Positions 1 through 64,000 of a stretch of DNA of 64,000 bases are shown here, piece after piece. Location of the stretch: positions 3,801,172 to 3,865,171 of the forward strand of contig NZ_CP102099.1 of the NCBI RefSeq assembly GCF_024582815.1, given 5' to 3'. This DNA comes from Acinetobacter colistiniresistens (GTDB lineage Bacteria; Pseudomonadota; Gammaproteobacteria; Pseudomonadales; Moraxellaceae). Positions within the stretch are counted from its first letter, which is position 1. Each line of letters opens with the position of its first letter. Both the position numbers and the translations under genes were made by a program. The notes beneath the pieces were generated by a model that did not search any database, was not told where the DNA came from, and saw only the letters and a list, made by a program, of their open reading frames with translations.

Positions 1-1766
1 ATGGCAGGCAGTAACAACCATAACCCATCAACAGGATCACGACCTAAAATTTTCGCAATCAATAAATAAGGTTTTACAAATACGATGTTATACAAAGCAT
101 CGAAACCAAATGCAGTACGGCAAATATGTGCTAAACCTGAACCCAGAGAGGTCTGAGCAAATGATTTCACTGCACCATACGCAAAGGCAAACAAGAAGAT
201 ACCGACAGCTAAACCAACAAGGGCAACACCACTTGCTAAATGTTCAGCATGAGAAACGGCTGCTTCTAAGCTTTCAGGAACGATAAAACTTGGAATGCTT
301 GCAGCAGTCAATAACTTGGCTACTGGTGCTTGCAGGAAGTAACCAATGCCTGTTGACAACGCAGCAAGGATTGCAAGCGGCGCCCAGTAAGTCACACCAT
401 GAATCGCATGTGCATGGGTTTTCTCTTCACCAAAGAACACCACCCAGATTAAACGGAAGGTATAAATAGAGGTTAAGAATGCACCTGCAACACCCACCCA
501 GTACAAGGTATGGTAAAGCGGAAGGTTGGCAATAGCCGATTGAGCATATACCGCGCCCAAGATCGCATCTTTAGAGAAGAAGCCAACCGTCACGATTGGA
601 AGTGCTGCCAATGCGCCACCACCGATCACGAAACACCAGAATACAAATGGAATCTTATGACGTAATCCACCCATTTTGAAAATGTTTTGTTCATGATGAC
701 ATGCAAGAATTACGGCACCTGAAGAAAGGAACAATAACGCTTTGAAGAATGCGTGAGCCAACATGTGGAATAAGCCCGCTTGGTATGCTTCCGCACCCAC
801 CGCCATAAACATATAACCGAGCTGACTCATGGTTGAGTAAGCCAAGATACGTTTGATATCGGTTTGAACCAAGGCCGCAAAGCCAGCAACCAGCAAAGTC
901 ACAGCACCAGTAATCGAAATGAACTGCATCACTGCTGGCGCCATTTCCATCACAGAGAACATACGGCAGCATAAGTACACACCTGCTGTGACCATGGTCG
1001 CAGCATGGATCAATGCAGATACTGGTGTAGGACCAGCCATCGCATCGGCTAACCAAGTTTGTAATGGAATCTGCGCTGATTTACCTGCCGCACCCAAGAA
1101 CAACATCAATGCTGTCCAGATCGACAATGATGAACTTTGTGTCATCACAGTCGCTGCATTTTCAACAATGTACTGGGTATTCAACGTACCAAACTGTTGA
1201 TAGAGCAAGAACAGTGCGATGAGTAAGAAAACGTCACCCACACGTGTTACGGTAAATGCCTTGATTGCTGCCCAACCATTTGCAAGGTTCGAGTAGTAGA
1301 AACCAATCAACAGGTATGAACACAGACCTACACCTTCCCAACCCAAGAACAATAACGCCAGGTTATCGCCGAGTACCAACAACAACATGCTGGCAACGAA
1401 CAGGTTGAAATAAGAGAAGAAACGTGCGTAATCTTCTTCACCACGCATATACCAAGATGCGAAGATGTGAATCAGGAAACCAACACCCGTGATCATGCCT
1501 GTCATCAGTAATGACAAACCATCAAGGTGCAAGCTGATACCTGGCTCAAAACCGCCAACACTGAACCATGTCCATAGGTGTTGAACAAAAACAGTTTGGC
1601 CGCTGCTGGTAAATGCAAGACCCGCAATTAAAGCGAATAACGCAGACAAACCGACTGAACCAACACCAATAATAGCTGCCAGGTTTTCAGACAGTTTATT
1701 ACGCCCTGCCGCCAAGAGGATAAAACCAATGAGCGGAAATAAAATGGTTAAATATAATGTACTCAT
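1..1766 (-). CDS. nuoL: NADH-quinone oxidoreductase subunit L (partial, runs off left edge)
   Basis: Antiporter-like membrane subunit of complex I that carries a proton channel and the long lateral helix. The minus frame opens with ATG at 1764-1766 and stays open to the left edge, giving about 588 codons of a family usually near 610-640 residues, so only the C-terminus is missing. The translation begins [18 protein letters not shown] and contains the typical motifs [36 protein letters not shown] and [12 protein letters not shown], with many hydrophobic segments. Its ATG overlaps the nuoK stop by 4 bases (ATGA), which suggests translational coupling as the last visible gene of the nuo operon. 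Confidence 0.96.
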
Positions 1767-2071
1767 CCGCGCATCTCACTAGCAGCATCCACATCCAGAT
1801 GATGGAAGCGATGATAAAACTGAAGGACGATCGCAAGACCGATACATGCCTCTGCTGCAGCAAGCGTCAAAATCAGAATGAACATGATCTGTCCATCTGG
1901 CTGTGCCCAAACGCTACCCGCTAAAACGAATGCCAGCGCAGCGGCATTCATCATCACTTCAAGGCTCATTAGCATAAATAAAAGGTTACGTCGCACCATT
2001 ACACCGTAAAAACCCAGTGCAAAAAGGATGGTTGCAACGATCAAACCATGTTCTAAAGGGATGTGTCCCAT
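1763..2071 (-). CDS. nuoK: NADH-quinone oxidoreductase subunit K
   Basis: Small membrane subunit of complex I (MrpC-like) that helps form the proton path next to NuoJ. It has 102 residues, the usual family length, and three hydrophobic segments. Glu residues sit inside the second and third segments (SLEVMMNAA and [12 protein letters not shown]), matching the conserved buried carboxylates of NuoK. Its start shares one base with the nuoJ stop (TAATG), and its stop overlaps nuoL by four bases. It lies deep in the nuo operon with no separate promoter visible. Confidence 0.97.
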
Positions 2072-2592
2072 TATTCTTTATCCTCTTCTGCACCTGGTTC
2101 ACGTTTGCCTAAGTGGAATGCTGCAACCAGTGCTGCAAGCAATAACATCGCGGCAACTTCTACCAATAATAGATAGTGAGTAAATAGCGCTTGACCGACA
2201 GCTTTCGGACCTACAATTTCTGTCCCCATAGGTGCAGAAATTGTGGTGTATTCACCACCCAGCATCCACACCAAGATCAAAGCCAATAAAAAGCTCATCA
2301 GTGCAGGAAAAGCCCAAGCGTCTGAACTCAACCATTTACGCTCTTGTTCAATGGTTTCTTGTCCAAGATTCAGCATCATTACAACAAAAACGAACAAGAC
2401 CATGATGGCACCAGCATAAACGATGATCTCAAGGGCAGCCGCGAACGGCGCACCCACGATCATGAAAATACCAGCAACCGCTAGAAGAGAAACGATCAAA
2501 CTTAACAGTGCATGCACTGGATTCGTATTGGTTACAACACGAATCGTCGAAACGATGGCCACAAGTGCCATCAAATAAAATGGCCACATCAT
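2071..2592 (-). CDS. nuoJ: NADH-quinone oxidoreductase subunit J
   Basis: Membrane subunit of complex I; its third helix is part of the coupling element near the quinone cavity. The protein has 173 residues and five predicted membrane segments. The conserved segment [20 protein letters not shown] is present around residues 55-74. The last dozen residues are charged and presumably cytoplasmic. It overlaps nuoI by four bases upstream and nuoK by one base downstream, as expected for tightly coupled nuo genes. Confidence 0.97.
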
Positions 2593-3131
2593 GGTAATAA
2601 GCTCCGTACATCTACTGGTGCACTTTCTTTCTGTGCTTGACCTTTTTCTTTGCCACTTACCGCCATACCGGTAACACGGTAGAAGTTGTAGTCAGGATAT
2701 TTACCCGGTCCAGAAATGAGTAAGTTTTCTTTTTCATAAACCAAGTCTTGACGTACATATTCACCCAGTTCGAAATCCGGGGTCAACTGAATGGCAGTCG
2801 TTGGACATGCTTCTTCACACATACCGCAGAAAATACAGCGTGAGAAGTTGATACGGAAAAATTCTGGATACCAACGTCCATCTTCTTTTTCCGCTTTCTG
2901 TAATGAAATACAGCCAACAGGACAAGCAACCGCACACAGGTTACATGCCACACAGCGCTCTTCACCATCCGGGTCACGTGTTAATACGATACGACCACGA
3001 TAGCGTGGAGGTGCAATTTGTTCACCTGGTACTTCTGGATATAAGATCGTGTCACGTTTACGTGTGACATGGCTGAACACCATCCATAACGAACGTACAA
3101 TCGATCCAAAGCCAGCTAGAATTTTATACAT
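2589..3131 (-). CDS. nuoI: NADH-quinone oxidoreductase subunit I (two 4Fe-4S clusters)
   Basis: Peripheral-arm subunit that passes electrons through clusters N6a and N6b toward NuoB. The 180-residue protein shows two ferredoxin-type motifs, [15 protein letters not shown] at residues 60-74 and [12 protein letters not shown] from residue 99, each with the four cysteines needed for a 4Fe-4S cluster. An amphipathic N-terminal stretch (about residues 1-20) fits membrane-surface attachment. The gene lies 18 bases after nuoH and its stop overlaps the nuoJ start. Confidence 0.97.
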
Positions 3132-3149
3132 TTTGTACTCCCTGCTGTC

Positions 3150-4166
3150 CTAGGCCTGATTCATCAGAATCACAGCACCAGTCACTAACAAGTTGACCAA
3201 CGCCAATGGCAAACAAACTTTCCAACCAAAGTTCATCACTTGGTCATAACGAGGACGCATTAACGAACCACGTGCCAAGACAAACATCATTACAAAGAAT
3301 GCTGTTTTAATCACGAACCAGAATAATGGTGGAACAAATGGAATTTCCAAGTTGAATGGTGCAAGCCATCCGCCGAAGAATAAGGTGACGATCAAGGCAG
3401 AGATCAATACCACGTTGACATATTCCGCAACGAAGAACATCCCCCACTTCATACCACCATATTCGACATGGTAACCTTCGGCCAATTCTTGCTCAGCTTC
3501 TGGTTGGTCAAATGGATGACGATGCGTAACGGCAACACCCGCAACCACAAAGATCAAGAAACCTAAGAATTGAGGAATGATGAACCACATATCACGTTGT
3601 GCTTCAACGATTTCACGAAGGTTGAATGAGCCTGCAATTGCAACCACACCCATCAACGAGATACCCAAGAACACTTCATAAGAAATGGTTTGAGCGGCAG
3701 AACGAAGACCACCAAGTAATGAGTATTTGTTGTTAGACGCCCAGCCACCAAATAACACTGCATAGACTGCAATACCCGCCATTGCCATAAAGAACAATAG
3801 ACCGATACTCATATCCGCAACGCCCAGTGTAGGGCTTACTGGAATGACCATAAACGAAAGTACCGCAGTTGCCATCGCAACGGCTGGTGCTAAACGGAAC
3901 GTGAGCTTATCAGCAAACTTTGGTGTCCAGTCTTCTTTGAACATGATCTTGAGCATGTCGGCAACAATCTGGAACATACCGCCAGGACCAACACGGTTTG
4001 GACCGTAACGATCTTGCCATAATGCCAAGAGACGACGCTCAATAAATGACATTAACGCAGCAACCAAAACCACCACCAGCAAGATCACCACGGCTTGAAT
4101 CACTGAATAAGCGATTGGCCAGTTCTCAGCCCAAAGTGGCGTTTGACGTATAATTTCTTGATTCAT
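3150..4166 (-). CDS. nuoH: NADH-quinone oxidoreductase subunit H
   Basis: Membrane subunit that links the peripheral and membrane arms of complex I and forms much of the quinone entry site. It has 338 residues and about eight hydrophobic helices. Family signatures are visible: [20 protein letters not shown] near residues 41-60, and an acidic loop with [19 protein letters not shown] around residues 218-236. It starts three bases after the nuoG stop, so the two are almost certainly translated from the same message. Confidence 0.97.
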
Positions 4167-4169
4167 GAA

Positions 4170-6854
4170 TTACACTCCTACCGCCACAGACACAGGCTCT
4201 GCCAATGAAACTGTTGGTGCTAGACCAATTGGATAACCAATATAGCCTGTTGGTAAATATTCAATCACTTGTACAGGTAAGCTGATGCTAGTTTCGCCCG
4301 CTTGCACGGTAATACGCTGACCATCCTGAACATTTAAGCGAGTCGCATCTTGCTCACCCACCGCAAACATCGCTTCAGGAATGCGAGATTCCATTGCAGG
4401 TGTTTTGATAGTGAATTCACCAGAACCAAAGATATGGTGCATTGGCACAAGACGGAAACTTTCAGGGTTCACCACCACAGCGGTTGGTGCAACATAGCTA
4501 CGTGCAGGACGTTTAGCTAAACGATCAAATAGACGGATACCTGAATCACCACCTTTTAAGTGACCACCCACTTCATCTTGGTATTTGTTCCAAGCTTGTG
4601 GTGAGTTCCAGCCCGCAGACCATGCGAAAGGTACCAATGAAGATGCAGTCTGAGTTCCGACATAACCTTCCATCGAGAACGTTAATGCTGAATCCGGATC
4701 AGTCGGCTGTTTCGGTTCGTGAATCGATAACGGCGCACGAATTGCAGTACGACCTGAATAACGACGTGGTTCACGTGCAATCTTCAAGCCATGGATACGG
4801 TAACCCGCATCTGGTGCAACATCTTCGATTGCTGCAAGTACTGGTACATTCTTCACGATGTCTTCAATCACATCATCCAGCAATGTCCAGTCTACTGCTT
4901 TGCCTTTGAGACCTGTCTCAATGGCATGTAACCAGCGCCAAGATTCTTTGATCGCATATTCTGGCGTGTAGTAGCTTGGGTCATACACTTGGTAGAAACG
5001 TTGTGCACGGCCTTCTTGACTCACGACAGTACCATCACCTTCGGCAAAACTCGCTGCTGAAAGTACGATATCTGCAAGTTTCAAGGTTTCAGTTTCGCTA
5101 TGATCCAATACAATCACAGTTTCAGCTTTATCCAGTGCAGCTTTGACTTGTGCCACTGGTAAACGACGGGTTAAGTCATTTTCAACCACAACCACAGTAT
5201 CAAAGTCTTTTGCAAATGCTTGTTCTAGACTTAAGCCACCGAACAATGCCAAGCCCATTGAGTTCACTTCAGGAACAGTCAATGACAAGCCTGCATTTGC
5301 ACCGAGGTTCTGCGCAACTTGTGCCGCAGCTTCCATGATGGCAGGATCTTGTAAGCTGGTGCCCGAAATAATCAATGGCTTTTTCGCAGCTTTCAAATTA
5401 TCCGCAATGGTTTGCGCAAATGCTTTGGCATCATCCGCTAAACCAGACAGCGCTTCGCCTTTCACCGCAGCAGCAACTGCAAAACCTAAACGTGCGATAT
5501 CATTTGGTGATGCAACCACTTCACCTGTTGCCACATCCGCTAAACGCGTTTGCGTTGCAGCAAGGATATAGATTGGTGATTTTGCATCTTGACCAATACG
5601 TTGTACCGGTTCAGCCAACCAGTCTGGCGTACGTGTTGCAGCAGCCATTTCTTTAGCTTTGTTTTTCGCAGCTTGGCGAACAGATAAAGCCATACGTGGC
5701 GCAGTTTGTGTTAAGTCTTCACCCAAGATCAATACCGCATCATAGCTTTCAATTTCACGCATGTTCGGGTTATAGATACCCTGTGTTTGCATGATTGATG
5801 CGGCTAACTCAACCAAGTTCTGCTCTTTTTGAGACATCCCTGTTGAGTAGTTGTCTTGTCCAACCAATTCACGCAGTGCGTAGTTTGATTCCAAGCTTGC
5901 GCGTGGAGAACCAATTCCTAACACTTTTTTGCCTTTCAGCTGTGCAATCACTTGATCAAGCGCCTGATCAACGCTTACGGTTGCAACAGTTTCACCATTG
6001 CGGAACTGTGGTTGACGTGGACGATCTTCACGATTGACATAGCCTGTACCGAAACGACCTTTATCACACAGGAAGTATTGGTTCACAGAACCATTGAAAC
6101 GGTTTTCAACACGACGGATTTCGCCATAACGCTCACCCGGAGAGATGTTACAACCTGAAGAACAGCCGAAACATACGCTTGGCGCATATTGCATGTCCCA
6201 TTTACGGTTATAGCGTGCTGAATGGGTCTTGTCGGTAAATACACCTGTTGGACACACTTCAGTCAAGTTACCCGAAAATTCAGATTCTAAAGTACCTGAT
6301 TCTGGACGACCGAAATAAACACGTGACGCATTGGCATAGACACCAAAGTCGGTACCACCAGCATAGTCTTTGTAATAACGCACACAACGATAGCACGCGA
6401 TACAACGGTTCATCTCATGCGCAATAAACGAACCCAACTCTTGGTTATAGTGAGTCCGTTTAGTAAAGCGATAACGACGACGATCGTGTTGCGTCATCAC
6501 CGTCATATCTTGTAAATGACAGTGACCACCTTCTTCACAGACTGGACAGTCGTGTGGGTGGTTGGTCATCAAGAATTCAACGATCGACGCACGGAAATCC
6601 GTTGCTTCTTTGTCTTCAATCGAAATATAGGTATTGTCGGCAGCAGGTGTCATACATGACATCACCAAGCGTCCACGTGTATCCTCAGGATTTGCATACT
6701 GGGTCACCGCACATTGACGACAAGAACCAACAGAACCTAAGGATGGGTGCCAACAAAAATACGGGATGTCGATGCCAAGGCTGAGACATGCTTGAAGCAA
6801 GTTTTCTGAGCCGTTAACTTCATACGATTTTCCATCGACATGAATTGTAGCCAT
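4170..6854 (-). CDS. nuoG: NADH-quinone oxidoreductase subunit G (Fe-S / molybdopterin-fold)
   Basis: Largest peripheral-arm subunit, carrying several Fe-S clusters of the electron chain. In 894 residues I see an N-terminal 2Fe-2S ferredoxin domain ([18 protein letters not shown] near residues 33-50), a His/Cys cluster motif ([15 protein letters not shown] near 103-117), a 4Fe-4S motif ([11 protein letters not shown] near 150) and a CFGCSSGC motif near 228. The remainder is a molybdopterin-oxidoreductase-like fold that in this family binds no Mo cofactor. The C-terminal quarter is less conserved, as usual. The gene sits 11 bases after nuoF. Confidence 0.96.
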
Positions 6855-6865
6855 AGTCGAATTCC

Positions 6866-8191
6866 TTAAGCTTGTTCTACGTCTAGAGCTGGAGCATGGG
6901 TTTTAACCTTAGCTTCGAACTCGTTACGGAAATATTTAAGTGCGCCCATAAGCGGCTCCATCGCACCTGGTGCGTGAGCACAGAAAGTTTTACCGATCCA
7001 TAATTTACGCGTCAGTTCTTGTAAATGATCGATATCTTCTTTCTTACCTTCGCCTGCTTCCAGTGCTTTAAGCGCTTTCACTGCCCAAGGTAAACCATCA
7101 CGGCATGGTGTACAGAAACCACATGATTCACGCGCAAAGAATTCTTCTAAATTACGTGTTGCAGAAACCATACATTGGGTTTCATCCACCACCATGAGTA
7201 AACACGTTCCCAAACGAGAACCTGCTTTCATGATCGTTTCTGAATCCATTGGCAAATCAATGTGTTCGGCAGCCAAGAAGTCGGTTGATGCACCACCTGG
7301 TAACCATGCTTTCAGGGTTAGACCGTCGCGCATACCACCCGCATGCTCTTCAATCACTTCACGCGCAGTTGTACCAAATGGTAGTTCCCAAAGGCCCGGG
7401 AATTTAACTTTGCCTGATGCACCATAAATCTTGGTGCCTGGATCTTTTGATTTACCCGCAGACAGGTTGATATACCACTCTGGGCCACGCAACATGATCG
7501 CTGGCAAGTTATTGTAGGTTTCAACGTTGTTGACAATCGTTGGACGACCCCATGCCCCTGCTACTTGCGGGAATGGCGGTTTGGTACGCGGATTGGCGCG
7601 GCGACCTTCAAGCGAGTTGATCAATGCAGTTTCTTCACCACAGATATAACGACCTGCGCCTGTGTGAACGTGCATATCAAAGTTCCAGCCTGTTCCAAGG
7701 ATGTTGTCACCCAAGTAACCTTTGGCACGGATTTGCTCTAATGCTTCATTTAAGTATTGAGCCGCTTCAACATATTCACCACGGATGAAGATATAACCTT
7801 GAGTTGCTTCTAAGGTGTAACCTGCAATCAACATGCCTTCGATCAATTGATGAGGAAGTTTTTCCATCAACAAACGGTCTTTAAAGGTACCTGGTTCCAT
7901 TTCATCGGCATTACAGATCAAATAGCGTGGCCCGCCATCATTTGGCGCCATCAATGACCATTTAATCCCTGCTGGGAAACCTGCACCACCACGACCTTTA
8001 ACAGTCGCAGCTTTAATGACTTCAAGTACATCTTTTGGTGGCATGCTCAAGGCTTTTTTAAAGCCAGCATAGCCTTCTAGTGCTTCGTACTCATCTGCCG
8101 CACGAACAAATTCTTGTTTGCTCAAACGCCAAGTCAATGGATGCGTTTCTGGGTTACCGTCGCCATAGATTGGTTTTGGTTCAGTATTCAT
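6866..8191 (-). CDS. nuoF: NADH-quinone oxidoreductase subunit F (NADH/FMN site)
   Basis: Binds NADH and FMN and starts electron transfer in complex I. The 441-residue protein contains the glycine-rich nucleotide motif [10 protein letters not shown] at residues 66-75, the segment [15 protein letters not shown] and, toward the C-terminus, the 4Fe-4S (N3) motif [12 protein letters not shown] followed by a distant Cys (FCAHAPGA). Its ATG overlaps the nuoE stop by four bases, consistent with paired production of the NuoE/NuoF dimer. Confidence 0.97.
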
Positions 8192-8697
8192 ACATACTTC
8201 TCCAATAACTGTTTAACCGATGAAACGTCCACGAGACCGTGAGTATCTTCATCAATCATTAAAGTTGGACCTTTATCGCAGTTGCCTAAACAGCAAATTG
8301 GGAGCAAGGTAAAACGACCATCTGCGGTGGTTTGTCCATACTGGATACCCAACTCGCGCTGGAACGCTTCTGCCAAAGTTTCTGCACCCATCAAGAAGCA
8401 TGCAATTGAGTCACACAATAGAATCACATGACGGCCAACAGGTTGACGGTAGATACGGTTATAGAAAGTTGCAACACCTTCCAGATCCGCTACGCTCATG
8501 GTCAATAGCTGTGCAATCGCATTCATCTGTGCATCATCTACCCAGCCATTACGGCGTTGTACACACTTCAAGGCATCCAAAGATGCTGCACGTGGGTACG
8601 GGTAATGACCAATGTGATGTTCGATGTCATGAATTTCGTCCGCAGTCAAAATCCCTTCAACATTCACACGTGGTTTTTTATCAGTCAAAATCATCAT
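8188..8697 (-). CDS. nuoE: NADH-quinone oxidoreductase subunit E (2Fe-2S)
   Basis: Thioredoxin-fold subunit carrying the 2Fe-2S cluster N1a beside NuoF. The 169-residue protein has the four cluster cysteines as LLCDSIAC and LPICCLGNC, the expected C-x4-C and C-x3-C spacing. Two adjacent ATGs occur; the first (8697) follows an AGGGG ribosome binding site at suitable distance, so I use it. It lies 12 bases after nuoCD. Confidence 0.97.
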
Positions 8698-8709
8698 AAT
8701 CGTTTACCC

Positions 8710-10497
8710 CTAGCGATCCACGTCAGCCATAACCACGTCAATGGTTGCCAAATAAATGATCAGGTCAGAAACCAAACTGCCATTAATCACTGAAGGCATT
8801 TGCTGTAAATGCGTGAACGTTGGTGTACGAATACGGGTACGGTAACTCATGGTTGACTTGTCAGAAGTGAGGTAATAGGTACTCGCACCCTTCACGACTT
8901 CAGTCATAAATGAAGACTCGCCCGCTGGCATTACAGGACCCCAAGATACGCTTAAGAAGTGCGTAATCAAGGTTTCAATATCTTGTAATGTCTTATCTTT
9001 CGGTGGTGGAACAGCCAATGGATGATCCGCTTTATATGGACCAGATGGCATGTTGTCCAAGCACTGCTGAATGATTTTCAATGATTCAGTAATTTCACGG
9101 AAGTGAACCAGTACACGTGCATAGGCATCGCCTTCGTATTCCACTGGAATATCAAAGTCGAAGTTTTCATAACCACTGTATGGACGATATTTACGCACGT
9201 CGAAATCAATACCCGTTGCACGTAAACCTGTCCCTGTCACACCCCAAGCCAATGCAGATTTCGCATCGTATTGCGCAACGTTGCGGGTACGACCGATAAA
9301 GACTGAGTTTTTAAGCGCAGCAGTGTAGTACTCGTTCAAACGCTTCGGCATCCACTCTAGCAATTCTTTAACAAGTTTTTGCCAGTTGTTTGGAAGGTCA
9401 TGTGCTGTACCGCCGATACGGAACCATGCTGGATGCATACGGTAACCGGTAATCGCTTCAACGATGTCATAGACTTTTTGACGGTCTGCGAACATATAGA
9501 ATACAGGGGTCATACCGCCCGCATCCTGAATCGCGGTACCACAGAATAATAAGTGGTTATTGATACGGAATAACTCGTTCAACATCACACGAATCACTTG
9601 TGCACGCTCAGGGACTTTAATCCCTGCCATTTGCTCAACAGCCATCACATATGGCATGTTTTGCGCACAACCACCCAAGTAATCGACACGATCGGTATAC
9701 GGAATGAATGAATGCCAGGTTTGACGTTCAGCCATCTTTTCCACACCACGGTGGTGATAACCGATATCAGGCACACAGTCTTTGACTTCTTCACCGTCCA
9801 ATTGTAAAACCACACGGAACGCACCATGCGCAGATGGATGGTTAGGACCCAAGTTCAGGAACATGAAGTCTTCGTCATCATTACCGCGTTTTAGCCCCCA
9901 GTCTTCTGGCACAAAGCGTAAGTGTTCTTGTTCGAAATCTTGCTTCGCTTGGTCTTGCATGTACGGGGTATATTCTGTCGCACGGGCAGAATATTCTTTA
10001 CGCAATGGATGACCTTCCCAATACGTCGGCAACAAGATACGACGGAGCATTGGGTGCCCTGCGAAATCGATACCAAACATATCGTAAGCTTCACGCTCGT
10101 ACCAGTTGGCATTTGGCCAGATATTGGTTGCGGTTGGGATGCTTAAATCATTTTCATTCAATGCAACTTTAATACGAATATCACTATTACGCTCAAGCGA
10201 TAACAAGTGATAGAACACAGTAAAGTCAGATGCTGGCAAACCGTCACGGTGAACACGTAAACGCTCATCGACCGCAGACAAGTCAAACAACATTACATAA
10301 GGACGTTCCACTTTACGGAGGAACATAAGGACTTCTTGCACGCGTGCGCGCTCAACCCAGACTGTTGGAAACTCTTCAAAAGTCGCCTGCACATAGAAGT
10401 TCTCACCAAATTTGGTTTTGAGCTCTTCTACGATTGCAAATGCTGGGCGTGAATCAACTGGAGTTGATTCTGGCATAGCAATGTCAGTTTCAGCCAT
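8710..10497 (-). CDS. nuoCD: Fused NADH-quinone oxidoreductase subunit C/D
   Basis: A single 595-residue protein joins NuoC (30 kDa, roughly residues 25-190, with [12 protein letters not shown]) to NuoD (49 kDa, roughly 205-595, with [14 protein letters not shown] and GVEKMAE). The fusion is standard in enterics and Acinetobacter. NuoD lines the quinone site together with NuoB. The sequence is uninterrupted and full length. An 88-base gap separates it from nuoB, larger than elsewhere in the operon, but no terminator is apparent there. Confidence 0.97.
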
Positions 10498-10585
10498 TGG
10501 CTTGGCTTCCTATTTAATACAAATTTTGTCAATTTTCCCGACGACCATATTCATCATGGAATATGTCAAAAACTCATCGTTAAAA

Positions 10586-11263
10586 TTATTTAATGTCATC
10601 CATAGAGCGTAGGTTTTTCACCGCAATACGTTCCGCATTTTTACGGTCACGTTCTGGCATCATCTTTGGCTTATACACAGGCTGAAGATCATCACCAATA
10701 ACCGCTGAAAGTGGACGGCGCTCAAGCTGAATTTGGTCTTGCAATAACATCAATGCTTGGATCAATGCTTCTGGACGTGGCGGACAACCTGGGATGTACA
10801 CATCAACAGGAATAATTTTGTCTACGCCTTGAACCACTGAATAGATGTCGTACATACCACCTGAGTTAGCACAAGCACCCATCGAGATGACCCATTTAGG
10901 CTCAAGCATTTGTTCATACAAACGTTGGATTACAGGCGCCATTTTGACAAAGCAAGTCCCTGCAACAATCATCAAATCCGCTTGACGTGGTGAAGCTCGA
11001 ATCACCTCGGCACCAAAACGTGACAAGTCATGCACACCTGTTAATGTGGTTGCATATTCAACGTAGCAGCATGACGTACCAAAGTTAAATGGCCACAAAG
11101 AGTTTTTACGCCCCCAGTTCACGGCTGTATGCAACACATCCTCAAGACGTGTCATCATCACACTTTTATTCACTTCTTCCTCAAGTGGATCAGTGACGAT
11201 TTGACGATCTTGTAATGGATATTGATCGGCATCCGGATTCGCACGGGTTAAAGTATATTTCAT
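10586..11263 (-). CDS. nuoB: NADH-quinone oxidoreductase subunit B (cluster N2)
   Basis: Carries the terminal 4Fe-4S cluster N2 that reduces quinone. The 225-residue protein has the unusual adjacent cysteines in GTSCCYVEY plus the further ligands in GTCFVKMAP and [10 protein letters not shown]. Nothing is missing relative to the family. The gene follows nuoA by six bases, so both come from one transcript that begins upstream of 11821. Confidence 0.97.
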
Positions 11264-11269
11264 CCCGAC

Positions 11270-11821
11270 TTACTCCTGTTCAAATGATGATGTAGTCGGT
11301 GTTTTTGATTTAACACGACCAGAAGACTGTGCTGGAATATGACCAGTAGGATCGACAACTAACTCTTCAATGTTATTGAATCGCGTAATGTCAGCAATAT
11401 TCATATTTGGCGAACCAATTTTGGTTTTAACACCCGCTGCTTTACGACGATCCGAAGGAGCCCAGTTAAGTGCGCCAGTCGAAAGCTCATAAATCAAACC
11501 GATCAATAAAACTAAAATAAACACGGCAGCCGTTGCAAAACCCACCCAGCCGACTTCACGAACCGAAGTTGCCCAAGCGTAGAGATAGAGGGCTTCCAGA
11601 TCGAAAACCACAAAGAAAATTGCAACTAAATAGAATTTGGCTGACAGGCGGATACGAGCACCGCCCGCACCTACGACACCTGACTCAAACTGCTCTTGCT
11701 TTGCACGTCCCCATGCTTTACCCCCGAGGAGTAAGGGAACTGTCAGCATAAAAACGCAAAGAAATGTAACGCCGATCACGAAGGCAATTATTGCCCAATC
11801 GTATGGAGTAATGGCACTCAT
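11270..11821 (-). CDS. nuoA: NADH-quinone oxidoreductase subunit A
   Basis: First gene of the nuo operon; a small membrane subunit at the junction of the two arms. The 183-residue protein has three hydrophobic segments and the conserved stretch FYLVAIFFVVFDLEALYLY around residues 63-81. About 50 residues follow the last membrane segment, a longer C-terminal tail than the short NuoA forms. An AGGAG ribosome binding site precedes the ATG. The operon promoter must lie in 11822-12218, but I cannot place it with confidence. Confidence 0.95.
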   Translation of the reverse strand: MSAITPYDWAIIAFVIGVTFLCVFMLTVPLLLGGKAWGRAKQEQFESGVVGAGGARIRLSAKFYLVAIFFVVFDLEALYLYAWATSVREVGWVGFATAAVFILVLLIGLIYELSTGALNWAPSDRRKAAGVKTKIGSPNMNIADITRFNNIEELVVDPTGHIPAQSSGRVKSKTPTTSSFEQE

Positions 11822-12218
11822 GCGGGGATAACTCCTGGCAGGCCTATTTTTAACAAAGAATGTATGTATTGGCCTTCAAATACACCAAACACAAAATTAA
11901 TCCCGCCAATTGTACCTGATTTCTAATTTCTCATGCTAGTTGAAGCGCTTTAGTCTTTCGGATGATTTTGTCCTCAAATTTACGGATATATCCAAGATCA
12001 CGGTTAATTCACCCCTAAAAATCGAATTATCTAATCAAGAAGAGCATATTGATCATTTTTTTCTTTATGGGTGAATCAAAAACATTCGTATTTTAATCAA
12101 CATGCCCCAATATATTGCTGCACAAACTAAACCATTGCATTGGCGTAGTTTTATGGTGAAATTTTAAACAGAATTTATATAATAGCGCGACCTCATCTCG
12201 CCATAGAAACACGTCTCT
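11822..12218. other. Intergenic region between nuoA and the MASE1 remnant
   Basis: About 400 AT-rich bases with no credible gene. It must hold the minus-strand promoter of the nuo operon and the plus-strand promoter of the disrupted MASE1 gene. A perfect TATAAT hexamer lies at 12178-12183, 36 bases before the MASE1 ATG, but no good -35 hexamer stands 16-18 bases upstream of it. Confidence 0.5.
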
Positions 12219-12524
12219 ATGCCTCAAGCCCATGCAGTACTCAAACCACGCTCGCTTTTACAATTATTCGCATTCTTTACTGGGGTAATTCTGCTGTGCT
12301 GCCTCATTGGCATCGCCACCAGACACCTGACTTTTCTCGCCTCTTTCTGGCCTGCCAATTCGGTTCTGCTCGGGCTGCTGATTCGCTTTCCACACACCCG
12401 CCACCCGATCAGTTTTATTGGTGCAATCGTAGGATATTTGCTGGCGGACACCTTACAAGGGAATGGTAGATCGGTCACCTTTTTTTGCACGACCTTTAAT
12501 CAGAATAATAAAGCGATCCTTTGA
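12219..12524 (+). pseudogene. 5' fragment of a MASE1-domain membrane sensor gene
   Basis: The frame starts ATG at 12219 and encodes about 82 residues resembling the beginning of a MASE1 sensory membrane domain (hydrophobic helices, FWPANSVLLGLLIRFP, IGAIVGYLLADTLQG). MASE1 usually precedes a GGDEF or kinase output domain, but none follows here. After about base 12465 the meaningful sequence switches to another frame encoding the end of a glutathione S-transferase, and this frame runs on only to a stop at 12524. I read it as a broken gene: everything after the first two or three helices has been deleted. Confidence 0.7.
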
Positions 12525-12807
12525 CCGACAGTTTCTCAATCCAACCCTTTATCAGCAGATGACATTGATAGAACAGCATCTTGCAACACACACATGGTTT
12601 GCAGGAGAAGCTTTCTCAGCTGCCGACATCATGATGGTCTTTTTAGTAGAAGCCCTGTTAAATTTAATTCCAGACAAGCAAAGATTTCCTGCCACTTTAA
12701 ATTACATGCAGCGTGTTCAGGCATTAGACTCTTTTCAGGCTGCCCAAATTAAAGGTCAGTGGAACAGTACAGAACATCAGGCTTACTGGTCAAAAACATG
12801 GGCATAA
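12463..12807 (+). pseudogene. 3' fragment of a glutathione S-transferase gene
   Basis: A 114-codon frame from ATG 12463 encodes the alpha-helical C-terminal domain of a GST: a helix ending in EQHLATHTWFAGEAFSAADI, with the family N-capping/hydrophobic-staple region AGEAFSAADI, then a helical tail. The thioredoxin-like N-terminal domain that binds glutathione is absent. Because the upstream bases belong to an unrelated MASE1 gene in another frame, this looks like the surviving end of a deletion. A short protein could still be made from the internal ATG, but it would lack the glutathione site. Confidence 0.7.
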
Positions 12808-12886
12808 TTGCCCCATGCACCCCCTCCGTTCCTGCCAATGCATCTCGCTATGCAAAAGCAAGTGAACGGGCTTAAAATTTTGCTAT

Positions 12887-12920
12887 AAAAAAAGCCAAGG
12901 CAATATCCCCCTGGCTTTTT
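12887..12920. terminator. Bidirectional terminator between GST remnant and bfmS
   Basis: AAAAAGCCA at 12889-12897 pairs with TGGCTTTTT at 12912-12920, with further GG/CC pairing inside. The A-run on one side and T-run on the other let it act on both the plus-strand GST remnant and the minus-strand bfmS transcript, whose stop codon is at 12953. Confidence 0.8.
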
Positions 12921-12952
12921 ATTACATCAAAAAGAGCAACTGTCTTTTCATT

Positions 12953-14593
12953 CTATTTTTTAATCACTTGCTTATAACGCTTGGCAGGCCACGTCATGAT
13001 AAAACGTGCACCGCCCAAGTTTGGACTTTGATCGACTTGAATGGTGCCACCGAACCAGTACGCAATCCGGCTGACAATTGACAAGCCCAGACCATAACCA
13101 CCCGAAGCACGGGTACGACTGTCATCTAGACGCGCAAAAGCTTCAAAAATACGACTGCGTTCTTGCTCTGGAATCCCCGGCCCGTCATCTTCGACACAAA
13201 CATAGGCATTGCCATCAGCATGAATCCCACCGCTGATACGCACCTTATGATCACAGTAACGTACCGCATTGCCGACCAGATTTTGTACCACACGATGCAG
13301 GTAACGACGTTCTGCATCTACCTTTAAAGACAACGCTGGTGCAATCAGTTCAATTTCTTTTTGCGTCTTCAGTGCCTCGGTTTCCATCGCCACCTGATCC
13401 AGCACCTCGACCAGAACAATGTCTTCAAAATCTAAAGACGGCGTGCCCTGTTCCAGTTTGGCATAGGTCATGATCTCGTCAATCAAGGTATTCAATGCCT
13501 CAATATCCTTATCAATCATATCGACCTGTTGAATACGATAATTATAATCGTCTTCCTCTGCCAGCATTTCCATACCAAAACGGATTCGCGCTACTGGCGT
13601 TCTCAACTCATGTGACACCGCACGCATCAACTCACGCTGCGCTTCAATCAAACGCTGAATATGATCCGACATGTTGTTATAGCTGGAAGCCAAGTTTGCC
13701 ATCTCATCGCTTCCCTCAATCGGGACACGCAAGGACAAATCGCCTGATTTCATCTTGTTCAGAGCATAACGAACCTGACGGATTTTTCGCTCCAATGGCA
13801 AAATCAGACCGTATACCCCCAAGCTCAACAGGAACAAGCTAAATAAAGTAATGCCTGCAGACAGTTGGAACGGCATCCAGTTAAACATCGGCACAGGCCC
13901 TAAAATCAGCACTTGCGCAGGATGGTTCGGCATTGGAGAAACAATCGAAATGGTGGTTCCACGCACCGTTGCACTGTCTTTATACAACAATACACTCTGA
14001 TCTTGGCGCAAACGACCAATTTGCTCTGAATCCAGATTGATATCTTTAATATCTGCAATTTCAATTGGATAATAAAAATGCTTTTTGATTTTATCTAAGT
14101 ACTCACGCTCCTGCCCTGGATAGAAAATCAAATAATCCAGTACAAAAATCGGTAGCGCTTTCATCTGGCGTTCGCCAATTTTATCGACTTTGATATACAG
14201 GTAATGCTTAGAATCGTCTTTTAAACCGATAATGATATAACCTATACCATTATTGGCATCATAACGAACCACTGATTTTTGTTCTGCGATGCGCTTTTTT
14301 TCGGTGCGAGACAGTTCTACCCGTTCTGCATCGACATAGTAGATCGGCAATTCCAGCAAATCAGAAGCATCGGAAATCCAATCTAACTTCTGCTGTTTTT
14401 CTGGCTGACGAGATACACCTTCACTAATGACATAGGAAATACCATCAGTAAGAGATTCACGATATTCTTGCGCACGTTGATAGTTAATGATCTGCACCAG
14501 CAAATAACAAAATGCGGCAACCACAACGACCAAAACGACCAAACCAGCATAAATACGCAAAAATATGCTGTTTTTCAGTACTCGACTTACCAT
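12953..14593 (-). CDS. bfmS: Sensor histidine kinase BfmS (RstB-like)
   Basis: Inner-membrane kinase partner of BfmR, a regulator of envelope, biofilm and virulence traits in Acinetobacter. The 546-residue protein has an N-terminal membrane helix (about 11-34), a periplasmic sensor region, a second helix (about 240-265), a HAMP domain, the phosphoacceptor box AVSHELRTPVARIRFGMEML and an ATP-binding domain with NLVGNAVRY, EDDGPGIP and GGYGLGLSIV. Length and motif order fit the family. It follows bfmR by 107 bases that contain a terminator-like hairpin, so its expression is probably below that of bfmR. The family name rests on recognition, not a search. Confidence 0.92.
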   Translation of the reverse strand: MVSRVLKNSIFLRIYAGLVVLVVVVAAFCYLLVQIINYQRAQEYRESLTDGISYVISEGVSRQPEKQQKLDWISDASDLLELPIYYVDAERVELSRTEKKRIAEQKSVVRYDANNGIGYIIIGLKDDSKHYLYIKVDKIGERQMKALPIFVLDYLIFYPGQEREYLDKIKKHFYYPIEIADIKDINLDSEQIGRLRQDQSVLLYKDSATVRGTTISIVSPMPNHPAQVLILGPVPMFNWMPFQLSAGITLFSLFLLSLGVYGLILPLERKIRQVRYALNKMKSGDLSLRVPIEGSDEMANLASSYNNMSDHIQRLIEAQRELMRAVSHELRTPVARIRFGMEMLAEEDDYNYRIQQVDMIDKDIEALNTLIDEIMTYAKLEQGTPSLDFEDIVLVEVLDQVAMETEALKTQKEIELIAPALSLKVDAERRYLHRVVQNLVGNAVRYCDHKVRISGGIHADGNAYVCVEDDGPGIPEQERSRIFEAFARLDDSRTRASGGYGLGLSIVSRIAYWFGGTIQVDQSPNLGGARFIMTWPAKRYKQVIKK

Positions 14594-14667
14594 AGGGTAA
14601 ATAATTCCAAGCTAGTGAACATCTCCCCTGAACAGCTACGCTGCACAAGGCCCCTTCTATCAAGGGA

Positions 14668-14693
14668 AAAGCCCCCTAAGATCAGGAGGCTTT
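14668..14693 (-). terminator. Terminator-like hairpin between bfmR and bfmS
   Basis: On the minus strand AAAGCCTCC pairs with GGGGGCTTT across an 8-base loop, with one mismatch near the loop, and is followed by another T. It starts seven bases after the bfmR stop codon. It can act as a partial terminator (attenuator) that sets the response regulator to kinase ratio. Confidence 0.6.
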
Positions 14694-14700
14694 AGAGTAT

Positions 14701-15417
14701 TTAGATTCCGTTGGTTTCTTTAACGAATAAATAACCTTTACTACGTACAGTTTTAATACGTTTTGGATTTTCAGGATCATCACCAATTTTTGGACGAATA
14801 CGAGAAATCCGTACATCGATTGAACGATCTTGACCATCATATTCGATACCGCGTAGGCGCTCGAAAATATCTTCACGAGACAGGATACGACCTGCATTCG
14901 AAGCCAATAACCACAACAAATCATATTCAGCGCTAGTGAAGTCAACCAACTCACCATTTAAAGTCACTGAACGACCGCCATTATCAATCACCAGATCATC
15001 AAACTCGATACGTTGTGCCACTTCGTCTTCTACGGTTTTGTCAGTGCGACGTAATAAAGCACGAATACGCGCTAGTAACACACGTGGCTGAACAGGTTTA
15101 GCCACATAGTCATCGGCACCCATTTCCAAACCAAGCACCTGATCCATATCTTCTGTACGCGCAGTCAGCATCAAGATTGGTTGGTGATAATGTGGACGCA
15201 CTTCACGACAAACGGTTAAACCATCTGCGCCTGGTAACATGACATCGAGGACAACCAGATCTGGCTGCTCGCTGATAATACGACGAATTGCACGATTACC
15301 GTCTGTTTCAACCCCAACTTCCAAACCGTTACGGATCAAATACTCTTGTGTTAAACGTGCTAAGCGCTCATCATCTTCTACGATCAAAATCTTCGGTAAC
15401 TTTTCTTCTTGGCTCAT
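14701..15417 (-). CDS. bfmR: Response regulator BfmR (OmpR family)
   Basis: DNA-binding response regulator controlling capsule, pili and biofilm genes in Acinetobacter. The open frame extends upstream to 15540, but I choose ATG at 15417 because an AGGGG site lies just before it and it gives the expected 238 residues beginning MSQEEKLPKILIVEDD. In this numbering the phosphorylated aspartate is Asp58 (LVVLDVMLPG), as known for BfmR. A receiver domain (about 9-120) is followed by a winged-helix Trans_reg_C domain (about 138-235, FTSAEYDLLWLLA, DVRISRIRPKIG). bfmS lies downstream. Confidence 0.94.
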   Translation of the reverse strand: MSQEEKLPKILIVEDDERLARLTQEYLIRNGLEVGVETDGNRAIRRIISEQPDLVVLDVMLPGADGLTVCREVRPHYHQPILMLTARTEDMDQVLGLEMGADDYVAKPVQPRVLLARIRALLRRTDKTVEDEVAQRIEFDDLVIDNGGRSVTLNGELVDFTSAEYDLLWLLASNAGRILSREDIFERLRGIEYDGQDRSIDVRISRIRPKIGDDPENPKRIKTVRSKGYLFVKETNGI

Positions 15418-15706
15418 TTGTTTGCCCCTAAAATCTGAGTGAATCCGCCTATCAAAAACCTGACAGATACATTGGTTTATGTTTTGCAATATACACACGT
15501 TTACATTGTAAACAAGTAGGCGTTCACCAAACTGATACACGCCTAGCCCCTTTTGTTATCTTTTTATTAAAATTATGAATTTTAATATATTTTTCAGTTT
15601 TGCATGCTTTTTCCGACAGGATGAACATTTAGTATAGATTTTGTGCCAATGTTAAACAATTTGTTTCTTTATTCACCCAAAGCCGTTTAAGTGTCTGTTT
15701 TTTGAG

Positions 15707-15727
15707 TTATCCACAGAGTTATCTATA
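15707..15727 (+). promoter_or_regulatory. Two tandem DnaA-type boxes upstream of nrdA
   Basis: TTATCCACA at 15707-15715 is a perfect consensus DnaA box. TTATCTATA at 15719-15727 is a weaker copy in the same orientation, exactly 12 bases further on, with GAG as the spacer. They lie about 240 bases before the nrdA ATG. In E. coli the nrdAB promoter is regulated by DnaA through nearby boxes, so the arrangement is functionally sensible. Binding is inferred. Confidence 0.6.
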
Positions 15728-15829
15728 AGCCTTTTTTCATGGCTTTGTTATGCTATGTCCCTGTGAATTCAGCAGTTAAGACATGAAAAAAAAATTAGTA
15801 AAATGTCAAGGATTGATCTGCTGGAAAAA

Positions 15830-15877
15830 ATCCCGTATCTTGTGTTGAAAATAAACTTTAACCACTAAGTATTGTGT
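15830..15877 (+). promoter_or_regulatory. Tandem NrdR boxes in the nrdA promoter region
   Basis: The 16-mers ending in TTGTGT at 15830-15845 (ATCCCGTATCTTGTGT) and 15862-15877 (CCACTAAGTATTGTGT) match the NrdR consensus ACACWATATATWGTGT at about 11 and 13 of 16 positions. Their 32-base centre-to-centre distance equals three helical turns, the classical spacing for paired NrdR boxes. NrdR represses ribonucleotide reductase genes when dATP/ATP is high. The regulator itself is not in this window. Confidence 0.65.
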
Positions 15878-15963
15878 TTATCCCTCAAACATCGTGGCAT
15901 ACTTTTTGCTCGATTCAAACGGTCCATGAACATAAAAATAGATGATAATGGAGCTATGCTGAC

Positions 15964-18804
15964 ATGAGCATCATCACTTCTACTCCTGGCCAACTTCAGG
16001 TCATTAAGCGCACTGGTGAGATTGCGACATTTAATGCCGAGAAAATTTCTGTTGCGATTGGGAAAGCATTTTTAGCTGTTGAAGGTCAACAAGGTACTGA
16101 CTCTAGTCGTATCCATGACCGTATTACACAACTCACAGAAATGGTAATGAACACGTTTAACCGTCGTTTACCATCTGGTGGTACGATTCATATCGAAGAA
16201 ATCCAAGACCAAGTTGAATTGGCACTGATGCGTACGGGCGAACAGAAAGTTGCCCGTGCCTATGTGATTTATCGCGACCAACGCGCAAGCGCTCGTCAGC
16301 AAACTGGTGCGAACCATCATCCTACCCTGCAAATTACAGATACCAATGGTCAGCTCCAGCCATTGGATTTGGACGCATTAACAGCCACGATTGCAACTGC
16401 AAGTGAAGGCTTAGAAGGGATTGATGTTCAAGCGATCGTGGATGAAACCGTTAAGAACCTCTACAACGGCGTAAAAGAAAGCGATATTGCAACCACCATG
16501 ATGATGGCAACGCGTACCCGTATTGAACAAGAGCCAAACTACACCTATGTGACTGCTCGTTTACTTCGTAACGAATTGGTTAGCACAGGTTTAGAGTTCT
16601 TGGGTCTGCCAACAGACACTTTAGAAGGCGATGCTTTAGAAACCTTCTTGAAGAAAGGTATTGAGCTTGATCTGCTTTCTAAAGACCTGCTTGACTTCGA
16701 CCTTGCGAAATTGGCTGCGGCGATCAAACCAGAACGCTCAAACCAGTTTACTTACTTAGGTCTACAAACTTTATTTGACCGTTACTTCATCCATTCAAAT
16801 GGCGTGCGTTTTGAATTACCACAATTATTCTTTATGCGTGTATCAATGGGTCTTTCGCTCAATGAAGAAAACAGAGAAGATCGTGCGATCGAGTTCTATG
16901 ACTTATTGTCTAGCTTCGACTACATGGCATCTACACCTACCCTGTTTAACTCAGGTACTTTGCGTCCGCAATTATCAAGCTGTTACTTGACCACCATTGG
17001 TGATGACCTGTACGACATTTATGGCGCAATGCGTGATAACGCAATGTTGTCTAAATGGGCAGGCGGTCTCGGTAATGACTGGACACCAGTACGTGCCTTG
17101 AACTCTTATATCAAAGGCACCAACGGTAAATCACAAGGTGTGGTTCCATTCCTTAAAGTTGCCAACGATACTGCCGTTGCGGTGAACCAAGGTGGTAAGC
17201 GTAAAGGTGCAGTTTGTGCATACCTGGAAACTTGGCACTTGGATGTTGAAGAATTCCTAGAGCTACGTAAGAACACCGGTGATGACCGTCGTCGTACCCA
17301 TGACATGAACACAGCGAACTGGGTGCCTGACCTGTTCATGCAACGTGTATTTGAAGATGCTGAGTGGACATTGTTCACGCCTTCTGAAACACCAGACCTG
17401 CATGATTTAACGGGTGCTGAATTTGCTGAGCGTTATGCACACTACGAAGCGGTCGCAAAACAAGAAAACATGTTGCACAAGAAAGTCCGTGCGAAAGATT
17501 TATGGCGCAAAATGCTTTCGATGTTGTTCGAAACAGGCCATCCGTGGATCACATTCAAAGACGTATGTAACTTACGTTCACCACAACAACACGTGGGTGT
17601 GGTTCACTCATCTAACTTGTGTACAGAAATTACCTTAAATACCAACCAAGACGAAATCGCGGTCTGTAACTTAGGTTCGATCAACCTTGTACAACACGTT
17701 CAAGGTGGTGTGTTAGATCGTGAGAAGCTTGCCCGTACTGTAAAAACAGCAGTTCGCATGCTCGATAACGTGATCGACATTAACTACTATGCCGTGCCAC
17801 AAGCGAAGAACTCAAACTTGAAACACCGCCCTGTGGGTATGGGGATCATGGGCTTCCAAGATGCATTGTATGAAATGAATCTTGCTTATGGTTCAGATGC
17901 AGCGGTTGATTTCGCTGATGAATCAATGGAAGTGATCAGCTACTACGCAATCGAAACGTCAAGCAACCTTGCAATCGAACGTGGTGCTTACTCAACATTC
18001 AAAGGTTCATTGTGGGATCAAGGGATCTTGCCAATCGACTCTTTAGAAATCGTTTCGAAATCACGTCCAGAGCGTATGTTCGAAGTTGATCGTACACAAC
18101 GTTTAGACTGGGATTCATTACGTACCAAAGTTCAAAAAGACGGTATGCGTAACTCAAATGTGATGGCGATTGCACCGACTGCAACCATCTCTAACATTTG
18201 TGGCGTATCTCAATCGATTGAGCCGACGTTCCAGAACTTGTATGTGAAATCAAACCTTTCTGGTGAATTCACCGTGATCAACCCTTACCTCGTTCGTGCA
18301 TTAAAACAACGTGGTCTGTGGGATACCGTGATGGTCAATGACCTGAAACACTTCGAAGGTTCAGTACAAAAGATTGCGCGTATTCCTGATGAATTAAAAG
18401 CAATCTTCGCGACTGCGTTTGAAGTGGATACTCGCTGGATCGTGGATGCTGCATCACGTCGTCAAAAGTGGATCGACCAAGCACAGTCATTGAACCTTTA
18501 CATCGCTGGCGCGAACGGTAAGAAACTGGACATCACCTATAAGATGGCATGGTTACGTGGTCTTAAGACCACCTATTACCTCCGAGCTTTAGGTGCAACT
18601 TCAGCAGAGAAATCAACGATCAATACTGGCGCACTGAATGCAGTTAAACCAGCATCGGTTGAAGCACCTGTAGTTGCAGCACCAGCAGCAGTGGTTGCAG
18701 AGAAGAAACCTGAAACTGCGGTTGAAGAAGATGGTTTTACCACTGCGGCTCCAGTGCCAATGGCGTGTTCAATTGACAACCCAGACTGCGAAGCTTGTCA
18801 GTAA
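15964..18804 (+). CDS. nrdA: Ribonucleoside-diphosphate reductase, alpha subunit (class Ia)
   Basis: Catalytic large subunit reducing ribonucleoside diphosphates. The 946-residue protein has an N-terminal ATP-cone (about 12-115), then a second cone-like segment (about 118-210), as in the P. aeruginosa enzyme, then the ten-stranded barrel. Visible catalytic features are SSCYLTT, the NLCTEI triad region, the Tyr pair in TTYYLRA and a C-terminal redox pair in CEACQ. A linker rich in Ala, Val, Pro and Glu precedes that tail. A GGAG site precedes the ATG. NrdR and DnaA type sites lie upstream, and nrdB follows after a small ORF. Confidence 0.97.
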   Translation: MSIITSTPGQLQVIKRTGEIATFNAEKISVAIGKAFLAVEGQQGTDSSRIHDRITQLTEMVMNTFNRRLPSGGTIHIEEIQDQVELALMRTGEQKVARAYVIYRDQRASARQQTGANHHPTLQITDTNGQLQPLDLDALTATIATASEGLEGIDVQAIVDETVKNLYNGVKESDIATTMMMATRTRIEQEPNYTYVTARLLRNELVSTGLEFLGLPTDTLEGDALETFLKKGIELDLLSKDLLDFDLAKLAAAIKPERSNQFTYLGLQTLFDRYFIHSNGVRFELPQLFFMRVSMGLSLNEENREDRAIEFYDLLSSFDYMASTPTLFNSGTLRPQLSSCYLTTIGDDLYDIYGAMRDNAMLSKWAGGLGNDWTPVRALNSYIKGTNGKSQGVVPFLKVANDTAVAVNQGGKRKGAVCAYLETWHLDVEEFLELRKNTGDDRRRTHDMNTANWVPDLFMQRVFEDAEWTLFTPSETPDLHDLTGAEFAERYAHYEAVAKQENMLHKKVRAKDLWRKMLSMLFETGHPWITFKDVCNLRSPQQHVGVVHSSNLCTEITLNTNQDEIAVCNLGSINLVQHVQGGVLDREKLARTVKTAVRMLDNVIDINYYAVPQAKNSNLKHRPVGMGIMGFQDALYEMNLAYGSDAAVDFADESMEVISYYAIETSSNLAIERGAYSTFKGSLWDQGILPIDSLEIVSKSRPERMFEVDRTQRLDWDSLRTKVQKDGMRNSNVMAIAPTATISNICGVSQSIEPTFQNLYVKSNLSGEFTVINPYLVRALKQRGLWDTVMVNDLKHFEGSVQKIARIPDELKAIFATAFEVDTRWIVDAASRRQKWIDQAQSLNLYIAGANGKKLDITYKMAWLRGLKTTYYLRALGATSAEKSTINTGALNAVKPASVEAPVVAAPAAVVAEKKPETAVEEDGFTTAAPVPMACSIDNPDCEACQ

Positions 18805-18811
18805 TTTTATT

Positions 18812-18877
18812 CCTCTCTTAACAAACTCCCTCTCCGTTTAGGAGAGGTGAGGAGCAACTAAAGCTCCGCAAGAGAGG
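18812..18877. repeat. Branched inverted-repeat element after nrdA
   Basis: An outer perfect stem CCTCTCTT (18812-18819) / AAGAGAGG (18870-18877) encloses two smaller hairpins: CTCTCC/GGAGAG (18830-18846, 5-base loop) and GGAGC/GCTCC (18851-18867). The folded form is a three-way junction. It begins eight bases after the nrdA stop and may stabilise, process or attenuate the nrdA message, or it may be a dispersed REP-type repeat. It lacks the T-run of a simple terminator. Confidence 0.6.
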
Positions 18878-18897
18878 TTCCTATAGAGGCATCGATC

Positions 18898-19029
18898 ATG
18901 TTCCATCTCAGTCATAATTATCAATTTGGTGTGATTGTTCTGATTTGTGCCTTTCTAGTGTTTTATATCCCCCTCGTTTACGCGTTTTTTAAAATACGTA
19001 GACAACAGCGTAATCAAAATAAGTCTTAG
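18898..19029 (+). CDS. Small membrane protein between nrdA and nrdB (43 residues)
   Basis: A short plus-strand frame ATG 18898 to TAG 19029 encodes 43 residues: a polar start (MFHLSHNYQ), one long hydrophobic helix (about residues 10-31, FGVIVLICAFLVFYIPLVYA) and a basic tail (KIRRQQRNQNKS). This is the standard design of a single-span small membrane protein with a positive-inside C-terminus. It sits in the same direction between nrdA and nrdB. No strong ribosome binding site is seen; AGAGGC lies about 8 bases before the ATG. Function unknown. Confidence 0.6.
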   Translation: MFHLSHNYQFGVIVLICAFLVFYIPLVYAFFKIRRQQRNQNKS

Positions 19030-19170
19030 GGATTGTCGGTGCCATTGGTCACTTTTTAAAACTCAATCAATAAAACTTAATTTTGCTTACACAAATTGAG
19101 CGTATAGTAGGACATCTCCTTGCTTGAGATGTCTAAATAAAAGATATAAAGCAACGAAGAGAGAATTGAT

Positions 19171-20454
19171 ATGTCTATCCTTAGTTGGGACGATTTTGAA
19201 GATGATTCGCAAAAACCGACTACACCTGAACACAAGTCTGCGACCATCGACTCGCAAAAAACGACTAATACGCAAGTGGTATCTGATTCAGAGCAATCAT
19301 CGCCGCGCATGGCAACTGCACAACCCGCTGGAACCAATATCGTGCGATCAACAGATCCCACCGATTCGTTGGCACGAGCATCTGCTGCCTTAGAACACCT
19401 CGATGTTGCACCGGGCTTGGAAGAGCTTGAAATGGGTGCACAGCGTGTTCAGGTGGATGATAAAGCAATGATCAACTGCCGCGCAGACTTGAACCAGCTT
19501 GTTCCATTTAAATACGAGTGGGCTTGGCAGAAGTATCTTGACGGGTGTGCAAACCACTGGATGCCGCAAGAAGTCAACATGAACCATGATATCGCGCTTT
19601 GGAAGTCTGAAAATGGCTTAACTGAAGATGAGCGTACCATCATCATGCGTTCTTTGGGTTTCTTCTCGACTGCAGACTCATTGGTTGCAAACAACTTGGT
19701 GTTGGCGATCTACCGTCACATTACCAACCCAGAATGCCGTCAGTACATCTTGCGTCAAGCATTTGAAGAAGCAATTCACACCCATGCTTATCAATACTGT
19801 ATCGAATCTTTGGGTATGGACGAAGGCGAAGTCTTCAACATGTACCGCGAGATTCCAAGTGTTGCGCGTAAAGCATCATGGGGCTTGAAGTACACTCAAT
19901 CGTTAAGTGACCCTACTTTCCATACAGGCACACCTGAAAACGACCAACGTTTATTGCGTAACTTGATTGCATTCTATTGTGTTCTTGAAGGGATCTTCTT
20001 CTACTGTGGCTTTACTCAAATCTTGAGTATGGGTCGTCGTAACAAGATGAATGGTGTTGCTGAGCAGTTCCAGTATATCTTGCGTGATGAGTCTATGCAC
20101 TTGAACTTCGGTATCGACATGATCAACCAGATCAAGATCGAGAACCCGCACTTGTGGACTGCTGAGTTCCAAGAAGAAGTGATTCAAATGATTCTTGAAG
20201 GCACTATGCTTGAGATCGAATATGCGCGTGACACAATGCCACGTGGTGTATTGGGTATGAATGCAAGCATGATGGAAGAATACTTGAAGTTCATCTGTAA
20301 CCGTCGTTTAGCGCAGCTTGGTTTACCAGAGCAATTTGCTGGTGTAACGAACCCGTTTGGCTGGATGTCTGAAATGATGGACTTGCGTAAAGAGAAGAAC
20401 TTCTTTGAAACGCGTGTAACGGATTACCAAACTGGTGGTGCGTTAAGCTGGTAG
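19171..20454 (+). CDS. nrdB: Ribonucleoside-diphosphate reductase, beta subunit (class Ia)
   Basis: Small subunit that makes and holds the diiron-tyrosyl radical needed by NrdA. It has 427 residues. The first 90 or so are polar and low in structure (rich in Ser, Thr, Gln), then comes the ferritin-like fold with iron ligands in [13 protein letters not shown] and [11 protein letters not shown], which also includes the likely radical Tyr. The C-terminus, which docks into NrdA, is intact ([11 protein letters not shown]). An AGAGAG ribosome binding site precedes ATG 19171. Confidence 0.96.
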
Positions 20455-20947
20455 AATTTAACATTATCCATTGAAATAAAATAAGTAGACATTTGATTGA
20501 ACTACTTGATCATGGATACCAATATTTCCATTATTGATATCCATGATCTCTCAGCTAGTTTTCTAACAAAACTGTTTTTAAAGCAGTGCTTTACCTAGAT
20601 CAAGCAAGAAAAACTTTTTTCAGTTCTAGCATTGTTTTAGATATGACCTATGCATGAAAATCCAAAATAACTACCACAAAATGCAAGATAACAATCTTAT
20701 CATCGGCAGTGTTACATCTACTGCACAGACTACAAGCCCGAGAAAACTCATCAATTTACCCCTCTCCAACCGATCTAGTGCTGGCTGAACAAACTAATCA
20801 GCATTAAAGGTTTACCCATAAGCATTGCTCAAAAATATGTATTGAGAAAATAATAGGTTCTCCAAAGAATCTAATTTTAATTCAATTACAGGACACCTAA
20901 AAAACAGATAAAACTGTTAAGGCGTGATATCAAATCAGAGCTATCTA
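20455..20947. other. Gene-poor gap after nrdB
   Basis: About 490 bases with no convincing gene on either strand; the longest frames are short and lack ribosome binding sites. The only clear structure is an 11-bp inverted repeat just after nrdB (listed separately). This gap marks the switch from core genes to a patchy accessory block. Confidence 0.5.
20508..20548. repeat. 11-bp inverted repeat downstream of nrdB
   Basis: GATCATGGATA (20508-20518) is perfectly inverted as TATCCATGATC (20538-20548), separated by a 19-base AT-rich loop. It starts 54 bases after the nrdB stop. There is no T-run directly after it, so it is a poor intrinsic terminator; it may end or stabilise the nrd transcript or act as a protein site. 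Confidence 0.45.
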
Positions 20948-21448
20948 TTACCGTCCCGATTTAAAATGTTTCTCCGTATCACGCTTGAAACTATCAAACA
21001 AAAATAGCTTGTTCGGAAGCTCAATCAGATCAAATAGCATTTTTAAACCTTTGCGTGGCTCAAATGCAAAACGCCAGATGAACTCACAACCCTCTTCAGT
21101 TGGCGTGACCTGATAGTCTTCGGCAAACATCGCCAAAAACGGGGTGTTCATTTGCTCAACGTAAAACGCATGGCGGCGATTGGCTTCATCCCAAATGAAA
21201 AAACGTTCTCGTAATTTCACGGCGTTGAACACCACACCAACTGCCCTCGTAGTGCCGACTGCAAAGGGACGTTCTGACGTATATTGACCATTCAGCATTT
21301 TGCACCACGCCAGAGGACGGTCGGCCGTCAGCCCAGCCCAGACCTGATCAGCATCTACAGGAAGCCTCATCACGTAGCTATAGTGATACGTCGCTGTTTC
21401 AAATATTGAATCATCTTGCGGTTTGTTTAAATTAAACCAAAAAGCCAT
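20948..21448 (-). CDS. SRPBCC-fold protein (START/polyketide-cyclase-like)
   Basis: The frame opens at 21478, but I prefer ATG 21448 (MAFWFNLNKPQDD), which has a GGAG site seven bases upstream, giving 166 residues. The pattern fits the SRPBCC helix-grip fold: YHYSYVMRLPVDADQVWAGL at the start, then strands such as AVGTTRAVGV and EGCEFIWRFAFEP, and a long C-terminal helix. Such proteins bind hydrophobic ligands or act as cyclases or hydrolases. No substrate can be read from the sequence. It follows the nitrilase-like gene after about 110 bases and may be co-transcribed. Confidence 0.7.
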   Translation of the reverse strand: MAFWFNLNKPQDDSIFETATYHYSYVMRLPVDADQVWAGLTADRPLAWCKMLNGQYTSERPFAVGTTRAVGVVFNAVKLRERFFIWDEANRRHAFYVEQMNTPFLAMFAEDYQVTPTEEGCEFIWRFAFEPRKGLKMLFDLIELPNKLFLFDSFKRDTEKHFKSGR

Positions 21449-21556
21449 GTCTGCTCCAAAAGGATAAGGGTGATACATTGATAGTGGAGATTCTGCTGCT
21501 TCCTCTCTAGCGAGAAAAGCCCATGTATGCCGTTTGTCTTTAGCATGCAGTGCAAC

Positions 21557-22558
21557 TTATAAATCTGGTGCAACTAAATTTGGCAAGTCATGTGACTCTA
21601 ATGCTTGCCATGGAAAACAGCCCAGTCTGTGACGCAGTTGGTACGCCAAGGTGCCATGAAGATTAGCCGCGTGCCAGCCTAAATGAGTCATCGGCGTGAC
21701 ATCAAAAATCCAGTATTGATCTGGGATTGGATCGATCGGTTTGGGTGTATTCAGCGTGACGTCTGCAGCTACATGCCCCTCACCATCCTCAAAACTGAGT
21801 CGTGCGAGAATATGTCCCTCACGATCGCAGATTTGCGATTCACCAATCATTTCGGTTTCCCAGCGGATACCAGGCAGCATCGGAGTGTTACATCGTATCT
21901 TGCCGACATGCGCAGCATGAGCAATCGGCACTCCTGTCAATCTTGCAACCTGTCCAGGCAATTCATATTGCTGCCTTTGATAAAGGGCATGTTCACGTCG
22001 CATGAGCCAACCTACAGGACCGTGCCAATTAAGAGGCAATGACCACCAGCACATTCCTCCCAGTATCAACTGTACATTTTCGGCACGCACACGTGCTGCA
22101 GTGCCGGTACGAGCCCACTCCCAGCCAGACATAAGGCCGACTTTACACCCAAGACTTTGACATGTAACAACGCCATGATCATTGCCACCCACATAAAAAT
22201 TCTGCTCCCACGCCGTGGGAATATCCTTGTCATGCAAATGCACCAGACCTGTAGGCTCTGCCAGCAGATAAGTCCCGTAGCTATGCTTACCTCGTATAGA
22301 TAGAAAGCCACCAGCCAAGACAATGCCAAGTTCTCTAGCCAGACGTCGCATGAGTTGAAATGGTCTGCCATCAATAGGCTCAGGCGTTGTACGTAAAATC
22401 GGTGAATAGACATTCGGTGAAGTAAATGCTTCAGGTAAGACAATGATTTCGGGGGCGTGCTCACGATAAGCATCACGAATCAGCGCTTCGACACGGAGCA
22501 GATTGGCATCCACCTCACCGAGCGTTAAGGTAGGCTGTACAACGGCGATCTTGGTCAT
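21557..22558 (-). CDS. Nitrilase/amidase-fold protein with altered nucleophile position
   Basis: A 333-residue member of the carbon-nitrogen hydrolase superfamily. The start MTKIAVVQPTLTLGEVDANL and the Glu motif IIVLPEAF (Glu near 43) are normal, and a Lys candidate stands in HLHDKDIPTAWEQ. At the expected Cys the sequence reads KVGLMSGWEWART, so Ser-Gly stands where the family has a Cys; the codon is TCT. Without the Cys it should not hydrolyse C-N bonds by the usual mechanism. Its ATG overlaps the stop of the AraC-type regulator by four bases, so both are translated from one message. Confidence 0.75.
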   Translation of the reverse strand: MTKIAVVQPTLTLGEVDANLLRVEALIRDAYREHAPEIIVLPEAFTSPNVYSPILRTTPEPIDGRPFQLMRRLARELGIVLAGGFLSIRGKHSYGTYLLAEPTGLVHLHDKDIPTAWEQNFYVGGNDHGVVTCQSLGCKVGLMSGWEWARTGTAARVRAENVQLILGGMCWWSLPLNWHGPVGWLMRREHALYQRQQYELPGQVARLTGVPIAHAAHVGKIRCNTPMLPGIRWETEMIGESQICDREGHILARLSFEDGEGHVAADVTLNTPKPIDPIPDQYWIFDVTPMTHLGWHAANLHGTLAYQLRHRLGCFPWQALESHDLPNLVAPDL

Positions 22559-23601
22559 GACATGCTCTTCACATTAGATGGGATTTGGGGTGGCAGGCGG
22601 AACTCTGAAGGCGTTTTTCCAGTAAGACGTTTGAACGTACGTGCAAAGTTTGCCGAACTACTGAATCCGAGATGCTGCGCAATCTCCGCGATCGGTTTTT
22701 GTGAGTGCTCAAGTAATTCTTTCGCATAGGCTACGCAAACCTCATCCATTAGTTGCCGGAATGTTGTACCTTCCTGTGACAATCTACGCACCAATGTCCG
22801 ATATGACATCTTCAAGCTTTGAGCCACAGATTCAGTATTGATGATTCGCTGTTCATCCAGATTAAGGTGCAGCAATCGCCTGACTTGTAAACTCACGGAT
22901 TTATTATGATTTCTTTGGAACCTTATACGGAGTTCCTCCACCATCTGACGTTGCAAGGTTTGGTTTTGCGTCAAAAGTGGAGTTTCTAGCAGCGCCCGCG
23001 GGATCACAATGCTATTTTTATCGGCCTCATGCTGTACGTATAGATGGAAGAACTCTTCATATAAAGCATCTGGATAGACTGAGACATGCGCAAACTTGAC
23101 ATACACGCCATCCAAGGGTGTGAGTATGAATGGTAAGAAGCTATGCAGAGCACCCATTACCATTTCTGTGAAAAATGCATTCTGCTCGCCAAAATCAGTC
23201 ACCCGCTCAAAGTTCACATGAACCTGATTGCCAAAATTCTGACGACTGACTTCAAACGCTGGCATCACTAGCGGGAAGAACTCAATTGCAGCATTCAGCG
23301 CATCTTCAAGCGTACGTGATGCAAGTGCCAACAAGCCCAGCTTACCATGTGCCGTGACAGGGAAAGCATCAAGGATCTGGAATAAAGCCGGACGATCAGA
23401 CATGCAGTATTGCTGAGTCAGGGTATAAGCTCGCATAAATTGCTCCCCATCAATCATTCCGCCGTGATTGCGTCGCTCTTCATACCGAACACCGCATTGC
23501 CGATGAAAATCCTTTAGATCCTCTTCGTGCGGACAAATGAGTGCCTCGCATACATCCAGATACTGTATAGGAAACTGTAAGGACTTTAACGGTACCATCA
23601 T
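22555..23601 (-). CDS. AraC/XylS-family transcriptional regulator (AlkR-like)
   Basis: The 348-residue protein has an N-terminal ligand-binding domain of the AraC_arabinose_bd_2 type (about 20-210; note TAHGKLGLLALASRTLEDAL) and a C-terminal double helix-turn-helix domain (about 235-335; RTLVRRLSQEGTTFRQLMDE and IAEIAQHLGFSSSANFARTF). AlkR, regulator of alkane hydroxylase genes in Acinetobacter, has this architecture. The gene lies about 75 bases downstream of the alkane-hydroxylase-like gene on the same strand and overlaps the nitrilase-like gene. Control of the neighbours is an inference. Confidence 0.85.
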   Translation of the reverse strand: MMVPLKSLQFPIQYLDVCEALICPHEEDLKDFHRQCGVRYEERRNHGGMIDGEQFMRAYTLTQQYCMSDRPALFQILDAFPVTAHGKLGLLALASRTLEDALNAAIEFFPLVMPAFEVSRQNFGNQVHVNFERVTDFGEQNAFFTEMVMGALHSFLPFILTPLDGVYVKFAHVSVYPDALYEEFFHLYVQHEADKNSIVIPRALLETPLLTQNQTLQRQMVEELRIRFQRNHNKSVSLQVRRLLHLNLDEQRIINTESVAQSLKMSYRTLVRRLSQEGTTFRQLMDEVCVAYAKELLEHSQKPIAEIAQHLGFSSSANFARTFKRLTGKTPSEFRLPPQIPSNVKSMS

Positions 23602-23674
23602 GGCGTCAACCTAAGGATACAGATCATCTAAAATTTAACTTAACCCATGCTAGATGGGCTAATCAATGCCCGTA

Positions 23675-24703
23675 TTACTGGCTTTCCAGCGCCAAACTAT
23701 CTTTCTTGCCAAACTTGGCAAAAATTCGTGCACGAGCCTTGGGGTAAATATTGGCTTTGCTTAGATCACCCTGATAATGATCAACTACGCGCTGATCCAT
23801 GAGTTTAAACCACCAGACCGGAATAATCGTAGGTAAAAGTAGCCCGGCATAGCCACCAGGAAGCTCTGGGATATTGTTATAATGACGTAAGGTCTGAAAA
23901 GGACGTGTGGGATACGCATGATGATCGGAGTGACGTTGGATCTGATACAGCAATAGGTTCGTTATCAAGCTATTATTGTTCCAGCTATGCTGTGGCATAG
24001 TGCGCTCATACTGGCCGTTTGGCAGTTTCTGCCGCAACAAGCCATAGTGCTCTACATAGTTGATGGCCTCAAATAAAGTCACACTATATACCGCCTGAGT
24101 AATCTGGAATGGAATGACACGACGACCAAACAAGGCAATTAAGCTGGCGTGGAAAGCTGTGGACATGGCCCAACCCTGTAATAGTTCATTCTCCATAGAC
24201 CACCAGCCTTTGCCTTTTCTTGCCAACCGTGCGCTCTCAATCTGGATAGCCGACTTAACACTACCAATCACTGAGCGCGGCAGAAAGCGCCAGAAAGACT
24301 CACCAAGCTGGGCCGAGGCCGCATCTTCTGGGGTCGCAACATGCTTATGATGTCCAAATGGATGCTCTACCCGAAAATGGGTATAGCACGAAGGGGCTAA
24401 TGCCATGTGAGATAGATGGTGGTATTTTTTCTGCGGCTTATGACATAGCTCATGTGCCGTACCCACTGCAGTACCGTTCACAGCACCTAACGTAGCACCC
24501 ATCATGATTTGGTCAATCAGCGGAGTACCTTTACGACTGACGGCATAAGCCGCGACCAGTGTAGTCAAATATTGTAATGGAATAAACGCTGCAACAAGCT
24601 GCATATAATAAGGGTCTTGCTCCAACGCTTTAATTGCCTCTTGAGGAAACAGGACAGCAAAAAATTGTCGGTAAGCGCCCTGCTCAATTGTTCCGCTATG
24701 CAC
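23675..24703 (-). pseudogene. AlkB-type alkane 1-monooxygenase lacking its N-terminus
   Basis: Integral-membrane diiron hydroxylase of the AlkB/AlkM type. All three histidine boxes are present: HELCHK, EHPFGHHKH and LQRHSDHHA, plus NYVEHYGL. Complete AlkB/AlkM proteins have about 400 residues with two membrane helices before the region that begins here; this frame has 342, starts at a GTG and has an in-frame TAA six codons further upstream. Only about 60 bases separate it from the preceding gene's terminator, so about 60-75 residues are missing, not misread. It is probably a 5'-deleted remnant, though the rest is undamaged and a short protein cannot be excluded. Confidence 0.7.
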
Positions 24704-24766
24704 TGCAAGATTATAATTTTACTTTTCCACGTATGCTGGAAACGCCACGTAACAGTACTGAAAATG

Positions 24767-24794
24767 AAAAGAGCTAAGGCGAATACCTTAGCTC
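24767..24794 (-). terminator. Terminator of the GMC oxidoreductase gene
   Basis: GAGCTAAGG (24771-24779) and CCTTAGCTC (24786-24794) form a perfect 9-bp stem with a 6-base loop. On the minus strand it is followed by TTTT. It stands 17 bases after the oxidoreductase stop codon and separates that gene from the truncated alkB. Confidence 0.85.
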
Positions 24795-24810
24795 CACAAT
24801 AACTTAGAAC

Positions 24811-26415
24811 TTACTTCCAAGTTTGACGAATCAAATCTACCGCTTTTTCAGCAATCATAATGGTCGGTGCATTAGTATTGCCATTGACCACGGTTGGCAT
24901 AATTGAGGCATCAATCACGCGCAGTCCTGCAATGCCATACACTTTTAGCTCAGGATCGACCACCGCCATCTCATCCACACCCATTTTACAACTGCCAACG
25001 GGGTGATAGACCGTGTCGACGCGTTGGCGCAAAATCTCACGAATTTCATCATCAGTCTGCACATTCGCTGTAAACATATCTTCTTTAATTTTTTCACTTA
25101 AAGCGGGTGCGTTCATTAACTTTTGGGTGACTTTAAAACCATCAACCATATCTTGCAGATCTTGCTCATCCTCAAGGAATTTAAAGTCGATTAATAGTGG
25201 ATCATCAACATTTTTGCCACTGAGTTTGACCGAACCACGCGCACGCGGATTCAGCAAGCAGACATGGCATGAAATTCCATGTCCCATATGCATGGTTCGC
25301 GCATGGTTATCCACCACTGCAATCACAAAATGCAGTTGTAAGTTAGGTTTATCCAACTCAGGGCGACTTTTTAGGAATCCACCACATTCAGCAAAATTGG
25401 TCGTAATCAAACCACGACGTTCTTTACGATAACGCCCGATCTGTTTGACCAAATCAATACTGCCCCCAACTGACACCCCAAAGGTTCCTTCCATTTGCTT
25501 GGTCTTATAAGCAAAAATAAAGTCAGGATGATCGTGCAGATTTTCACCAACACCTGCTAAATCTTTAATTACAGGAATACCGTGTTTTTCCAGTTCTTGA
25601 CGTGGACCAATCCCCGACAACATTAAGACTTGTGGCGATTGGAATGCCCCAGCAGACAACAGAACTTCTTTATTGGCACGAACAACCGTGCTTTGTCCGT
25701 TGTGTTTATATTCCACCCCGACTGCACGACCATTTTCAATCACGATACGGGCCACTTTAGCTTGAGTAATGACCTGTAAATTCGGGCGTTTACCTAAATA
25801 AGGAAACAGGTAACCGCGCGCTGCGCTCCAACGTTCGCCATTTTTTTGTGTGACCTGATAAACCCCTAGCCCTTCTTGTTCTGCGCCATTAAAGTCATCA
25901 TTGAGTGGATAATTGACCTGCTTCGCAGCTTCAACAAAGGTCTTTTGATATGGATTGTCAGAATGTAATTCACTGACATTCAATGGCCCGTGTTGACCAT
26001 GATATTCATTACGAATGCGCTCGTTATGCTCTGATTTTATAAAGTATGGCAATACATCCTGATAAGACCATCCTGTATTGCCTAAAGCAGCCCAATGGTC
26101 GTAGTCGCTATGATGACCACGGATGTAGACCATCGCATTGATCGCAGAACTACCCCCCAAGCATTTTCCACGAGGTTGATAACCTTTACGCCCATTTAAA
26201 CCTTTTTGTGGAATGGTTTCTAAAGCCCAGTTATTAATTTTAGTTGGAATACTGATCACAGCTGCTGAAGGTGTATTTACCAACCAGCTATTTCCATCAC
26301 CACCAGCTTCTAATAAACATACCGAAATATTTGGGTTCTCAGATAATCGCCCAGCCAATACCGAGCCTGCCGAACCACCACCTATAATTACAAAATCAAA
26401 AGCTGTTTCTGTCAT
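24811..26415 (-). CDS. GMC-family FAD oxidoreductase (choline/alcohol dehydrogenase type)
   Basis: FAD-dependent dehydrogenase of the glucose-methanol-choline family. The frame opens at 26499, but MTETAFDFVIIGGGSAGS from ATG 26415 matches the usual N-terminus and gives 534 residues. Motifs: FAD Rossmann GGGSAGSVLAGRLSE, GMC signature 1 GKCLGGSSAINAMVYIRG, signature 2 GAFQSPQVLMLSGIG and the catalytic region YHPVGSCKMG. Relatives oxidise choline or medium-chain alcohols (AlkJ type). Next to an alkane hydroxylase remnant, an alcohol substrate is attractive, but the sequence cannot settle it. The ribosome binding site before 26415 is weak, so an earlier start is possible. Confidence 0.85.
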   Translation of the reverse strand: MTETAFDFVIIGGGSAGSVLAGRLSENPNISVCLLEAGGDGNSWLVNTPSAAVISIPTKINNWALETIPQKGLNGRKGYQPRGKCLGGSSAINAMVYIRGHHSDYDHWAALGNTGWSYQDVLPYFIKSEHNERIRNEYHGQHGPLNVSELHSDNPYQKTFVEAAKQVNYPLNDDFNGAEQEGLGVYQVTQKNGERWSAARGYLFPYLGKRPNLQVITQAKVARIVIENGRAVGVEYKHNGQSTVVRANKEVLLSAGAFQSPQVLMLSGIGPRQELEKHGIPVIKDLAGVGENLHDHPDFIFAYKTKQMEGTFGVSVGGSIDLVKQIGRYRKERRGLITTNFAECGGFLKSRPELDKPNLQLHFVIAVVDNHARTMHMGHGISCHVCLLNPRARGSVKLSGKNVDDPLLIDFKFLEDEQDLQDMVDGFKVTQKLMNAPALSEKIKEDMFTANVQTDDEIREILRQRVDTVYHPVGSCKMGVDEMAVVDPELKVYGIAGLRVIDASIMPTVVNGNTNAPTIMIAEKAVDLIRQTWK

Positions 26416-26782
26416 CGCTATACTCTGTTTTTTCTTTTTAAAAAGTGGAAGCATTATGCCGAATACAACATTTAAATACTGTTGTAGTTGTCTAACCAAT
26501 TTATTTCATTAAGAGCAACTTAACTGCAACGCAATAAAAGCGCAATAGCCAAATCCAGCAGTCGCGTTGTTGTAAAAAGAGATTCAATTGCAAAACTACT
26601 CGGTGGATTCTTTCTCTAATTTTTTCTGTTTCAGATACTCATTTATGGAGTAAATCAAAATTAACAGATAACTGGACAACCTTTTTACGTTTTACTATTG
26701 GATTTAACAGTTTTGACTTTATGGGATATACATATTCTGATTATGGAAAGGCAAAGAGAATATTGTTTTTCGAGGTAAAGTA
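26416..26782. other. Divergent promoter region, no gene
   Basis: AT-rich 367 bases between the minus-strand oxidoreductase and the plus-strand small membrane protein genes. It must contain both promoters. I see no conserved operator, repeat or RNA. A short stretch of the oxidoreductase frame (26416-26499) is open but probably untranslated. Confidence 0.4.
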
Positions 26783-27096
26783 ATGAAACATATTTTATGG
26801 GTGTTAGCTGGAATTTTTTTAGTTGCAATAATCATTTTTATTGTACCTCAGTTTTTTAGTTTAATTTATACAGGTCAATCGAGATGCCGAGAAGGATGTA
26901 GTACTGATTTTCTAATAATTGCAAGAACATTTACTTGGACAAGCCTCTTTTCAGGAGGAATCATCGGATACTTATTCTCATTAAGAAAAGTTGGTTATAA
27001 AACAATTTCTTCCTTTATTATTTTAATTATTTTTTATTAGTTTTTCTTTCTTGGTATTCAACTGGTTATGGTTACGGACTGAATTTAAGCTATTAA
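26783..27096 (+). pseudogene. Small membrane protein, copy 1, frameshifted in a T6 run
   Basis: ATG 26783 has a good GAGGTAAAG site. The frame encodes 85 residues with two or three membrane helices and the motif SRCREGCS, then stops at 27040. Reading one frame over from the T6 run at 27031-27036 gives FLLVFLSWYSTGYGYGLNLSY ending at 27096, closely matching the C-terminus of the next gene (WYASTYGYGLNLSY). One extra T would restore a full-length protein. So it is a recent frameshift, a homopolymer sequencing error or a phase-variable gene. Function unknown. Confidence 0.65.
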
Positions 27097-27100
27097 TTAA

Positions 27101-27427
27101 TTGAGATCAAATGATAAAAAGATTCTATACCCTATCTTAGGTCTAATTATTACCATTGTTTTGATGCAATTTTCACATGAAGCTTTTGTTAACTTAGTAA
27201 AGCATAAAAGGCCATGTATAGAAGGTTGTAGCGGTTCATTTAAGAACTTTTTAATGATCTATACTTGGTTTTGGTTCATCTTAAGCATGTTGGCTGGTTA
27301 CCTTATAGCGGCAAGAAAAGCTAGCTATAAATTCATCATGATCTTAGTTCTTATATTTTTAATCTCTACATTTATCGTGAATTGGTACGCCTCGACCTAT
27401 GGCTACGGACTCAATTTAAGCTATTAA
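27101..27427 (+). CDS. Small membrane protein, copy 2 (paralogue of upstream gene)
   Basis: A 108-codon frame with an apparent TTG start five bases after the reconstructed end of copy 1. It contains three hydrophobic segments, a RPCIEGCS motif in the first loop (copy 1 has SRCREGCS) and the C-terminal sequence YGYGLNLSY shared with copy 1. The two genes are a diverged tandem duplication. The paired Cys in C-x-E-G-C may form a disulfide or bind metal, but no family is recognised. Start uncertain because no ATG or clear ribosome binding site is present. Confidence 0.6.
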   Translation: MRSNDKKILYPILGLIITIVLMQFSHEAFVNLVKHKRPCIEGCSGSFKNFLMIYTWFWFILSMLAGYLIAARKASYKFIMILVLIFLISTFIVNWYASTYGYGLNLSY

Positions 27428-27444
27428 ATTCAAAAATCCAGACG

Positions 27445-27473
27445 TAAAAAAACCGCTAACTTAGCGGTATTTT
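27445..27473. terminator. Terminator of the tRNA operon (also ends small membrane genes)
   Basis: ACCGCTAA (27452-27459) and TTAGCGGT (27461-27468) form a tight hairpin. On the minus strand it is followed by seven T, making it the terminator of the tRNA operon, whose last tRNA ends at 27493. On the plus strand a weaker TATTTTAT follows, so it can also stop transcripts of the small membrane protein genes. Confidence 0.85.
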
Positions 27474-27492
27474 ATCTCATCTTTTAAGATGA

Positions 27493-27569
27493 TGGTCGGA
27501 GCAGTAGGATTCGAACCTACGACCCCCTGGTCCCAAACCAGGTGCACTACCAGGCTGTGCTATGCTCCG
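27493..27569 (-). tRNA. tRNA-Pro (anticodon UGG), copy 2
   Basis: The minus strand folds into a full cloverleaf: acceptor CGGAGCA / TGCTCCG, T loop GTTCGAATC, anticodon stem CCTGG / CCAGG with loop reading TTTGGGA, hence UGG. CCA is encoded. The 77 bases are identical to the copy at 27832-27908. It is the last tRNA of the operon. Confidence 0.95.
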
Positions 27570-27573
27570 AAAT

Positions 27574-27650
27574 TGGGGTGAATGACGGGATTCGAACCCG
27601 CGACAACTGGAATCACAATCCAGGGCTCTACCAACTGAGCTACATCCACC
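27574..27650 (-). tRNA. tRNA-His (anticodon GUG)
   Basis: Cloverleaf on the minus strand with acceptor GTGGATG / CATTCAC, an extra 5' G (G-1) opposite discriminator C73 as is diagnostic for tRNA-His, anticodon loop TTGTGAT (GUG) and encoded CCA. It sits between the Arg and Pro genes of the operon. Confidence 0.95.
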
Positions 27651-27686
27651 ATCAAAACTTTGATTCTATATACCAAGCTGCCAAAA

Positions 27687-27763
27687 TGGCGCGCCTGACA
27701 GGATTCGAACCTGTGACCATCCGCTTAGAAGGCGGATGCTCTATCCAACTGAGCTACAGGCGC
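27687..27763 (-). tRNA. tRNA-Arg (anticodon UCU)
   Basis: Acceptor stem GCGCCTG / CAGGCGC with discriminator G and encoded CCA; D-arm TAGCTCAGTTGGATAGAGC; anticodon loop CTTCTAA, so UCU, reading AGA/AGG; T loop GTTCGAATC. Second tRNA of the operon. Confidence 0.95.
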
Positions 27764-27831
27764 ATAACGATGATAATACTATCACGATACTTCGCCGATA
27801 TTTAAAACTATGTTTTTCAACATATTTTAAA

Positions 27832-27908
27832 TGGTCGGAGCAGTAGGATTCGAACCTACGACCCCCTGGTCCCAAACCAGGTGCACTACCAGGCTGTGCT
27901 ATGCTCCG
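27832..27908 (-). tRNA. tRNA-Pro (anticodon UGG), copy 1
   Basis: First tRNA of the operon and identical over all 77 bases to the copy at 27493-27569. Same acceptor, anticodon UGG and encoded CCA. About 45 bases of leader separate it from the promoter at 27957-27985. Confidence 0.95.
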
Positions 27909-27956
27909 ATTTCTTTTCAGCTTTTACTGTATCGCACATCGTGCGGTACGGTGTGC

Positions 27957-27985
27957 ATTCTAGGCGTGACGCCTTAGAACGTCAA
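27957..27985 (-). promoter_or_regulatory. Sigma-70 promoter of the tRNA operon
   Basis: On the minus strand TTGACG and TAGAAT are separated by exactly 17 bases, a near-consensus -35/-10 pair. The bases after the -10 (GCACACCG) are GC-rich, like the discriminator of stringently controlled stable-RNA promoters. It points directly at tRNA-Pro copy 1. Confidence 0.8.
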
Positions 27986-28051
27986 CACCTATTTTTCAAA
28001 AAACTAATAAATCCTTATCAAATGTATATTTAACAAGCATTTTCAGACATT

Positions 28052-29116
28052 TTAGCGTTTCAAAGAAGCACTAAAGTTCAACATTCGATCTAAGGGTAAT
28101 TTCGCGCGTTCAGCTAAGGCTGGATCGACGTGTATTTCTTGATCAGCATGTTGTAATACATGCAAAATACCATCCAGTTCATTCATTGCCATCCACGGGC
28201 AATGTGCACATGAACGACAAGTTGCCCCCTCACCTGCAGTTGGTGCTTCAAATAATTCCTTATCTGGCGCTGCTTGCTGCATTTTATAGAAAATGCCCCG
28301 ATCTGTTGCCACAATCATTTGTTTATGCGGCAAGGTCTGTGCAGCTTTGATCAGTTGTGAAGTACTCCCCACTGCATCTGCAATATCCACCACCGATTCA
28401 GGTGACTCAGGATGAACCAATACCGCCGCATCAGGGTAAAGCGCTTTCATTTGCGCAATACCACGCGCACGGAATTCTTCATGCACGATACATGCGCCAT
28501 CCCACAACAACATTTCAGCACCTGTTTTCTTTTGAATATAACGACCTAAATGCTGATCTGGTGCCCAAATAATTTTTTCACCCAAACTATCTAAATGCTC
28601 AATAATCTCAACCGCACAACTTGAAGTCACCACCCAATCGGCACGCGCTTTCACAGCCGCTGAGGTATTGGCATACACCACCACAGTATGATCAGGATGT
28701 TGATCGCAGAATGCTGTGAACTCATCCACAGGGCAACCCAAATCGAGTGAACAGGTTGCTTCTAAAGTTGGCATCAATACGGTTTTTTCTGGTGATAAAA
28801 TTTTAGAGGTTTCCCCCATAAACTTCACCCCAGCAACCACCAAGGTAGTCGCAGGATGATCACGACCAAAACGCGCCATTTCCAATGAATCAGAAACACA
28901 ACCACCTGTCAGTTCGGCAAGCTCCTGCACTTCAGGATCACAGTAATAGTGAGCCACAAGTACTGCATTACGTTTTTTCAACTCGGCTGCAATTTGGGCA
29001 AACTTTTCTTGTTTCACTTCTGGGCTAAGGCGATTGTCCTTTGGCTCGCCCAAACGATCTAAATGCGCCTGCACAATATTTTTGGCTTCGTTCGCAATTA
29101 AATTCGCATCATTCAT
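28052..29116 (-). CDS. nadA: Quinolinate synthase A
   Basis: 4Fe-4S enzyme condensing iminoaspartate with dihydroxyacetone phosphate to quinolinate in NAD synthesis. It has 354 residues. Cluster cysteines are visible in [30 protein letters not shown] and [10 protein letters not shown], and the typical motifs [11 protein letters not shown] and VTSSCAVEI occur. It stands alone between the tRNA operon and argJ, on the minus strand; no other nad gene is nearby. Confidence 0.96.
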
Positions 29117-29214
29117 AAAACGTCTTCTCTATCCTGCGTGCTTGCATCACTGCAAACTTTTAACGTGGGTAATGGCGTGATCATTTGGGAAAAATCACCT
29201 CATCCACAAACTAG

Positions 29215-29245
29215 CTTATAAAAAAAGCCCCACTGTGGAGGCTTT
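29215..29245 (-). terminator. Terminator of argJ
   Basis: On the minus strand AAGCCTCCA pairs with TGGGGCTT (one-base bulge) and is followed by a run of T (29215-29226 read as TTTTTTTAT). It begins about 15 bases after the argJ stop codon at 29260. Confidence 0.8.
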
Positions 29246-29259
29246 ATTATAACGCAAAT

Positions 29260-30480
29260 TTATGAGCGATAATCGGCATTAATTTTGACATAGTCATAAG
29301 AAAAGTCACAGGTATAGACTTTGTCTTTTGCTGTACCACGACCGAGGTCAATACGAATGCTAATTTCCTTCTCAGCCATGACAGCTGCACCGGCTGCTTC
29401 GGTATAGTCTGGGTTTGCACCACCATCTAGGCAAATCTGGACATCACCCAGCCAGACTTGAACCTTGCTGGTATCTAAGTTCGGTACACCCGCTTTACCA
29501 ATCGCCATCACAATACGACCCCAGTTTGGATCTGAAGCAAATAAAGCTGTTTTAATAAGTGGCGACTCGGCAACACTATAGGCAACATCACAACATTCTT
29601 GGGTATTGGCTCCGCCTTCCACCTGAACGGTAATGAACTTGGTTGCACCCTCACCATCACGCACGATCAATTGCGCCAAACGATTCATGATACGTGCAAG
29701 CACATCGAGCACTTGTTGATAACGTGCATCGTCTTGGCTCTGGATTTCAGCACCACCAGCCAGACCCGTTGCCACAAAGATACAAGAGTCATTGGTCGAA
29801 GTATCACCATCAATGGTAATGCGGTTAAAGGAATGCTCAACCGTAGTTTGCAATAAACGCTGTACCAGTTCAGCACGAATCGGGGCATCGGTTGCCACAA
29901 AACTCAGCATGGTCGCCATGTTTGGACGAATCATGCCTGCACCTTTACTAATACCCGTCATGGTATAGGTTACACCATCCAGTTCAAACTGTTCAGATGC
30001 ACCTTTAGGTGTGGTATCTGTGGTCATGATGCCTGATGCAGCGTCCGCCCAACGATCGGCATTTAAATCATTTAATGCAGGTTGAATGCCTTGCAATAAG
30101 CGTTCAATTGGGAGTTGCTCACCAATCACACCAGTTGAAAAGGGTAAAATTTGATTAGCTTGAACACCAGCTAATTCAGCCAACTTGGCACAAGTGGCTT
30201 GTGCATTTTGATAACCGACGGTTCCTGTTGCGGCATTAGCATTACCCGTGTTGATGATCAGATAACGTGGTGTGTTCTCGGCCAAATGCTTTTTACTTAA
30301 TTGAACAGGCGCAGCAGCAAAGGCGCTTTGGGTAAATACCCCTGCAACGTTTGAGCCTTCGGCAAATTCAAAAATGACTAAATCTCGTCGATTTGGATAA
30401 CGTACATACGCCTCAGTTGAGCCAATTTTTACACCCTGCACCACATGCATAAGTGGCATTGTTACGTCACCAACAGCCAT
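29260..30480 (-). CDS. argJ: Bifunctional ornithine acetyltransferase / N-acetylglutamate synthase
   Basis: Transfers acetyl from N-acetylornithine to glutamate in the arginine cycle. The frame begins at 30498, but ATG 30480 ([11 protein letters not shown]) has a GGAAG site eight bases upstream, so I use it: 406 residues. The self-cleavage region reads [20 protein letters not shown], with the nucleophilic Thr in ATML that separates alpha and beta chains. Other motifs: [11 protein letters not shown] at the start and DPNWGRI near residue 270. Confidence 0.95.
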
Positions 30481-30631
30481 TTTTAAACTTCCATTCAACT
30501 TGTTATGAAAGGCTTAAGCTTATTCCAAAAGGCGATTAAAATCGAGTATTAACGACATGGATAATTTATAAATTAAAAGTACTTTCATTGTCTGATTCTA
30601 ACAAGATATTCATGCAGCAATCGCTATCGTG

Positions 30632-30725
30632 AGCCGGCATGGATGCCGCCCGTTGGACAGGGGCTACATGGATGTACCCTCTGTCCAACAAAAGATTTTT
30701 GTTACTTTTCATCTTTGAAAAGTAA
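30632..30725. repeat. Composite intergenic inverted-repeat element
   Basis: Three structures lie side by side: GGCAT-GG-ATGCC (30636-30647), GTTGGACAG/CTGTCCAAC (30652-30660 and 30681-30689) enclosing a second TACAT-GG-ATGTA (30665-30676), and TTACTTTTC/GAAAAGTAA (30702-30725). The two CATGGATG cores look like repeats of one unit. The layout resembles a dispersed REP-type element. It lies between argJ and ogt, whose 3' end is close by. An overlapping plus-strand frame is not believable. Confidence 0.6.
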
Positions 30726-30799
30726 AAGAATGCCTACACAAAATACATCTGATCCATTACAGATTTATGAGGCTATGCAGACTTTGGAATTAAAATTAT

Positions 30800-31288
30800 T
30801 TAAGCTTTGTTTTGCTCCAAACTCAGTAAAATCTGCTTCTTATCCAAACCACCTGCAAAACCAACTAATGCGCCACTCGCCCCAATCACCCGATGACAGG
30901 GCGCAATAATCGAAATCGGATTCTTACCATTGGCTGCCCCGACTGCACGTACGGCTTTTTCATTACCTAACTGCACGGCAATCTCTTTATAACTGCGTGT
31001 TTCCCCATAAGGAATGGTCAATAACGCCTGCCAAACCTGTTGCTGAAATGCGGTACCTTGAAAGTCCAAAGGCAAATCAAATTGCTGGCGTTGCCCTGCA
31101 AAATACTGTTCTAATTGTTGTTTAACCTTATGCAGCATTGGATGCTGACGATCTTCTATCAGTTCAGAAAGCCGTACCCGTTTATGGTCTTCATTGTCCC
31201 ACATCACGGCGACCAACGCCTGATCATGTGCAACCAGTTTTAATGCACCTACAGGAGAATCCATGTACATATACACCAGTTGCATCAC
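30800..31288 (-). CDS. ogt: Methylated-DNA--protein-cysteine methyltransferase
   Basis: Suicidal DNA repair protein that removes methyl from O6-methylguanine onto its own Cys. The 162-residue protein has the helix-turn-helix region FQQQVWQALLTIPYGETRSY, the Asn hinge GAANGKNP and the active-site motif APCHRVIG. No Ada regulatory domain is present, so it is Ogt-type. It lies 15 bases after gdx on the same strand and is probably transcribed with it. Confidence 0.94.
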   Translation of the reverse strand: MMQLVYMYMDSPVGALKLVAHDQALVAVMWDNEDHKRVRLSELIEDRQHPMLHKVKQQLEQYFAGQRQQFDLPLDFQGTAFQQQVWQALLTIPYGETRSYKEIAVQLGNEKAVRAVGAANGKNPISIIAPCHRVIGASGALVGFAGGLDKKQILLSLEQNKA

Positions 31289-31303
31289 ACGCTCCTTAGC
31301 TCA

Positions 31304-31621
31304 TTAATTTGATGACAGTTTCATTAACATTAGACCCGATACGATCAATACCGCCGCGACCATCCGCATTGCGGTCATTGGTTCATTCAAGACCATGATT
31401 CCCACAATAAACGAACCAATCGCACCAATACCTGTCCAAATGGTATATGCCGTGCCAAGCGGGAGTGTCCGCATCGACATCGAAAGTAATACCACACTTA
31501 AAATCATGAAAACAATGGTCACAATACTTGGCGTTAACTTGGTAAACCCTTCAGACATCTTCATGGAATATGCCCAAATGACTTCAAAAATACCTGCCAA
31601 AATTAAAATTGCCCATGCCAT
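31304..31621 (-). CDS. gdx: Guanidinium exporter, SMR family (Gdx/SugE)
   Basis: Four-helix small multidrug resistance transporter that exports guanidinium in exchange for protons. Of the longer open frame I take ATG 31621 (MAWAILILAGIFEVIWAYSM), giving 105 residues, the family length. The Glu in AGIFEVIW is the central proton/substrate carboxylate. The motif GTAYTIWTGIGAIGSF and the early KMSEGFTKLTPS mark the Gdx branch rather than EmrE. A guanidine-II riboswitch directly upstream supports the assignment independently. Confidence 0.93.
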   Translation of the reverse strand: MAWAILILAGIFEVIWAYSMKMSEGFTKLTPSIVTIVFMILSVVLLSMSMRTLPLGTAYTIWTGIGAIGSFIVGIMVLNEPMTAMRMVAAVLIVSGLMLMKLSSN

Positions 31622-31646
31622 TTTATTACGCTCAACTTTATCGAGT

Positions 31647-31690
31647 GTCGGGTCGTCCCAACGTGATTTTTTCGAGGGAGGTCGTCCTCC
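31647..31690 (-). promoter_or_regulatory. Guanidine-II (mini-ykkC) riboswitch
   Basis: On the minus strand two hairpins with identical ACGA loops occur: GGAGG-ACGA-CCTCC (31690-31677) and GTTGGG-ACGA-CCCGAC (31662-31647), joined by a 14-base linker. Paired stem-loops with ACGR loops are the defining feature of the mini-ykkC RNA, in which two guanidinium ions dock the loops together. The second hairpin ends about 25 bases before the gdx ATG, so ligand binding likely controls translation start. Confidence 0.92.
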
Positions 31691-31789
31691 TAGGTGCAGC
31701 AGTGTACTGTAAAACATGAAAACTATGTGATTTGTTATGTATCTAAAACGACTAAGATATTGAAACAAAAAACTTTCTATGGAAATGAA

Positions 31790-32335
31790 TCACTGCCAGA
31801 CAATCTGATCGACCCGCATCAATTCACATGCGCCATTACCCGTATCCTCTCGAGATAAGGAGCTCTTCCAACGCCAGCCATCTTGGGTCTGAATCTCAAT
31901 CAGAGCCCCTTTTAAATAGACCAAATCATCTTGTTTAATTTTTTTCATTTGTGAGGCAATCGCGGCATTGGCAGGCACCAAATGCATATTGGCGCTATGG
32001 GTTGCGATCTGCCGAAGTGGGATTGGAGGTTCGTGATCAATGGACCAACGATACCAACGGTTACTTTGGGAAATATCAATCTGTTTGTAGACCTGAGGAT
32101 TGGCCATATCACCCCAGCCAACAGCGATATCCATCGGCGAAAACTCAGCTTCACGCCCCAAGTTATAGTCTTCTCTCGACAATACCCGAAATGAACCTTC
32201 ATAATTTTCTAATGCCACAACTTGCACACCTTGCTGGGTACTAATCTGACTGATATCAGGTGTAGGCTTAATCCATTTTGTCCACAGCATCCAACCGAGT
32301 GCAATCACCAGCAAGCCATACATCCATCTTGGCAT
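31790..32335 (-). CDS. Membrane-anchored protein of unknown function
   Basis: 181 residues with an N-terminal hydrophobic anchor (about 4-20, MYGLLVIALGWMLW) followed by a periplasmic-looking domain of mixed strands. Conserved-looking parts include AEFSPMDIAVGWGDM, NRWYRWSIDHEPPI and, at the end, WRWKSSLSREDTGNGACELM. It begins one base after the stop of the upstream 166-residue protein, so the two form a small operon. I recognise no named family. Confidence 0.75.
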   Translation of the reverse strand: MPRWMYGLLVIALGWMLWTKWIKPTPDISQISTQQGVQVVALENYEGSFRVLSREDYNLGREAEFSPMDIAVGWGDMANPQVYKQIDISQSNRWYRWSIDHEPPIPLRQIATHSANMHLVPANAAIASQMKKIKQDDLVYLKGALIEIQTQDGWRWKSSLSREDTGNGACELMRVDQIVWQ

Positions 32336-32336
32336 G

Positions 32337-32837
32337 TTATTGATCCTGTTTATTGCGTAAAGCTCTTATCCATTGCTTAAATCGCTCGATAGCAGCTGAA
32401 AAAAACTGCTGCATCAGACTGAAGACATTTTCATCTTGCTGCTCATATTTATTCTGAACTACATGTTGTTTAGAGGTCGCCAGTTCCATCGGTTCATAAT
32501 GCGGCATGGTTTGCTGTAATTCTGCCCCCAGATTCAAACCTTGCAGTGCTACTGTTACCTCAGGAATGGCATCTTGATGATAAAGCGCTAAATGACGCGC
32601 TTCTAAATCAATACTGTGTTCAATCAATTGATCTGAAAAAGGCAGTAATGCTTTTCTAACACGCAGTACTTCTACAGCACTGCTCATATGGGGAATATAG
32701 TAAAAACTGACATGCATACTGCCATCAGCAGGAATCAATTCAAGCTGAGAGGCCGACACACCTGTAACTTTTTCGCGTAAATTGGTCGACGGGTTTGCTT
32801 TATCTATTATTGGATTGTGTTGTTGTTCTAAAGCCAT
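32337..32837 (-). CDS. Unknown protein with possible HMA-like fold lacking CxxC
   Basis: 166 residues. The middle part (about 40-110) alternates strand-helix-strand-strand-helix (HVSFYYIPHMSSAVEV, then RVRKALLPFSDQLIEHSIDL, ARHLALYHQ, IPEVTVALQGLNL) in the order of a heavy-metal-associated domain, yet the metal-binding CxxC is replaced by PHMSS. The rest is polar, ending in an amphipathic, basic segment. It lies just below the copper operon terminator and one base before the next gene. The fold assignment is my inference. Confidence 0.6.
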   Translation of the reverse strand: MALEQQHNPIIDKANPSTNLREKVTGVSASQLELIPADGSMHVSFYYIPHMSSAVEVLRVRKALLPFSDQLIEHSIDLEARHLALYHQDAIPEVTVALQGLNLGAELQQTMPHYEPMELATSKQHVVQNKYEQQDENVFSLMQQFFSAAIERFKQWIRALRNKQDQ

Positions 32838-32855
32838 TTATGCACCATGAATGAC

Positions 32856-32890
32856 TCAAAAAAGATACTGTCAGTATAAACCAACAGTAT
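32856..32890 (-). terminator. Terminator of the copper operon
   Basis: AGATACTGT (32861-32869) and ACAGTATCT (32882-32890) form a 9-bp stem; on the minus strand it is followed by at least five T. It stands 30 bases after the copB stop codon. Confidence 0.8.
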
Positions 32891-32919
32891 CTCGAAAAAA
32901 TGACATTTTAAACAAAATA

Positions 32920-33822
32920 TCAGAACTTTAGCGACAGACCGGCGCCATAGATCCAACCCGTTTTAGAGTCACTGGCCGTTTGCCAATTGGTCTGCTTACG
33001 CCCGTTACTATAAGCATAGCCAACATCAATAAAAGGCATGACGCGGTTCTTGACGATTTCATAGCGGGTTTTGACCCCCACTTCTGCATCGGCAAGACCG
33101 GTTTTAGTCGCATACTTGGATTCATCACGCAGTACCCATTCCATTTCCAGATAAGGCTGCATAATCAATTTTTGCGTCAACAACAGATCTCGTTCTGTTT
33201 CCAACACAAAGCGCCATTGTTGATTTTGTCCGATATACAGATGCGCATCGGTTTCAAAGAAATACTGGGCCATGCCATGTAAACCGACCACACCCTCAAA
33301 TTGCTCCTTATCTACTTCACGGTCAGGGTTATATCGGTAATTCACCCCTGCTTGTACATCCCAGAAATCTGCAATGTTTCGACTATATAACGCCGCCAGA
33401 CTTTGCTCCGATTTTTCTGACTCGGCTTTGGCATAATCGGCAAGGATGAATAATTTATTTTCATCGGTTCCCACCCAAGTTTTTAACTTGGATTTGAGTG
33501 TGCCCTGTCCATCCTCATCAAGTAGCCATTGCGTATCTAACTGTGTCGCCTGATAGATTTGCCCACCATGCTCCTTATAATGACCCGCATGCTCATCTTT
33601 ATTTGGCATCTGTGGAGGAATAGTTGAGCTTTGATGTTGCAAATGATCCATCGCAGAGGTAGCGCTCATGGGCATATTCTGCTGCGCCGGCATATCCATT
33701 TGCATCATTTGATCATGTCCTTCATGTGCAAAAGTGAATGCACTTAAAGAAGAAACCAATCCGCCCACCGCCAATAATTGTGTATATCGTTTCATCTTGG
33801 AAGATTGCTTAGTGATGTGCAT
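32920..33822 (-). CDS. copB: Copper resistance protein B, outer membrane
   Basis: PcoB/CopB family beta-barrel linked to copper export or sequestration. I take ATG 33822 (MHITKQSSKMKRYTQLL) because an AGGGAG site precedes it; this gives 300 residues. A signal peptide ends near FTFAHEGHD, followed by a Met/His-rich stretch (HDQMMQMDMPAQQNMP) likely to bind copper, then the barrel, with WDVQAGVNYRYNPD and a C-terminal Phe (AGLSLKF) typical of outer-membrane proteins. Its start overlaps the end of copA by 14 bases. Confidence 0.9.
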   Translation of the reverse strand: MHITKQSSKMKRYTQLLAVGGLVSSLSAFTFAHEGHDQMMQMDMPAQQNMPMSATSAMDHLQHQSSTIPPQMPNKDEHAGHYKEHGGQIYQATQLDTQWLLDEDGQGTLKSKLKTWVGTDENKLFILADYAKAESEKSEQSLAALYSRNIADFWDVQAGVNYRYNPDREVDKEQFEGVVGLHGMAQYFFETDAHLYIGQNQQWRFVLETERDLLLTQKLIMQPYLEMEWVLRDESKYATKTGLADAEVGVKTRYEIVKNRVMPFIDVGYAYSNGRKQTNWQTASDSKTGWIYGAGLSLKF

Positions 33823-35659
33823 GGCTCGCTCCCTGAGATGATTGAACTGGTGTTGTTTGTGCTGCTTTGTTGTCATCCACATTGGCAACAATTAACTTAC
33901 TCATCATGCCTGCACTCATGTGATACAACAGATGACAATGGATCGCCCATTCACCGATTTCATCCGCAGTCAATAAAGCCGTAACGGTCTTGCCTGGCGG
34001 CACAATCAAGGTATGTTTATTTGGCATATCTTGAGGTGCCTGACCATTTTCCAGCTGCATAAACATGCCATGTAAATGCATCGGATGCGCCATCATACTG
34101 TCATTGACAAATTTAAGACGGATACGTTCACCATAACGCACGGTTAAAGGCTTAAAGTCAGGATCACTAAACTTCTTACCATCAATGGTCCAGATATAAC
34201 GCTCCATGGTACCGCCCAAACGAATCACCACTTCACGTTCTGCTGGGCGACTATAGCTTTCAGGCTGCGGATTTAAGGATTGCAAATCTGCATAACTTAA
34301 GGCTTTATGCCCCGTAGGCGTTGCCGCATTGGCCCAGCCCTGTACGGTATCCGTATTTGATGTGTCCTTAGTTGTAGCTGCTTGATGCTGGCTATGATCC
34401 ATATTGCTCATATCCATTTGAGCATGTGCGCTATGATCCATCGTTGGCTGCGAAGTTGTTGCGGTTTTCGCTTGGTCTTGTGGCGTCTGGTGCTGGCTAT
34501 GATCCATCTTAGCCATATTCATTGGCTGATCTGAACCATGATTCATTTTGCTCATATCCATCTGACCATGTGCACCGTGATCCATGCCCATATCTTCCAT
34601 GGTCAACAAGGCACGTGGTCGCGCTTTAGGGATTTGAACTGCTTGGGTGTTGGGTGTCATGTCATTGTGCAATGACGCAATAGCAAAGCCCGTACGATCA
34701 ATCGACTCCGCTTCGATTTGATAATGGACCTGTTTCGGCTCAACCAATACATCATAAGTTTCGGCTGTTCCAATACGGAATTCATCCACAGGAACAGGTT
34801 TCACTGGCTGACCATCGGCACTGACCACGGTCATTTTTAAGTTGGGAATACGTACATCAAAGAAGGACATTGCCGATGCGTTAATAAAACGCAGGCGTAC
34901 TTTTTCTCCTGCTTTAAAAGCACCGGTCCAGTTTTGCTGTGGGGTCTGACCATTGACCAAGAAGGTATAGCCGTCTACATCTCCTATGTCAGTTTTGGCC
35001 ATACGCATCTGATTCCATGCGGAACGGTCTTGCCATGTAGCTTTTAAACCTTGCGTTTTAACCTGTTTCCAGACATCACCCAGTGTTTCTCGATGGTTTT
35101 GATAGTATTCAGCAGACTTTTTCAAATTCGCCATGATCTTGTCACTTTCCGTTTCATGGAAATCCGACAACATCACCACGTAGTCACGCTCTGCTTGTTC
35201 ATGTGCAGCAACAGGTTGCTTGCCTTTTGGATAAATCACCAACGCGCCATACAAACCGTCTTGTTCCTGTCCTTTGCTATGTGCGTGATACCAATAGGTG
35301 CCGTTTTGACGTACTTTAAAACGATATTCAAAACTGCCATTTGGCTTAATTCCTTGGAAGCCATTAAAACCAGGCACACCATCCATCAAACCTGGGAGTA
35401 GCAGTCCATGCCAATGCAAAGAAGTATCTTGATTTTTAAGCTGGTTATGCACATGAATTACCGCTTCATCACCCTCTTCAAACTCTAATAGCGGGGCGAT
35501 AAATTTACCGTTTACGGTAATGCGTTTGACGGGCTTACCCGTGACATTCACCATCCCTTGATTAATGTTCAGATGATATTCTTTAATTGCAGCCAGACTA
35601 TAAGGCGCAAACAATAGACTTAAGCTAGCAACAACGCCAGCGTATAGTTTTGAAGACAT
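33809..35659 (-). CDS. copA: Multicopper oxidase CopA (copper resistance protein A)
   Basis: Periplasmic oxidase that handles Cu(I). In 616 residues the four copper-binding segments are all present: LHWHG near 82-85, WYHAHSKG, HPMHLHGMF and HCHLLYHMSAGMMS near the C-terminus. A central Met/His-rich insert repeats MDHSQH/MDMSKMNH units, likely a copper store. The N-terminus (MSSKLYAGVVASLSLLFAPY) is an ordinary Sec-like signal without twin arginines, whereas many CopA proteins use Tat. Upstream is a Cys/His/Met-rich protein gene and downstream copB, together an operon. Confidence 0.93.
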   Translation of the reverse strand: MSSKLYAGVVASLSLLFAPYSLAAIKEYHLNINQGMVNVTGKPVKRITVNGKFIAPLLEFEEGDEAVIHVHNQLKNQDTSLHWHGLLLPGLMDGVPGFNGFQGIKPNGSFEYRFKVRQNGTYWYHAHSKGQEQDGLYGALVIYPKGKQPVAAHEQAERDYVVMLSDFHETESDKIMANLKKSAEYYQNHRETLGDVWKQVKTQGLKATWQDRSAWNQMRMAKTDIGDVDGYTFLVNGQTPQQNWTGAFKAGEKVRLRFINASAMSFFDVRIPNLKMTVVSADGQPVKPVPVDEFRIGTAETYDVLVEPKQVHYQIEAESIDRTGFAIASLHNDMTPNTQAVQIPKARPRALLTMEDMGMDHGAHGQMDMSKMNHGSDQPMNMAKMDHSQHQTPQDQAKTATTSQPTMDHSAHAQMDMSNMDHSQHQAATTKDTSNTDTVQGWANAATPTGHKALSYADLQSLNPQPESYSRPAEREVVIRLGGTMERYIWTIDGKKFSDPDFKPLTVRYGERIRLKFVNDSMMAHPMHLHGMFMQLENGQAPQDMPNKHTLIVPPGKTVTALLTADEIGEWAIHCHLLYHMSAGMMSKLIVANVDDNKAAQTTPVQSSQGASHAHH

Positions 35660-35728
35660 GATAATTTCCTAATCTGTTAACTTTTCAAATTGCTCTTTTC
35701 ATGGACAGAAAGAGCCTGTAAAGACAGA

Positions 35729-36151
35729 TTAGGCTTTAGGAGGGCGTAGAATCTCTTGCCAGTAGCCAGCAAGATGTCGAGCTTGATAATCCGTATTGGT
35801 ACGGGTATTCAGCTCTAAAAAAGGTGTAGCCCCTAAACTTGGGCCCTGCGGATCCAAAGCCAGATTAACGCTTTGACAATGCGAGATACTATTGCAGTCC
35901 TGACAATGTTGATTGTTATGTAGTTTCCCATCATGACATTGTGCTGAACGCAATGAATCTGTTTTCGATTGCATATGATGATGTTGATCCATCATTTGCT
36001 GATCATGACAAGCCATGCTTGGAATTGAAACTGAGCTGTTTTGATCGGATTGAATCGCTTGAACAGCAGCCACAGCCACGCCACTTCCCCCGATGAAAAA
36101 TATCATCAGGAATACAAACCACAGACGTTTGTATCGCTTAAGAAGTTGCAC
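35729..36151 (-). CDS. Cys/His/Met-rich periplasmic protein, DUF2946-like
   Basis: 140 residues starting with a basic stretch and one hydrophobic helix (about 11-30), then an exported part containing likely metal ligands: SMACHDQQMMDQHHHMQ and QCHDGKLHNNQHCQDCNS. The protein ends in LRPPKA, similar to the end typical of DUF2946 proteins that often stand in front of copA. As first gene of the copper operon it may bind or sense periplasmic copper. The family call is from memory and moderate. Confidence 0.75.
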   Translation of the reverse strand: MQLLKRYKRLWFVFLMIFFIGGSGVAVAAVQAIQSDQNSSVSIPSMACHDQQMMDQHHHMQSKTDSLRSAQCHDGKLHNNQHCQDCNSISHCQSVNLALDPQGPSLGATPFLELNTRTNTDYQARHLAGYWQEILRPPKA

Positions 36152-36350
36152 TTCATGTTCCTTGTTTCAATGATCAAAAAAGAATTTAGCCTAGCTAGGA
36201 TAAGTTTTTTTACAGTGATGCACAATCATCTTTGTATTTGAATTTCGATAATTGCAGCGACATCCCACCCTAAACTGCTGCTTTATCAAACGAACTGATC
36301 TACGAATAAGCACGAGTAAAAATAAAGCAAAATGAATAAGTTAATGCACA
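36152..36350. promoter_or_regulatory. Copper operon promoter region with CCTAGCTAGG palindrome
   Basis: On the minus strand TTGTGC, 17 bases, TATCCT forms a plausible -35/-10 pair. The perfect 10-bp palindrome CCTAGCTAGG (36190-36199) overlaps this -10 and the likely start, where a repressor or copper-responsive regulator could bind. No regulator gene (copR/copS, cueR) lies in the window. Role inferred. Confidence 0.4.
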
Positions 36351-36378
36351 AAAAAAGGACAGAAAACTGTCCTTTTTT
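36351..36378. terminator. Strong bidirectional terminator downstream of rpe
   Basis: AAAAAAGGACAG (36351-36362) pairs perfectly with CTGTCCTTTTTT (36367-36378) across an AAAA loop. For the minus strand it ends the rpe transcript about 145 bases after the rpe stop, leaving the DnaA-box array inside the 3' untranslated part. Confidence 0.85.
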
Positions 36379-36424
36379 GATTGTTTTGCTGTGAATATAA
36401 ACAACTGAAATCATTTTGTTTATT

Positions 36425-36507
36425 TTAACAACATCTTATCCACCTGCTTATCAACACGGTTATCCACCGAGTTATAAACAAAGTTATCCACAAGCTTATG
36501 TGAATAA
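36425..36507 (+). promoter_or_regulatory. Array of DnaA-box-like 9-mers at 12-bp pitch
   Basis: In direct orientation: TTAACAACA (36425), TTATCCACC (36436), TTATCAACA (36448), TTATCCACC (36460), TTATAAACA (36472), TTATCCACA (36484); then one inverted copy, TTATTCACA read on the minus strand (36507-36499). Starts from 36436 to 36484 are exactly 12 bases apart, with 3-base spacers TGC, CGG, GAG, AAG. TTATCCACA is the strong consensus and the others differ at one or two positions. No replication gene is near, so a datA/DARS-like control site is more likely than an origin. Confidence 0.65.
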
Positions 36508-36520
36508 TAGAATGAAAATA

Positions 36521-37207
36521 CTAAACTTGTGTTGCACCAACTTGAGCCAGTTCTGCACGCATTTTATCAATTACAGTCTTATAGTCAGGTTGACCAAAAA
36601 TCGCTGAGCCTGCGACAAACATATCTGCACCCGCCTCTGCAATTTCACGAATATTGGCTGGCCCGACACCACCATCGACTTCTAAACGGATATCGCGACC
36701 ACTGGCATCAATAATCTGACGTGCTTGGCGTAATTTTTCCAACGTCATTGGAATGAATTTTTGCCCGCCAAAACCAGGGTTAACACTCATCAATAAAATT
36801 TGATCGACTTTATCCAGCACATAATCAAGATAGTGCAACGGCGTTGCTGGATTGAAAACCAAACCGGCCTTGGCACCACCAGCCTTAATCAACTGCAAAG
36901 AACGGTCAATATGATCGGTTGCTTCAGGATGGAAGGTAATAATGTCTGCACCAGCATCCAAGAAATCGCCAATCATACGATCAACAGGAGATACCATCAG
37001 ATGCACATCAATCGGCGCTTTGATACCATAGTTTTTCAGGGCCTTACATACCCCTGCACCAAAAGTCAGGTTAGGTACATAGTGGTTATCCATCACATCA
37101 AAATGTACAACGTCTGCACCTGCAGCTAGCACTTTTTCTACATCTTCACCTAAACGTGCAAAATCAGCAGATAAAATCGAAGGTGCAATTAAATAAGGCT
37201 TGGACAT
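36521..37207 (-). CDS. rpe: Ribulose-phosphate 3-epimerase
   Basis: Pentose-phosphate enzyme interconverting ribulose 5-phosphate and xylulose 5-phosphate. The frame extends to 37246, but ATG 37207 ([20 protein letters not shown]) fits the family start and has an AGG site, giving 228 residues. Motifs: [37 protein letters not shown] and the C-terminal phosphate loop [19 protein letters not shown]. It is a single-gene unit; the DnaA-box array begins 14 bases after its stop. Confidence 0.96.
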
Positions 37208-37383
37208 GGATGACCTGGCAAACTCTGAGAAAAATGATGCATGCATTATAGCAAACTTAGTCCGCTTAGGTCTGTTACAAAGTCATTATTGCAACCTTGC
37301 AACACCACGTTGCATCTAGACAGTTTTTATCTCCTGTTAGCTTTGCTATGTTATTCAATGAAATTTTAGGATAGAAGAGCAAT

Positions 37384-37659
37384 ATGAATAGCAGTACCAA
37401 TATCACTACGACTGAAGGAAAACGGATCAGTAAACGTCTAGTCAATCATTGGAAACATAAGTTTGAAGTCTTGGAAACTGAAACAGATTCAAAAATTTTT
37501 ATGCCAACCGCGACAGTTACGCTCACGCCACAGGAACAACACTTAACAGTACTGATTGAAAATCAACAAGAAGATGTAGCGCGTCTGGAACAGGTCGTGA
37601 TTGACCATTTAAATCGTATGGCGCAACAGGAATTTGTAGCGGAATGGCAGCATAGTTAA
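37384..37659 (+). CDS. DUF2218 family protein
   Basis: A 91-residue soluble protein with no signal peptide. The pattern KRLVNHWKHKFEV ... LEQVVIDHLNRMAQQEFVAEWQ matches DUF2218, a small alpha-beta family often found beside siderophore or iron-uptake genes in other bacteria. Here no such genes are adjacent. A GATAGAAGAGC site precedes ATG 37384. Function unknown. Confidence 0.8.
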   Translation: MNSSTNITTTEGKRISKRLVNHWKHKFEVLETETDSKIFMPTATVTLTPQEQHLTVLIENQQEDVARLEQVVIDHLNRMAQQEFVAEWQHS

Positions 37660-37783
37660 ACGCCGAAAAAGTGTTCAATCAGCTGGCAGATCATTTTCTA
37701 ATTCGATCTGTCAGCTTAAATTATGTTAATTAAAAATCGTATTTTGTTTTGGATATCATGTATGCCTTAACTAGGGAAAACAT

Positions 37784-38791
37784 ATGAACAATAAAATTTC
37801 ATCCGTGATTTTAATAACGACAATCATCAGCCTAACCATCATCGGTTGTAGTAAAAAACAAGAAAAAACTGAGGCAGCCGAGACAAGTGCCGCGACAACA
37901 GAACATCCATCAGCAAAAGCACAGACCAAAGCAGATAGCTTCAACATCAATCAAATTCCGATTTCAAATATTGAACTTGGAGATTTTCCATTTATTCAAT
38001 TGCCTAAAGGCTATCATTTTGCTCATCAATCCACTGAAAACTTTGCTCAAATGGAGTTCTGGGTCGGGGATCGACTAGAGAAAGTTGAAGGTAAGCTTTT
38101 TAATGGACGAATCGATGCTGAAGAGAATAACAAACAGGCCTCCTTGTTAGAGTTACAGCGTAATTTAGAGGCCGTTATTACCCGCTTAGGTGGGAAGAAA
38201 ATCACTGACCGTAAAATCCCGGCAGAACTCGCCACCCAACTTTCAGAGAAATATGGGGTATCGTATGTAGAGGGCTTAGGTGATATTTATAATAATCCAA
38301 CACAAAGCTATGTGATTCATCAGAATGATCGAGATATCTGGTTTCAAATCACTCAAAGCGGAAATTCATCGGGTCTATTGGTCTTAGAAACCCGCCCCAT
38401 AGACATAACGGCACGCCCCCTATCCGCAAGTCAGTTAAAAACAGCCTTGGATCAATATAATAAAGTGGATATACACATCAACTTCGAAACAGACAAAGCT
38501 ACACTGTTAGCAAACTCAGATGAACAAATCACGCAAATACTGAACTTGTTGAAAAGTGATGACGCCCTCAAGCTTGCAATTAATGGCTATACCGATAACT
38601 CAGGTGAATCCGCACATAACTTAAAACTCTCTCAGGCAAGAGCACAAACGGTCGTCAAAGCATTGACGGATGCGGGGATTGATCCATCTCGTTTAAAAGC
38701 GCAAGGCTTTGGCGATAGCAAGCCCGTTTCCAAGAATGACTCAGAGGAAGGTAAAGCAAAAAATAGACGCGTCGAGTTAGTAAAATTATAA
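37784..38791 (+). CDS. OmpA-family peptidoglycan-binding lipoprotein
   Basis: 335 residues with a lipoprotein signal (MNNKISSVILITTIISLTI, lipobox IIGC, mature Cys at 22), a polar linker, a middle domain of unknown type (about 50-215) and a C-terminal OmpA-like domain (about 228-335) with INFETDKATLLANS, NGYTDNSGESAHNLKLSQAR and NRRVEL. The Asp and Arg that bind diaminopimelate in this family are present. It likely anchors the outer membrane to the wall. It faces fghA and shares a terminator with it. Confidence 0.88.
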   Translation: MNNKISSVILITTIISLTIIGCSKKQEKTEAAETSAATTEHPSAKAQTKADSFNINQIPISNIELGDFPFIQLPKGYHFAHQSTENFAQMEFWVGDRLEKVEGKLFNGRIDAEENNKQASLLELQRNLEAVITRLGGKKITDRKIPAELATQLSEKYGVSYVEGLGDIYNNPTQSYVIHQNDRDIWFQITQSGNSSGLLVLETRPIDITARPLSASQLKTALDQYNKVDIHINFETDKATLLANSDEQITQILNLLKSDDALKLAINGYTDNSGESAHNLKLSQARAQTVVKALTDAGIDPSRLKAQGFGDSKPVSKNDSEEGKAKNRRVELVKL

Positions 38792-38797
38792 TCTCTA

Positions 38798-38829
38798 AAA
38801 AATTAAGAACCTTTTGGTTCTTAATTTTT
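38798..38829. terminator. Shared bidirectional terminator (lipoprotein gene / fghA)
   Basis: AAAAATTAAGAACC (38798-38811) and GGTTCTTAATTTTT (38816-38829) form a perfect 14-bp stem with a TTTT loop. It ends both converging genes and overlaps the stop codon and last bases of fghA. Confidence 0.9.
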
Positions 38830-39660
38830 CTCTAACTGAATCGCATGAAACTGTAAATGATCGTCGATAAAACTTTGAATGAAATAATAGCCGTGATCAT
38901 AGCCTTTGTGTTGGCGTAAAGTCAGATGTTGGCCTGCATCCAGACAGGCTTGCTTAAATTTTTCAGGGTTTAATTGCGCATAAAACTGATCATCCAAACC
39001 TTGATCAATTAAGATTTCATCGAACACACTGCCTTTTTGCTGCACCAAAGCCGTCGCATCATGGGCAAGCCATTGTTGTTGATCCACACCTAAATATTGT
39101 GTAAATGCCTTTTCCCCCCAAGGGCAAATGCTGGGCGCACAGATTGGGGCAAAGGCCGAAACTGATTTAAATTGCTCTGGATATTTAAAAGCCAAAGTCA
39201 ATGCACCATGCCCACCCATCGAGTGTCCAAAAATACCAATTTGCTTTTCGATCACAGGCAATTGTTGCAAGACCTGTGCATAGAGTTCATCGACCAGATA
39301 GGACTCCATTTGATAATGCTCTGCCCAAGGCTGTTGCGTTGCATTGAGATAAAAACCAGCCCCCTGCCCAATATCCCAATGATCACCTTGTGCAACATCG
39401 TCACCGCGTGGAGATGTATCTGGCGTAATCAAAATCAGGCTGAGTCGAGCAGCCATCCGTTGTGCATGTGCCTTGATGGCAAAAGTGTCTTCGGTACAGG
39501 TCAGCCCCGCAAGATAAAACAAAGCGGAACAAGGCTTGCCTGCTAAAGCAGCGGGTGGTAAATATACCCCGACTTTAGTTGTTCCCTTAAGATGCCGAGA
39601 CTCAAGTTGATAAATGCGTTGCTCGCCCTCAAAACAACGGTTTTTTTGCAGTAGCTGCAT
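38821..39660 (-). CDS. fghA: S-formylglutathione hydrolase
   Basis: Esterase-fold enzyme that hydrolyses S-formylglutathione to formate in formaldehyde detoxification. Three nearby ATGs exist; the one at 39660 (MQLLQKNRCFEG) has AGGG at the right distance, giving 279 residues. Serine nucleophile in GHSMGGHGAL, Asp in LIDQGLDDQF, His in GYDHGYYF; the typical LAGLTCTEDTF is present. It overlaps the 3' end of the C13 peptidase gene by 32 bases. No glutathione-dependent formaldehyde dehydrogenase lies nearby. Confidence 0.93.
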   Translation of the reverse strand: MQLLQKNRCFEGEQRIYQLESRHLKGTTKVGVYLPPAALAGKPCSALFYLAGLTCTEDTFAIKAHAQRMAARLSLILITPDTSPRGDDVAQGDHWDIGQGAGFYLNATQQPWAEHYQMESYLVDELYAQVLQQLPVIEKQIGIFGHSMGGHGALTLAFKYPEQFKSVSAFAPICAPSICPWGEKAFTQYLGVDQQQWLAHDATALVQQKGSVFDEILIDQGLDDQFYAQLNPEKFKQACLDAGQHLTLRQHKGYDHGYYFIQSFIDDHLQFHAIQLEKN

Positions 39661-41074
39661 GTTCATCACCCTGTGTTCTCGTTATATCTGTTGATGCGAT
39701 ATTCTGGGCTGGAAATAAATAGGGTTCAAGCTGTGGCAGCATCAACTCCATATTTTTCCCAATTGCCCACTGCGGCTCAGAAGGTTCCACCCCCTGCGCA
39801 ACTTCCCATTTGGTCACTGTTTGTTTGGCCTGCTCAAATGCGGTTTTCATTGAATATTGTTCGCGCATTGCCAAGTCAAAAAATGCTCGACCGAAATAAG
39901 TATAATCCGCTTCGTTGTTACAGCCAAAAGAGGTTTTATCCGCCGCAGAGGCCGTAATAATTAAAGTATCTGGTGACTGTAATGCAGGAATAAAACTCCC
40001 TGAATAACAGGCTGAAATCACAATCACACGCCAGCGAATACCCGACTTATCCAGTGTTTCCCTCAACCATTTAGGATCAACTTGATCTAAATCCAAAGGT
40101 GCATTTTCAATTTCAAAATGATTCCGCTCACCATGTGAAGTCATGTAAAGAAACAAGACATCACTATCACGATTCATTTGTTGACCAATACGGCGTAAAG
40201 CCAATTCCATACTGGTTTTAGATGCAATCGGTACGTCCAAACGTGTTGCTGGATTATTAATCAGCATAATAGAACGTCCAAAGGTGCCAAAACGCGTATC
40301 GAACTGTTCTCTTATACGTTCGATTTCAGACTTAAATACATCCACATAACTATCGCCCGCGACCCCCATAAAGTACCAGTGACTTTTGGCAATATCGCCA
40401 TATTGAATCTGATTCAATGCTTTATCAAGCAAATGACTTTGTGCATAAAATGCATTTTCGGCAAAGCTTGGTGGCGTTTCTTCAACTTTCCAGATTGGCT
40501 GATCTTTCACTGAAAGTTGCCAAACTACCATGGTGGCAATGGTGGCGACAAAGACCAAAGCACGTTCCCACCATGGCCAGTTTAAAGCGCGAGAAAACAC
40601 CCAAATGACTGCCAGACTTTGCCAAACAAACAGCCCAACAAATAAAGGCGGTAAAAAACCGTTATAAATACTGTCAGGAATAAAATTGAGATAGCCGTTT
40701 GAGCCAAGATATTGAATGATGCATTGCAACAGCAGAATATTGGTATCCAGTACCAGCCATAACAAGGCTGGCACTAGCATTAAGCGTGGCTGATTCATGC
40801 GTTGCGACAGGAAAATACCGACAATCAAGGCAATAAATGGCCAAAGGGCATAACCAATCAGGCCTTGTGTATTAAACTCCCCCATCTGTCCAGCAACCAG
40901 CCAGCTATAAAGCGAGTTAGTACAGCCACCTAAAATACCCCAGATAATGAGTTGGGTAATCGAGGGATGGACGACCTGCAAGGAACGACGTGACCCCAGA
41001 AACAACCACATGCCAGCAATTTGGTTACTTTTAAAATCATGCCAGATATTAATGGAGGGTTTGAGGTCTATCAT
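39629..41074 (-). CDS. Membrane-bound C13-family (legumain-like) cysteine peptidase
   Basis: 481 residues. The first 180 or so hold five or six membrane helices; the C-terminal part (about 205-440) is a caspase-fold C13 domain with the His in LYMTSHGERNHFEI and the Cys in VIVISACYSGSFIPAL, both catalytic residues intact. Legumain relatives in bacteria are poorly characterised; GPI-transamidase Gpi8 is a distant eukaryotic homologue. The gene overlaps fghA, suggesting co-transcription without an obvious functional link. Confidence 0.85.
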   Translation of the reverse strand: MIDLKPSINIWHDFKSNQIAGMWLFLGSRRSLQVVHPSITQLIIWGILGGCTNSLYSWLVAGQMGEFNTQGLIGYALWPFIALIVGIFLSQRMNQPRLMLVPALLWLVLDTNILLLQCIIQYLGSNGYLNFIPDSIYNGFLPPLFVGLFVWQSLAVIWVFSRALNWPWWERALVFVATIATMVVWQLSVKDQPIWKVEETPPSFAENAFYAQSHLLDKALNQIQYGDIAKSHWYFMGVAGDSYVDVFKSEIERIREQFDTRFGTFGRSIMLINNPATRLDVPIASKTSMELALRRIGQQMNRDSDVLFLYMTSHGERNHFEIENAPLDLDQVDPKWLRETLDKSGIRWRVIVISACYSGSFIPALQSPDTLIITASAADKTSFGCNNEADYTYFGRAFFDLAMREQYSMKTAFEQAKQTVTKWEVAQGVEPSEPQWAIGKNMELMLPQLEPYLFPAQNIASTDITRTQGDEHAATAKKPLF

Positions 41075-41283
41075 AAAATTCTTCGGGAGTTTCTCTTTTC
41101 AAGCCTAAACTGAAAATATGCCATTCTAATGATTGAATGCGCAGTACTTTTCCTAAAAGACGCAATGCGTGACTGTAGTGTAAGCTCGACAAGAATTTTT
41201 TAGCAATCATGCTTTTGCACTATATCACAAATTTTTACCGAGCATTGACGCAAGCCAAACAATCATTCAATTCCGATTTAAAT

Positions 41284-42087
41284 TTAATCTTTTGGAAAGT
41301 AAGCATCGAAACGACAGGCATCACCTAACCATTGATGATCTGGAATTTGATCTGCCAAATAGACTGCGTGACGTGGACGTTTCACTATGACACGCTTCGC
41401 AATCTGTGTTGCTAAATGTAGCAATTGATCACCTAAATCCATTTCCCCATCTTCAGGCAACAACATATGCAATAATTGCATTTGTTTTTTGACTTGTGCC
41501 TGTTTCTTGGCAGCCTGCTGATTCTGATCACGCTGTGGGAACATTGGATCTAAATACACCACATCCACTTGCTCACCATGCTGAACCAGTTGCTGTAAAT
41601 ACGTGTTGGAGTCCGCATAAATCAACGTTATCCGCTGCATAAAGCTTTGCAAAAAAGGATCTTGTTCAGCACTTGCTTTGCTATATTCCAATAGCACAAA
41701 CAAGATTGGATGACGTTCAACCAAACGAACATCAGCACCTAAATAAGCCATGAGTAAACTGTCATGGCCTAAACCGGCGGTCGCATCAATCAACGTTGGT
41801 TTTTCCCCCAACTGGCATGCGCGTGCAATCATTTCAGATTTTAGGCTGGCTCTTTTCAGACGAGCAATTTCTGCACGCCAATCCGGCTGCATTTTCATCC
41901 CATTGGCGGCAAGGCTGAGACCATCCTCGTCAAGAACCAGTGCCATGTCAGGATTCAAGCGTAAAAAACGGGCATTGATTTTTTCAACCACTTGTCCATT
42001 GAGCTGCACATTCAGTGCAGCTAAACGGTTCTGTAGTTGTTGAAACGGCTGTTCATATTCCGCTGCATACCAACACCCCATCTGCAT
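41284..42087 (-). CDS. rsmJ: 16S rRNA (guanine1516-N2)-methyltransferase
   Basis: SAM-dependent class I methyltransferase that modifies G1516 of 16S rRNA. ATG 42114 and ATG 42087 are both possible; I choose 42087 since it overlaps the uppP stop as TAATG, giving 267 residues. SAM motif I is [19 protein letters not shown], the acidic motif VRLVERHP, and the catalytic loop [11 protein letters not shown], all as in RsmJ. A Gln/Lys-rich stretch follows the loop. It is the last gene of the tsaB-uppP-rsmJ group. Confidence 0.9.
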
Positions 42088-42908
42088 TACCAATGCACCC
42101 AACCTGTCCACCATGTCACGAGAATAAATAAACCAAAGATAATGCGATAATAAGCAAATGCAGTGAAGTCGTGTTTAGACACATAACGGATCAACGCACG
42201 GATCACTATCAATGCTGAAATAAAAGCAACGATAATTCCAACGCCTAATACCAGCATGTCATTGCTATGCAACTCATGACGCATCTTGTACATATCCAGT
42301 AAGCCTGCACCCATCAGTACTGGAATTCCTAAAAAGAAGGAAAACTCTGCAGCTGCTTTACGTGATACGCCTAAGAATAATGAGCCAATAATGGTCGAAC
42401 CAGAACGAGACGTTCCTGGAAATAAAGCCAAGCACTGGATCAAACCAATTAAAGTAGCTTGTTTAAAACTCAGATCATCAACTTCTTGCGTAACAATCTG
42501 ATGTGGACGGCGTTCCGCCCATAAAATAATAAAGCCACCCACAATCAAGGCAATCGCAACTGTAATCGCATTAAATAAATAAGCCTTGACCACATCACCG
42601 AAGGTCAGCCCAATAATCACAATCGGGATTGAAGCAATAATCAAGTTAAGACTTAAACGGCGTCCTTGTTCCTGCCCCGTCAGCGCACCAATGAGTGCAC
42701 CCCACAATTTACCCCAATATTCATAAATTACGGCAGCAATCGCACCAATCTGTACTGCGACCGCGAACATATCTCGTTTTTCAACCGTCCAGAAATCTAG
42801 TAACTGGCCTGTTAAAATCAGGTGCCCTGTACTCGAAATGGGGAGGAATTCGGTAATCCCTTCCACCAATCCCATAATTGCTGCTTTAAATAGCAATAAA
42901 AGATCCAT
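42087..42908 (-). CDS. uppP: Undecaprenyl-diphosphatase
   Basis: Integral membrane phosphatase (BacA) recycling the lipid carrier for peptidoglycan. The 273-residue protein has about eight helices and both signature regions: [17 protein letters not shown] near residue 17-33 and [17 protein letters not shown] near 155-171. It lies eight bases after tsaB and overlaps rsmJ by one base. Confidence 0.96.
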
Positions 42909-42916
42909 AATTAACC

Positions 42917-43615
42917 TTAATTCGATTTACCTTGTTCGGGAATTTTTTTCCAAGCATCATCACGTAAATACACTGGCAATGCCTGTTCAGCATCCACCCA
43001 TTTTTGTTGTGCAGCATAAACTCGAGCAATTGCAGCAATATCTTGTGCCGTTGCCTTGATACTCACATTTGTGGATTGATGATCAGAAATCTCTTCTAAG
43101 TTTATTTCGGTGGGCTGAATTAATTCTGAACCCGAGCCAATGGCTATAAATTTACAATAGGCACTAGCCTGTTCATAATTCAACAATTTCTCATCATCAA
43201 TAGCCTGCATGATGCCCTGTGCATCCAGACTAAAATTCGCAATATAAACTTCTTGCATACGTGCATCGAGTACCGCCGTTACTTGCGCTAAGCCCTTAAG
43301 ACGATAAGCCGCCTGCGCCAATGCCTGTAAACTAGAAACAGGAATCACAGGTAAATCCTGAGACCATGCGAGGGCCTGTGCCACCGCTGCATTAATGCGT
43401 ACTCCGCTAAATGAACCAGGACCCCGGCTAAATGCAATCGCAGTTAAATCGGCCAGCTCAGTTCCAGTTTGCAATAAGGCTTGTTCAGTTAAAGGCAAAA
43501 TGGTTTGGGTTTGTGCTTTGGTTCGCTCATCCAATTGAAAATAGAGTTCTTCATTATCATGGATGAATGAAACAGAACACTGCTCATTTGCAGTTTCCAA
43601 TGCCAGCAACTTCAT
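42917..43615 (-). CDS. tsaB: tRNA threonylcarbamoyladenosine biosynthesis protein TsaB
   Basis: Partner of TsaD in making t6A at position 37 of ANN-decoding tRNAs. The 232-residue protein has the ASKHA-type start MKLLALETANEQCSVSF and the motif AFSRGPGSFSGVRINAAVAQ near residues 62-81. The C-terminal third is variable. First gene of the tsaB-uppP-rsmJ group. Confidence 0.94.
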   Translation of the reverse strand: MKLLALETANEQCSVSFIHDNEELYFQLDERTKAQTQTILPLTEQALLQTGTELADLTAIAFSRGPGSFSGVRINAAVAQALAWSQDLPVIPVSSLQALAQAAYRLKGLAQVTAVLDARMQEVYIANFSLDAQGIMQAIDDEKLLNYEQASAYCKFIAIGSGSELIQPTEINLEEISDHQSTNVSIKATAQDIAAIARVYAAQQKWVDAEQALPVYLRDDAWKKIPEQGKSN

Positions 43616-43705
43616 GCAAAAACCTTAGAGAAAAAGAGATAAAAAACATCGCGTATCATACTCCACTCAAACGCGATAGGCGAGTTATTGTCTTTTTATC
43701 GCCAT

Positions 43706-43731
43706 AAAAAAGCCAAGTATAAACTTGGCTT
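43706..43731 (-). terminator. Terminator of the gamma-carbonic-anhydrase gene
   Basis: AAGCCAAGT (43710-43718) and ACTTGGCTT (43723-43731) pair perfectly across a 4-base loop. The minus strand continues into TTTTTA, so it ends the gene whose stop codon is at 43747. Confidence 0.85.
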
Positions 43732-43746
43732 CTTCAACTGCAATGA

Positions 43747-44277
43747 TTAGAACTGGAACGGCTCTAAATCTAAGAATTTTTTATAATGTTCTGCATAATG
43801 TAAGGCACTGAAACGTAATCGTGCAGCGCCCTGCTCATCTAAGGTTTTCACCACTTTACCAGGTGAACCCATGACCACCGAATTATCTGGAATAATTTTT
43901 CCTTCAGGAATTAATGCATTAGCGCCAATAATACAGTTTTTCCCAATCACGGCATGATTCAGAATTACTGCATTCATACCAATCAGTGAATTATCACCAA
44001 TGCTACACCCATGCAGCATTACTTTATGGCCAATCGTGACATATTCACCCACATTCAATTCAATGCCTGCATCAGTATGTAACACTGCATTTTCCTGAAT
44101 ATTGGAAAAGTTACCAATACGAATCACACAATTATCAGCACGAACCACAGCACCAAACCAGATGCTGACCTGACGCCCTAATTCCGCTTGGCCAATCACA
44201 GTAGCCGTTGGTGCAACCCAACCATCCCAAGGTTCATGTAACGCTTTTGGACTCAATCCCTGATAGGTATACAGCAT
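43747..44277 (-). CDS. Gamma carbonic anhydrase family protein (YrdA/PaaY-like)
   Basis: 176-residue left-handed beta-helix hexapeptide protein. Repeats such as IGNFSNIQENAVLHTD, VGEYVTIGHKVMLHGCSIG, IGKNCIIGANALIPEG run through the middle and a C-terminal helix follows. Zn-binding His residues are recognisable in VLHTD, IGHKVMLHG. Such proteins are carbonic anhydrase homologues or thioesterases; activity cannot be decided. It follows the Nudix gene by 18 bases. Confidence 0.9.
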   Translation of the reverse strand: MLYTYQGLSPKALHEPWDGWVAPTATVIGQAELGRQVSIWFGAVVRADNCVIRIGNFSNIQENAVLHTDAGIELNVGEYVTIGHKVMLHGCSIGDNSLIGMNAVILNHAVIGKNCIIGANALIPEGKIIPDNSVVMGSPGKVVKTLDEQGAARLRFSALHYAEHYKKFLDLEPFQF

Positions 44278-44295
44278 GATAAATACTCTTAAAGA

Positions 44296-44910
44296 TTAAA
44301 ACTTAGATAAACCAAAATGTGGTGGATTCACCAAAAACGGCCAGTGTTTTTGATAGCCCAACCCGTATTGGAATAAAGAAATTAGCATGCGGGCCGTCAA
44401 TCCCCAGACAATTTCACTTTCGACCTGCATACTCGGAAAATAAAGCGACTGTCGAGCTAAACGCACTTCATAAGGCAAAGGTGGAGCATCAATCAGCTCT
44501 TGTAAAGGTGCAAAGAAAATTCGGTCAATTTCGGTAGGCTGAGCAATTAAATCCACTTGAGCAGGTATTAATCCCACGATCGGTTTAACAGACAAACCAC
44601 TGCGGGCACGCTGGATTGGCAAATCGCCCAATAGTTTGACATCAAACGGATTCAGTGCGGTTTCCTCTTGTGCCTCACGTAAGGCGACCACAATATTACT
44701 GGTGTCACTCGGGTCTCTTTTCCCACCAGGAAAAGAGACCTCACCCGCATGTTGAGATAATTGCATCGAACGGCGTGTCAGTAAAACCTTCGGCTGGGGC
44801 TCGTGGGTAATCGCAATCAAAACAGCGGCATCTGCCTGCTGGATTCGTTTGGAAAAACGCAACCGTTGTTGTAAAAGCTGTATTAACGATGGTTCTTCCA
44901 TATGACTCAT
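44296..44910 (-). CDS. Nudix hydrolase, CoA pyrophosphatase type
   Basis: 204-residue NudL/YeaB-like protein. The CoA-specific signature precedes the Nudix box: VLLTRRSMQLSQHAGEVSFP, then GGKRDPSDTSNIVVALREAQ ending in EETAL. It would cleave coenzyme A or acyl-CoA to phosphopantetheine derivatives. Upstream it overlaps, head to head, the long open frame of the next Nudix gene, but with the ATG chosen for that gene the two are divergent. Confidence 0.9.
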   Translation of the reverse strand: MSHMEEPSLIQLLQQRLRFSKRIQQADAAVLIAITHEPQPKVLLTRRSMQLSQHAGEVSFPGGKRDPSDTSNIVVALREAQEETALNPFDVKLLGDLPIQRARSGLSVKPIVGLIPAQVDLIAQPTEIDRIFFAPLQELIDAPPLPYEVRLARQSLYFPSMQVESEIVWGLTARMLISLFQYGLGYQKHWPFLVNPPHFGLSKF

Positions 44911-45030
44911 CTCTTTTTCTCTTATTCCTTAATCAGCATCATAGCCGAATTTTTAACTGCAATCATAGATCATGATGCGAAGTCATCAAAATTCAGTTAT
45001 GCTGAGTCATCTCTACGGCTGATGATAATT

Positions 45031-45579
45031 ATGAGCTTTTGCGTTGTATGTGGACATCAAACTGAAGCAAAAATTCCACTAGGTGATCATAAATCACGAC
45101 TTGTCTGCACTCATTGTGGCAACATTCACTACGAAAACCCAAAAGTGATTTGCGGCGCATTGGCTCTTTGGGATGACAAAGTTTTACTTTGTCGCCGTGC
45201 AATTGAACCTCGCTATGGCCTTTGGACCTTGCCCGCAGGTTATATGGAATTATTTGAAACCATGGAACAAGGTGCCGCCCGTGAAACCCGTGAGGAGGCA
45301 GAAGCCGAAGTAGAGATCGAACAATTGTACTGTATGTACAATATCCCTCGTATTGGACAGATCTATGTATTATTTAAGGCTCATTTAAAACAAGGTTTAT
45401 TTGGTGCAGGTGAAGAAAGCATTGAATGCCGTCTATTCGAAGAGTATGAAATCCCATGGACAGAACTGGCCTTCCCAAGTGTGGAGCAGACGCTTCGACA
45501 TTATTTTGCTGACCGCAAGACCGGACTCTTTCCACCCCATTTAGAAACACTCGGAACCCGACTTGATCATACGGGTTAA
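45031..45579 (+). CDS. Zinc-ribbon Nudix hydrolase
   Basis: The open frame begins at 44902, but ATG 45031 (MSFCVVCGHQTEAKIPLG) is the natural start because the zinc ribbon CVVCGHQ ... CTHCGNIHYENPK begins there; 182 residues. The Nudix box reads AGYMELFETMEQGAARETRE followed by EAEAE. Similar proteins hydrolyse ADP-ribose or FAD/NADH-type substrates. It is divergent from the CoA-type Nudix gene and followed by a shared terminator. Confidence 0.88.
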   Translation: MSFCVVCGHQTEAKIPLGDHKSRLVCTHCGNIHYENPKVICGALALWDDKVLLCRRAIEPRYGLWTLPAGYMELFETMEQGAARETREEAEAEVEIEQLYCMYNIPRIGQIYVLFKAHLKQGLFGAGEESIECRLFEEYEIPWTELAFPSVEQTLRHYFADRKTGLFPPHLETLGTRLDHTG

Positions 45580-45582
45580 AAT

Positions 45583-45610
45583 AAAAAAGACCGCAGATGC
45601 GGTCTTTTTT
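45583..45610. terminator. Bidirectional terminator (Nudix gene / filF)
   Basis: AAAAAAGACCGCA (45583-45595) pairs with TGCGGTCTTTTTT (45598-45610). It closes both the plus-strand Nudix gene and the minus-strand fil operon, whose last stop codon lies at 45621. Confidence 0.88.
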
Positions 45611-45620
45611 ATTGCCTCAA

Positions 45621-47639
45621 TTAAGACTTAATCTTAATGGCATTACATGCTGGAATTTTTTGATCTGCAATACGGATACTGGCGGTTCCTTGATAACCTT
45701 TTGCAAATGCACGTTCTTGAGCTGTTGGTTCAACAAATTTGCTCTTATCTGTTCCCTCTTTATCATAAGCATTGATATAAGATGTCATATATAAAGCAGA
45801 ATTATTCAACCAAGACACCGTATTGTTGGAGAAGTTGGTCAAGTTAATTCCTGTGGCCTGACCATTCAATAAATTATGCACATTGATTTTTGCACCACTA
45901 ATATTATTTTGGCCATTTAAAGAAGTAAAATTCAAACCAAGTAATACCCCATCAATCGCACCAAATCTTGAATTTGCAAAAATCATCCGTACCGTAATCG
46001 ATTTATCATTGGCTGAATAAAGTGCTCCACCTGTCGTACCTATCCGATACTGTGTTACACCATATTCATCAAGCAAGCTACCATCTGGTTGTGGCTCTGC
46101 TTTGGCGCAGTTTCCAGACATATCCGTTGCTGTTGCATCTTTTTTAATGTCAGTACGAATATCACCATGCTCATCAATCACAATACCTAAATCCACTGGT
46201 GCAATAGTCGTATCCTGAAATTTAAAGGTCAGCGTTGCATAGAGAGGGAAAGCATAACGTTGTCCAGACCGAACATTAGCTTCTGTGGTAAAGACATCTT
46301 TTGGTAAATAGCTGGCTGGGTTGACCTTAAATACATCCGTTACCCCTTTATAATTCACACCTGCAACATTTTGCTGCCACGCGCCTAGATCTTTTGCATT
46401 ATTAAATGGATCTGTAGATTTAAATTTCATCAACTGTCGGTAGACCGCTTCGGTACTCGCAATATTGGTACCGTTAATCAATTTCCCTTGCGTCATTAAC
46501 ACGTCTTCAGCTGCATTACTGTTTAATGTGAAGCGTAACGGCTGATTTGGGTTAATTTCCTGATTAATCAAGTTAAACCATTGATTTTGCGCTTTGATTT
46601 GCAGCTTGTCAGGTTTAGTCGTACCAAGCAACACTATCGGTGGAGATACAATATTATTGTTAATCACTGGGCTACCACGCCACTGTTGGCCAGAACCAAT
46701 GATATATCCCTGACGATCAGTCAATAGCTCAAACCGCCCCATCGAGTGTAATAAATTTGCACCTTTACCATCTTTAGTATTAAGACAGTCTGTATACAGG
46801 TCTCTATTACATCCAAACAGCCCATCAGGAAATACACCACTTCCCTCATTAGGAACCTCAACAACCGCTCCATTACTTCCTGCTTTAAAAATAGGTAATT
46901 CGGCATACCAAACTCCCATATTACTTAAATTCAGTAATTGAGTAACCACTGCAAATGCTTGTTCATCACTGATTTTACTGACATCCAGCCATGGTTTGAG
47001 AATCCCCGCATAAGCACCGTTCTTTAATTCTGTAGCACCAATATCGCCACTTATACTAGAAAGTGTATTTTTCTTTTCAGGCGTGAATTCAATCGGTTGT
47101 ACGTCACCAATCGTATTAGTATCATCAGCAATACTTTGACTCTGGAAAATTTTCACCAAAGCCATCGCTACTCTTATGGTATCGTCGCTCATACTTAAAC
47201 TAGCAGGTGTTTGGCCTGTCAGTCCCATCGCAAGATCAACAATCCGAATTCGTGCAGGTACTCCAGCCACTTTTGTTTTAGTGATTTTATCTAATTGAAT
47301 CGTGCCCAAACTGATTTTTCTTGAACTCTCTGCACCCTGTAAATAAAAACTAACAGTATCACCTAATTTACAAGCCCCAGTAACGATGTTGCTATCCAGT
47401 TTCGTCGCAAAATGATTGACTTTATCACTGCTACAATCAAAATTTAGACCTGCTACTGGGTAATCCAATACAAATTGCAAGCAGTCTGTTGCACTAATAC
47501 TGCAACTGGTATTTGAGGTAACGCCTATCGTACCTTTTGTTGGATCTTCGTTGATCTTCGCGCTTTCACTACCACATCCATGTAAAAAAATAGCCAATGC
47601 TGAAAAAGCAAATGGTAATAATATCTTTTTGTTCATCAT
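45621..47639 (-). CDS. filF: Fil system lipoprotein FilF (large)
   Basis: 672-residue exported lipoprotein: signal MNKKILLPFAFSALAIF with lipobox LHGC, then a long beta-rich body with several Cys and many Asn/Ser/Gly. No enzyme motif. It is the last gene of the fil cluster and is known in A. baumannii annotation as pilus assembly protein FilF. An anchor, adhesin or tip component at the outer surface is possible, but its role is not established. The gene name rests on cluster order and on memory of the A. baumannii locus. Confidence 0.8.
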   Translation of the reverse strand: MMNKKILLPFAFSALAIFLHGCGSESAKINEDPTKGTIGVTSNTSCSISATDCLQFVLDYPVAGLNFDCSSDKVNHFATKLDSNIVTGACKLGDTVSFYLQGAESSRKISLGTIQLDKITKTKVAGVPARIRIVDLAMGLTGQTPASLSMSDDTIRVAMALVKIFQSQSIADDTNTIGDVQPIEFTPEKKNTLSSISGDIGATELKNGAYAGILKPWLDVSKISDEQAFAVVTQLLNLSNMGVWYAELPIFKAGSNGAVVEVPNEGSGVFPDGLFGCNRDLYTDCLNTKDGKGANLLHSMGRFELLTDRQGYIIGSGQQWRGSPVINNNIVSPPIVLLGTTKPDKLQIKAQNQWFNLINQEINPNQPLRFTLNSNAAEDVLMTQGKLINGTNIASTEAVYRQLMKFKSTDPFNNAKDLGAWQQNVAGVNYKGVTDVFKVNPASYLPKDVFTTEANVRSGQRYAFPLYATLTFKFQDTTIAPVDLGIVIDEHGDIRTDIKKDATATDMSGNCAKAEPQPDGSLLDEYGVTQYRIGTTGGALYSANDKSITVRMIFANSRFGAIDGVLLGLNFTSLNGQNNISGAKINVHNLLNGQATGINLTNFSNNTVSWLNNSALYMTSYINAYDKEGTDKSKFVEPTAQERAFAKGYQGTASIRIADQKIPACNAIKIKS

Positions 47640-47658
47640 TGATTAATCCTATCCATGC

Positions 47659-48900
47659 TTACTGTAAAACAGAAATTTTTAACTGTCCTTGATTTGAGAG
47701 TTCAGGCTCAGAGACATCAACTGCAGATGCTAACGGTGTCATCATCATGTAATGAGCACCCTGAGGTACTTTTATCACACCTTGAATTGCAGAATGTTGT
47801 AATACCGTCGCAACCGTTTTAGTACTCTTAAATCCACTTACGCCTTCTTCAATACAGCCTTTTTCGTCCAAAAATACAACGAGTGGCCAATAATAGACTG
47901 GTTTTTCACTGTTTGAAGAATATGAGTCTATCTGCATATATTGAATAGCGGGGTCGATTTTGACCAACTCATATTCAAATTTTTCTTTCAGTGGTTTACG
48001 TGGCCAAAGCCCTACATCTTTATTCGGCTTAAGTGTTTTAATCGATTTTTTATAGCCATCAATAAAACAGCGGTCATTCTCAAATGCAGATTTTAAATCT
48101 TCACTGGATAAACGCACATAAGTTCCTGCCAATGCAATTGGTGCTGTTGATTGTTGTGAACGATTGAGCAATTTATCCAAGACCGAACGACTCACGCCTT
48201 TCTTCCTTTCAATGGTTTCCAAACGGCCAGTACCATCAGGCATGGTATAGAAACGCTTTTTACCATCTAAATTAAACTCTTGGTTTTCTAAATATTCACT
48301 ATTGACATACTTAACACCATCTACCTGACTAAATCCAGTAGATGAAAGTACCTCATTAGAAGCGCTATGAGTCAAAGCAGCTTTTTCTATAATCGCTGAT
48401 TTTTTGTCGATTATTGGCTTTTCTATCGTCAAAGTATTTGAAGATGTCTGGGTAGCTTTTGATTTTTCGACAGTCTTCGAAACAACTTTTTCTGAATCCT
48501 TGTTGATCACTTTAGCTGGAAGGCTTGATTCTATTTTAGGCTCAGCTATTGTTATTACTGGCTCAGTAACGTCAATCTTTTTAGTTATCTTGGATGGATT
48601 CTGGCCTAGATCAGATGACTGAGAAGATTCAATTTTCTTCTGTTGAACCGGTTCAACGGCAGGCTTTACTGTATTTGAATGATCGATAACTGACGCTGGG
48701 GCTTTTTCAGTACGAAGTTCCTGCTTCTGCTTATTTGGCTCTAATTCTTTTTTCCCAATTTTCATCGGCACTACCATTGGACGACCATCGGGTCCAATAA
48801 TCGTATAGAAGCCATCTGCATAAACGCCTGAGACACTTGCCATCATTAAGCAAAATAATGAAATTGCAAGTGTCTGATGTTGAGTACTTTTCTTTTTCAT
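47659..48900 (-). CDS. filE: Fil system protein FilE
   Basis: Exported protein of about 413 residues. ATG 48900 overlaps the filD stop as TAATG; another in-frame ATG sits two codons earlier. After a signal peptide (ending near VSGVYADG) comes the short segment FYTIIGPDGRPMVVP, then a long Lys/Ser/Glu/Pro-rich, probably disordered region (about 40-190) and a C-terminal folded domain (about 200-413). Annotated in Acinetobacter as pilus assembly protein FilE. Possible periplasmic linker or chaperone; function unproven. Confidence 0.78.
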   Translation of the reverse strand: MKKKSTQHQTLAISLFCLMMASVSGVYADGFYTIIGPDGRPMVVPMKIGKKELEPNKQKQELRTEKAPASVIDHSNTVKPAVEPVQQKKIESSQSSDLGQNPSKITKKIDVTEPVITIAEPKIESSLPAKVINKDSEKVVSKTVEKSKATQTSSNTLTIEKPIIDKKSAIIEKAALTHSASNEVLSSTGFSQVDGVKYVNSEYLENQEFNLDGKKRFYTMPDGTGRLETIERKKGVSRSVLDKLLNRSQQSTAPIALAGTYVRLSSEDLKSAFENDRCFIDGYKKSIKTLKPNKDVGLWPRKPLKEKFEYELVKIDPAIQYMQIDSYSSNSEKPVYYWPLVVFLDEKGCIEEGVSGFKSTKTVATVLQHSAIQGVIKVPQGAHYMMMTPLASAVDVSEPELSNQGQLKISVLQ

Positions 48901-50567
48901 TACCATCTTGTTCTGTAATTAATCCCAAGTAAAGTGACTTTGGTATTTGTTTTCACATTTAAGCCCGCATACGGGTTTAGCAAGAGATTATCTACCCCTG
49001 TTTTATTGGATAAACTACTGGTATTTGCCGGAATATCATCACGACTACGCAAGAAACCAATTGATAAATCCAAGTCAGTATCTTGATCGAAACGATAACC
49101 GACACCTAAACCAAACAATTGCGCATTGTTAATTGGCACCATCGTATTTCGCTTATCATCTGGAATAGAGCTCGTACGTGGCTCATAGCCCATCCGTAAT
49201 TTCAGACGGTCTGTTGCCGAGTACTCAAACCCAATTCCCCAACGCCAAGAAGATTGGAATTTTAATGGCAAGGACAATGAACGATCTGTCACATCGGCAG
49301 AAAGTAATTTGGCAACTTTTAATAAGGAAATCTGCCGATCAAATTCAAATTTGAATTTATCCCAAGCCGAGAAGTCAGTCCAACCCAAATCAAAGTTCAT
49401 TTGTAAGTCAGGTAATATTTTATATTTGATCCCTGCTTTGAAATGCTGTGGATACTTAAAATCCATTGCTAATAAGCCAGACTCAACAGCAGGTGCATAA
49501 CCAGGAAAACCTAAAATTGCAGCGAGAATTTGTCCTGTTGCAGATGAGTTGAGACCTGCAATTAACTCTCGTGGCGCATTCGCGACATTGATGAGATATT
49601 TGCCATGCAGACGCATTTTAGCTTCACTTTGATAAACCATACCAAAACTAAAATCATCCGTTGGTTCCCACAGTAAACCCAAGTTATAACTTGGACTTAG
49701 AGACTGCTCTAAAGAGACATCTAAAGCACCAACTTTATTGAATGGGTTCATTCCCTCCTTCGCATTACACATACCGAACAGTAAAAGATCGGTAATAATG
49801 TCCCCGTTTTGTTTAAATGGCCCACAAACGACTTCATCAACCATGCGAAGAACGCCAATTAATTCATTAGGGAAACGTAAATCTGTTTTCAGCGCAATAG
49901 CTTGGTAAGACATCCCGAAAGATGCGCCTAGATATAGATTATCATTCACCTGATAACCAAAAGATGGTGATAAATAAGTAATCCGTTCTAATGCAACCTG
50001 TTGTCCCATATAGTTACTCGGGTTACCATCTTCTGCTCCGAATCCAGCGACAAGCGGGGCATATACAGCTGTCGCATACGTCACTTTTGAGCCTGGCGGC
50101 TTATAAGAAATACCAGCGGTTGGAGCAACCAAAGGAGAGTTAGGACCTAAATCAACGATTTTCTTTAGAATAGGCACATAAATACTGGCATACTCGACAT
50201 CACCACTTACAGTACCTTTAAAATTGGTACAAATATTTGAATCAACTTCAGGTCCGTCATTACAAACAAGTGGATCATCAGAATAACCAAAAACGTTATA
50301 ACCTGCTGGCGCTGAATAATCCCGCTTAATTGCAAAATTAGCGAGAATCCCTTGTACATCTGTTTGTAGTCCATCCAGCTTGGCAAGTGCTGCTGGGTTA
50401 AAGTGAACAGCACTAATACCAGGTGGGTCAGCAGTTACGGCATTCCCCAATGCCAAAGAACGTAAATCTACGGATAAATCTTGTCCAAGTTGTGCATGTG
50501 TCGCACTTGATAGTCCCGCAAAAAAAATTGCTATCGTTAATGGACATAATCTAAGGCTTTTCACCAT
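48900..50567 (-). CDS. filD: Fil system FadL-type outer-membrane protein FilD
   Basis: 555 residues with signal peptide (cleaved after THAQ) and a FadL/OmpP1-type barrel: the N-terminal hatch region LRSLALGNAVTADPPGISAVHFNPAALAKL, many amphipathic strands such as SPSFGYQVNDNLYLGASFGM and a C-terminal aromatic end (TLLGINYRTRW). FadL relatives move hydrophobic molecules across the outer membrane; in the fil operon it may have been recruited for fibre assembly or lipid supply. Twelve bases separate it from filC. Confidence 0.85.
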   Translation of the reverse strand: MVKSLRLCPLTIAIFFAGLSSATHAQLGQDLSVDLRSLALGNAVTADPPGISAVHFNPAALAKLDGLQTDVQGILANFAIKRDYSAPAGYNVFGYSDDPLVCNDGPEVDSNICTNFKGTVSGDVEYASIYVPILKKIVDLGPNSPLVAPTAGISYKPPGSKVTYATAVYAPLVAGFGAEDGNPSNYMGQQVALERITYLSPSFGYQVNDNLYLGASFGMSYQAIALKTDLRFPNELIGVLRMVDEVVCGPFKQNGDIITDLLLFGMCNAKEGMNPFNKVGALDVSLEQSLSPSYNLGLLWEPTDDFSFGMVYQSEAKMRLHGKYLINVANAPRELIAGLNSSATGQILAAILGFPGYAPAVESGLLAMDFKYPQHFKAGIKYKILPDLQMNFDLGWTDFSAWDKFKFEFDRQISLLKVAKLLSADVTDRSLSLPLKFQSSWRWGIGFEYSATDRLKLRMGYEPRTSSIPDDKRNTMVPINNAQLFGLGVGYRFDQDTDLDLSIGFLRSRDDIPANTSSLSNKTGVDNLLLNPYAGLNVKTNTKVTLLGINYRTRW

Positions 50568-50579
50568 TATTATATCTCC

Positions 50580-51740
50580 TTAACGGACTTTTTTACCAAA
50601 ACCGATAATATCAAGCGGGAAAGACAAGCCCAGTGATACATCTGGTGCATCTTCAGTTAAACCAATACCAACCGTACCATTGACAATAGTTTCAGGTGAA
50701 ACACGTACCCCCAAAGCAAATGACAACATGGCACTACTTTGGTCTGCTGATTTATAGCTTTCTCCCTCACTGAAATAGAACTTTGCACCAGTATTAAAGC
50801 TTTGTTGATATGACATAGTTAAAGACACGTCATAGTTAAAGGAGTATGCAAATCCGAAAGAAAATCCACCACTAAGCCCAGGATCAAAACTTTCGAGAAT
50901 ACGAGGGCTACCAGTATTTATGTTAGCACCGCGCTGTTGATTTAAACCAGACTCTTTAAAACCATAACTTGTTGAAACTGAAGCAAATAATACAACTGGG
51001 TCAATATATTTACGTGTACTTGCCCCAGCACCAACTGAGTAATATCCCTTACCTGTAGATAGTTCATCCATTCCAACATCGTAAGGACTATCCCCCGTTT
51101 TGGTCGATAGGCTACCAAATAAGACCAATGGCAAGCGGCCTTGCTTTAATGGAAATGGTTCCCAACGCGCACCAAAATTAATATCCCCAAGACCTGCGGT
51201 TGTCTGATCTTTTAATAAGTCTTTTTTGGCAACAAAAGGCAATGATGCAGATAAAGTAACATTGTCTAATAAACCATATTGAACCGTAAAGGTATTGGTC
51301 AAGGTATGGTTGGCATCTTCTTCTACCCGTAATCTTGATAATGAACTATTACTATCATTCATTGCCAGATCAAGGCGGCTATCGCGATAATAGGTATAAT
51401 CCAAGTCATAATAAGATGAAAAAACACCTTTTTTAATTAACGAGTACTGACGTTCATTTGAGGTAAAGACTTCTTGTAAATTTGTTTCTTGGGTTGCATC
51501 ACTTTCTTTTTTCTGTAATGCATTCGCTGCCTGATCTGCTTGACTATTCCCCGTAACAGCAGCCGTTGCCCCCACTTGAGCTGTTGAGTTTTCAGCAGCA
51601 GTATTTTTAGCCTCTGTTGCTGATTCAGACTGCTCAACTTGAGCATCCACAGAGGGCTGTTGCTCTGCTGCATAAAGTGTTGATGTGATTGCACTTAAAC
51701 TTAAGGCCAACACACTCATATTCATCCATGTACCATTCAT
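50580..51740 (-). CDS. filC: Fil system outer-membrane protein FilC (FapF-like export barrel)
   Basis: 386 residues: signal peptide (to about residue 24), an Ala/Gln/Glu/Thr-rich stretch of about 70 residues that could form a coiled coil, then a beta-barrel starting near LQEVFTSNERQYSLIKKGV. The segment SSYYDLDYTYYRDSRLDLAM, the end SFPLDIIGFGKKVR and overall length recall FapF of the Pseudomonas amyloid system, where a helical plug precedes a secretion barrel. This similarity is from memory and needs alignment. Confidence 0.8.
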   Translation of the reverse strand: MNGTWMNMSVLALSLSAITSTLYAAEQQPSVDAQVEQSESATEAKNTAAENSTAQVGATAAVTGNSQADQAANALQKKESDATQETNLQEVFTSNERQYSLIKKGVFSSYYDLDYTYYRDSRLDLAMNDSNSSLSRLRVEEDANHTLTNTFTVQYGLLDNVTLSASLPFVAKKDLLKDQTTAGLGDINFGARWEPFPLKQGRLPLVLFGSLSTKTGDSPYDVGMDELSTGKGYYSVGAGASTRKYIDPVVLFASVSTSYGFKESGLNQQRGANINTGSPRILESFDPGLSGGFSFGFAYSFNYDVSLTMSYQQSFNTGAKFYFSEGESYKSADQSSAMLSFALGVRVSPETIVNGTVGIGLTEDAPDVSLGLSFPLDIIGFGKKVR

Positions 51741-51786
51741 TTTACTTTTACATCCTATTACATTAATTTTACTGATTTTTCTAAAC

Positions 51787-52620
51787 TTACTTCCGCTTGT
51801 AATATAAGCGCATATAGGTGGTTATCGGCTGATTATAAGTTGCAGATTTTGGATCAGAATCCAACACTCGACGCATGGTTGAAGCTTTATCCGCAATTCG
51901 TTCAAATTTCTGTGTAGGAAATTGAATCTCAGCAAGTGCATATCGGTTTACTGTGGCATCCTCAACATGACGCATATCCGCATCTTGTAAAGCCAATAAA
52001 CTCTTTTGGTATTGCTGAGGAATATCTACAATAAATAAAGTATTGTTATCCCATATTTCTTTAAATCGAGTTTCATCAAAGCTGATATTGCCTAAGGCAG
52101 GATCAGCCACATAAACCCTTCCATCTTTATATGCTTTATATACTACAAAATGTTTAAATCCAGCATAAGTAATAGGAACAATCGCTGGCTGTTTTAATGA
52201 AATAAGATCAGAAAACTCCCCCCGATATCCACCACTATTAATTCCTAAAGCTGAGACAAAACGTTTCATATCTAACAAGGAGAAACTACGGCGCTCAATA
52301 ATTCGTTGATATTCCCCATATTGCAGCAGACCACTCATGGTTTGTTGTTCAGTCAGTCGCAAACCACCATAGCCATTTAATAAGGTCGTCAATGCAGCAG
52401 ATCCACAGCTATAATCATAGGCTTGGCGTACAATCCCACGAAATTGCTCTTCTATTGCTGGTTTAATGACAACCGATTCACGGTGATTACGAGTGAAAGA
52501 AGGATAACGAGAGTCCAAGGTTTCTGTGTAATACACAGTCCCCTCTGGTTTTTTTTCTATTTCAAAGGCTTGCGTTGTAAAGTAATACATCAATGCCGAG
52601 CCTAAAGCGATCTCTAACAT
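51787..52620 (-). CDS. filB: Fil system C39-type cysteine protease FilB (FapD-like)
   Basis: 277 residues with an N-terminal hydrophobic segment (MLEIALGSALMYYFTTQAF) and a C39 peptidase domain: catalytic Cys in RQAYDYSCGSAALTTLLNGY (about residue 72), His in FKHFVVYKAYKDGR and Asp in VYVADPALGNI. All three are intact. C39 domains remove leader peptides in bacteriocin export; FapD carries the same domain in Fap systems. The FilB target may be FilA or another exported subunit. Confidence 0.87.
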   Translation of the reverse strand: MLEIALGSALMYYFTTQAFEIEKKPEGTVYYTETLDSRYPSFTRNHRESVVIKPAIEEQFRGIVRQAYDYSCGSAALTTLLNGYGGLRLTEQQTMSGLLQYGEYQRIIERRSFSLLDMKRFVSALGINSGGYRGEFSDLISLKQPAIVPITYAGFKHFVVYKAYKDGRVYVADPALGNISFDETRFKEIWDNNTLFIVDIPQQYQKSLLALQDADMRHVEDATVNRYALAEIQFPTQKFERIADKASTMRRVLDSDPKSATYNQPITTYMRLYYKRK

Positions 52621-52983
52621 AAGTCTCTTTTTCTAACAATGGCAACACTTGCCTTATTCATTTTATTTTCAGTGTCTACTGACACTACATCCCTGCAAAT
52701 TGAAGATACCTTTTTTCTAAAAAATACATCTTTTTTTGGTTTTTTGACGAAATGTTATTTTTTTATAATTAGCTCTACGATTAAACAGTTTAACGTTTCA
52801 AGCAAACAATTCTATAACAAAGAATTCTTTTCTTCTCTCTTTTAAACACGAGATAAGCATGATATTCTCAGGCAAAAATGATTGAACTATAGGCATAAAA
52901 TAACAACTGTGGCAGTTAGGTCGATACAGTCTTTATTGGATATATTTTCCTGTATTTTTGAAAAAAACTAAGGTATTAAAAAC
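52621..52983. other. Intergenic region between filA terminator and filB
   Basis: Roughly 360 AT-rich bases downstream of the filA terminator and upstream of filB. It is large enough for a separate filB promoter, which the strong terminator would require. A plus-strand frame of 68 codons inside it is low-complexity and not believable. No other structure seen. Confidence 0.45.
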
Positions 52984-53009
52984 AAAAAAAGCGCAAAAGC
53001 GCTTTTTTT
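52984..53009 (-). terminator. Strong terminator directly after filA
   Basis: AAAAAAAGCGC (52984-52994), AAAA loop, GCGCTTTTTTT (52999-53009): a compact GC stem with A and T runs on either side, 13 bases after the filA stop. On the minus strand seven T follow. It should make filA mainly monocistronic. Confidence 0.88.
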
Positions 53010-53022
53010 GTTTGAGAACTGA

Positions 53023-53970
53023 TTAGTGACCAGAAATCGTAATTGCTGCACCGTTACCACCAGAATATGTAGTTTTCAAACCTTGAATTTCTACATCACC
53101 AATTGAACCTGCATTAGCACTACCTAAATGAACACCTTTGATATAAATATCTGAACCATTTGCTGGAGATTGGCTAACGATTCTTAAGTATCCGTCTTTA
53201 GCACCAGCAGTACTTTCACCAACAACACTAACATTCGCTTTAACAGTCATGTCAGTACCACCATTATCAGCAACCTTAATGCTGTCTAAGTGGATTTCAC
53301 CAGCAAGTGTACTTGCAACACCAGATAAAGTCGTTTGACCAATGGTTGATTTATCTTTGATACCGAGGTTAGTAATTTCCAAACCACCAGTCATGGTCGT
53401 ATTCAACATGATCATTGCACCTTGAGGAGCAGCACCTAACTGAATATTTGCATCCATCGTACCGGTTTTTAAAGTCAAACCAGATAAGATTTCATTTGCC
53501 GTACCAGTCGTACCACGTTGAATATTAGTTGTACCTGCTGTGCCTGAAGCCGCCACTTCAATTTTACCAACATTGATATTCAAACCAGATACTTTCGCTG
53601 CCACATTAAGGAACGCACCACCTGTTGCTGTAGTGCCCGCATCTGTATCAATTTTTAAATCAGCTAAATTATGAGAAGGCAATAATGCATCCATATTTGG
53701 TGTAATTGCCACGTTGTTTACAACAATCGCACCCGCTGTACCTGTACCACCAGAACCAATAGTACCTGCTGCTGCACCGTTGTTCGCATAACCATCATTA
53801 TCATGAATTAATAATTTATCGATCGTTACAGATGTAACACCTAGACCAATGTTAATACCATCTTGACCTGTTGCAGCGCTTAGTGCAGCATCATCCATTG
53901 ACTGCATAGCCATTGCATTTGCGCTAATCGCCATTGAAGAAACTAAAGCTAGTTTAGCAAACATTTTCAT
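53023..53970 (-). CDS. filA: Fil system exported fibre-like protein FilA
   Basis: 315 residues from ATG 53970, which has a GGGAG site (the frame continues to 53991). Signal peptide MKMFAKLALVSSMAISANAM, then the conserved AMQSMDDAALSAATGQDGI seen in DUF6160-type proteins. The rest is Gly/Ala/Thr/Asn-rich with repeating short strands (VTSVTIDKLLIHDN, GAIVVNNVAITPN, LNINVGKIEVAAS, TLSGVASTLAGEIHLDSIKV), suggesting a beta-solenoid or fibre subunit. It is the first fil gene and followed by its own terminator, as expected for a major subunit. Confidence 0.82.
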   Translation of the reverse strand: MKMFAKLALVSSMAISANAMAMQSMDDAALSAATGQDGINIGLGVTSVTIDKLLIHDNDGYANNGAAAGTIGSGGTGTAGAIVVNNVAITPNMDALLPSHNLADLKIDTDAGTTATGGAFLNVAAKVSGLNINVGKIEVAASGTAGTTNIQRGTTGTANEILSGLTLKTGTMDANIQLGAAPQGAMIMLNTTMTGGLEITNLGIKDKSTIGQTTLSGVASTLAGEIHLDSIKVADNGGTDMTVKANVSVVGESTAGAKDGYLRIVSQSPANGSDIYIKGVHLGSANAGSIGDVEIQGLKTTYSGGNGAAITISGH

Positions 53971-54305
53971 TGAGCACTCTCCCAAGAGCATTTATTTTTT
54001 GACTTACACTACTCTAAACTGTCCACGGTCGTTTTATTATTAAATGACAACTAGAACTTCCAATCCTTGAGTAGTTCGCTTAGCAATTACTAAATTACCC
54101 GTTTGTTATTTTATGTTCAACTCCTGTTAATTGCTTTTTAACTACTACCCGATAAACGGCATATAAAACGCTCAATTCGGCAATTTTCTTTTTTAATCTA
54201 TAAGCACATGTATAAATTGATAATTTATATATGATCCACATTAACAACAAACATGATGTGTCTTATAACTTCAGTCATCCAGTTCTGATCTTGAGCACAA
54301 AACTG
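53971..54305. other. Upstream region of the fil operon, no gene seen
   Basis: About 335 bases, very AT-rich, that must contain the filA promoter. I cannot identify a convincing -35/-10 pair, and a long leader or activator dependence is possible. TATAAATTGATAATTTATA near 54210 is an imperfect AT-rich palindrome. Confidence 0.4.
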
Positions 54306-54458
54306 TTAACAAAATGGGTTACTACGCTCGGGTTCAATCCACAGCCCATCAACTTTAATCCAAGTATAAATACAATACCCTAACTCTATTGAAACACCAT
54401 TCACTTTGCACCGAATGACTTGATAAAAGCCAGTCACATTTTTTTGAATGTAGTACAA
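54306..54458 (-). CDS. Possible small protein (about 50 residues), divergent from pabB
   Basis: A minus-strand frame ending at 54306 reads as a protein-like sequence: YYIQKNVTGFYQVIRCKVNG, then ELGYCIYTWIKVDGLWIEPE and SNPFC. It is rich in Trp, Tyr and Cys with alternating strand-like pattern. No ATG is well placed; TTG at 54458 is preceded by GGAAAGAAG, so I use it, while the frame remains open to 54530. It ends head to head with pabB. Unknown family; may be real or chance. Confidence 0.4.
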   Translation of the reverse strand: MYYIQKNVTGFYQVIRCKVNGVSIELGYCIYTWIKVDGLWIEPERSNPFC

Positions 54459-54497
54459 TTCTTCTTTCCAAATGTATATGCAAGTATTTCCGTTTTT

Positions 54498-55841
54498 ATG
54501 TCTTATTTTCAACAAAAGCTTAACACGCAACTCACTTCTGCATTTGATCTTCTGTCCCGACTATATGATTTAACCGGATTGGTTTACTTACATGACCAAA
54601 ATATGCCTGTTATTGCATTTTTACCCAAAGAGTTTTTAGTTTTTCAGCACGCTAGGCTTCAACAATTTCAACAAACACAGATCAATCAATATCAAACCAC
54701 CTCAATAACTACGTCCCTTTCAAAATTTTCTAAATTTCACCACACCTCATCTTCTAGGAATACTTCTGGATTTCAGGGTGGCTATATTGGTTTCTTTAGT
54801 TATGACTATAGCGCAGACCAGTTTGTCAACATTGATATGCATTCACAGCCAAGTTTTTTCTTAGGTCAATATTCTAGCTTTCTAAAATACGAAAATGAGG
54901 CTTGGTATTTTTACAGTGATGAAAATCAGGCTAAAAGCATCTACCAATACCTTATTAATTTGATAAACACCTCCAAACAACTGCCCCTGCTTTCTTTAAA
55001 TAAACTATGTCAGCCGCGCTGGACCAAACAACAATATCGCAGTGCATTTGATCAAGTTCAAGAGTACATCAAGGCAGGAGATTGCTATCAAATTAACTTA
55101 ACCCAAGAGTTTGTCGCTCAGACACAAGGCTCACTTTTAAGCCGTGCACAAGATTTATGGGATCTGACCCATGCACCTTATGCAGGTTATCTCAAAATAA
55201 ATGATTTCGAATTACTCAGCTGCTCGCCTGAACTGTTTATTGAGTTTCAAACGAATCGAAAAATAAAAACACGCCCAATTAAGGGAACCATGCCCCGTTT
55301 TGCTGATCCTGAGCAAGACAAAATCTCCAAAGATAAACTCAGCCATTCTAAAAAAGACCAAGCTGAAAATGTCATGATTGTAGATCTTCTACGTAATGAT
55401 TTGAGTGTCTATGCAGAAACAGGATCGGTCAATACCACCAAACTCTTTGAAATTGAGAGTTTTAATCAAGTCCATCACATGGTCAGTGAAATTACCGCGA
55501 CTTTAAAACCCGAGATTAACCCGATGCAAATGTTGTTATCGGCACTTCCGGGTGGCTCGATTACAGGTGCACCCAAAATCCGGGCGATGCAGATTATCGA
55601 AGAACTTGAAGGCGCACCACGTGGTGCCTATTGTGGTAGTTTGGGTTATTTTAATTTTGATGGAACGGGTTGTTGGAATATTTTGATTCGCAGTATTCAG
55701 CAATACCAAAATCAATTATCGATGTGGGCTGGTGGTGGGATTACCATCGCCTCTGATGCAGAAGCCGAATATCAAGAATGCTTTGATAAAATTTCTGCCA
55801 TGCTTGATTTACTCAATACATGGCAGAGTTCTGAACAATAA
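54498..55841 (+). CDS. pabB: Aminodeoxychorismate synthase component I
   Basis: Converts chorismate plus ammonia to aminodeoxychorismate for folate. I take ATG 54498 (MSYFQQKLNTQLTS), 447 residues; the longer frame from 54420 starts with unrelated hydrophobic residues. Chorismate-binding motifs are present: GDCYQINLTQEFVA, IKTRPIKGTMPRFADPEQDK, LLRNDLSVYAETGSV and LSALPGGSITGAPKIRAMQI. The start lacks an obvious ribosome binding site. pabA is not adjacent. It converges with hisC, 14 bases apart. Confidence 0.93.
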   Translation: MSYFQQKLNTQLTSAFDLLSRLYDLTGLVYLHDQNMPVIAFLPKEFLVFQHARLQQFQQTQINQYQTTSITTSLSKFSKFHHTSSSRNTSGFQGGYIGFFSYDYSADQFVNIDMHSQPSFFLGQYSSFLKYENEAWYFYSDENQAKSIYQYLINLINTSKQLPLLSLNKLCQPRWTKQQYRSAFDQVQEYIKAGDCYQINLTQEFVAQTQGSLLSRAQDLWDLTHAPYAGYLKINDFELLSCSPELFIEFQTNRKIKTRPIKGTMPRFADPEQDKISKDKLSHSKKDQAENVMIVDLLRNDLSVYAETGSVNTTKLFEIESFNQVHHMVSEITATLKPEINPMQMLLSALPGGSITGAPKIRAMQIIEELEGAPRGAYCGSLGYFNFDGTGCWNILIRSIQQYQNQLSMWAGGGITIASDAEAEYQECFDKISAMLDLLNTWQSSEQ

Positions 55842-55855
55842 GGCTCAATACAGAT

Positions 55856-56941
55856 TTACAGAATTTTTGTTTTCAGTGTATCCACCAAACGTTGGTTTTG
55901 TTCATCGGTGCCAATCGTAATACGTAAGAATTGATTGATGCGTGGTTTGTTGAAGTAACGAACAATTATGCCCTGTTCACGCAGTTGTTGGGCAAGTTGT
56001 GCCGCATCATGTTGTGGATGCGTCGCAAAGATAAAATTGGCTTTGGATGGCAAAACCTCGAAGCCTAAATCTGCAAGACTACTTACCAATTGTTCTCGAC
56101 TCGCAATTACTTTTTGACATTGCGCTTCAAAATAAGCTTGGTCCTCAAATGATGCGACAGCTGCTGCAATCGCGAAACGATCCATTGGGTAAGAGTTAAA
56201 ACTATTCTTCACTGCTTCAAGTGCAGCAATCAAATGTGCTTGCGCAATCGCAAAACCAACCCGTAAACCCGCCAATGAACGAGATTTCGATGTCGTTTGA
56301 CAAACCACCAAGTTTTCGTATCGATTGACCAATTGTACTGCTGATTCTGCACCAAAATCGACGTAGGCTTCATCAATCACTACCACGCGATCAGGATTAG
56401 CTTTAAGCACCTGCTCAATCTGCGCTAATCCTAATGCAATACTGGTTGGCGCATTCGGATTAGTAATGATGATCCCACCATTTTCCTGTGCATAATCCGA
56501 TACATCAATTTCGAACTTGTCATTCAATGGAATCTGCTTGGTTTGCGTTGCAAAAAACTGGCTATAAACAGGATAAAAACTATAGGTAATATCTGGATAA
56601 AGAATCGGCTCTTTTTGAATAAAAAAGGCTTTAAAAATATGCGCCAACACCTCATCAGAACCATTGCCCACAAAGACTTGGCTGATATCCACCTGTTGCT
56701 GTACTGCAATCGCCTGCTTGAGTGCCGTTGCATCAGGATCTGGATAAAGACGTAGCGCATCTGCTTGATTAGCCAAAACCGCTTCAACCGCTGCCACAAC
56801 TTTTGGCGATGGTGGATATGGATTTTCGTTGGTATTTAGTTTGAGCAAGTTCTGAATTTTAGGTTGCTCACCCGGCACATAAGGCTCTAATTCACGAACT
56901 TCAGGACTCCAAAAACGCATTTGTTCTGTTGTAAACGTCAT
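55856..56941 (-). CDS. hisC: Histidinol-phosphate aminotransferase
   Basis: PLP enzyme of histidine synthesis. The 361-residue class II aminotransferase shows [13 protein letters not shown] near the start, [20 protein letters not shown] and the PLP lysine in [15 protein letters not shown]. It follows hisD; a terminator-like hairpin lies about 20 bases before its ATG (listed separately), so its expression may be partly independent or attenuated. Confidence 0.95.
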
Positions 56942-56962
56942 TGTTCTACTCTCATGTATCCT

Positions 56963-56985
56963 AAAAAAGGGGCTAACCAGCCCCT
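56963..56985 (-). terminator. Terminator hairpin between hisD and hisC
   Basis: On the minus strand AGGGGCT-GGTT-AGCCCCT followed by TTTTT (56967-56963). It begins 18 bases after the hisD stop and ends about 20 bases before the hisC ATG, in a 61-base gap. It is strong enough to block most readthrough unless regulated. Confidence 0.85.
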
Positions 56986-57002
56986 ATCAATCTTTGAATC
57001 AG

Positions 57003-58292
57003 TTATTGGTAACGATAACGGGCTGAACGTGCATGAGCATCAAGATTTTCTTGTACCGCAAGAACATCCGCTGCCTTTGCCAAGCTCTTCACGCCCTCTT
57101 CAGAGCACATAATCAGGCTTGAACGCTTCTGGAAATCATAAACACCAAGTGGTGAAGAAAATCGTGCTGTACCCGATGTCGGCAAAACATGGTTGGGGCC
57201 TGCACAATAATCACCAATGGCTTCTGGTGTATAACGTCCCATAAAGATTGCGCCCGCATGACGAATCTCTTGGCTCATTAATTCAGCTTCATCAATGCAA
57301 AGTTCTAAGTGCTCTGGTGCAACCTGATTAATCAACTCAATCGCTTCTGCGCGATCTTTGACCAATACCAATGCACCACGATTTTGAATCGACGTTCGTG
57401 CAATTTCTGCTTTTGGCAATTCACTTAAATGCTTTTCAATTGCAGCTTCAACTGCATTTAACAGCGTTTCATCTGGGGTAATGAAAATGGCTTGCGCAAC
57501 GGTGTCATGCTCTGCTTGAGACAAGACATCCATGGCTAACCATTCAGCATTATTTTCACCTTCGGCATAGACTAAAATTTCCGAAGGCCCTGCAATCATA
57601 TCAATCCCGACCTGTCCAAAAACAGAACGCTTCGCAGCTGCTACAAAGCGGTTACCTGGTCCTGTGATTTTATCGACCGCAGGAATGGTTTCTGTTCCAT
57701 AAGCCAATGCTGCAACGGCTTGTGCTCCACCAATAGTAAATACACGGCTTACCCCTGCCAAATAGGCAGCAGCTAACACCAATGGATTCAACTCACCATT
57801 CGGGGCTGGAACCACCATAATGATTTCAGGAACACCCGCTACATGTGCTGGCAAAGCATTCATTAACACCGATGATGGATATGACGCTAAGCCACCGGGC
57901 ACATAAATCCCCACGCGATCAAGCGGTGTAACTTTCTGACCTAAGGTATTACCGAGTTCATCCACATATGTCCAGCCTTCTTGCTTTTGTGCTTGGTGGA
58001 AAGATCGAATGCGTTTTGCAGCTAATTCCAAAGCTTCACGAATTTCAGTGCTTAAGCCTTCAAATGCAGTTTTCAGTTGGGCTTGGGTCAGTTCTAAATC
58101 AGAGAATTGATGCGCTGGATGTCGATCGAACTGCTGCGTTAATTTAAGTACATGTTTATCACCATGCTGACGAACATCAGCAATGATCTGGTCCACAGTT
58201 TGTACTAATTGAGGATCATTCACAGTTTCAAATGCTAAGAGTTCAGCAAAAATCTGTTTAAAGTTCTGATCCTGAGTCGATAAACGTCGCAT
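57003..58292 (-). CDS. hisD: Histidinol dehydrogenase
   Basis: Zn-dependent enzyme that oxidises L-histidinol to L-histidine in two NAD steps. I take ATG 58292 ([15 protein letters not shown]), 429 residues; GTG 58304 is four codons earlier. Characteristic segments: [51 protein letters not shown] and [12 protein letters not shown], which contain the Zn and catalytic residues, and [16 protein letters not shown] near the C-terminus. Confidence 0.95.
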
Positions 58293-58431
58293 CAATTTAC
58301 CCACAAGGCGAATAAGAGAGCGCTAAGTTTACTCTTTTTCATCCAATTTGTGGACAAGATAACACCAGCATTTCTAACTGCTTTAATAGGAAAAATCATT
58401 TTTAGGCTGAAATATTTTAATTTTTATGTAT

Positions 58432-59084
58432 TTAATCAGGATGATCCCAGTCTCCATCGCGTTGTATCAGCCAATTTAAAGCGCCATGGCGCTCGACAAC
58501 AACCGAAGCATTTAAATTTTCAGGCGCGTTCTGTTGTTTTAAGCGGGCATCTACACATGCACAATCATAGCGATAGATCAGATCCGCCTGATCTAAAATT
58601 TCATCGATACTTCTTAATTCAATTTGCTGCATAAACTCATCAAATGAGCCACACACAGAGACCACTTGCACTGCAAAATCACAATCGGCAATTGTATCTG
58701 GATAATGTAGTTCTTTAACAATGCCTAATGCCCAAAGTAACACCCAGTAAGCCTCATATTTCCAAATCATGTTCACAATCTCTTGTTGAGAAGCCTCTTG
58801 ATTTAAAATATTCCGTTCTTTAGAGGTAAGTTGATCAAATACTTCAAATTTATGTAGTAAATCAACGATAAAGTTTTTAGCTTCCTCATCAAATTGCTGA
58901 TGATTTAAATCACACGCAATCTGAATCATGATCAAACATGCAATCGCCCGTTTAGCAATAGTTTCAGCGGAACGAGTGATCACTTCATCAACCGATTCAA
59001 TATGCGGCGACCATTCGATGCAAGGAATAGATTGTGCTTGTAGTTTAAAATAGATTCTTGTTTAGGTTGTAAGGGATTTTTCAT
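58432..59084 (-). pseudogene. DUF4272 protein gene, interrupted by a one-base frameshift
   Basis: Downstream part (58432 to about 59044) encodes RSAETIAKRAIACLIMI, WKYEAYWVLLWALGIV, LRSIDEILDQADLIYRYD and VVERHGALNWLIQRDGDWDH, the arrangement of DUF4272. The start, ATG 59084 (MKNPLQPKQESIL), is in another frame; one extra A in the AAA run at 59044-59046 would give ESILKLQAQSIPCIEW and join the two. So a one-base deletion (or sequencing error) splits the gene. It sits between hisG and hisD, where no such gene is expected. Confidence 0.7.
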
Positions 59085-59176
59085 GGTTATTACTCGTCTC
59101 CAAACCATCAACCCTTCCAATATAAACCCAAATCTTAAAGGCTGGTATTTCCACCTCTCCATAAACTCAAGCGATA

Positions 59177-59204
59177 AAAAAACCGCTCAGAAGAACGGTT
59201 TTTT
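59177..59204 (-). terminator. Terminator of hisG
   Basis: AACCG (59181-59185) and CGGTT (59196-59200) extended by A and T runs form a hairpin with a 10-base loop; the minus strand continues with a long T run. It stands 15 bases after the hisG stop codon. Confidence 0.75.
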
Positions 59205-59219
59205 AATCATCATACAAAA

Positions 59220-61171
<1,952 letters not shown>

Positions 61172-61423
61172 TTAAGCTCCGAAAAGGCTTGCTTTACGCC
61201 ATTCGTCTTTTGTCATTGCACGAATGGTAACAGCGTGAACTGCGCCACTCGCGATATAAGAATTTAGAGGTGCATAAACCGCTTGTTGACGAGCAACGGT
61301 ACGTTTACCTTCAAACTGATCATCAACAATGCGAAGGTCAAATTTCCCAGCTTGTCCGCTCACTGCTACTTCTGCTTCAGGGAAAGCTTCTTTTAAAATT
61401 TGCGTGAGCTGCTCACTATTCAT
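61172..61423 (-). CDS. ibaG: BolA-family protein IbaG
   Basis: 83-residue BolA-fold protein. The helix-strand pattern with QILKEAFPEAEVAV, VARQQAVYAPLNSYI and SGAVHAVTIRA, and its place directly before murA, fit IbaG (YrbA). Such proteins work with monothiol glutaredoxins on Fe-S or acid stress pathways; the conserved His used for cluster binding is in GAVHAVTI. Separate promoter possible in the 94 bases after the hpf terminator. Confidence 0.9.
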   Translation of the reverse strand: MNSEQLTQILKEAFPEAEVAVSGQAGKFDLRIVDDQFEGKRTVARQQAVYAPLNSYIASGAVHAVTIRAMTKDEWRKASLFGA

Positions 61424-61517
61424 TTCAAGACCTCTTATACAACCATTGGTGTAAAACGAGCTATTTTACTATAACTCTTTCACATAATTCAGTAAGCAGT
61501 TTCTTTTTTATCAATAA

Positions 61518-61543
61518 AAAGAGGCTCGATTAAAAGCCTCTTT
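61518..61543 (-). terminator. Terminator of hpf
   Basis: AAAGAGGCT (61518-61526) and AGCCTCTTT (61535-61543) form a stem with an 8-base loop. On the minus strand TTTATTG follows. It lies about 13 bases after the hpf stop. Confidence 0.8.
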
Positions 61544-61555
61544 AAAAATGAAAAA

Positions 61556-61897
61556 TTAACTCAAAAGTGCCAGTTCATGCTGATAAGAACATTGAATTTT
61601 TCGATGTTTTGCAAGCTGACGTTTTAATTTATCTGTCAATTTTCTAATCGAAGTATACATATCATCGGCTGTCGCCTGTGCAAACAGTTCTACCCCCGGC
61701 AAACGAATAATTGCTTCTGCAATATGGTTTGCACTTCCCTTGTGTGAACGTTTATCAATTTGATGATCTTTAGCCAGTTTGATTTGCATGCTATTGACCT
61801 GATCAAGATGCTTGGTCATTTGACTAAACTTTTCTTTTATATTTTCTTCAATAGCTGGTGTAATAGTTAAGTGGTGTCCACGAATCGTTATTTGCAT
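61556..61897 (-). CDS. hpf: Ribosome hibernation-promoting factor (RaiA/HPF family)
   Basis: 113 residues from ATG 61897 (MQITIRGHHLTITPAIEENI), with GGTGAGGGA upstream; the frame continues to 61948. Short-form S30AE domain: KFSQMTKHLDQVNSMQIKLA, HIAEAIIRLPGVELFAQATADDMY and a basic C-terminal helix. It binds and dimerises or inactivates idle ribosomes in stationary phase. Location directly after rpoN is conserved in proteobacteria. Confidence 0.93.
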   Translation of the reverse strand: MQITIRGHHLTITPAIEENIKEKFSQMTKHLDQVNSMQIKLAKDHQIDKRSHKGSANHIAEAIIRLPGVELFAQATADDMYTSIRKLTDKLKRQLAKHRKIQCSYQHELALLS

Positions 61898-62066
61898 AAT
61901 TCTATCCCTCACCTTTTTTCTCAGGATACAAGATAATCGCTCAAGCAAATTTAATGCATATCAGTGGTTTAACATCCATTAAATCATTTCAGCGATTCCT
62001 CTAGTGACTATAAAAAAATTCATTATTCCGTAATAATGAACCAATAGAATAGTCACACCTTAAAAT

Positions 62067-63515
62067 TTAGATCAAGACTTTTCTTTCAGATGATGAAGGA
62101 ATATGTAACGATTCACGATATTTCGCCACAGTGCGTCGAGCCACCTCAATGCCTTCATTCTTCAGCATTTCTGCAATTGCATTATCTGACAAAGGCTTAC
62201 GTGGATTTTCATTGGAAACCAGTTTCTTGATCATGGCGCGGATCGCAGTCGATGAAGCTTCACCACCGGTTGTCGTTCCAACATGACTTGAAAAGAAATA
62301 TTTCAATTCAAACAAACCACGTGGCGTCAGCATATATTTATTGGTCGTTACTCGTGAGACAGTCGACTCGTGTAACTCAACTTCTTCTGCTACATCACGA
62401 AGCACCAAAGGCTTCATCGCTTCAGGTCCCTGCTCTAAAAAAGCACGCTGATGCTCAACAATACAGGTTGCCACTTTTAACAATGTTTTATGGCGTTCAT
62501 CAATACTCTTGATAAAGTTCTTTGCTTCCAGCATTTGATTGCGCAAATACACGTTATCATCGCTTTGATCTGCACGACGGATCATTCCAGAATAAAACGA
62601 ATTAATCCGCAATTTAGGCAGAATATCTGGATTGAGTTGAACCTGCCAATGCAAGTCTTTCTTTGAAACAACAACATCAGGAACCTGATACTCAGAATCT
62701 TGCTGATTAAACTCTAGACCAGGATATGGCTTTAATGTTTTAAGTAAATCAACTGCACTTTTCAATTGCTCTTTAGATAAACCCGTTTGTTTTAATAACT
62801 TATTCAGGTCATTTGAAATCAATAACTCATAATATTTCAATAAATTCTTAGCTTCTGCCAAATAAGGAACTTTCTCATGCACTGTTTCAAGTTGAATTTT
62901 CAGGCATTCAGCTAAGCTTCTTGATCCAACACCAATCGGATCTAAACGTTGAATATGCTTTAAAACGACAATAATTTCATCTTCTTCAACCTCTTCGTCG
63001 CTCTCCATTTCTTGTAAGAGCCGAGACACAGCCAGCAGAATATCCTCTAATTCTGCATCCAAAAATCCTTTATCATCCAAGGAATCGACAATGCAATATG
63101 CAATCAATTTATCAACTGTCGAAAAATGCAAGAGATTGACTTGATCTAGGATATGCTCTTTCAGACTCATTTGTGCTTGGCGATTGTCTTCTCTTTCTTC
63201 ATATTCTGGTGAGGCCAAAGCAGTTGATTGATGAGTATAAATATCATCCCATTCAGTATCTACGGGTAAATCATTCGGAAGATGATCGGCATTAAGTTCT
63301 GTCGTTAAGTCCCCAGTTTCTTTTGTTTCTAGTGAGGAAAGACTTTCTGTTGTGCCCATGTCTTCTATTTTTTCTAGCAATGGGTTACTGTCTAATTGGA
63401 TTTGAATTTCTTGTTCAAGTTCCAAACTTGAAAGCTGTAAAAGACGTATGGCCTGTTGCAATTGAGGAGTCAACGATAAACTGTTCGCAACTTTCAATCC
63501 AACAGATAATTTCAT
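62067..63515 (-). CDS. rpoN: RNA polymerase sigma-54 factor
   Basis: 482 residues. Region I is Gln/Leu-rich (MKLSVGLKVANSLSLTPQLQ, then QAIRLLQLSSLELEQEIQIQ), region II acidic (many Glu/Asp around 50-80 and 165-185), and region III ends with the helix-turn-helix DVAEEVELHESTVSRVTTNK and the RpoN box ARRTVAKYRESLHIPSS that reads the -24 element. Complete protein. hpf follows after 169 bases. Confidence 0.96.
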   Translation of the reverse strand: MKLSVGLKVANSLSLTPQLQQAIRLLQLSSLELEQEIQIQLDSNPLLEKIEDMGTTESLSSLETKETGDLTTELNADHLPNDLPVDTEWDDIYTHQSTALASPEYEEREDNRQAQMSLKEHILDQVNLLHFSTVDKLIAYCIVDSLDDKGFLDAELEDILLAVSRLLQEMESDEEVEEDEIIVVLKHIQRLDPIGVGSRSLAECLKIQLETVHEKVPYLAEAKNLLKYYELLISNDLNKLLKQTGLSKEQLKSAVDLLKTLKPYPGLEFNQQDSEYQVPDVVVSKKDLHWQVQLNPDILPKLRINSFYSGMIRRADQSDDNVYLRNQMLEAKNFIKSIDERHKTLLKVATCIVEHQRAFLEQGPEAMKPLVLRDVAEEVELHESTVSRVTTNKYMLTPRGLFELKYFFSSHVGTTTGGEASSTAIRAMIKKLVSNENPRKPLSDNAIAEMLKNEGIEVARRTVAKYRESLHIPSSSERKVLI

Positions 63516-64000
63516 AGTCTTTCCTTTTATTTAAATAAGCAAAAAACATGCCTATAAAATTATTTATAACATAAAGCAATGTTTACGCATACAAGGAAAA
63601 AGCCTTTCATCTGACTTATCTGTTCAAAAAACTAGCAAAAGTACAAATATTTATTGTAATGGAGCGCTTAGCCCTCATTTAGCAAACATGCGAACAACAT
63701 AGAATTATTTTAGATTTTGCTGCTTAAGGCATTCGATCATTTCATCTAATTAGCTCACCTTCAGGATCATCCAATATCCATTCGCGAATAATTCTAGATG
63801 TTTGATCTTGCTTTTCTATATTTTTCAAAGCTATTCAATATTAGAAGCACAAATAGATAGAAGCAATAGCAGATAACAGTATCTAAAAAATCACGCTAAC
63901 CCATTATCAATTATTCGACATATTACTAGGACAATAACATAACTCTTAAGCAAGGATGTTAGCTTAAGACAATAAAAAACACCCCAACCTCTCGAGATTG
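63516..64000. other. Region upstream of rpoN, no gene seen
   Basis: 485 AT-rich bases to the right edge. Unlike many proteobacteria, no lptB gene directly precedes rpoN. A minus-strand frame of about 30 codons ending at 63751 (with EWILDDPEGELIR) may be a scrap of a gene. The last bases, CACCCCAACCTCTCGAGATT, look like the first half of a terminator hairpin cut by the window end. Confidence 0.45.

Follow-up and report, generated by a model that had tools for sequence, protein, structure and literature searches.

DnaA-type boxes that follow each other at exactly regular steps behind rpe in Acinetobacter colistiniresistens raise the question whether they form an element that acts on replication, and if so in what manner, or whether they are a repeat of another kind. 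We analysed the boxes within a stretch of 64 kb (the window, i.e. the whole of the DNA that was presented) and in related genomes. As a DnaA element the array is well supported; together with a partner elsewhere on the chromosome it looks like an undescribed control on the time at which the chromosome is copied.

The box array behind rpe

The original prediction placed six direct boxes and one inverted box, with one strong DnaA consensus among them, in the 3' untranslated part of rpe. All were found at their predicted positions, the 12-bp steps are exact, and a non-coding DnaA-box element indeed occupies that part (Table 1). The array proper consists of five direct DnaA-type 9-mers on the + strand (36436-36492), the last of which is TTATCCACA, the DnaA consensus that is also used in the literature. 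The rpe stop codon lies on one side of the array and a terminator-like hairpin on the other; because rpe lies on the minus strand, the rpe transcript would cross the array. The summed match of the five boxes to TTATCCACA is 40 out of 45 at period 12; the best five-box run at any other period (9 to 24) scored 31, at period 24, which is the harmonic, and the best score among 200 dinucleotide shuffles of the whole window was 29. Single TTWTNCACA boxes occur in the window at chance frequency (13 found, 11.9 expected) and the signal therefore resides in the phasing. Promoter-like sites in the rpe region were likewise at chance level, and the source genome contains one copy of the stretch. A gene encoding a copA-like multicopper oxidase (Pfam) and copper-type genes adjoin the array (window 32920-36151), in an order common to several relatives.

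Table 1. Features of the rpe region (window coordinates) and of a related array in the sister genus
Feature	Position	Strand	Basis or conservation
Weak box -4, TTATCCACC	36436..36444	+	Position; in-phase conservation
Weak box -3, TTATCAACA	36448..36456	+	Position; position 6 is the sole deviation in 73/87 rows
Weak box -2, TTATCCACC	36460..36468	+	Position; conservation; weak-box count
Weak box -1, TTATAAACA	36472..36480	+	Position; conservation; weak-box count
Anchor box, perfect DnaA consensus TTATCCACA	36484..36492	+	Perfect in 87/87 rows after registration
Out-of-phase box TTAACAACA, 11 bp before the array	36425..36433	+	Mostly without conservation
Inverted box TTATTCACA	36499..36507	-	Mostly without conservation
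AT-rich element flanking the array at constant spacing to the anchor; resembles an IHF site in some genomes of the genus	36398..36424	+	Offset -86 in 81/87 rows
Hairpin resembling a terminator, with A and T tracts, on the side of the array away from rpe	36351..36378	. (reported on +)	
rpe, ribulose-phosphate 3-epimerase	36521..37207	-	Pfam PF00834; 3' untranslated part contains the array
Array by the ribonucleotide-reductase gene, sister genus (g10)	L323:2999-3054 and L325:2933-2988		Pfam for one of the two

The prediction had named conservation of the 12-bp phase in relatives as a check, and the phase proved to be kept: by the five-box score the array is present in 87 of 110 rpe 3' flanks of the genus, though 23 are without it (one of these, L226, is interrupted by N). 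The flanks were taken from 110 of the 147 genomes with rpe (the 30 closest and 80 hand-picked, near-duplicates skipped). With run length as the measure, at least four good boxes were found in 86 of the 110; the 87 rows include one with three good boxes (L187) and two with a weaker outer box (L179, L201). A genus-wide search for four boxes spaced at 12 bp, with three mismatches allowed at most, gave a match somewhere in 144 of 149 genomes, and the reversed pattern matched in two (G097 and G148, one match each). The first tally is an upper bound for arrays, because it includes a third recurrent set of three-mismatch sequences (TTTTGCAAAAGCTTTTGTACAATATTTTCAACATC and variants) that lies off the box consensus and was judged by eye to be a chance repeat.

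A perfect TTATCCACA anchor is found at or near the 3' end of the array in all 87 rows (in five of them after the register was shifted to the nearest perfect box), and is followed by a further in-phase box in eight. All four pre-anchor boxes match at six or more of nine positions in 84 rows. Mean information amounts to 1.59 bits for the box columns, 0.93 for the spacers and 0.30 for the sequence past the anchor. The conserved unit is the set of five in-phase boxes, and the count of six direct boxes and one inverted box stands for that part only: the place of TTAACAACA holds a box with at most two mismatches in 27 of 87 rows, and the place of TTATTCACA holds an inverted box with at most one mismatch in 10 of 87. 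As seen by eye, a hairpin of varying sequence is present at the same place in most rows.

The AT-rich element before the array keeps its distance exactly in the large majority of the rows (Table 1); its pattern was derived from the same alignment, and control scores in the recD flanks were 11-15 out of 21. The core of the IHF site is YAANNNNTTGAT. This core occurs exactly in the flanking element of 37 of the 87 rows, and only twice elsewhere in the same stretches; no exact core was found in the flanking element of the source genome, the recD arrays have no IHF-like site in a shared position nearby, and an IHF-like site at the rpe array is only partly supported. A scan against Rfam gave no match above cut-off near the array and four tRNAs elsewhere in the window. 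Sub-threshold matches to the sRNA families STnc40 and sRNA71 (window 36348-36435, minus strand) extend over the hairpin and the flanking element and are probably caused by the hairpin.

A second array at recD and the strong-plus-weak design

The four-box pattern gave six matches in the source genome, at two places only: rpe and the junction of recB and recD. The second array has the same design and overlaps the start of recD (C1:317536-317604, i.e. L084:4037-4105; gene families by Pfam), with a best four-box run of 32 out of 36 at 12 bp. We sampled 90 of 148 recD starts (hand-picked, near-duplicates skipped); three or more in-phase boxes are present in 88 of them, and five to seven in 56. This array is largely coding. 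The codon inside its anchor on the recD strand is GTG in 84 of 88 rows, and in the source genome the recD frame opens at that GTG; in A. baumannii-like genomes it opens further in, and the first open start lies inside another box. The N-terminus of RecD is a repeat of VDN/VDK type that is encoded by the boxes and varies with them; in 8 of 88 recD arrays an in-frame stop occurs inside the repeat within 20 codons, with the boxes retained. Both arrays are absent from two genomes (G001, G077) as read, which together with the 23 rpe flanks without an array implies that the array is not essential to the genus. In a comparison of box number that covered 98 recD loci (the 90 and eight further ones), seven or eight recD boxes were counted in 4 of 13 genomes without the rpe array (L041, L042, L045, L051) vs 2 of 71 with it; that a longer recD array offsets a lost rpe array is a lead only, from counts that ignore kinship.

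At both loci the non-anchor boxes are hardly ever perfect. At rpe 1 of 272 is (68 distinct sequences), vs 33.9 expected if the columns were independent, and at recD 4 of 264 vs 23.0; these expectations ignore kinship, which inflates the test, and two recD rows without an array (L269, L287) had been removed before counting. The recD anchor was not selected for perfection; among 66 distinct sequences it matches the consensus fully in 46 and with at most one mismatch in 64. In box -4 the only mismatch is at position 9 in 27 rows and at position 8 in 26, and 14 rows differ from the consensus at positions 1 and 8; the faulty base thus shifts between lineages and the weakness persists. The non-anchor boxes are held below consensus, as expected for sites that would be filled only with a neighbour's help. 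What defines a low-affinity array of oriC type, a strong site with direct weak sites at fixed short gaps (3 bp), is found here. In the E. coli oriC, weak sites in unidirectional arrays are described as being filled with the aid of a neighbour that is already occupied, the process setting out from a strong site at a distance of 3 bp (PMC4451416).

Chromosomal position and likeness to known DnaA-box loci

The DnaA of the source genome, the presumed binder, aligns nearly end to end with that of E. coli (48% identity) and keeps NVRELEGALN and GGRDH(S/T)TV, which we take to be the sensor-2 and box-recognition stretches. The distance of the arrays from dnaA was determined in 19 genomes (the source and 18 others), from listed coordinates of which some are approximate to about 200 bp and with contigs assumed to be circular. 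In all 19 the rpe array is found at 566-800 kb from dnaA (15.1-27.3% of the replicon) and the recD array at 289-451 kb (9.4-17.4%), and both read towards dnaA. At either locus the array lies on the other replication arm in four genomes, with distance and polarity retained. At these distances both arrays would be copied early after initiation. Origin-centred inversions preserve the distance of any gene, and most genes of these chromosomes would show such constancy, so that the constant distance fits selection on dosage without proving it. For datA, DARS1 and DARS2 of E. coli, distances are likewise reported to be conserved and thought to matter via copy number (PMC4585315).

The layout may be compared with that of the E. 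coli loci at which DnaA assembles. The right half of oriC, with the strong box R4 (TTATCCACA) and the weak sites C1, I3, C2 and C3, reads TTGATCCAA-GC-TTCCTGACA-GAG-TTATCCACA in the E. coli sequence, with the same polarity as the arrays here. Its strong box is preceded on the 5' side by weak sites in direct orientation, the closest of them at 3 bp (PMC4451416); the subsequent gaps are 2 bp, whereas the gaps here are 3 bp throughout. Unlike oriC the arrays are not at an origin, and their weak sites are mostly one or two bases off the consensus.

The likeness to datA is that of a DnaA-box cluster away from the origin, which in the case of rpe is also outside coding sequence. The boxes essential to datA run in one direction, as do those of the arrays, and ATP-DnaA oligomers at datA hydrolyse ATP (PMC5742627). 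The same source puts datA at 94.7 and oriC at 84.6 min, about a tenth of the chromosome apart, and the arrays are comparably placed. It also describes an IHF site between the datA boxes, whereas the IHF-like core flanks the boxes here. Further differences are that datA is without uniform 12-bp phase (best four-box run 22 out of 36, vs 32 out of 36 for the recD array of the source genome) and that it adjoins tRNA-Gly genes, and the arrays adjoin rpe and recD. No sequence match to the arrays was found in E. coli genomes. By analogy the arrays may work like datA without being datA, common descent not having been recovered. Chromosomal DnaA-box clusters analogous to datA that restrain initiation have also been reported for Bacillus subtilis and Streptomyces (PMC5742627), the likeness being one of function.

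Outside the genus, phased runs of three boxes are widespread among the bacterial and viral-contig matches listed and three boxes alone are therefore not specific. A dnaA homologue is present in 17 of 80 loci of other bacteria with three boxes in 12-bp phase, which is far more than chance would give for stretches no longer than 8 kb. Runs of this kind directly precede dnaA in three other genera of the family (L324, L326, L330, L331); the dnaA region of Acinetobacter contains scattered boxes in both directions, without a phased run. A sample of 368 other genomes of the class, searched with at most two mismatches (stricter than in the genus), gave five weak matches: one adjoins dnaA, as was verified (G338), a second, from a congener (G477), resembles it in sequence, two or three DnaA-like boxes being present in each, and the other three were unrelated repeats by eye. 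Single three-mismatch matches were found in many genomes of the family outside the genus, a subset of which was read. In the sister genus (g10) the start of recD carries an array of seven boxes in all three genomes read, and in two of these genomes a run of boxes mostly at 12 bp also occurs between genes for a ribonucleotide reductase and a response regulator.

Proposed function and its alternatives

The reading that we prefer, at a probability only slightly better than even (about 0.55), is that the array would be an origin-distal platform for ATP-DnaA that restrains re-initiation. DnaA would bind the strong anchor first, and a head-to-tail oligomer of ATP-DnaA would then grow from it, one protomer for each next direct box 12 bp away, the four weak boxes having too little affinity to be filled without a neighbour. 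The partner at the start of recD, of like design, would do the same. Given their fairly constant distance from dnaA/oriC, both arrays would double early in a replication round; the duplicated arrays would titrate ATP-DnaA, and the oligomer might also hydrolyse its ATP, so that less ATP-DnaA would be free; the reduced level would damp re-initiation, as datA does. Nucleation at the anchor, ATP-dependent growth and a negative effect are proposed because the polarity matches that of oriC and the direction of the boxes that of datA. To the directly observed sequence, phase, conservation, strong-plus-weak design, occurrence at two loci, distance and polarity we thereby add by inference DnaA as the binder, its oligomer and the negative effect on initiation. 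Of the replication-control element that had been predicted, the DnaA boxes and, as the best of the readings proposed, the likeness to datA are supported, and its DARS-like and cryptic-origin forms are not; nor is the element a homologue of datA, considering the lack of a match in E. coli, the other spacing and the flanking position of the IHF-like site.

An unlikely alternative is that DnaA filaments act mainly on local transcription, as a roadblock within the 3' untranslated region behind rpe and where recB meets recD. It would tie the supply of RecD and the ends of rpe transcripts to the state of DnaA, transcription would be expected to cover both arrays, the GTG that is read as RecD start falls within the anchor in 84 of 88 rows, a similar array stands beside the ribonucleotide reductase gene in the sister genus, and DnaA binding in datA is reported to attenuate read-through transcription in E. 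coli (PMC10950094). However, neither array is at a recognisable promoter, no need common to rpe and recBD is obvious, and the distance to the origin would be irrelevant.

We consider it improbable that the array is not a DnaA element and would instead be a coding or other repeat, or the site of another protein. The step of 12 is a multiple of 3, each strand has one frame that runs through the array without a stop (83 and 84 of 87 rows), and much of the recD repeat is translated; yet the open frames are a consequence of the box sequence, their extents are variable (33 and 44 distinct pairs in 87 rows), stops interrupt some of the recD arrays, and phased runs are enriched beside dnaA in other bacteria. 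Coding readings, with VDN/VDK from the minus strand or YPP from the plus strand, were rejected on account of the variable frame extents and of the wobble columns, which in the sole conserved open frame at rpe rank with the most conserved ones (2.00 and 1.39 bits). As the phase at rpe, without a conserved protein, is as strict as at recD and the wobble columns are conserved, the object of selection is the DNA and not a protein. The check for a coding pattern that accompanied the original prediction thus turned out in favour of the array.

A DARS-like site that recharges ADP-DnaA is very improbable: DARS1 and DARS2 of E. coli are likewise off-origin DnaA-box loci that tune DnaA, and the cluster here has a conserved place, but the DARS cores are described as head-to-head and as favouring ADP-DnaA (PMC5742627), whereas the boxes here run in one direction and the rarely kept inverted box provides no conserved head-to-head pair. 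Hardly credible is a cryptic or back-up origin, for which direct boxes next to an AT-rich stretch and the three-box phased runs at oriC of relatives might speak, since the GC skew keeps one sign over all eight 8-kb steps of the window, an oriC-like cluster of scattered boxes stands at dnaA about 750 kb away in the source genome, and no gene for an initiator or helicase loader was identified beside the array, which lies neither at a skew switch nor beside dnaA.

The proposed ATP-DnaA platform bears on the problem of how initiation is kept to once per cycle without SeqA, and of the shares of titration and ATP hydrolysis in it. SeqA was not found in any of 60 genomes of the genus in a search in which E. 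coli was the sole positive among 14 control genomes; other controls that act after initiation would therefore carry more weight. A wider reading, which we put forward as doubtful, is that Acinetobacter and its sister genus (the SeqA search covered Acinetobacter genomes) control initiation via an origin-distal ATP-DnaA filament platform of their own, made up of strong-plus-weak arrays in uniform phase at a pair of chromosomal sites; one of these would have reshaped the N-terminus of RecD and would link both the supply of a recombination nuclease and initiation to the same state of DnaA. The arrays are compact and widely conserved, have built-in handles (phase, anchor and weak boxes) and occur in a medically important genus with tractable laboratory strains. 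That weak boxes swap their deviant base and yet hardly ever reach the consensus would be an unusually direct sign of selection for low affinity at a site away from an origin. No description of phased DnaA-box arrays in Acinetobacter was found in the literature searched (titles and starts of abstracts, with subscription papers and preprints largely outside). An enrichment of DnaA boxes near oriC has been reported in E. coli as a titration trait, in a paper whose main text does not mention Acinetobacter (PMC12371093).

Array-like DNA in plasmid and phage records is, as far as read, DNA of the rpe locus, with one microvirus excepted. Five PLSDB records (0.66-4.1 Mb) carry the locus as chromosomes do and their plasmid labels look wrong, as does the phage label of CAKLQF020000034.1, which carries copA, copB and rpe. 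Viral contigs with three perfect boxes at 12 bp account for at least 120 stretches. Five perfect TTATCCACA boxes at steps of 11-12 bp (1501-1555) adjoin the replication initiator gene of the microvirus (PQ006258.1, bajarodmic virus 162).
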